This document shows positions 1-23,523 of a stretch of DNA of 23,523 nucleotides, in pieces (within the stretch, counting starts at the first letter, position 1; each line of letters opens with the position of its first letter). Source of the stretch: a virus; the IMG/VR virus record IMGVR_UViG_3300009034_000212, positions 1-23,523 of that record, one strand, 5' to 3'. Below the pieces are notes generated by a model that saw only the letters and a program-made list of their open reading frames with translations, did not search any database and was not told where the DNA came from. Position numbers and translations under genes: made by a program.

Positions 1-936
1 CTTTTGCCGGTCGGCTTTATCCATCAACTTTTTGAATAGGTTATTAGTCATCTCCCCAATATCACGCCACACACCCACAGGAGCAACCGGCAGTGGATTA
101 TCCGGCACTGGCGGCGTCAAACTACCAAAAGAATATGGCCCCTCCGATGGGCCAAAATAATCCTCGATTTTTAGAAAGTCTTCAAATTGTGCCTGATATG
201 GATTAGGAATATAGGCTCTTGCTTGTGCTTCAGGAATCCAAAGTTTTACTACATCAACATACTCCTGAATTGCCTTCATTTCCAATGCTTTACTTTGTTC
301 TTGAGTAAGTTCTTCCGCCCGTTTATCTCCAAGCGGTTTGGAAAAAGATAAAGGTAATGCCCGCACTAAATCTTTATCCCATCCATCGGCATCTAATAAT
401 TTCTGGCGTGGAACTTGAATATTGTGTCCGATGAAAACTGCTTTATCTAATGAACGACAAAGTGGATCAATCGTTAAATCATCTCCGCTAATTATATCGG
501 TGAAAATTTGCCCAGGGTCAACATTTATATCCGGCCCCAATGCTATCAGGTTATCCGACTCGGCAATACCAGTTTCAAGTATGGTCATTCCAAAACACAT
601 ATCCACTATTGCCGCCCGAAGAATGGCTTTCATCTTCAGTTGTTCTTGTAATTCATTTAGACCAAGTCCCAAAAGTTCAGCATAATCTTTGTGGGCAAGG
701 ATTTTGGTAGTGACTTTATTAACTGGGTTTTTGAGTACAAGATTTGGCACAAGTGCCCGTATTGCCATAAAGACAAGATTGATAGGCTTATCACCGGTCA
801 ATCCTGCCTTCTCAAGCATATATTGTGAAAGGTAATCCTTGATGAACATCACCCGATTTCTACGAAACTGTTTCAGGCGTTCAAACCCCTCTTTTGCCGT
901 TTCACTAATCTTGTTTGCCGTCAATTCTACCGGCAT
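1..936 (-). CDS. Phage portal protein, N-terminal 312 residues (cut by window edge)
   Basis: The frame runs open from ATG 936 to the window edge, so the C-terminus is missing. Portal proteins form the dodecameric ring at the capsid vertex through which DNA is packaged and to which the tail joins. The call rests on its place just downstream of the terminase large subunit and on a stretch at about residues 245-300 (PNPYQAQF, then Pro-rich PPVPDNPLPVAPVGVWRD and a helix NNLFKKLMDKADRQ) that recalls the stem region of portals from environmental siphophages. There is no signal peptide or membrane segment. The start has a good SD, GGAGG, ahead of ATG. It overlaps the small gene upstream by 32 bases. 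Another early virion protein is a less likely reading. Confidence 0.72.
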   Translation of the reverse strand, partial: MPVELTANKISETAKEGFERLKQFRRNRVMFIKDYLSQYMLEKAGLTGDKPINLVFMAIRALVPNLVLKNPVNKVTTKILAHKDYAELLGLGLNELQEQLKMKAILRAAIVDMCFGMTILETGIAESDNLIALGPDINVDPGQIFTDIISGDDLTIDPLCRSLDKAVFIGHNIQVPRQKLLDADGWDKDLVRALPLSFSKPLGDKRAEELTQEQSKALEMKAIQEYVDVVKLWIPEAQARAYIPNPYQAQFEDFLKIEDYFGPSEGPYSFGSLTPPVPDNPLPVAPVGVWRDIGEMTNNLFKKLMDKADRQK

Positions 937-1078
937 CCTTTTCCTCCACTCCTATACAAATACCTAAAGGCGGTTTACAATAAACATTACATGATTTATT
1001 ATCCCACTTACAATTAACACACCTCACATAGTCAAAAAGTGATAAAAAATATAATATCTTTTTGAAAAACTTTCTCAT
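905..1078 (-). CDS. Small Cys-rich protein (57 aa) between terL and portal
   Basis: A short frame fills the gap between the terminase and portal genes. It starts at ATG 1078, seven bases after a GGGGG SD that lies just past the terL stop, and ends inside the portal start region. Residues 1-16 are basic and hydrophobic (MRKFFKKILYFLSLFD). They are followed by five cysteines at about residues 20, 23, 30, 34 and 41, which suggests a small metal knuckle or disulfide protein. I do not recognise the family. Support comes from the SD, the exact fit to the gap and the overlap with the next gene. Chance coding in a tight operon remains possible. Confidence 0.6.
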   Translation of the reverse strand: MRKFFKKILYFLSLFDYVRCVNCKWDNKSCNVYCKPPLGICIGVEEKDAGRIDGKQD

Positions 1079-1087
1079 TTCATCCCC

Positions 1088-2998
1088 CTATGCAAATGAA
1101 AATTTCTGCCGCCACCCTTTTGATTTTTGGCGTGACTTCATCTTTTGCTCATATCGCCAACCAAAACTTCTATACGGGGCCATTTTCTGTTGTCCCCTCG
1201 GTTTGGCTACTTCCTTATCTTCCACTGTCAGAGCATCGGCCATAACTATATCGCCATGAAGCAACCACTCTGCCGCCGATTTATCGCTTAATTCTGCTGG
1301 CCCCACTCTTTTACTTGGGTAATGAATATAATATTTTGCCTGTTCAAGCCCCCGTTTATCGTGGTTTATAATTTTCCCTTGCATCAACGCCCGTTCATAG
1401 GCCCGAAGCAAAAGTTCTTTACTTTCTTGACTTACATGGAAGCCATATTTACCTTTTTTCTTATCAGTTACTTTACCAATCGTGCTTGATACATAATAAA
1501 ATGGATAATGAAACTCCTTAACCAACAAATAACCTAAGTCCCATCCTGGCCCGTTGTTTTCCCATTTGAGATAGGGTAATCTTTGAGGGTTAGCTCCCCC
1601 AGTCCATAATGCAAGTCCCACAATAATTCTTGCAAATTCATAAGGGGGGGTGTTTCTACATTTCCATTTTGCAATAATTTCACCTGATTGCTTACATTTA
1701 ATACTAATAACTGATTCAGAAGCTCCTTGGCCTTTTGAAGTGTCAATTCCAAAGATATAAGTTTTGCTTTGGTCTGGTCGTCCATTTATCAAACCCCCCC
1801 AAATTTCTAACTTGCCATTTTTCGATTTTACAATTGAATATGCTTTTTCATCCCGCCTTTGTAAAATTCTGGGAATTGCATCATTGGCAATGCCCTTTTT
1901 CAAAATAATGTTATAATGTTCCTTTGGTTCACTGCCAAAAAGGACAATATGTTTATCAATTACCGATAAAGTAAAAAATGAATCCCCCGCTTCAATATCC
2001 TTCCCCAAAACTTCACTGGCTATTTCTTTTGGAGTACACCATTCATATAATTTTTCCAACCAGGGGGATGAAATAGAATATTCTTTAGTGATAGAATCCT
2101 GTTTGACAAATCGGCCTTTGCCTTTTTCTGGGTGATTCCAGAACATCAAACTAAAAACATCAATTTGTCCTGAATTCTTCCATCGGGAATACTCTGTCCC
2201 AGCCCCCAAAGTAGTAGAATTCACAATTCGACATGGAGCAACATGAGCAGTTGAAGTCCGAATGGCTGCCCCCTCATCAACCATCGCAAATTCATCGAGC
2301 AATAATACAGCCGCTCTATCGGCCCGCATAGCGTGTTTCTGAGTTGATTCACCGCCGATAGTAGTTTTAATTAATTCATTATGAATCCGCATCTTTGTCC
2401 GATTGCTTTTCCCCCTTATTTTTACTTCAGGGGGGCACATCCAATCGGGCAAATAAGCATTAATATAATCATGTTTCCAAAATAGTGACTTTGAAAGCCC
2501 ACTATCAACTAAATCCTCTACTCGTGACATTTCACGGATTTCTGTACCTGGGCGGAAAAGCCAGAGCCAATGAAGATATTCCAAACAACACCATGATGCC
2601 CCCATATCACGGGATTTATCAATCAACCCATCTTTACCTTTTTCAAAATGATCATTAAGCCAATCAAATAATTCATCTTGAATTTCCCACGTAATCATTG
2701 GCTGATGTGGTTCAGTAGATGGAACCTGCTTTCCAGTTTCAGGATTAGTCTCAAATTGATGATAAGTAAACGCCCAAGTGTTTACCCAAAAAAGATAACT
2801 TTCCGCCGAAGCCGCCAGCAAATCCTGCTGCATAGCATAATCATTTTCCGCTTTCTGAAGTAATTTTTCCCGCCATGCAAGATTCTCGTTTTTCCATTTG
2901 GGGACTTTGATTCCTGTTTTAGAATCCACCCAAAATCGGCGACCAGATGGAAATGGTTCAGGAAGCTGCGGGCATTTGAGAAGTCCAGTCCCTATCAT
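1088..2998 (-). CDS. terL: Terminase large subunit (packaging ATPase/nuclease)
   Basis: TerL powers DNA translocation through the portal and cuts the concatemer. Numbering from the upstream GTG at 3016, the ATPase domain has a Walker A-like loop KSRDMGAS near residues 134-141 and a Walker B LLLDE at 238-242. The RNase H-like nuclease has the first acidic residue in GIDTS (D425), KWENNGPG at 484-491 as the second motif, and the late Asp in VMADA (D594). All key motifs are present and the length of about 640 residues is normal. The start is unsure: GTG 3016 and ATG 2998 are both inside the preceding gene and neither has a good SD. I chose ATG because it is the commoner codon and shortens the overlap. 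It sits between the probable small subunit and the portal. Confidence 0.92.
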   Translation of the reverse strand: MIGTGLLKCPQLPEPFPSGRRFWVDSKTGIKVPKWKNENLAWREKLLQKAENDYAMQQDLLAASAESYLFWVNTWAFTYHQFETNPETGKQVPSTEPHQPMITWEIQDELFDWLNDHFEKGKDGLIDKSRDMGASWCCLEYLHWLWLFRPGTEIREMSRVEDLVDSGLSKSLFWKHDYINAYLPDWMCPPEVKIRGKSNRTKMRIHNELIKTTIGGESTQKHAMRADRAAVLLLDEFAMVDEGAAIRTSTAHVAPCRIVNSTTLGAGTEYSRWKNSGQIDVFSLMFWNHPEKGKGRFVKQDSITKEYSISSPWLEKLYEWCTPKEIASEVLGKDIEAGDSFFTLSVIDKHIVLFGSEPKEHYNIILKKGIANDAIPRILQRRDEKAYSIVKSKNGKLEIWGGLINGRPDQSKTYIFGIDTSKGQGASESVISIKCKQSGEIIAKWKCRNTPPYEFARIIVGLALWTGGANPQRLPYLKWENNGPGWDLGYLLVKEFHYPFYYVSSTIGKVTDKKKGKYGFHVSQESKELLLRAYERALMQGKIINHDKRGLEQAKYYIHYPSKRVGPAELSDKSAAEWLLHGDIVMADALTVEDKEVAKPRGQQKMAPYRSFGWRYEQKMKSRQKSKGWRQKFSFA

Positions 2999-3374
2999 CA
3001 CCTTCGTCCACAACACTATCCACTATTTGATTTAATCTATTTTTCCCCCGCTCCGATATTTGTTTTGGAATTGGTCTCCGTTCTTTTTGTTCTTCTACCC
3101 CGATACCAGCCCGCCCTTCAATTCTGTCTAATACTAATTTCCTATATTCCAATCGCAATTTTTTATCGCCACATTTAAGAGCCTCATCCCAAATGTCCCT
3201 CGCCAATGCTTCCGCTTTAGAAATCAATTTAGGTTGTGGGTTGTCTTCTTCTGTAGAATCGGCAACAAAAGTTTCAGTTTTTTTATTCCCGATTGCTCGA
3301 ATATAAGTAGAGACCAATCGCTCATTTCGGACTTTTTCGCCGACTTGACGGAGTTGTTTATTTTCTTTTGGCAT
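2958..3374 (-). CDS. Probable terminase small subunit
   Basis: This 138-residue charged protein is directly upstream of terL and overlaps its start, the usual place for the DNA-recognition subunit. The middle, about residues 50-105, has an Ala- and Arg-rich helical stretch (KAEALARDIWDEALKCGDKK, then VLDRIEGRAG) that resembles DUF5681-like small subunits, where helices precede an ILDRVEGKP-type segment. No classical helix-turn-helix is obvious to me. ATG 3374 directly follows the stop of the upstream gene, with GGAG about nine bases before it. The position is the strongest evidence; a virion accessory role is possible. Confidence 0.62.
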   Translation of the reverse strand: MPKENKQLRQVGEKVRNERLVSTYIRAIGNKKTETFVADSTEEDNPQPKLISKAEALARDIWDEALKCGDKKLRLEYRKLVLDRIEGRAGIGVEEQKERRPIPKQISERGKNRLNQIVDSVVDEGDDRDWTSQMPAAS

Positions 3375-3587
3375 TTATGAAGCTCCAAAACTGTTTGCTT
3401 TTATCTGTACTTCTGGACAATTATCTTGTGGATAATCTATACCAACCTGTATCCAACCTTTACCATTACATCCATGACAAATCTTTTCAGCTTCACCATT
3501 TAATTTAATGCCCGAAATTTCAATACCATCAATATATCTCAAAATTCCATTTCCTAAACAAATTGGACATTTTTCAGCATGTGTCAT
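3375..3587 (-). CDS. Small DnaJ-type zinc-finger protein (70 aa)
   Basis: The protein has two CxxCxGxG repeats, CPICLGNG and CHGCNGKG, about 32 residues apart. These are the knuckles that bind zinc in the central domain of DnaJ. There is no J domain, so this is a stand-alone zinc hairpin, common as an uncharacterised small protein in phages. I placed the start at ATG 3587 because GGGGGA lies seven bases upstream; the in-frame ATG at 3602 has no such site. It directly precedes the probable small terminase gene. The role is unknown; binding of a protein or nucleic acid partner is a guess. Confidence 0.68.
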   Translation of the reverse strand: MTHAEKCPICLGNGILRYIDGIEISGIKLNGEAEKICHGCNGKGWIQVGIDYPQDNCPEVQIKANSFGAS

Positions 3588-3658
3588 TTTTATTTCCCCC
3601 ATTTATCTCTTTTCAAACCATTGACAATCATTAGTCTTATTAATTTTTCGTGGGCGTC

Positions 3659-3871
3659 TTATTGTTTTAGATCGTTTATTTCGCCATTATCAACCTTTTC
3701 TAACAAATTTCTTAAATCCCTACCAAAATGAAGCCCGCTATTATTTGGATAAACCATGCTTTTATATACACAAAGCAAACAACAATCATTCATCATTACA
3801 AAATCATATACAAGTTTGCTTTCATCATAAGATTTGGCACAAACAACACATATTTTATTTTTCTTTGACAT
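3659..3871 (-). CDS. Small protein with paired cysteines (70 aa)
   Basis: The start ATG 3871 follows GAGGGGATAAA, a good SD. Cysteines are arranged as CVVC near residues 8-11 and CCLLC near 30-34, typical of a four-Cys zinc knuckle with a middle loop. The C-terminal half has a charged helix (GRDLRNLLEKVDNGEI). I recognise no family. It lies one base downstream of the DUF3008-like gene and is probably in the same transcript. A gap of about 70 bases separates it from the next gene, and I see no structure in that gap. Confidence 0.62.
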   Translation of the reverse strand: MSKKNKICVVCAKSYDESKLVYDFVMMNDCCLLCVYKSMVYPNNSGLHFGRDLRNLLEKVDNGEINDLKQ

Positions 3872-3872
3872 T

Positions 3873-4085
3873 TTATCCCCTCACTTTTCGGGCCAATGCT
3901 CTTTTAGCAGCCCGCTCTGGTAACTTTCTACCCTTGACTTCTTTCAAATGTCTTTTTGCTTCTGTTTTACTTAAACTTGGAGCTTTATGACTATTAGATA
4001 CTGCCACTCCAAATAATCGTCTTTGTTTTTCTGATACTATCGGCGTATGTTTTCTTCCGCTTTTTGGACAGCCTGCTCCTGACAT
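3873..4085 (-). CDS. Small basic protein, DUF3008-like
   Basis: This 70-residue basic protein contains SEKQRRLFGVA at about residues 18-28, a phrase typical of the DUF3008 family and related short phage proteins, followed by LSKTEAKRHLKEVKGRKLPERA. Those families have no known function. The start ATG shares one base with the TAA stop of the protease gene (TAATG), so the two genes are probably translationally coupled, with GGAAGCGGA as a weak SD. The charge (many Lys and Arg) would suit nucleic acid binding, which is inference. Confidence 0.62.
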   Translation of the reverse strand: MSGAGCPKSGRKHTPIVSEKQRRLFGVAVSNSHKAPSLSKTEAKRHLKEVKGRKLPERAAKRALARKVRG

Positions 4086-4750
4086 TATTCCGCTTCCTTC
4101 AATTCCTGAATTGCCAAATATTTATTTAGCATCAATTGGCATATTTTTGCTGGTATACAAAAATTCATCCCTTCTTCATTTGGAATATGCCACGAACAAA
4201 TTCCTAAAATATTATTATCTCCATCAAAAATCGGACTACCTGAATTACCTGGAACAAGGGGACAATCGGTAATAAAAACATTTTTGCCCTTAACAAAATC
4301 ATCTTCTACATTAACAGCAGAAATTATACCCCGAGTCATCACTGGGAAGTATGCATATGGATTACCAATTGCCCAAACTGTTTCTCCAACTATGGCATCA
4401 TCAAATTTTGCCACTAATTCTTTTTCAAGTGTTCTGATATAGATTAATCCCAAATCAGCTTCAGATTCTTTATACCAACTCACAGCCAAATGCTTTTTGC
4501 CATCGGGCCAAACAATTTGAATTTCATTAGCGTCTTCAACTATGTGGCCAGCAGTTATCAAAAGGTCATCGGCGACAAAAACTCCTGTCCCCTGCCGTTG
4601 TTCTTCGTATCGGCTCTCAACTTTGATTTTTACAATAGTTGGCTGTTGATTGGGCCGTAAATAAGAAAGAGCCGTTGGAGCAATAAACAAGTAAGATAAA
4701 ATAGTAAATATAATAAATGTAATAATCGGCAGAATAATCTTTTTCATCAT
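4085..4750 (-). CDS. Membrane-anchored trypsin-like serine protease
   Basis: The protein starts with a basic tail and a long hydrophobic segment (KKIILPIITFIIFTILSYLF), a signal anchor that would hold the protease domain outside the cytoplasm. The domain has all three catalytic residues of the chymotrypsin fold. Numbering from the longest frame at 4783, they are His80 in ITAGH, Asp110 in EADLGL and Ser181 in PGNSGSP. It resembles the protease domain of HtrA/DegP but has no PDZ domain. ATG 4750 follows GGGGGTGG closely; ATG 4747 is equally possible. It lies among late genes, between a DUF4326 gene and a DUF3008-like gene. Substrate and role are unknown: envelope damage, receptor processing and host defence are all open. 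Confidence 0.85.
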   Translation of the reverse strand: MMKKIILPIITFIIFTILSYLFIAPTALSYLRPNQQPTIVKIKVESRYEEQRQGTGVFVADDLLITAGHIVEDANEIQIVWPDGKKHLAVSWYKESEADLGLIYIRTLEKELVAKFDDAIVGETVWAIGNPYAYFPVMTRGIISAVNVEDDFVKGKNVFITDCPLVPGNSGSPIFDGDNNILGICSWHIPNEEGMNFCIPAKICQLMLNKYLAIQELKEAE

Positions 4751-4760
4751 CCACCCCCAA

Positions 4761-5069
4761 TTAAATTTGCTGACATAATTCAACTAAAATATCACCGTGA
4801 CAAGGCATAGGTTTACAAAAACAACCAAGTGTTTTACCACGTAACTCTTTCAAATGCTCAATTATCCACCTATTGCTGTAATTACCACTGGGATCGTTTA
4901 TTATGATTTCCTCTTTCCACTTTTTCCATTGTAATAACCACGTTTTGTATTCAGCAATTACAGCATCCCTGCTCATACTTCTACCCATTCGCCAGGGATT
5001 ACCCCATTTTGAACCACGACCAATATAAATATCATAAGGTTCTTTTTTACAATGAACTACTTTTGTCAT
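4761..5069 (-). CDS. DUF4326 domain protein
   Basis: Residues IGRGSKWGNPWRMGR near the N-terminus and LRGKTLGCFCKPMPCHGDIL near the C-terminus are the two conserved blocks of DUF4326, a family often found in phages and of unknown function. The conserved Cys and His residues of the second block suggest a metal or catalytic site. Its 102 residues are close to the usual domain length, so it is a single domain. The start is ATG 5069, with GGGGGAG three bases upstream; an in-frame ATG 12 bases earlier lacks that spacing. It sits directly upstream of the protease gene. Confidence 0.82.
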   Translation of the reverse strand: MTKVVHCKKEPYDIYIGRGSKWGNPWRMGRSMSRDAVIAEYKTWLLQWKKWKEEIIINDPSGNYSNRWIIEHLKELRGKTLGCFCKPMPCHGDILVELCQQI

Positions 5070-5091
5070 TATCTCCCCCAATTAGAAATGA

Positions 5092-5364
5092 TTATAATTT
5101 TTCTTTAGATGCACTTACAAACAACACTGGATCTTCTCCTGAATCTTTTCCCCATTTCAAAATACACCCAAATCGTCCAACAGAAGGAACACAATATGCA
5201 ATAATACCATTATCTTCTTTCGCAGTTATTACATGACAGGAACTACCTTTTTCATAATACAATGATAATGGTTTTACAATAACACATAAACGCTTTTCTT
5301 CTGTTTCAGGAATTACCCATTCATAACTTCGCCATGCTTCACTGGAAATATCTTTTTTATTCAT
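5092..5364 (-). CDS. Hypothetical protein (90 aa)
   Basis: I do not recognise this protein. It is a soluble, mixed-charge sequence that reads like a small beta-rich fold (YEWVIP, CVIVKPLSLYY, GIIAYCVPSVGRFGCILKW) with no membrane segment. The start ATG 5364 has a clear SD, GGGGGCGTAAA. It lies in the late operon between a possible virion protein and the DUF4326 gene, with short gaps on both sides. Confidence 0.55.
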   Translation of the reverse strand: MNKKDISSEAWRSYEWVIPETEEKRLCVIVKPLSLYYEKGSSCHVITAKEDNGIIAYCVPSVGRFGCILKWGKDSGEDPVLFVSASKEKL

Positions 5365-5385
5365 TTTACGCCCCCATTTTTATTA

Positions 5386-5718
5386 TTATGTCAACTTCAC
5401 CAAATAACCTGTCGCCCCATTCACCGAACCCGCATAATGGAGTGTAGTTATTGATTCTGGAACCTTTATCACAATTGTATTATAAAGCCCACACGCCCAG
5501 ATGATGTTTGCAGCCGTAGTCACAGCAGCAACACCAAAGAAAAATGAGCCGGTCAATGCCGCCGTAAAAGCATAACTTTCACCGGCCACAACTGTAACAC
5601 TATGATCGCCACCTATAGTAGCATCGGTAAGTGTTTGCCCACTGGCTGCTACTGGGTCGCAATTAATGGCCCCTGGTGCGGCCCGATGTCCGGCATTGTT
5701 ACTAAGATATGTATCCAC
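5386..5718 (-). CDS. Putative small virion protein (110 aa, beta-rich)
   Basis: The sequence is rich in Ala, Thr, Gly and Val, with few charged residues and alternating hydrophobic positions (GDHSVTVVAGESYAFTAALT, then ITTLHYAGSVNGATGYLVKL). That composition is typical of beta-sandwich capsid decoration or head-fibre proteins. It has no predicted membrane helix. The start is GTG 5718, seven bases after AAGGAGGG, the strongest SD of the left arm, which fits a highly expressed product. GTG shares a base with the stop of the upstream peptide gene (TAGTG). The structural role is inferred from composition and context only. Confidence 0.6.
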   Translation of the reverse strand: MDTYLSNNAGHRAAPGAINCDPVAASGQTLTDATIGGDHSVTVVAGESYAFTAALTGSFFFGVAAVTTAANIIWACGLYNTIVIKVPESITTLHYAGSVNGATGYLVKLT

Positions 5719-5810
5719 TATTTCCCTCCTTTTATTATTTTCCTAAATAGGAAAACCAACCGAAATAAGATAATTGGCAAAATAAATGCCGCAAGGATTT
5801 TAGGTATCAT
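5718..5810 (-). CDS. 30-residue membrane peptide
   Basis: This short frame encodes one hydrophobic helix (PKILAAFILPIILFRLVFLF) with a basic C-terminal tail (RKIIKGGK). Its ATG overlaps the TGA of the upstream coiled-coil gene (ATGA), and its TAG overlaps the GTG of the next gene. Overlap at both ends argues that it is translated and not chance. It could be a small holin-like, spanin-like or regulatory membrane peptide, but nothing in the sequence decides this. Confidence 0.5.
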   Translation of the reverse strand: MIPKILAAFILPIILFRLVFLFRKIIKGGK

Positions 5811-6028
5811 TTTTCTTCCAGAAATCGTTTAGCACATTCCGCCGCCCCACAAGCACACCATGCCCACTCATCGGCGATATATTCCAAATCTTCTTGCAAC
5901 CGTTTGTTTTTAAGTCGTAATTGAAGATTGTCACCAGTCATTCTTTTACAATCGGTCTCAAGTTCATCTATTTCTTCTTGCATAACTTTGAATACACCTT
6001 GTGGATAATCATCATTAGCAATTACCAT
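5807..6028 (-). CDS. Small coiled-coil protein (73 aa) with C-terminal cysteines
   Basis: The centre (EEIDELETDC, then LQLRLKNKRLQEDLEYIADE) shows heptad spacing of hydrophobic residues and is probably a coiled coil. The C-terminus has three cysteines, CACGAAEC. The KNKRLQEDL phrase resembles ENKRLKEKI in two other genes of this operon, so the three may be related. ATG 6028 has the SD GGGGGAATAAA. It lies between the SPFH gene and the membrane peptide gene. Function unknown. Confidence 0.6.
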   Translation of the reverse strand: MVIANDDYPQGVFKVMQEEIDELETDCKRMTGDNLQLRLKNKRLQEDLEYIADEWAWCACGAAECAKRFLEEK

Positions 6029-6029
6029 T

Positions 6030-6587
6030 TTATTCCCCCGATTTAATTGTCATTAGTGATTCATTAGTCAATAACCGAATATTCCTTGTTCTTCCAATAT
6101 CTGTGAGTCCTACATCCTCAATCTTCAACCCCCACCCCCGACTTGCTTCCCGCAAACCAGAAAGAATCTCCCGCTCCAAATCGGCCAGACAACCCCGCAA
6201 CTCATCAAGCCCCCGCTGCGTCACAAATCGGAAGATAATCTTCAAGCCGGTATTTTGAATATTCTCATCATATTCAAAAACTTCTAAAATCGCCTTCCGT
6301 GCATTATCCACCCGATACCTTATCGTCCCCGAAATCGCCAACTCATGTCCATCTTTCGTCCATACACTCTGACACCGTAAATCCTTCACCTGTACTTTAA
6401 CCTTCACAGCTTCAATATGCTGAAAAAGGGGCACATACCAATAGAGACCCGCATCCAAATCCTTAATCCACACCCCAGCAAAAGGCCAACGGGCCGTTAT
6501 TCGCACCCCACCTTCATCGGGGTCAACCATCCAGGGGCGGGGGATGAAGCAGGTGAGCTTATTGATAAGCTGAATTAGCCAATGCAT
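6030..6587 (-). CDS. Band-7/SPFH (stomatin-like) domain protein
   Basis: The 185 residues match a compact SPFH domain: an N-terminal stretch (LIQLINKLTCFIP), then PDEGGVRI, GLYWYVPLFQHIEAV, a VKVKVQVKDL strand, TKDGHELAISGTIRYRVDNA, and a helical C-terminal part ending in REASRGWGLKIEDVGLTDIG. These are the usual landmarks of stomatin/prohibitin families, which build membrane-attached ring or microdomain scaffolds. The long C-terminal coiled coil of bacterial flotillins is missing. The SD GGAGGG is eight bases before the ATG, which shares a base with the upstream TAA. Context with a membrane protease and coiled-coil proteins suggests a membrane assembly, as HflK/HflC do with FtsH, but that parallel is inference. 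Confidence 0.85.
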   Translation of the reverse strand: MHWLIQLINKLTCFIPRPWMVDPDEGGVRITARWPFAGVWIKDLDAGLYWYVPLFQHIEAVKVKVQVKDLRCQSVWTKDGHELAISGTIRYRVDNARKAILEVFEYDENIQNTGLKIIFRFVTQRGLDELRGCLADLEREILSGLREASRGWGLKIEDVGLTDIGRTRNIRLLTNESLMTIKSGE

Positions 6588-6802
6588 TATTTAGTGCCCT
6601 CCAGGGCTTTTACAACCCTTAATTCAGTAGGTGTTGCATTGTCCTCAACTTTAGCTAATTCGAGTAGGGCTAAATCTATTTTTTCTTTTAGCCGCTTATT
6701 CTCGGTCTGGAGTTCACTTACGTACTTACTTATTTGTGGATTTTCTTCTATCCCACAACAACATGGCTCTATAGGATAACTACAATAATTCTTGTGCATC
6801 AT
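6587..6802 (-). CDS. Small coiled-coil protein with Cys cluster (71 aa)
   Basis: The N-terminus has a Cys cluster (CSYPIEPCCCG). It is followed by a leucine-heptad coiled coil (YVSELQTENKRLKEKIDLAL) and a short charged tail. It shares the ENKRLKEKI core with the neighbouring gene at 6816-7025. Two ATGs are adjacent at 6802 and 6799; AAGGA lies upstream of both. The stop overlaps the SPFH start (TAATG), so the two are probably coupled. Function unknown; a partner of the SPFH protein is possible. Confidence 0.6.
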   Translation of the reverse strand: MMHKNYCSYPIEPCCCGIEENPQISKYVSELQTENKRLKEKIDLALLELAKVEDNATPTELRVVKALEGTK

Positions 6803-6815
6803 TATGGTTCCTTTT

Positions 6816-7025
6816 TTATGGCTTGCTCAAGTCTGCAATACAATTCATTAATTGTGTGTTGCCATCTTTCAAAAAGTTTACTTCTTCATTCAATTGTTCA
6901 ATCTTTTCTTTCAGCCGTTTGTTCTCTTTTAGTTGAGCCAGCAAATCCAGTTCAATTTTCTCAACATAATCCCGCACTTCACCTTCCACACTGTACAATT
7001 TCTTATCAACCCATAATTTTGGCAT
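6816..7025 (-). CDS. Small coiled-coil protein (69 aa), first gene of the left arm
   Basis: Most of the protein is one predicted coiled coil (VRDYVEKIELDLLAQLKENK, then RLKEKIEQLNEEVNFLKD). Its start ATG 7025 is preceded by GGGGGGTGTAAA, a clear SD. It is the first gene of the leftward operon and next to the control region. It shares ENKRLKEKI with the following gene, which suggests an old duplication or paired partners that zip together. No DNA-binding basic region is evident ahead of the heptads. Function unknown. Confidence 0.6.
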   Translation of the reverse strand: MPKLWVDKKLYSVEGEVRDYVEKIELDLLAQLKENKRLKEKIEQLNEEVNFLKDGNTQLMNCIADLSKP

Positions 7026-7157
7026 TTTACACCCCCCAATTTGAGAATTGAAAAAAAGACTGCCCTATATGGTTCTTACCACTTTTACAAGCTAATCTTA
7101 TACCAAAATCCTAAAAATCCCCTTCTTTTTTCCTATTTTTCAGCAGATTTTTTGCTG

Positions 7158-7286
7158 GTTGTAGGGGTTATAAAAGATAGAGGGATTGTAGGGATTATAG
7201 GGTTATAGTTGTATGGATTATATGGGTTATAACCAACAGTTAGATTGTATGGATTGTATTGTTTGTATTATTTATATTATTTATAG
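7158..7286. repeat. Degenerate short repeats of the form RGGRTTRTA
   Basis: About ten imperfect copies of an 8-9 base unit (GGGGTTATA, GGGATTGTA, GGGATTATA, GGGTTATA, TGGATTATA, TGGATTGTA) stand almost back to back. They include the perfect palindrome GGTTATAACC at 7225-7234. The tract lies 130-260 bases upstream of the left-arm genes and is non-coding on both strands. It may be a binding array or low-complexity drift. From about 7287 to 7463 I see no gene and no clear element. Confidence 0.6.
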
Positions 7287-7463
7287 GTACGATTAGGGGG
7301 TCTAAGAACAACAGACTCCTATATCTCCATTGCCGAAGGCAAGGGTCATACCCCCCATACCCGCCCACATAGAGACCCCTCCAAAACCTTCTGAATGAAA
7401 CATAACTACCATTATAAGACGTTGCCCCACAGAATCAGCGTTGTTGGTGGGGTGAGGGTTGAT

Positions 7464-7496
7464 ATTATCGGGCGAAAGATAGGATTATCGGACGAA
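7464..7496. repeat. 13-base direct repeat, two copies
   Basis: ATTATCGGGCGAA at 7464-7476 and ATTATCGGACGAA at 7484-7496 match at 12 of 13 bases. The start-to-start distance is 20 bases, about two helical turns, as expected for a pair of protein-binding sites on one face of the DNA. Confidence 0.55.
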
Positions 7497-7562
7497 GCAG
7501 ACTACATAAGCGGATAATGAGTGGATAGCAAACAGATAATAGTGGAATATAGGTTCGGGTTG

Positions 7563-7618
7563 TAACGGTTATAACGATTATGACGACACTATCTTGCTAA
7601 AATGACACTATCTTGCTA
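7563..7618. repeat. 9-base tandem units and a 15-base direct repeat
   Basis: TAACGGTTA, TAACGATTA and TGACGACAC lie head to tail at 7563-7589. They run into two copies of GACACTATCTTGCTA at 7585-7599 and 7604-7618, which are identical and 19 bases apart. No gene covers this stretch. The arrangement looks like regulatory or initiator-binding sites. Confidence 0.6.
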
Positions 7619-7629
7619 TCCACCTCAAC

Positions 7630-7949
7630 TGTTCCTGACTTGTTCCCGACTTGTTCCTGACCTATGTCCCCTAAGGGGGAACAATTAAGTTGTGATATAA
7701 TCGGCAGTTATACTACTGTTCCTATTTGTTCCCCCTATTTTGGCTATATAAACATATGGCGTAGAGTTATACATATAAGGGTATATATAGAGAGTGTATA
7801 TAGAAAGCATATATAGTACGCCATAGATAGACTTTATGAAAAAAGGGGGAACAGTCGGGAACACCCCAGCTAAGTTGTTTGTTAGCCGATACTTAAGTGT
7901 TCCTATGAGAGTGACATTAGGGGGGAACAGGTCAGGAACACATAGGAAC
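7630..7949. repeat. TGTTCC/GGAACA box cluster, candidate origin or operator
   Basis: Three 11-base units (TGTTCCTGACT, TGTTCCCGACT, TGTTCCTGACC) lie in tandem at 7630-7662. Further TGTTCC or GGAACA boxes are near 7677, 7717, 7727, 7848, 7857, 7899, 7924 and 7935. Most boxes left of about 7740 read TGTTCC and most right of 7845 read GGAACA, so the region is roughly mirror-symmetric about an AT-rich centre. Iterons flanking an AT-rich element are the usual build of a replication origin. A repressor operator region between divergent arms is the other reading. Confidence 0.6.
7755..7825. repeat. 9-base inverted repeat around an AT-rich core
   Basis: TATGGCGTA at 7755-7763 and TACGCCATA at 7817-7825 are perfect inverted copies. 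The 53 bases between them are mostly A and T, with several TATATA steps. The element is in the centre of the mirrored TGTTCC/GGAACA boxes and could be the unwinding part of an origin. Confidence 0.6.
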
Positions 7950-7998
7950 TCGGTAGGGATTGTCTGGAATTAATTTTAAGGCCGCTGGTTAAGCCGTG

Positions 7999-8026
7999 TT
8001 GCAATTTGGCCGATATTTGTTATACT
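7999..8026 (+). promoter_or_regulatory. Sigma-70-like promoter P1
   Basis: A -35 TTGCAA (7999-8004) and an extended -10 TGTTATACT (hexamer 8021-8026) are 16 bases apart, directed toward the right arm. The spacer contains TTTGGCCGATA, which also occurs in the second promoter downstream. Confidence 0.5.
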
Positions 8027-8098
8027 TTTAATAGATGATCGATTGTAGGCCACGTGAGCAGCCTTCTCGTGAATGATAGATGGTAGGAGGATGTTAAA

Positions 8099-8211
8099 AT
8101 GGGTAAGTTTATACTCAGTTGTATATTGCTTTGAGTGCTGGCCTGGGGGCTATTGCTTTAGCGGGCAATGCTATTTATTGGCTGGCACAAAAAATTTTCA
8201 AGTTTTCGTAA
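8099..8211 (+). pseudogene. Leader ORF, possibly a frameshifted small membrane protein
   Basis: ATG 8099 has an excellent SD (TAGGAGG, eight bases upstream) but its frame stops after 11 residues (MGKFILSCILL). The -1 frame, open from 8107 to the TAA at 8209-8211, reads as a convincing membrane helix (LYIALSAGLGAIALAGNAIY, then WLAQKIFKFS) but has no start of its own. Either a one-base change broke a 35-40 residue membrane protein, or the short peptide is a translated leader. No classical slippery heptamer is visible at the join. An ATG at 8091 opens the third frame but directly abuts the SD. Confidence 0.35.
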
Positions 8212-8219
8212 ATTAGTGT

Positions 8220-8248
8220 TTGCATTTGGCCGATAGATAGTGTATAAT
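8220..8248 (+). promoter_or_regulatory. Sigma-70-like promoter P2
   Basis: A -35 TTGCAT (8220-8225) and a consensus -10 TATAAT (8243-8248) are 17 bases apart. The start of transcription would be near 8255, so the folded leader beginning at 8257 would lie at the very 5' end of the RNA. It is probably the main promoter for the small early genes from 8351. Confidence 0.62.
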
Positions 8249-8256
8249 TTAAGTAG

Positions 8257-8339
8257 AAAGCGGAAAGCAGCGGCCTTATTAGGCAATCGGGCCTTGCCGG
8301 TTTCAAGCTTTCCGCTTTTCTGGCAAGGCCCAATTTTTT
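8257..8339 (+). promoter_or_regulatory. Leader RNA with two interleaved stems and a terminator-like T-run
   Basis: AAAGCGGAAAGC (8257-8268) can pair with GCTTTCCGCTTT (8307-8318), 12 perfect pairs. GGGCCTTGCC (8289-8298) can pair with GGCAAGGCCC (8322-8331), 10 perfect pairs, followed by AATTTTTT. The order of arms is A-B-A'-B', so the two stems form either a pseudoknot or two competing folds. The second stem plus the T-run resembles an intrinsic terminator with a 23-base loop. A small hairpin GCCT-TATT-AGGC lies at 8273-8284. The SD of the next gene follows at once. An attenuator or ligand-sensing leader is inferred. Confidence 0.6.
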
Positions 8340-8350
8340 AAGAGGTAAAA

Positions 8351-8545
8351 ATGAAAAAGTCAATAATTAGACAAGTATGTGGTGAAAAAGTACGATTTTG
8401 TTCAGAAGGTTGTGAAGAAGGATTTCGTACAGATAGGCGTGTTGGTCTTATCTACCCACAATATGAAATAAAAGGTAAACGAATGGGTGTAGAAAAGGCA
8501 AGTATAAAGGGTTTTTTCTGTGCTTATTGCAGTGAATCTTTATAA
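8351..8545 (+). CDS. Small protein with TRASH-like cysteines (64 aa)
   Basis: Residues VRFCSEGCEEGF (about 14-25) resemble the FCSxxCxxxF core of TRASH/YHS metal-binding knuckles, and a second pair, CAYC, lies near residues 56-59, so four to five cysteines may bind one zinc. Start ATG 8351 has AGAGG eight bases before it. It is the first gene behind promoter P2 and the folded leader. Small proteins of this general look are frequent in phage early regions; the role is not known. Confidence 0.65.
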   Translation: MKKSIIRQVCGEKVRFCSEGCEEGFRTDRRVGLIYPQYEIKGKRMGVEKASIKGFFCAYCSESL

Positions 8546-8606
8546 CCTAACAGATTTTAGCCTTTCCCGATAAAGCGGGCCTGTCCGGTGCAAGGCCAGA
8601 CAAAGG
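8546..8606 (+). promoter_or_regulatory. Structured leader ahead of the second small gene
   Basis: In the gap before the gene at 8629, CCTTT (8561-8565) can pair with AAAGG (8602-8606). Inside it GGCCT (8578-8582) can pair with AGGCC (8593-8597), and TGTC (8582-8585) with GACA (8599-8602), again interleaved. It shares GTGCAAG and a trailing GGCCA/AGGYATTA with the leader at 8830-8891. The stems are short, so the fold is tentative. Confidence 0.35.
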
Positions 8607-8628
8607 TATTATAAGTGGAGGATTAAAA

Positions 8629-8829
8629 ATGGCAACAAAAACAATAGCACAATTAGAGGCAGAAATTAAAGATTTGTCAAGTCGTTTGTATTATTGTAGC
8701 AATACAGGCGAAGGCCGAAAAATGAGACGGTGGATTGAATCTGCAATACGTGCAAAAGAAAAACAAATTGATAAGATAGGAAAAGGTTCGCAGTTATGGA
8801 CAGGCGATTATGAACCAGATTTAGCCTAA
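8629..8829 (+). CDS. Small helical protein (66 aa)
   Basis: I do not recognise this protein. The N-terminal half (TIAQLEAEIKDLSSRLYYCS) and middle (RRWIESAIRAKEKQIDKI) look like two amphipathic helices, perhaps a helical hairpin. A single cysteine is present. ATG 8629 has a strong SD, GGAGG, seven bases upstream. It follows a structured gap and is probably in the P2 transcript. Confidence 0.6.
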   Translation: MATKTIAQLEAEIKDLSSRLYYCSNTGEGRKMRRWIESAIRAKEKQIDKIGKGSQLWTGDYEPDLA

Positions 8830-8891
8830 CGGACAGAAATTCAGCCGTCTGGCTCGTGCAAGTCGGGCCATAGGCATTAAAAAATCGTCCG
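8830..8891 (+). promoter_or_regulatory. Structured leader ahead of the third small gene
   Basis: CGGAC (8830-8834) can pair with GTCCG (8887-8891) and enclose AGCC-GTCT-GGCT (8843-8854) and a GTGCAAG segment (8856-8862). The similarity to the element at 8546-8606 (GTGCAAG, then GGCCA and AGGCATTA) suggests a repeated leader. A second copy of AAAGCGGAAAGC, the first arm of the 8257 leader, follows just before the next start. Confidence 0.35.
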
Positions 8892-8930
8892 AAGTGTAGA
8901 TCGGGCAAATAAAATAAAAAGCGGAAAGCA

Positions 8931-9059
8931 ATGTCACATTTAATCATATTAGCATCACTTCTGATCTATCTCATTGTCTTACATTTCACCGATAGACCGC
9001 ACAAGGTCTCTCGTGATATTGCTTGGCTGCGTGGCAGGATTAGGCTGCCGGAGGACTAA
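8931..9059 (+). CDS. 42-residue single-span membrane protein
   Basis: This short frame begins with a hydrophobic helix (HLIILASLLIYLIVLHF) followed by a basic cytoplasmic-looking tail (TDRPHKVSRDIAWLRGRIRL). The ATG lies three to four bases after AAGCGGAAAGC, a weak SD. The stop lies three bases before the ATG of the next gene, and GGAGG near its end serves that gene. Packing and a sensible hydrophobic profile support it. Function unknown. Confidence 0.5.
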   Translation: MSHLIILASLLIYLIVLHFTDRPHKVSRDIAWLRGRIRLPED

Positions 9060-9061
9060 AA

Positions 9062-9232
9062 ATGCACACTGACGAATGGGATAAAGTATTTGAGGAGTTA
9101 AAAGCGGAACTGGGCAAAGACCCAACAGTAAGAGAAGTACAGGATCGGTTGTATCAAAATCACTTTGGAAAATGCAGTATTGAGTATGAAGTGATTATAT
9201 TAACAGTGTTAGCGTTTATTGTGATGCTGTAA
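9062..9232 (+). CDS. 56-residue tail-anchored membrane protein
   Basis: A charged N-terminal helical part (HTDEWDKVFEELKAELGKDP) is followed by a C-terminal hydrophobic segment (YEVIILTVLAFIVML), the layout of a tail-anchored protein. ATG 9062 follows GGAGGACTAAA, a clear SD lying inside the end of the previous gene. Its neighbour is also a small membrane protein, so the two may work together. I recognise no family. Confidence 0.58.
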   Translation: MHTDEWDKVFEELKAELGKDPTVREVQDRLYQNHFGKCSIEYEVIILTVLAFIVML

Positions 9233-9251
9233 AAGAAAGTGAGGGTGATTT

Positions 9252-9569
9252 ATGGATGCTTATATTTACCAAGCTGATTTATATTGTGCAAGTTGTACAG
9301 AAACAATTAAAAAAACCTTGCAATCACCAACTAATATTGATGATGAAAATACTTTTGATTCTGATGATTATCCTAAAGGCCCATATTCTGATGGAGGTGG
9401 AGAATCTGATTGTCCACAACATTGTGGCCAGTGTAACGTATTTTTGGAAAATCCATTAACAGATGAAGGATATGAATATGTAAAACAAACATTGTTAAAA
9501 CCTATTGAAGATGACTCAATATTAGCTACTTGGTTTGATTATTATGGTTTCGATGTTTCAACAATGTAG
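9252..9569 (+). CDS. Conserved phage protein with Cys pairs (105 aa)
   Basis: The sequence YQADLYCASC at the start and DSDDYPKGPYSDGGGESDCP then QHCGQCNVFLENPLT in the middle match a small protein that I recall seeing often in phage and environmental genomes, always without a known function. The cysteines (two CxxC pairs plus one) suggest zinc. The acidic Asp/Glu content is high. ATG 9252 has GAGGGTGATTT upstream. Neighbours are other small early genes. Confidence 0.7.
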   Translation: MDAYIYQADLYCASCTETIKKTLQSPTNIDDENTFDSDDYPKGPYSDGGGESDCPQHCGQCNVFLENPLTDEGYEYVKQTLLKPIEDDSILATWFDYYGFDVSTM

Positions 9570-9599
9570 TAATTAAATAGCGGAAAGTGAGGGTGAAAA

Positions 9600-9929
9600 A
9601 TGAAAACTAAAATCTTATATATTGTGATTCATTATAACAGTAAGCGAGACATTAACGGAAATTGTTATTGGGCTGCAAGAATAACTCGTACAAGAGACGG
9701 AAAAAGTATTGAATTAAAGACGCCCCATTATAGCAATCTAAATTCAGCAATGAAAGATTTTACTGGTGGTGAATGGGGCCGTTTTTATGAAACAACAAGA
9801 GAATTGTCAATTAGAGACTTTAATGGAATGACAAAAAGTTGGCCGTATTTTGGTTGTACTTCAATAGATATAGTGCCGGCAATCAAAAAAGCATTTAGGA
9901 AAGATAATCGCCGAAATTGTGGAGGGTAA
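9600..9929 (+). CDS. Hypothetical protein (109 aa)
   Basis: I do not recognise a family. The N-terminus (ILYIVIHYNSKRDINGNCYW) reads as strands, the middle has ARITRTRDGKSIELKTPHYS, and the end is basic (KKAFRKDNRRNCGG). It may be a small alpha/beta fold; Trp and Tyr are frequent. The SD GAGGG is eight bases before ATG 9600. Its last bases carry the GGAGGG used by the next gene. Confidence 0.6.
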   Translation: MKTKILYIVIHYNSKRDINGNCYWAARITRTRDGKSIELKTPHYSNLNSAMKDFTGGEWGRFYETTRELSIRDFNGMTKSWPYFGCTSIDIVPAIKKAFRKDNRRNCGG

Positions 9930-9931
9930 AA

Positions 9932-10111
9932 ATGAAGTGCTGTATTTGCAAAGGCTATTTTAACCCAAAACGAAACTCCCATTTTTACTTTGTATATCAA
10001 GCAAAAAGCGGGCGACACCATTACAAAAGGTGGTGTGCGGTTTGTGATGCAAATCGTCAACAAGAAATTGATAAACTTTATGACAAATTTAATCCTGATT
10101 TGAGGGTGTGA
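9932..10111 (+). CDS. Small zinc-finger protein (59 aa)
   Basis: Cysteines lie as CCICKGYF at residues 3-6 and CAVC near 35-38, a treble-clef or ribbon spacing, with a basic aromatic region between (RHHYKRW). The layout recalls the zinc part of HNH-type proteins, but the catalytic His-Asn-His pattern is absent. ATG 9932 is preferred over an upstream ATG because GGAGGG is seven to eight bases before it. Confidence 0.62.
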   Translation: MKCCICKGYFNPKRNSHFYFVYQAKSGRHHYKRWCAVCDANRQQEIDKLYDKFNPDLRV

Positions 10112-10114
10112 AAA

Positions 10115-10315
10115 ATGATAACAATAAAAGATTTAGCAAACATAACAGACAAAACTCGACAAGGTGAGTTTCTACATTGTGGGATCTGTGGTGCAAGATA
10201 CTCAGCAACACGAGGAGATTATTTTATGGCCGATCCCACAATGGCTTTTTACTGTTGTGGTGAGCCGATGGTGTTGGCTCGTGAGCATAAAGAAATTGTA
10301 GTGATAAGAGAGTGA
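10115..10315 (+). CDS. Small zinc-ribbon protein (66 aa)
   Basis: CGICGARYSATRGDYF near residues 22-37 and FYCCGEPM near 46-52 form a zinc ribbon whose second knuckle is CC. A second gene here (15437-15613) has a similar ECCGRPM knuckle. The N-terminus has a short helix (TIKDLANITDKTRQGEF). ATG 10115 is three bases past the previous stop, with TGAGGG upstream. Confidence 0.65.
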   Translation: MITIKDLANITDKTRQGEFLHCGICGARYSATRGDYFMADPTMAFYCCGEPMVLAREHKEIVVIRE

Positions 10316-10326
10316 GGGCAAAGAAA

Positions 10327-10602
10327 ATGGACAAAACAATTTATCGAATATATCCCGATGGTGAAGTCATCGCTTTGTTTCCGCAAATATCAGCAAGCGT
10401 AGGCGGTGGGCTTTGTGAATCATATATGCACATAGGACAACACAGCGGAGCTACACCACAATTAGTTATCAACCGTACCCGATTAGCTACTCCAAAAGAA
10501 TATGCACCGTTACAAGCTGAATTAGAGCGAATAGGATACAATCCAGTATCAGCAAAGAAGTTTACCCGAAAAGATTTTGAGATTAGACAACAACAATATT
10601 GA
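10327..10602 (+). CDS. Conserved phage hypothetical protein (91 aa)
   Basis: The phrases YRIYPDGEVIALFPQI and SYMHIGQHSGA, followed by EYAPLQAELERIGYNPV, recall an uncharacterised family I associate with phages and plasmids. It is a soluble protein of normal length for that type. ATG 10327 is chosen over GTG 10312 since GAGGGCAAAG lies just before it. Its 5' end follows the previous stop closely. Confidence 0.7.
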   Translation: MDKTIYRIYPDGEVIALFPQISASVGGGLCESYMHIGQHSGATPQLVINRTRLATPKEYAPLQAELERIGYNPVSAKKFTRKDFEIRQQQY

Positions 10603-10612
10603 CAGTAAAACA

Positions 10613-10765
10613 ATGAAACTAACCAAAACCGACAAAAACCAAATAGCTGATGCTTTATCCCGCCGGTGTGTATGCAGCTACAGCAAAGCAGCCCCGATGA
10701 TCCTGCGGCTTGCTGCACGTAAGGCTAAAGAAATGTTGGATAATGCAAAAGCAAAAACCAATTAA
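10613..10765 (+). CDS. Small basic protein (50 aa)
   Basis: A short Lys- and Ala-rich protein with a helical look (QIADALSRRCVCSYSKAAPM, then LRLAARKAKEMLDNAKAK). I see no strong SD before ATG 10613, and an in-frame upstream start lies inside the previous gene. It ends 11 bases short of the integrase stop, tail to tail. The family is unknown and the call is modest. Confidence 0.5.
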   Translation: MKLTKTDKNQIADALSRRCVCSYSKAAPMILRLAARKAKEMLDNAKAKTN

Positions 10766-10776
10766 AGGGACGTAAA

Positions 10777-11544
10777 TCAATCTTGCAGGCAATCCGTAGT
10801 ACCTATCAAATCCTGGGGGACGAGGTGAACGTAAATCTTTTCTGTTATCTGTGTGCTGCTGTGGCCGAGTATCTTTGACACTTTAATTAGCGGCACACCG
10901 GCCCGAATCAAACGGGTAGCAGCAAGGTGACGCAAAGCATGAGGGCCAAATGGGGGAATTTTAGCTTTCTTAGCAAGTCTGACACAAAGACGATTAATGT
11001 AACACGGCCACTTAAATTGGCAAACAAATTGAAGGGACACATTTTTAGCTAAGATTTTCCTTGTAGTATCATTGAGCGGAATAGTTCTTGTTTTTTTACC
11101 CTTGCCGATTATGGTCATAAAACATTTTTTAGGCTCGATGATAGCTTGCGGCAAATCTAAAAATTCAGCACGGCGGAGAGCAGTGTTAGCAAAAAACTGG
11201 ATAACATCACGATCTTTCGGTGTAGCAATTGCAAGGATTAATCTGTATTCATTATCTGATAGACATCTTTGTTTGGGGGATGTTTCTTTGAGAAATTGGA
11301 TTGATTTAGCGGGGTTAGGATTCTTAAAATAATATCGGCAGTATGATCTAATGGCTGTTAAATTACAATTTGCTGTCCGATTAGTGCAAAACGTTAAAAT
11401 GTGGGTTAAATATCTTTCAATATCGGCAGTAGTTAATGAACCATTTGGCCCGATAAATTTGTGAAATCGCTGAACAATGCCAATATAGCTCTGAAAAGTG
11501 CTTTTTGTATGGTGCTGCTGACAATAAAGTATCCAGGCTTTCAT
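10777..11544 (-). CDS. int: Tyrosine recombinase (phage integrase)
   Basis: It carries out site-specific recombination between phage and host attachment sites. The N-terminal SAM-like core-binding domain spans about residues 1-80. The catalytic domain has Arg124 (TALRRAEF), Lys148 (IGKGKKTR), His202 and Arg205 (PHALRH), His228 (LGHSS) and the nucleophile Tyr238 (EKIYVHL). The catalytic set is complete and 255 residues is short but normal, close to XerC/D size with no arm-binding domain. The ATG has a strong SD (TAGGAGGAAAG). It is the only minus-strand gene in the right arm, so it probably has its own promoter. It implies a temperate life style. Confidence 0.93.
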   Translation of the reverse strand: MKAWILYCQQHHTKSTFQSYIGIVQRFHKFIGPNGSLTTADIERYLTHILTFCTNRTANCNLTAIRSYCRYYFKNPNPAKSIQFLKETSPKQRCLSDNEYRLILAIATPKDRDVIQFFANTALRRAEFLDLPQAIIEPKKCFMTIIGKGKKTRTIPLNDTTRKILAKNVSLQFVCQFKWPCYINRLCVRLAKKAKIPPFGPHALRHLAATRLIRAGVPLIKVSKILGHSSTQITEKIYVHLVPQDLIGTTDCLQD

Positions 11545-11558
11545 CTTTCCTCCTATAA

Positions 11559-11586
11559 AATATACGATTAATTAGTATAAATCCAA
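11559..11586 (-). promoter_or_regulatory. Possible integrase promoter
   Basis: Read on the minus strand, TTGGAT (11586-11581) and TATATT (11564-11559) are 16 bases apart and 15 bases ahead of the integrase start. The short distance would give a near-leaderless but SD-bearing message. Confidence 0.35.
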
Positions 11587-11594
11587 AAAATGAT

Positions 11595-11620
11595 TTGTAT
11601 TATTACAATCTGTAACAGAT
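11595..11620. promoter_or_regulatory. Two adjacent palindromes upstream of the integrase
   Basis: TTGTA-TTAT-TACAA (11595-11608) abuts ATCTGT-A-ACAGAT (11608-11620). They lie just upstream of the proposed integrase promoter, between divergent genes, and could be a repressor operator or the core of the phage attachment site. Confidence 0.4.
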
Positions 11621-11669
11621 CAATGGGGTTTTGTCAAGCATAAAATTCAAAAAATTGGGGGGTTCCAAA

Positions 11670-11948
11670 ATGATAATGAGAAAATGCAGTAATTGTGCCC
11701 GCTTTCAAAATTGTGAAGCGTTTCAGAAACATAAAATAGGAACATTAGCTTTAATTTGTTCTGATTTTGAATTTGTTTCAAAAGAAAAACTTACACCTTT
11801 TGACGCTGAATCAGAATTTCACATAACAGAATGTGAAAAGGACTACGGTAATATTACGGATAATGAACAAGATGAATTAATAGCACGTTTTCTAAGAACA
11901 TTTGGGGGGTTAAATGATGGGGATAAATCTAAACAATCTTGCAGGTAA
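11670..11948 (+). CDS. Small Cys-containing protein (92 aa)
   Basis: CSNCARFQNCEAF at about residues 5-17 and a further Cys in LICSDFEF suggest a small metal knuckle; the rest is acidic (ESEFHITECEKDYGNITDNE). A late helix follows (QDELIARFLRTFGGL). ATG 11670 is chosen since GGGGGG precedes it by seven bases; the longer frame has no such site. It overlaps the next gene by 35 bases. Function unknown. Confidence 0.6.
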   Translation: MIMRKCSNCARFQNCEAFQKHKIGTLALICSDFEFVSKEKLTPFDAESEFHITECEKDYGNITDNEQDELIARFLRTFGGLNDGDKSKQSCR

Positions 11949-12123
11949 TCAATTGTCAATCTGCCGACCAGGATGGACACAAGCCGACTTACACGCATAT
12001 CAGCACTTGCACCGATACGGCAAAATTGTAACGGCACATTTTGTTCAAACCAAAGGGTTTGCAACTGTGCCGGAATTAAAGTTTTTTGAGAATGGGGGTT
12101 ATGGAGATGGGCGAGTTTATTGA
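11914..12123 (+). CDS. Hypothetical protein (69 aa)
   Basis: I do not recognise this sequence. It has a His- and aromatic-rich centre (DLHAYQHLHRYGKIVTAHF) and ends in a Gly-rich tail. ATG 11914 follows GGGGGGTTAA, but the GGGGGG also codes within the overlapping gene. Its 3' end overlaps the next gene by 17 bases. The second copy of the 17-base repeat is in its first codons. Confidence 0.5.
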   Translation: MMGINLNNLAGNQLSICRPGWTQADLHAYQHLHRYGKIVTAHFVQTKGFATVPELKFFENGGYGDGRVY

Positions 12124-12310
12124 CAACTACTCTGCAATGCGAAACAAACGATGCCCTAAATGTCTCCGATTAGTCAGAATGAATCGGAAAGAGTGTGAGT
12201 GCGGGTATGTGTGGCCATGTATTTGTGAAGGGTGTGGACGTGATACTAATGGATCATTGTTTTGTCCAGAGTGTATTAGGCCAGGACGATACCATTGGCA
12301 AAGAGAGTAA
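12107..12310 (+). CDS. Zinc-ribbon protein (67 aa) with three Cys pairs
   Basis: Cysteines occur as CPKCLRL, CECGYVWPCICEGCG and CPEC, enough for two zinc sites, in the style of double zinc-ribbon proteins that bind nucleic acid or protein. The start is set at ATG 12107, eight bases after GGGGG; an ATG at 12101 is too close to it. The N-terminus is in the end of the previous gene. The 159 bases after it hold two weak hairpins (AACGC/GCGTT at 12404-12420 and AATGTT/AACATT near 12430-12450) and no convincing gene. Confidence 0.62.
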   Translation: MGEFIDNYSAMRNKRCPKCLRLVRMNRKECECGYVWPCICEGCGRDTNGSLFCPECIRPGRYHWQRE

Positions 12311-12469
12311 TCGGCATAAAAGGGATAATTGATACAGACCATTGGAAAAAGTGTGTAGAAAAGTGAAGGAATTTGGATTTTGTAGTGGAGATTAGCTTGT
12401 ATTAACGCAAGAGTAGCGTTCAGATAAGGAATGTTAATGTGAAAACATTTTCTAACTGGGGGATTAAAA

Positions 12470-12826
12470 ATGAAAAGATTAACCTTAGATAAGACTTGGG
12501 AATTATGTTTGAAACAATGGCGATGGATTATTAAGCAGCGGAAAAAACACTCCACAAAAAACATAAATGTTTTGAAAGGAATGTGGTTAGAAAAACATAA
12601 ATTTAATCTTGTTGTATCAGGTTGTTTTTTCTGTGGATATTGTGTTACACATGAAGGTTGGAATAGTAGTAGTAGTAGTAGTGGAGGTTGCTTGATATGT
12701 CCTGGTAAAAAAATTGATAAAACATTTGATTGTCAGTGTTTAGATTATCACTTTTTTTACAAACCTGAAAAATTCTACAAAAAACTTCTTGAATTAAATA
12801 GAAAACGTAAAAAAAGAAAAACTTGA
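12470..12826 (+). CDS. Cys-rich conserved phage protein (118 aa) with Ser tract
   Basis: The N-terminus has a Trp-rich helix (TWELCLKQWRWIIKQRKK). A zinc-binding centre follows: CFFCGYC, CLICPGKKIDKTF, CQC. The C-terminal helix (PEKFYKKLLELNRKRKKRK) is basic. The order Trp helix, Cys pairs, CPG, Pro-x-x-Phe-Tyr helix recalls uncharacterised phage proteins. A run of six Ser coded by six AGT triplets (12665-12682) lies between the first and second knuckles and looks like a replication-slippage insert in a loop. The SD GGGGGATTAAAA precedes the ATG. Confidence 0.65.
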   Translation: MKRLTLDKTWELCLKQWRWIIKQRKKHSTKNINVLKGMWLEKHKFNLVVSGCFFCGYCVTHEGWNSSSSSSGGCLICPGKKIDKTFDCQCLDYHFFYKPEKFYKKLLELNRKRKKRKT

Positions 12827-12833
12827 GGGGACT

Positions 12834-13247
12834 ATGTCAAATTCAACTTTGCCGCTCCGAACCTTTGACCAGTTTATCAAACACGCTTGTAAATGTTACA
12901 ACTTAGATTTTGTATCGGCTAAAAACATTATCTTAGAAAAACTCGCAAGGGTTCGGTTGTCCCCGATAGCTGTAGTGGCATACATCAACTGGGCTGACAA
13001 TGGGCTTTTAACAGAACAACAAATTGCCGATTGTCTTGGTATCACACAACAGGGGGTGCAGGATCATATTCAGCGGCTTCGTAAAGTTTGGCCCCACTTA
13101 CCTGGCAAACCTAAAAAGTATGTGGGCAATATGCCACTGGCAATTTCTACCGATATGGTGCGGTTGACACCAGATATTATCAACAACACTAAGAAACTCA
13201 AAGTGTGGGGGATTTATCATTTTACCGACACTGAAGATGCGGAGTGA
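12834..13247 (+). CDS. Helix-turn-helix DNA-binding protein (137 aa)
   Basis: Residues LLTEQQIADCLGITQQGVQD (59-78), continuing into HIQRLRKVWP, make a helix-turn-helix of the sigma-70 region 4 or ArsR-like kind. The N-terminal part (FDQFIKHACKCYNLDFVSAK) is helical, and the C-terminus is shorter and basic. It is probably a transcription regulator, perhaps of the middle genes that follow or of the boxes in the control region; that link is inferred. The SD GAGGGG is close before ATG 12834. A structured, gene-free stretch follows it. Confidence 0.72.
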   Translation: MSNSTLPLRTFDQFIKHACKCYNLDFVSAKNIILEKLARVRLSPIAVVAYINWADNGLLTEQQIADCLGITQQGVQDHIQRLRKVWPHLPGKPKKYVGNMPLAISTDMVRLTPDIINNTKKLKVWGIYHFTDTEDAE

Positions 13248-13458
13248 CAGGGCAGTTGATGACAAGGATAGCTCGGTGGTTTAGAGGGCAGTGTCGGTTT
13301 TGCAATTATACTCGCAAGTGATCGTTGGTATGGTCGCTTGTCTAACTGGCAATTGGCCGTCTTGCCTAACCATGACGGCCACTGCAATCATAATATTATC
13401 ACAAGGCCCACTATTGGAGGGGGTGGGTCTTTATTTCTCATAAGAAAGGAGGGCAGCA
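13248..13458 (+). ncRNA. Structured gene-free stretch: possible ncRNA or long leader
   Basis: The 211 bases hold no credible gene but several stems: GCAAGTGA (13314-13321) with TCGCTTGT (13334-13341, two G-U pairs); TGGCCGTC (13354-13361) with GACGGCCA (13374-13381, perfect); and AGGCCCAC (13404-13411) with GTGGGTCT (13423-13430, one G-U pair) followed by TTATTT, terminator-like. GACAAG (13261-13266) can pair with CTTGTC (13337-13342) around a segment resembling a tRNA D-arm (TAGCTCGGTGGTTTAGAG), but no T-loop exists. The next gene's SD follows. Stable RNA, attenuator and degenerate tRNA remain open. Confidence 0.45.
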
Positions 13459-13620
13459 ATCATCGGCAAAGGAGATAAACGCAGACCAACATTAATTACA
13501 AGAGAGCAAGAAGACCTCGGCTGGTTACTTGCTCTACAAAAAATTACTTTTAATGAGTATATAAAACGGCGGAAGAAATTAATAGAAGAAGGCAAGTGGG
13601 GAAGAAAGAAAGGTTTTTGA
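13459..13620 (+). CDS. Small basic protein (53 aa) with apparent ATC start
   Basis: The frame encodes GKGDKRRPTLITREQEDLGW, then LLALQKITFNEYIKRRKKLI, which looks like a conserved small phage protein (GDKRRP followed by a helical acidic-basic part). It has a strong SD, AAAGGAGG, with six bases to ATC 13459. A second ATC follows at 13462. No ATG, GTG or TTG occurs between the in-frame TAA at 13441 and the conserved part. Either ATC is a real non-standard start, or an ATG has been mutated or misread. The TGA overlaps the ATG of the next gene (TGATG). Function unknown. Confidence 0.6.
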   Translation: MIGKGDKRRPTLITREQEDLGWLLALQKITFNEYIKRRKKLIEEGKWGRKKGF

Positions 13621-13991
13621 TGAAAGATAACGGAACAATAAGAAAATTTGAAACAGGTGCTACTCGTGATACAGTAAAAAATAAACTCGACTATGAAGGT
13701 GCACTTTCTCCTTTGGTTCTTAAAAGATATTTAGAATACTTACAAAAACATACAACACAAACAGATGGTAATATTCGAGATGGATTAACATCACCATATG
13801 ATAATTGGCAATTTGGTATTCCCCTTTCTACTTATATGAAATCAAAATGGCGGCACTTTATGGCAACTTGGAGTGTTCATAGAGGTTGGTCAAAAAAGGA
13901 TATTGAAGAATCTTTATGTGGAGAAATGTTCAACACAATGGGTATGCTCCATGAAATTTTGAAAGCAAAAACAGAGGAAAAAAGTGGATGA
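13620..13991 (+). CDS. dATP/dGTP diphosphohydrolase N-terminal-like protein (DUF5664)
   Basis: The sequence FETGATRDTVKNKLDYEGAL then SPLVLKRYLEYLQKH, DNWQFGIPLSTYMKSKWRHF and HRGW matches the DUF5664 family. Its members include the N-terminal region of MazZ-like enzymes that hydrolyse dATP or dGTP in phages with 2-aminoadenine. The length, 123 residues, fits a single domain. The start is ATG 13620, overlapping the previous stop; a longer GTG-started frame is less likely. It lies with a deoxynucleotidase-like gene, suggesting work on the dNTP pool. No PurZ gene is visible, so base modification is not shown. Confidence 0.72.
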   Translation: MKDNGTIRKFETGATRDTVKNKLDYEGALSPLVLKRYLEYLQKHTTQTDGNIRDGLTSPYDNWQFGIPLSTYMKSKWRHFMATWSVHRGWSKKDIEESLCGEMFNTMGMLHEILKAKTEEKSG

Positions 13992-14076
13992 CAAAATAGT
14001 TTCTTTATTCTTTTTTCTTGGTTCTATTTGTCTCTTTATTGGTAGCCTAATCAATTTTTTGAGGAGTTGGAGATGA
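13984..14076 (+). CDS. 30-residue membrane peptide with GTG start
   Basis: This short frame encodes one hydrophobic helix (IVSLFFFLGSICLFIGSLIN) with an acidic start and basic end (FLRSWR), consistent with an inner membrane peptide. GTG 13984 has GAGG seven bases upstream. It overlaps the end of the previous gene by eight bases, and its TGA overlaps the next ATG (ATGA). Overlap at both ends and sensible charge distribution support a real gene. Function unknown. Confidence 0.5.
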   Translation: MDDKIVSLFFFLGSICLFIGSLINFLRSWR

Positions 14077-14627
14077 TAGTATTTCTTGATCTTGATGGTG
14101 TGTTAGCTAATTTTGATAAAGCGGCTTGTCCTATTCTAAATGTATCTTATCCCCCATCTGATTGGCATTGGGATAAAGGTATATTAGATGGATTTAGAAA
14201 AGTAGATGAAAAATGCAATATAGATTTTTGGATAAATCTTGATTGGATGTTAGATGGAAAAGAAATCTTACAAGTAGTAGAAAGTTATTTTGAACCAAAA
14301 AATATTTATTTACTTACTGCTCCAATGTTAAATCCAGGATCAGGTACAGGAAAAATGTTATGGGTAAAAAACCACCTTCCCCAATATTATGAACAACTTA
14401 TTATTACAAGAGCACCAAAACATTTATTGGCAAAACCCGATACTTTGCTGATTGATGATAAAGATGAAAATGTAGAAGGATTTTGGGATGCTGGAGGGAA
14501 AGCAATTCTTGTACCGAGACATTGGAATAGGTTTTATGCTGTTGCAAATTCTGCTGTTAAATCAATTAAAACTGATTTTGAAGCAATAATGGAGGGGGAA
14601 AATGGCAAAAATTCTTGTGGTGGGTGA
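14073..14627 (+). CDS. HAD-superfamily 5'(3')-deoxyribonucleotidase-like phosphatase
   Basis: The N-terminal VFLDLDGVLANFD is the HAD motif I, with the nucleophile Asp and the general acid Asp two residues on. Motif II is YLLTAP, and motif IV is LLIDDKDENV. The overall pattern, with an Asn-Phe-Asp and a small cap, resembles NT5C-type deoxynucleotidases, which remove 5' phosphates from dNMPs. The length of 184 residues is normal. The ATG is six bases after GAGGAG. It follows the diphosphohydrolase-like gene and overlaps the next by 26 bases. It could also be a general HAD phosphatase. Confidence 0.82.
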   Translation: MIVFLDLDGVLANFDKAACPILNVSYPPSDWHWDKGILDGFRKVDEKCNIDFWINLDWMLDGKEILQVVESYFEPKNIYLLTAPMLNPGSGTGKMLWVKNHLPQYYEQLIITRAPKHLLAKPDTLLIDDKDENVEGFWDAGGKAILVPRHWNRFYAVANSAVKSIKTDFEAIMEGENGKNSCGG

Positions 14628-15300
14628 CATCCATGAACCTGTATCCCATCCAGGCTATCTTCAATTTTGTAAAGACCTCTATAAAAAGTGGAAATGCAAT
14701 ACTGTTGTTTTTATAGGTGATGTCGCCGATTTTCAGGCTATCAGCTTCCATGTTAAAAATCCCCAATGTCCTGGCCCTGATGATGAATATATATTGGCAA
14801 AACAGAAAATTCAGAAATGGTATAAAGCGTTTCCAAAAGCAAAAGTATGTATCGGGAACCATGATGAAAGAGTTATCCGATTAGCTGAATCGGCAAATAT
14901 ACCAAGTAAATTCCTGCGTGATTTTTCTGATATTTGGAAAACGCCTAATTGGGAGTGGGATTATGAGCATATTATTGACGGCGTATATTATTTTCATGGT
15001 ACTGCTATGGGTGGTGTACATCCTGCCTGGAACGCCGCAGGAAAAATGCTTATGCCGGTCGTCATGGGTCATTTACATTCTAAAGCTGGTGTTAAATGGC
15101 GGGCTAATCCTCTTGCTCGCATCTTTAGCGTGGATGTCGGCTGTGGTATTGATGTGGATGCTTACCAGTTTGCCTATGGCCGACACATAAAAGAACGCCC
15201 CATTTTAGCTGCTGCTGTTGTGTTGGATGGAATTCCGTATCATGAGATTATGCAGTGTGGAACGGGTGAACGATATCACAAATCGAGATTCAAAAAATGA
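14602..15300 (+). CDS. Calcineurin-like metallophosphoesterase
   Basis: All metal motifs are present: GDIH (residues 8-11), GDVAD (39-43), GNHD (85-88), a lone His in FHG (132) and GHLH (156-159). This fixes a two-metal phosphoesterase. Substrate is unknown; related phage proteins act on phosphodiesters or nucleotides. A Cys-poor, soluble 232-residue protein is of normal length. The SD GGAGGGGG is close to the ATG and in the end of the HAD gene, so the two are probably translated together. Downstream genes overlap in a chain of ATGA junctions. Confidence 0.88.
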   Translation: MAKILVVGDIHEPVSHPGYLQFCKDLYKKWKCNTVVFIGDVADFQAISFHVKNPQCPGPDDEYILAKQKIQKWYKAFPKAKVCIGNHDERVIRLAESANIPSKFLRDFSDIWKTPNWEWDYEHIIDGVYYFHGTAMGGVHPAWNAAGKMLMPVVMGHLHSKAGVKWRANPLARIFSVDVGCGIDVDAYQFAYGRHIKERPILAAAVVLDGIPYHEIMQCGTGERYHKSRFKK

Positions 15301-15440
15301 CTACGCACAAACCCGACCAAAACAAACGGCACAAGGCAAATAAGCAGGCCCGTTATCAAAGGAGAGTAGCAAGGCGGAAAATGTATAAAGGATTAACTGC
15401 ACCGAGAGGCGGTTTTGTGAAATTAATGAGGAAAAAATGA
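15297..15440 (+). CDS. Small very basic protein (47 aa)
   Basis: The frame starts at an ATGA overlap with the phosphoesterase stop and ends in another ATGA overlap. It codes for a protein made mostly of Lys, Arg, His and Gln (KPDQNKRHKANKQARYQRRV), which suits a small nucleic acid-binding peptide. I recognise no family. The double overlap is the main support. Confidence 0.58.
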   Translation: MTTHKPDQNKRHKANKQARYQRRVARRKMYKGLTAPRGGFVKLMRKK

Positions 15441-15613
15441 AACACAAAATAATATTAGTTCGAGGAGAACTTGCTTTTTGTACAGTATGTAAAGCTGGTG
15501 AAGGTGAATTAACTACAGAATGTTGTGGTCGTCCAATGTCCGAAGAAGAACGAAAAAGAGTTTATGAAATTGGCAATTTCGATTTTGTAAACGGTGAATG
15601 GGTAGAAAAATGA
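15437..15613 (+). CDS. Small zinc-ribbon protein (58 aa)
   Basis: FCTVCKAGEGELTTECCGRP has a CxxC knuckle and a CC knuckle 11 residues later, which fits a four-Cys zinc ribbon. The pattern, followed by a short acidic helix and FDFVNGEW, looks like a small protein common in phage genomes. It is linked by ATGA overlaps on both sides. It resembles the gene at 10115-10315 in its CCGxPM knuckle. Confidence 0.65.
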   Translation: MKHKIILVRGELAFCTVCKAGEGELTTECCGRPMSEEERKRVYEIGNFDFVNGEWVEK

Positions 15614-16053
15614 ATATTCCACCAATACCTAAACCTAAACCCAGAAAACCAGTCTTTCCCGATCCTGATGAACGAATGAGCAAGATAGAACTCCGACAAG
15701 AATTACGCAAGGTATTATTTGCCCTCCGAGCATCTTTACCGGCCAGAAAAAAGGGTCTTGCGGATTTGATTGTCACATTTTCATCCCGGTTGTTGCCGCA
15801 AGCATTAGTAAATTTGCCTTATGTATCAGTGGATGGAAAGGCTAAGAATCGGAGTAAAGATGAATGTGTAGCGGCATTGATTAGTCACACAATCCAACAG
15901 GGATGGGCTTATCAGCGATTAGTAAACATAGATAAACTTGATAATGATACTATGACAGGAGAAATTAATAAAATTAAAAAAATAACCAAAGTGGGATTAG
16001 GTAATTGTAAAGCAATCGGGGATGCAAAAGGTTATGAATTGGAGATAAGATGA
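15610..16053 (+). CDS. Hypothetical protein (147 aa) with Pro-rich start
   Basis: The N-terminus is a Pro/Lys repeat (IPPIPKPKPRKPVFPDP). A helical domain follows (KIELRQELRKVLFALRASLP) with a later charged helix (DECVAALISHTIQQGWAYQR). I recognise no family. The start at ATG 15610 makes the usual ATGA overlap; an in-frame ATG 12 bases upstream is less likely. It lies two genes before the polymerase and might be a replication accessory protein, but nothing in the sequence shows this. Confidence 0.6.
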   Translation: MNIPPIPKPKPRKPVFPDPDERMSKIELRQELRKVLFALRASLPARKKGLADLIVTFSSRLLPQALVNLPYVSVDGKAKNRSKDECVAALISHTIQQGWAYQRLVNIDKLDNDTMTGEINKIKKITKVGLGNCKAIGDAKGYELEIR

Positions 16054-16304
16054 AAATTACGATTAAAGAAAAAGTTGGAAAACAAACGCCTAAAATAAAA
16101 TTAGCTGATCTAAAACCAGGAACAGTTTTTGAATATGAAGATGGGGCTGTTGGTCTGAAGGGTGTAGAGATGGGTGAAATATTCCTTTTAACATACTCTG
16201 ACTCTGATAGAACCAATTGGTTGACAATTGCAGATGGTTATAAAACTGAACCAATTAAAAAAGTATTAGGCACAATTGAAGAAGTTATTGTGAGTCCATT
16301 ATAA
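16050..16304 (+). CDS. Small beta-rich protein (84 aa)
   Basis: The sequence KLADLKPGTVFEYEDGAVGL is typical of a small SH3-like barrel found in phage proteins, and the end (IKKVLGTIEEVIVSP) is a further strand pair. The gene at 22001-22219 has the same layout (FEDLEQGQFCKY, then TPIKVKIVEV), so the two may be distant paralogues. ATG 16050 makes an ATGA overlap with the previous stop. Function unknown. Confidence 0.62.
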   Translation: MKITIKEKVGKQTPKIKLADLKPGTVFEYEDGAVGLKGVEMGEIFLLTYSDSDRTNWLTIADGYKTEPIKKVLGTIEEVIVSPL

Positions 16305-16305
16305 T

Positions 16306-17070
16306 ATGAACTATCAATCCATTCTTGAAAAAGCGGGCTACCCAACAACCGCACTCGTGCTTGACTTCGAGAGCTACTATGACAAAGACTATTCCCTAAA
16401 GAAAATGAGCACCATCGAATACGTTTGTGATCCCCGATTTGAATTATTGGGATTAGGGTTTGAAAGATTGGGCGGCAGTCGTGTTTTATTTTATACTCCT
16501 GATGAAATTGGTAGTGTATTTGCATATTTACATGATTATTTTGGTGATAATCTTGAACGATGCACGATTGTCGGCCAAAATCTTTTTTTCGATTGTCTTA
16601 TTCTAAAGCGGCACTTTGGTATTACCCCCCAATATACAGTTGACATTCGGGATTTAGACAGAGTATGGGATGCTCGTGACAAACATTCTCTTGAATACAC
16701 GGCAAAAAAATGGAAAGCCCCAAAGCCCAAAGGTAAAGTTGACCAGTTCAAAGATTTTTATTGGGCCGATATGGATAAGGAAAAGCGACAGGCTCTTGAA
16801 GAATATTGCAAAACTGATATAGAAATTGAATCATTTTTGTTTCAGAAACTATTGCCTTTAATCCCAAATCCAGAAATAGAATTACCATTAGCAACACAAA
16901 CTTTGAAATTATTTTTGGAACCACAAATCCTTATAGACAAAGAACTTGGAGCAGAATTAAAGCAAAAAATGTTACTGGAAATGTTAAAGCCTTTGGAAAC
17001 TCTGCGGGAAAAAGGTTTTGATTATTCCCACGAAGATATATCGGGCAACATTTCTTTGGAAATTGCCTGA
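16306..17070 (+). CDS. Family A DNA polymerase, N-terminal part with 3'-5' exonuclease
   Basis: This is the proofreading half of a phage DNA polymerase. The DEDD exonuclease motifs are complete: LDFES (Asp20, Glu22), GQNLFFD (Asp96) and EYCKTD (Tyr167, Asp171), an arrangement of the DEDDy type. The frame then continues into the thumb-like part (residues 190-250) and stops at TGA 17068, where family members continue. The polymerase motifs follow at once in the +1 frame. No strong SD precedes the ATG. Either +1 frameshifting, a real split into two chains, or an indel explains the break. The total length of both parts, about 660 residues, is normal for one polymerase. Confidence 0.9.
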   Translation: MNYQSILEKAGYPTTALVLDFESYYDKDYSLKKMSTIEYVCDPRFELLGLGFERLGGSRVLFYTPDEIGSVFAYLHDYFGDNLERCTIVGQNLFFDCLILKRHFGITPQYTVDIRDLDRVWDARDKHSLEYTAKKWKAPKPKGKVDQFKDFYWADMDKEKRQALEEYCKTDIEIESFLFQKLLPLIPNPEIELPLATQTLKLFLEPQILIDKELGAELKQKMLLEMLKPLETLREKGFDYSHEDISGNISLEIA

Positions 17071-18295
17071 TAATGAGCAAGTGCCAACGAAAATGGGTAA
17101 AAAGGGATTAATTCCTGCATTAGCCCAAGAAGATGAAGGATTGCGATATTTACTGGGGCATGAAAAAGAAATTGTCCGATTATTAGCTAAAGCACGAGTG
17201 GCTATTAAAAGCTGGCCTCTACATATAAAACGGGTGGATAACATTCTAAACCAAGCAGTATGTTCTAATGGTAAAATCGGAGCACCATTATCTTATTATG
17301 CAGGACATTTAGGCCGATGGGGTGGAACTGAAGGAATCAACTTACAGAATCTTGGGGGACGAGGGCGGGGTAAGCCTATCCACCCACTTATCAGTCAAGT
17401 GCGGCAAATGCTTAAAGCTCCTGATGGGTATATTTTTGGGATTCCCGATTATTCTCAAATAGAAGCCCGAATCCTTGCTTGGTTCGCTGGGCAAAATGAT
17501 TTACTTCAGACATTCAAAGAAGGTAAAAGCCCCTATTCTGAATTTGCAACAGAACTTTTTCAATGTCCTGTACGAAAACCAGAAGATACAGATCCCGAAC
17601 CAGTTCGCAAACAGTTGGCTGTTCAATATGGGTTTGGAAAAGATGCTATTCTCGGCTGTGGCTATGGGATGGGCACTAATAAATTTTATGCTCGTTGTCG
17701 TGAGAATGTAAACTTACGGCCATTATTTGATAGCGGGGAATATGATTGGGATTTTGTTGACAAGCTAATTAAAACTTATCGGAGTAAGTATTTCAAAATT
17801 CCAGAATTCTGGCGAAAAGTAGAAAAAGCATGGAAGTTTGTGACTAAATACCCGAAAGAAGTTGTTGATTTGTTGCAACCTTATTGTGGCCCCGCCCCAC
17901 CAAGATTAAAATTTTGGTATGAAAATAATGCTACTTTTATTGGGCTTCCTTCTGGCCGATTTATCCGCTACCCTTATGCCAGTGTCAACAAACAGGACGA
18001 TTTACTTTATCGTTGGGGCCACCTATGGGGCGGTTCTATCACCGAAAATATTGTGCAAGCTACGGCTCGTGACATTCTGGCAGAAGCATTGCTCCGATTA
18101 GAAAATGCAGGTTACAATATTTTATTTCATAGTCACGATGAAATAATCTGTTTACTAAGTGATTTTACATCAAGCAAATCTACTACCGAACTTTGGCTAC
18201 AGGGGATGATAAATCTCATGTCCTATGTTCCATACTGGGCAATTGGTTTGCCTATTAGTGTTGAAGGAAAATTGTGTGAAAGGTATGAAAAATGA
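17018..18295 (+). CDS. Family A DNA polymerase, C-terminal polymerase part
   Basis: The open frame starts at 17018, but the part resembling polymerases begins near 17063 (LPDNEQVPTK). Motif A is PDYSQIEARI with the catalytic Asp144. Motif B, around KDAILGCGYGMG, has the Lys and Tyr-Gly of finger helix O. Motif C is HSHDE with Asp374. All catalytic residues are present, so the product should be active. There is no SD before the first ATG (17093), which argues against independent translation and for a frameshift or sequencing error. Its stop overlaps the next ATG (ATGA). Confidence 0.9.
   Translation: MIIPTKIYRATFLWKLPDNEQVPTKMGKKGLIPALAQEDEGLRYLLGHEKEIVRLLAKARVAIKSWPLHIKRVDNILNQAVCSNGKIGAPLSYYAGHLGRWGGTEGINLQNLGGRGRGKPIHPLISQVRQMLKAPDGYIFGIPDYSQIEARILAWFAGQNDLLQTFKEGKSPYSEFATELFQCPVRKPEDTDPEPVRKQLAVQYGFGKDAILGCGYGMGTNKFYARCRENVNLRPLFDSGEYDWDFVDKLIKTYRSKYFKIPEFWRKVEKAWKFVTKYPKEVVDLLQPYCGPAPPRLKFWYENNATFIGLPSGRFIRYPYASVNKQDDLLYRWGHLWGGSITENIVQATARDILAEALLRLENAGYNILFHSHDEIICLLSDFTSSKSTTELWLQGMINLMSYVPYWAIGLPISVEGKLCERYEK
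17053..17071 (+). other. Site of +1 frame change within the polymerase gene
   Basis: Frame 0 reads Ser-Leu-Glu-Ile-Ala-stop and the +1 frame picks up Leu-Pro-Asp-Asn-Glu. Skipping one base at A17062 gives SLELPDNEQ; skipping the T of the TGA gives SLEIADNEQ. Both continue the family pattern. No known +1 slippery motif such as CUU-UGA is present, so an indel is at least as likely. Confidence 0.7.
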
Positions 18296-18540
18296 GCCAA
18301 TGCAATTATTGTACTTTTCAATGGATTAAGAAAAATAGACCCAAAGGATATAAAATAAAAAAGATACTAAGTGATTTTGGATTGGGGGGGATTGATGTTT
18401 TTATAGTTCCACACAATATTACTGTCACTGATATAAAACAATGGAAAAAACCATCTAAACAATTTCCAAATGGTGATGAAAACAGACAAAAATATTTTGT
18501 AGCGTGGTTTATGGAATTACCTGATTTTTGTTGTTGTTGA
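18292..18540 (+). CDS. Cys-containing hypothetical protein (82 aa)
   Basis: The N-terminus has CNYC, and the C-terminus ends in three consecutive cysteines (LPDFCCC), which could complete a metal site. The middle (FGLGGIDVFIVPHNITVTDI) is strand-like. I recognise no family. The ATG overlaps the polymerase stop by ATGA, so it is translated with it. Confidence 0.6.
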   Translation: MSQCNYCTFQWIKKNRPKGYKIKKILSDFGLGGIDVFIVPHNITVTDIKQWKKPSKQFPNGDENRQKYFVAWFMELPDFCCC

Positions 18541-18562
18541 AAAATAAAAATGGGGGTGAATT

Positions 18563-18853
18563 ATGAATTCAGAAAATTTACAAGAAAGACTTAAACAATG
18601 TCGGAAAGATAAAGCTGCGATTGAGGTTTTAGAAAAAGAGTTGGAAAAACAAATTAAGGAAAATGAAGAGCTGAAGTTTGGTGATATTGTGGATTGTACT
18701 CATGGAAAACGAATTGTGCTTTATTGTCCTAAAAGGAAAAAACTTAGGGCGTTTGATATGCATGGGAACAGTGTAGGCGATGCGAATAGCACTTTTTATA
18801 TGCAAACAGGTAAAAATATTTTCAAAAATAATCTACTTGGTTTAGGCTACTAA
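18563..18853 (+). CDS. Coiled-coil plus SH3-like small protein (96 aa)
   Basis: Residues 1-37 form a charged coiled coil (LQERLKQCRKDKAAIEVLEK, then ELEKQIKENEE). The rest, KFGDIVDCTHGKRIVLYCPK then LRAFDMHGNSVGD, has the feel of a small beta barrel. The gene at 20220-20516 shares the second part's pattern (GDVAKNEWGEWRVVI, IIGCDKFGNWQGAD). ATG 18563 has GGGGG six bases upstream. Function unknown. Confidence 0.6.
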   Translation: MNSENLQERLKQCRKDKAAIEVLEKELEKQIKENEELKFGDIVDCTHGKRIVLYCPKRKKLRAFDMHGNSVGDANSTFYMQTGKNIFKNNLLGLGY

Positions 18854-18881
18854 ATTCCCAATTCTAAAGGAGAATAAATAA

Positions 18882-19994
18882 ATGCGAGAAATCAGACTTT
18901 CTCCATCTGCAATTAATGACTACCAGCACTGTCCATTATCTTATCTTTATGGCTACATCTATGGTCTGTCCCCTGAACGAGAAAAGGACGCTTTCCGCAT
19001 CGGAAGACATTGGGGCAAATGTCACGAAATCATAGGTATGGTTCCACAAAGCCGATGTCCCAGTTGTCTCAAACGTGAAGAAATTCGGCCCGATTGCTAT
19101 CTTTGTGCAGGGACGGGGGTACTGCCCGCTGATTTAATGGATGCAGTGGTTCGTTATCTCAATTGGGTTTATGAAAATGTGCCCGATGGTAAAACCCACG
19201 AACAATGGGAAGTAGAGCGGATTACATTACTGTATAGTTTCAGCGGTTATCGGTGGCATTATCCCGATAGTTTGTTTGAGGTTATGGGTTCGGAAATCAA
19301 ATATGATTTGCCGGTAGTTGATCCCAGAACCAATCGGAAGATGACCAAATCTCGGTCAGTTGGTAGGGTTGACCATCTTATCAGGATAAAAGATAGCGGG
19401 CTTTACTATGTGCTTGAACGTAAGAGTACATCACAATCTTTAACCACCAACCGATATTGGAACTATCTCCAACGCAATGTCCAGACTGTAGATTATTTGT
19501 GGGCCACTCGTATTTATCAGCGTTTGGGTCATTTAGAAAGTGTCGGGATTAAAAAAGATGACCCACTGATTGAGGGGGTTTTTTATGATGTTTGGCATAA
19601 GCCCGATATTGCACCTCGGCGATTGTATAAAAAAGAACTCGCTGAATTTGAAAAAACTGGTGAATATTGCAACCAACCATTTTCTTCTATTCCTGATTTT
19701 GAAACCCCCGAAATGTATGGGGCCAGATTACTTAGTGACATTAGTGAACGGCCTGAACATTATTTTGCCCGCAGGGAATTTCCTATTAGTCCACAGCAGC
19801 TTGAGAAATTCGAGTTGAAACAGTCTAAGCTGGCTAAGAAAATCCGATTGGAAGAGGATAAAGATCTATGGGTAGCCCACGAAGGGAGTTGTCAAACACC
19901 TTTTACTTGTGATTTTTGGCCGTTGTGTTCTCAGAATATTGAAATCGGCCCAAATGATATTCCAGAAAACTTTAACAAGCGGGAGGAAAAATGA
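18882..19994 (+). CDS. PD-(D/E)XK nuclease of the Cas4/AddB-RecB type
   Basis: The catalytic core is visible: His48 (KCHEI), Asp164 in GRVDH, Glu179-x-Lys181 in LERKS, and a Gln/Tyr helix (QTVDYLW) after it. One Cys near the N-terminus (YQHCP, Cys17) and a C-terminal CX5CX5C (337, 343, 349; CQTPFTCDFWPLC) match the four-Cys iron-sulfur cluster of Cas4 and AddB nucleases. A second group of cysteines (59, 62, 72, 75) lies in an insert and looks like a zinc knuckle. At 370 residues it is longer than Cas4 (about 200). It probably processes DNA ends for recombination with the Sak4-like ATPase downstream. Confidence 0.85.
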   Translation: MREIRLSPSAINDYQHCPLSYLYGYIYGLSPEREKDAFRIGRHWGKCHEIIGMVPQSRCPSCLKREEIRPDCYLCAGTGVLPADLMDAVVRYLNWVYENVPDGKTHEQWEVERITLLYSFSGYRWHYPDSLFEVMGSEIKYDLPVVDPRTNRKMTKSRSVGRVDHLIRIKDSGLYYVLERKSTSQSLTTNRYWNYLQRNVQTVDYLWATRIYQRLGHLESVGIKKDDPLIEGVFYDVWHKPDIAPRRLYKKELAEFEKTGEYCNQPFSSIPDFETPEMYGARLLSDISERPEHYFARREFPISPQQLEKFELKQSKLAKKIRLEEDKDLWVAHEGSCQTPFTCDFWPLCSQNIEIGPNDIPENFNKREEK

Positions 19995-19995
19995 A

Positions 19996-20208
19996 ATGCG
20001 TATAGAAAAAAATGAAATGTTTGAACCAATAAAAGTAGTATTAGAAACACAAGAAGAAGTAAATGCTTTATTTGCTTTAATGAATCATACCAGTATAACG
20101 GAAGCAATTCCTGTACTTAAAGGATGGTGGGAGAGATTAAAACAATTCAAAACACAAGATTATGAAAAAATTCATAACTTCTTAAATAAAAACGTAATAA
20201 AAAAATAA
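19996..20208 (+). CDS. Small conserved phage protein (70 aa)
   Basis: The phrase FEPIKVVLETQEEVNALFAL followed by a short helical end is typical of a small uncharacterised family in phages. The start is ATG 19996, nine bases after GGGAGG. An ATG at 19991 in another frame overlaps the previous stop but closes after four codons. It lies in the replication and recombination cluster. Function unknown. Confidence 0.65.
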   Translation: MRIEKNEMFEPIKVVLETQEEVNALFALMNHTSITEAIPVLKGWWERLKQFKTQDYEKIHNFLNKNVIKK

Positions 20209-20219
20209 GGGGAAAAATA

Positions 20220-20516
20220 ATGAGTGAAAAAATGATTGAAATTAAAGGTCAGAAAGTTTCAGAAAGCACAATTGTTGAGGCATTGAAAAGGCATTGTAGC
20301 TTTCAGGAGAATTATCAGTTTCAAACAGGGGATGTAGCAAAAAATGAATGGGGTGAGTGGAGAGTAGTAATCAAAACAGATATAGGACTGATAATAGGTT
20401 GTGATAAATTTGGAAATTGGCAAGGAGCAGATCAAAAAGATTTTGAAAGTGTTGGTTATCAGAAAATCACTACTCTTTCTGAACTTATAGAATGTTGGGA
20501 GAAACATAATGGCTAA
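20220..20516 (+). CDS. Hypothetical SH3-like protein (98 aa)
   Basis: The N-terminal helix (GQKVSESTIVEALKRH) is followed by FQTGDVAKNEWGEWRVVIKT and LIIGCDKFGNWQG, a strand pattern like a small barrel, and by an acidic helix. The ATG has AAGGGGAAAAATA as SD. It overlaps the Sak4-like gene by eight bases, which suggests coupled translation. Role unknown. Confidence 0.6.
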   Translation: MSEKMIEIKGQKVSESTIVEALKRHCSFQENYQFQTGDVAKNEWGEWRVVIKTDIGLIIGCDKFGNWQGADQKDFESVGYQKITTLSELIECWEKHNG

Positions 20517-21375
20517 ATTACCAGTCCCTAAACTCAAAAAACCAGCACCCCCACCACCGGCTAAAAAGCAATCAAAAATACCAACAACATCGGCCAAAAA
20601 ATTCACAATCGCCGCTTGGACTGGTGCTGGTGAAGGTGAAAAAGTTATTGTTTATGGTGTTACCGGCAGAGGAAAAACTTCTTTGTGCCGATTATTACCA
20701 AATGCCGTCTTTGTCGGGGCCGATCCTGGTGGTAGCAAAATTCGCAATCTTGATGGAACACCATTAAACTGGATTCCAAGTATTGAAACATTCCAAGATG
20801 TGCGGGATGTATTCCATTCAAATATATTTGAATCGGCGGAAAATATTGTTGTTGAAACAGCTACAGACATTGAACAGTGGGGATTAGCCCATACTCTTGC
20901 CAATGTACCCAAACCAAAATCTCAGGGCGGCGGGCAAGCAACTAATGTGCATGATTATGGTTACCATGAGGGGTTTTCCCACTGGTGTGATACTATGTCA
21001 CTACTTCTCTCCGATTTTGACCGATGGATACGAAAAGGCAAGAATGTAATTCTAACAGCACAAGAGACAACTATCAAATGGAAAACAAGCGGTGTGGAAG
21101 ATTTTCTAATGGCCGCTCCTGAATTACATCACAGTCGGACAGCCTCAACTTTATTGGCTTATTTGCGTTGGGCTGACCATATACTGCGAATTGATTATGC
21201 CAATACGTTTGTCAAAGATGGTCGGGCAAGTCCCACTAAAGAGCGGGCTATTTTTACTGAGGGGGATGCTACGTTTTTTGCCAAGTCCCGCACGATACCG
21301 GCGGAATTTTCTGTAGTGGAATTCAAAAGTCCAGAAGATGATAGTATTTGGAGGCTCCTATTCAATGAAAACTAA
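20509..21375 (+). CDS. Sak4-like AAA ATPase (RecA-fold recombination protein)
   Basis: After a Lys/Pro-rich N-terminal tail the protein has a Walker A loop, GVTGRGKTS (residues 50-58), a following AVFVGADPGGSKI, and a Walker B-like strand ENIVVETATDIEQW (about 111-124). A sensor-like block NVILTAQETT comes later. This pattern is seen in the phage Sak4 group of the AAA_24 family, single-strand annealing proteins with a RecA core. The length, 288 residues, is typical. It sits near the AddB-like nuclease and a probable ssDNA-binding protein, the usual companions. It is probably the phage recombinase; the annealing activity is inferred. Confidence 0.82.
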   Translation: MAKLPVPKLKKPAPPPPAKKQSKIPTTSAKKFTIAAWTGAGEGEKVIVYGVTGRGKTSLCRLLPNAVFVGADPGGSKIRNLDGTPLNWIPSIETFQDVRDVFHSNIFESAENIVVETATDIEQWGLAHTLANVPKPKSQGGGQATNVHDYGYHEGFSHWCDTMSLLLSDFDRWIRKGKNVILTAQETTIKWKTSGVEDFLMAAPELHHSRTASTLLAYLRWADHILRIDYANTFVKDGRASPTKERAIFTEGDATFFAKSRTIPAEFSVVEFKSPEDDSIWRLLFNEN

Positions 21376-21679
21376 AAAAGAAATTCAAGAAATGATTTCA
21401 AAGTGCCAACGGCTTCGTAAAGTTATGCCACACTATTCTATGTTTGGTGATGATAATTGGAAAGGACTTGATGATAATGTTGAAGCTCTTACAAAATGTT
21501 TGACTAAAAGTGAAAAAGAAATAGAAATGCTTGAACGAGTTCGCCTTGATGCAATTGATGAATTGAGTCAAGATTGGGATGAAGATGGTAAAGTAAAAGC
21601 CTATAATTGGATGCTTGAAAAAACTGAAGATGATTTAGTAACTGATGAAGATTTAGAATGTTTTGAAAAGGAGGAATAA
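21365..21679 (+). CDS. Acidic helical protein (104 aa)
   Basis: The whole sequence looks helical and acidic: EIQEMISKCQRLRKVMPHYS, then EALTKCLTKSEKEIEMLERV and a tail rich in Asp and Glu (EDDLVTDEDLECFEKEE). I recognise no family. ATG 21365 lies in the end of the Sak4-like gene, with TGGAGG about ten bases before; the longer frame from 21338 is less probable. It may be an accessory of the ATPase, by position only. Confidence 0.58.
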   Translation: MKTKKEIQEMISKCQRLRKVMPHYSMFGDDNWKGLDDNVEALTKCLTKSEKEIEMLERVRLDAIDELSQDWDEDGKVKAYNWMLEKTEDDLVTDEDLECFEKEE

Positions 21680-22047
21680 TGGGGGTTCAAATTAGCGGAG
21701 GAAAACAACAAGGCCGGAATGAACGATGTGCTTGTGATTCTGGTTTGAAGTTTAAGTATTGTCATGGTGATCCCGTTAAACAAATGCTCTGTACTCGTGT
21801 AGCTAATGAACACATGGTTTCGCTCATCCGACAAGAGCAGAAAAAACGGGGATTGATTCCTTATGATTGGAAATGTAGACATTGTAAATCAGGTTTTGAC
21901 AAACCAAATCAGGGCGTTGTAACCCCGCATTTGCCGATGTGTCCGAAATGTGGGGCGACAGATATTGAAGAAAATAAAAATAAAAATAAAGGGGTGGGAG
22001 ATGAAAAAGGTGAAAAAAGTAAAAAGAGTAAAGAAAGTGGGATTTGA
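21679..22047 (+). CDS. SEC-C motif and zinc-ribbon protein (122 aa)
   Basis: Residues GRNERCACDSGLKFKYCHGD (12-31) are an SEC-C motif, the zinc-binding element known from the SecA C-terminus and many other proteins. A second zinc ribbon follows, CRHC and CPKC, about residues 56-91. The tail is a low-complexity Lys/Asn/Glu run. ATG 21679 shares a base with the previous TAA (TAATG). It overlaps the next gene by 47 bases. The protein may bind DNA or another protein; its role is unknown. Confidence 0.72.
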   Translation: MGVQISGGKQQGRNERCACDSGLKFKYCHGDPVKQMLCTRVANEHMVSLIRQEQKKRGLIPYDWKCRHCKSGFDKPNQGVVTPHLPMCPKCGATDIEENKNKNKGVGDEKGEKSKKSKESGI

Positions 22048-22219
22048 AGATTTGGAACAAGGACAATTTTGTAAGTATAGGAAACAAATTTATTTAACAG
22101 ATGATTGTCTCAACCCATGCAGTATTCAACTTACAGGCCGTGATGCAGGAGGTGTTAACGGGCTTAGTGCTAATAGTTTAGTCACACCAATTAAAGTAAA
22201 AATAGTGGAGGTAAAATAA
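22001..22219 (+). CDS. Small beta-rich protein (72 aa) with Lys/Val start
   Basis: The N-terminus is a run of Lys, Val and Arg (MKKVKKVKRVKKVGF), followed by DLEQGQFCKYRKQIYLTDD and TPIKVKIVEVK. The latter part resembles the gene at 16050-16304. ATG 22001 is preferred over an upstream frame start because GTGGGAG precedes it. The stop shares one base with the next ATG (TAATG). Function unknown. Confidence 0.6.
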   Translation: MKKVKKVKRVKKVGFEDLEQGQFCKYRKQIYLTDDCLNPCSIQLTGRDAGGVNGLSANSLVTPIKVKIVEVK

Positions 22220-23079
22220 TGTCACAAATTAATCGCACAGGCACGTTCCGATTTCAAGCTACCGATGCAGGAATAAAAGCAAAGAAAAAAGGTGAAAAAG
22301 ATAGTAATGTTGTTCAATGGATAGCCCAATTAAAAGCAGTAGAATATTATGACGAAGAAACTGAACAGTGGATTGATTGGTCTGAGTATGATGAATGTGA
22401 AATTACTGCTTACTTAACCCTTTTTGGCAAAGAAAAACAAGCAATTTTTCATGTTCACCAATTGCAAAAAGCATTAGGGTGGTCAGGGGCAGATTTTTCA
22501 GAAATTGAAACAGAACATATTGCTGATGTAATTTTTCAAGGGCGGGTTGAAGAACACACTTATGAAGGTGTTACCAGTTTACGTATCGCCCAAGTTGATG
22601 CTTACGATGCTGAACCTGGTCGAATTCTTCAGAAGTTAGATGCTGATGAAGTTAAGAAACTTAATGCTAAATTTGCCAGTCAATTACGAGAATTGAGTGG
22701 GGGAATTAAACCCCAAAGTGTGCCCAAACCTAAAGTTGATAAAGAGGAAGCCAAAGCAGCAAAGAGAGAACAATTAGCAGGACAAAGAGCTCGTGGCAAA
22801 GCAGCAGAAGCTAAAGCCCCGCAACCTAAATCTCGGCCCGTACCGCCTCGATCGCCTGCAAAAAACAAGACTGCATCGGAGGAACAAGAGAAAATTGACA
22901 AAGGTTCAGCGTGGGCAGATTGTTGTGCGGGGCGAGATAAATCTGTTTCCGATAAAGATTTAGAAAACGCTTGGCATAGGGTAGTTGATGAACTTGATGG
23001 AGAAGATGTGGTTGAAAAGAAAAGTTTATGGGCAGATGTGAGAGATAAAGTAATTACTCAAGTGAAAATACCTATATAA
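22219..23079 (+). CDS. Probable single-stranded DNA-binding protein
   Basis: The first 135 residues read as a beta-rich domain (TFRFQATDAG, WIAQLKAVEYYDEETEQWID, EITAYLTLFG, LQKALGWSGADF, then EEHTYEGVTSLRIAQVDAYD). The ALGW-G-D and EYEG-type blocks are familiar from phage proteins found beside Sak4 or RecT genes, in the DUF669-like group of likely ssDNA-binding proteins. Residues 160-225 are a Lys/Ala/Pro-rich linker. The end (SAWADCCAGRDKSVSDKDLE, then AWHRVVDELDG) is helical. The assignment comes from pattern and position, not from a clear OB fold. It is likely to coat ssDNA for the polymerase and ATPase. Confidence 0.6.
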   Translation: MSQINRTGTFRFQATDAGIKAKKKGEKDSNVVQWIAQLKAVEYYDEETEQWIDWSEYDECEITAYLTLFGKEKQAIFHVHQLQKALGWSGADFSEIETEHIADVIFQGRVEEHTYEGVTSLRIAQVDAYDAEPGRILQKLDADEVKKLNAKFASQLRELSGGIKPQSVPKPKVDKEEAKAAKREQLAGQRARGKAAEAKAPQPKSRPVPPRSPAKNKTASEEQEKIDKGSAWADCCAGRDKSVSDKDLENAWHRVVDELDGEDVVEKKSLWADVRDKVITQVKIPI

Positions 23080-23146
23080 TAAAATTGTTCCCCGCAGGAG
23101 TTTTTCGGACACGGAGGTCCATTATCTTTATATCGGAGGAGAATAA

Positions 23147-23154
23147 ATGTAATG
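23147..23154 (+). promoter_or_regulatory. Start-stop element (ATGTAATG) before the primase gene
   Basis: The ATG at 23147, ideally spaced from GGAGGAG (23135-23141), is followed directly by TAA (23150-23152), which shares its last base with the primase ATG at 23152. Ribosomes could start, stop at once and restart. The 68 bases before it have no gene; a GGAC/GTCC mini-hairpin and one more TTGTTCCCC box (23084) are present. Confidence 0.4.
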
Positions 23155-23523
23155 GACATGCAAGCCAAGTTCCTACAATATCAAAAAAATATCTACCCGA
23201 TGATGGTAGAGCAATTAGCGGGGGGCTTGGGGACAACTGTAGAATCTATCAATAAACTGGGTGTCGGCTTCTGCCCTGGCAGTCAAAGCTGGGTCTGGGC
23301 TGAAAGGGATGAACAGGGGGAAATTGTTGGTCTTGGTCACTATTACCCCGATGGAAAAAAACGGATGGAGGAAGGGTCTAAAAGGGGACTAATATATGAG
23401 TGTACGGGAAGTATTAAAAAAGAAAATGTTTATCCGCGAAGCAAGTTTATTCGGACATATAACGCAAGTGTGGATTGCCCGTTATGTGGAAAAAGGGATT
23501 GGTGTCTCATATCTGATGAGGAT
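23152..23523 (+). CDS. Primase (DnaG/Toprim-like), N-terminal 124 residues (cut by window edge)
   Basis: The frame is open to the window edge. Residues 30-85 (VESINKLGVGFCPGSQSWVW, then GEIVGLGHYYPDGKKRMEEG and SKRGLIYE) match the N-terminal part of phage primases or primase-helicases that precedes the Toprim domain. A zinc knuckle, DCPLCGKRDWC, is at about 108-118, unusual in that it follows that part. The catalytic region lies beyond the window. ATG 23152 has GGAGGAG upstream. The place, after ssDNA-binding and ATPase genes, supports a replication role. A fused helicase cannot be ruled in or out here. Confidence 0.7.
   Translation, partial: MDMQAKFLQYQKNIYPMMVEQLAGGLGTTVESINKLGVGFCPGSQSWVWAERDEQGEIVGLGHYYPDGKKRMEEGSKRGLIYECTGSIKKENVYPRSKFIRTYNASVDCPLCGKRDWCLISDED

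Follow-up and report, generated by a model that had tools for sequence, protein, structure and literature searches.

A mirrored iteron array as the probable replication origin of an environmental tailed phage, with array geometry kept and box letters changed among relatives

The closest described systems are the origins of PICIs, of P4 and of the Streptococcus phage Sfi21. In PICI origins one iteron set lies on either side of an A+T-rich region, and the C-terminal domain of SaPI Rep is the part that binds iterons (PMC6092414, PMC7581432). The annotated origin of Sfi21 (NC_000872, 34487-34784) has 10 of its 11 GTTAC boxes mirrored about a core of 89% A+T; the inner pairs are 8 bp apart, with 44-46 bp to the next box. 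P4 alpha is built, in order, of a zinc ribbon, Toprim, D5_N, DUF5906 and Pox_D5, and the Sfi21 initiator combines DUF5906 and Pox_D5. Here we describe an array of similar layout in a tailed phage.

The window, the whole stretch of 23,523 nucleotides analysed here, is a 23.5-kb piece of a tailed-phage genome whose relatives have genomes of approximately 48 kb. Its left arm points leftward and carries the portal and TerL genes; the right side holds an integrase (reversed), a family A polymerase, a PD-(D/E)XK nuclease, a Sak4-like ATPase and a final ORF cut by the contig end. The leftward and rightward arms meet at a noncoding stretch of ~1.3 kb (~7026-8350) that contains the array, and the placing of the element between divergent arms in an earlier note on this DNA is correct. 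The array region showed no noteworthy DNA similarity to known phages and no match in an Rfam search, and a host search yielded just five MAG contigs, of which four measure ~31-51 kb. Some other genes deserve mention. An SPFH/Band 7 protein (6030-6587, - strand; Pfam E 5e-19), kept in relatives G001, G002 and G005, appears unusual for a phage of such size. A trypsin-like serine protease (4085-4783, - strand) with a probable membrane anchor is conserved near the terminase genes in most relatives. The family A polymerase is split into an exonuclease ORF (16306-17070) and a polymerase ORF (17018-18295) that overlap by ~50 bp; the gene of G002 is broken near the corresponding position whilst G001, G003 and G007 have a single ORF, and the split may be a true fission of the gene and not an error of sequencing.

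The array (7630-7940) consists of 11 exact TGTTCC/GGAACA boxes, with + boxes at 7630, 7641, 7652, 7717, 7727 and 7898 and - boxes at 7678, 7848, 7858, 7924 and 7935. Start-to-start gaps are 11, 11, 26, 39 and 10 bp on the left, 121 bp across the centre and 10, 40, 26 and 11 bp on the right. The left arm opens with an outer tandem of three + boxes (7630-7657; 11-bp spacing, TGTTCCyGACt), the three 11-base units recognised earlier, followed by a single inverted box (7678-7683, -) and an inner pair directed toward the core (7717-7732, +; 10-bp spacing). In the right arm are an inner pair (7848-7863, -), a single inverted box (7898-7903, +) and an outer tandem of two boxes (7924-7940, -), succeeded by a degenerate AGGAAC at 7944-7949. 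The change of orientation across the centre that the earlier note described is real but incomplete, the actual order being +++ - ++ on the left and -- + -- on the right. Mirror pairing about 7790.5 accounts for 10 of the 11 boxes, a level reached by 0/400 and 1/300 controls. A chance cluster was ruled out by simulation: 320-bp trials gave a mean of 0.12-0.19 TGTTCC/GGAACA boxes and a maximum of 2 (2000 trials), so that 11 were observed against ~0.2 expected, and the best clustering of any hexamer in 30 simulated windows was 7 copies per 320 bp.

Between the inner pairs, a 9-bp inverted repeat, TATGGCGTA (7755-7763, +) and TACGCCATA (7817-7825, -), bounds an A+T-rich core (7764-7816; 26% GC). 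The repeat is exact, its centre (7790.0) falls on the box dyad (7790), and it has no other copy in the window even when one mismatch is allowed. A+T content is 74% between the repeat arms and 69% between the inner boxes, against 61% for the contig. The core contains three 13-bp-spaced units with TATATAG at 7778, 7791 and 7804, and its 60-bp stability ranks 75 of 23462 contig windows, which places it among the least stable although it is not the least. It is the probable site of strand opening. As in origins of the P4/SaPI/Sfi21 type, two oppositely oriented sets of short iterons are present with an A+T-rich region between them.

Other signals were observed around the array. Just to its left are a tandem GACACTATCTTGCTA with 19-bp spacing (7585-7618) and an imperfect inverted GTGGATAGCAA/TTGCTATCCAC pair at 7521/7613 (7521-7623). 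Of the DnaA-type TTATCCACA boxes that would cluster in an oriC-like origin, this imperfect pair alone was noticed, by eye. To its right, the leader of the first rightward ORF contains a strong RNA hairpin (8285-8335; ~-36 kcal/mol for 86 nt, z -3.5), and there are AAAGCGGAAAG-like repeats at 8911 and 9570.

Relatives were gathered via TerL. A search by letters found the TGTTCC array to be absent from them, and we rejected the idea that the box is kept by letters, as it changes among relatives. However, when the DNA upstream of TerL was searched blind for mirrored arrays of whatever hexamer, arrays of other hexamers were identified at the corresponding divergent junction in at least seven. These are TGTCCC (L046/G001 and G004), TGAACG (L044), CTAGGT (L057/G003), GTCCAT (L074/G002), TAGTCC (L018/G007) and GTCCAG (G009), with weaker arrays of TGAGTA in L004 and GTACTA in L039. 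Gaps are near those of the window, as in G001 (11, 11, 27, 40, 9, then 124 across the centre, then 9) and G002 (76, 43, 9, then 131, then 9, 42, 21). A close pair (7-11 bp) adjoining a gap of 39-46 bp occurs in 14/20 arrays, against ~2 expected for random positions; these arrays come from several phage families, including P4 and Sfi21, and the size range was picked after seeing the gaps. Since this spacing is shared despite different boxes, there appears to be constraint on the layout of the array and none on its letters. The conservation in relatives that the earlier note proposed to look for thus exists at the level of geometry and junction, whilst the letters of the box differ.

The blind method found no array in about half of the relatives, and no strong mirrored hexamer array was present in G005, G008, G075, G079, G089, G092 and others with a similar initiator. 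Several candidates were discarded as repeats: a GGAACA cluster in L137 is a same-strand repeat of 15-bp period, probably coding, and GCACGC in L018 and GCAGCA in L063 are tandem repeats. At its skew minimum (~23.2-23.6 kb), L213 (G006) has same-strand ACTACT repeats at 9-bp spacing instead of a mirrored array. A wider proposal, which we put forward tentatively and regard as rather doubtful, is that a large family of free-standing tailed phages has one origin geometry, in which iteron letters change by lineage (TGTTCC, TGTCCC, GTCCAT, GTCCAG, CTAGGT, TAGTCC, TGAACG, TTACCC) and spacing and mirror stay. If so, origin and initiator would be freely diverging, mutually specific pairs, and copying of the origin by satellites or rival phages would perhaps drive the divergence.

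Cumulative GC skew, which the earlier note had suggested checking near 7750, reaches its minimum at 7141 in the window, and in most array-bearing relatives the minimum is no more than 0.5 kb from the array. In G001-G004 and G009 the minima are 23 to 422 bp from the array start and the maxima 21-25 kb away, about half a genome. Arrays in the more distant G080, G081, G084 and G087 lie 1.0-2.0 kb from the skew minimum. Genes are mostly oriented away from the array and therefore transcription could cause the skew. At third codon positions, however, the sign of the skew is kept in those few ORFs that run the opposite way (17 ORFs, of which some may be spurious); the window integrase, for example, has 53 G vs 36 C on the + strand. 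This weakly favours replication over transcription as the cause.

The probable initiator is encoded by the last ORF of the window (23152-23523, +), of which the contig end leaves the N-terminal 124 residues. Searched alone in viral contigs the fragment found no relatives; they were reached via the TerL relatives, nine of nine long ones matching it at 36-50% identity (blastp, E 9e-19 to 3e-31) in full-length proteins of 730-781 residues (~770). Domains beyond the fragment were read in the relatives' proteins only: D5_N in most of those scanned, DUF5906 (the SF3 helicase core), a weak Toprim match in some and a C-terminal RFX/Pox_D5-like domain. A profile of these primase-helicases matches PDB 7ola/7om0 (E 4e-21), which P4 alpha also matches (E 1e-7). 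The C-terminal domain matches RFX5 and 7ola by sequence, and AlphaFold2 models it as an RFX-type winged helix (pLDDT 84) that resembles RFX5 and the RFX1 complex with its X-box, 1dp7 (TM 0.84, on the target). Aligned by hhalign with P4 alpha alone (one sequence), the C-terminal profile gave no significant match. The initiator is likely a ~770-aa protein of Toprim, D5_N, SF3 helicase and RFX-like winged helix, in the domain order of P4 alpha, and the window's own copy would carry its helicase and DNA-binding domains beyond the contig end. The RFX half-site is GTTNCC, which is strikingly like the GTTCC of the box and offers a lead on recognition.

Letters of the box may go with the form of the winged helix. 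The winged helices of four relatives with TGTCC-type boxes resemble one another, whilst TAGTCC and CTAGGT go with a more divergent pair. This is suggestive of a pairing, but the groups follow phylogeny. A prediction made from this, that G005 and G008, with a similar winged helix, would have TGTCC arrays, failed; none was found in either. The array and the initiator gene are ~15 kb apart in the window. Across 80 related loci, the 10 kb around the initiator gene were almost devoid of arrays, and closeness of the two in the window's own kind was rejected.

The same box occurs in other phage families. Scanning viral contigs for TGTTCCNGACNTGTTCC gave 112 stretches, of which 67 had five or more boxes within 350 bp (a count that leaves out L137, a repeat artefact); a control with reversed letters gave none. 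L110 contains a perfect array of twelve boxes, 12/12 mirror-paired, which begins 5 bp downstream of an SF3 helicase gene, and in L150 the array begins 22 bp downstream of a VapE-type SF3 helicase gene. In a third set, the gene encodes an AAA_25 helicase and the distance to the array start is 10-20 bp at 52 of 55 loci. The TGTTCC array thus accompanies replication helicases, which belong to two superfamilies. An SF3 helicase in all TGTTCC-array phages was rejected: DUF5906 was found only in L110 and L150 among the 26 tested, and many others use AAA_25 helicases. Neither DUF5906 nor D5_N occurred in any of 24 control records that contain the bare pattern.

Repeated boxes between divergent arms could also be a large operator, at which a phage regulator such as the HTH protein at 12834 would control divergent promoters. 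Many repressors bind repeated boxes, and there are promoter-like sites pointing rightward (7999-8026 and 8219-8248) and leftward (7304-7276). A 20-bp repeat GTGTTGCAATTTGGCCGATA followed by a -10-like TATACT/TATAAT occupies 7996-8030 and 8216-8250, and these repeats are candidates for two rightward phage promoters; the promoter-like repeats are, however, outside the array. Moreover, a strict mirror with an A+T-rich core is the layout of known origins (PMC6092414), and L173-type phages carry an array of the same box 3′ of a helicase gene. The HTH protein, named earlier as a possible binder, has a blastp homologue in only 1/9 long relatives against 9/9 for the primase-helicase, which argues against it in this role. 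We therefore regard an operator as improbable.

Two further functions are far less probable still. The boxes could be arm-type sites of an attP served by the tyrosine integrase (10777-11544), as the phage has an integrase and oppositely oriented short arm sites are possible in attP (they are annotated in P4). In an attP, however, the crossover core and the arm sites adjoin int, whereas here the integrase is 2.8 kb off with other genes between, and G001, G002 and G003 have arrays and no blastp homologue of the window integrase in the regions searched. A packaging site (cos/pac) bound by terminase would fit the terminase genes, which lie in the same arm at a distance of 4 kb. However, in unrelated phages arrays of the same box adjoin helicase genes, and the TGTTCC box is missing from other relatives whose terminases are similar. 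We give each of these two very little credence.

We consider it very probable that a tailed phage of ~48 kb replicates bidirectionally from this element, an origin of the P4/Sfi21/SaPI/PICI type used by the phage's own primase-helicase. The candidate origin of the earlier note is supported because the array is conserved, in geometry and not in letters, and because the cumulative skew minimum is located there; that relatives keep the geometry and change the letters makes it a candidate site of replication start. By analogy with SaPI Rep and P4 alpha, the primase-helicase would bind the boxes of the two head-to-head six-base arrays through its C-terminal winged helix and assemble on each arm, one ring per arm. 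The rings would then melt the A+T-rich core that the arrays flank and depart from it on both sides, serving as replicative helicase and bringing their own primase, to give bidirectional forks. An origin of P4 type would thus recur among tailed phages of the environment, at a distance from the initiator gene and with box letters that can be exchanged. Moreover, such natural pairs of origin and initiator make the box specificity of an RFX-like winged helix testable, and origins of uncultured phages may be located from their geometry and skew instead of their sequence.

Lastly, we compare the array with the known systems. SaPI/PICI origins (PMC6092414, PMC7581432) lie in islands, immediately 3′ of rep, whereas this one belongs to a complete phage and is ~15 kb from the initiator gene, and SaPI has an AEP primase in place of the Toprim of the window's type. 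Phages with AAA_25 (RepA-like) primase-helicases (the L173, L085, L146 and L190 groups) share the box and tandem and mirrored arrays, and the L173 helicase has a probable C-terminal winged helix; they differ in helicase superfamily and in that most of them have the array 10-20 bp beyond the 3′ end of the helicase gene. Sfi21 resembles the window in mirror and core and differs in its box, in an origin directly 3′ of the initiator gene and in a Prim-Pol primase that is a separate protein. P4 (NC_001609) has one arm at ori and a separate crr, vs two mirrored arms in the window, and an 8-bp box, TGTTCACC, whose polarity, read from the close pair, is opposite to that of the window boxes. Nevertheless, P4 ori/crr shares the box core TGTTC and the grouping of tandem and inverted boxes, the type I repeats of ori stand in the order ---+-- with gaps of 10, 11, 21, 44 and 10 against 11, 11, 26, 39 and 10 here, and P4 alpha is like the relatives' initiator from Toprim through D5_N and DUF5906 to a C-terminal winged helix. 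The box, which the earlier note did not recognise, is close to the P4 type I repeats and, with GTTCC against GTTAC, to the box of Sfi21.
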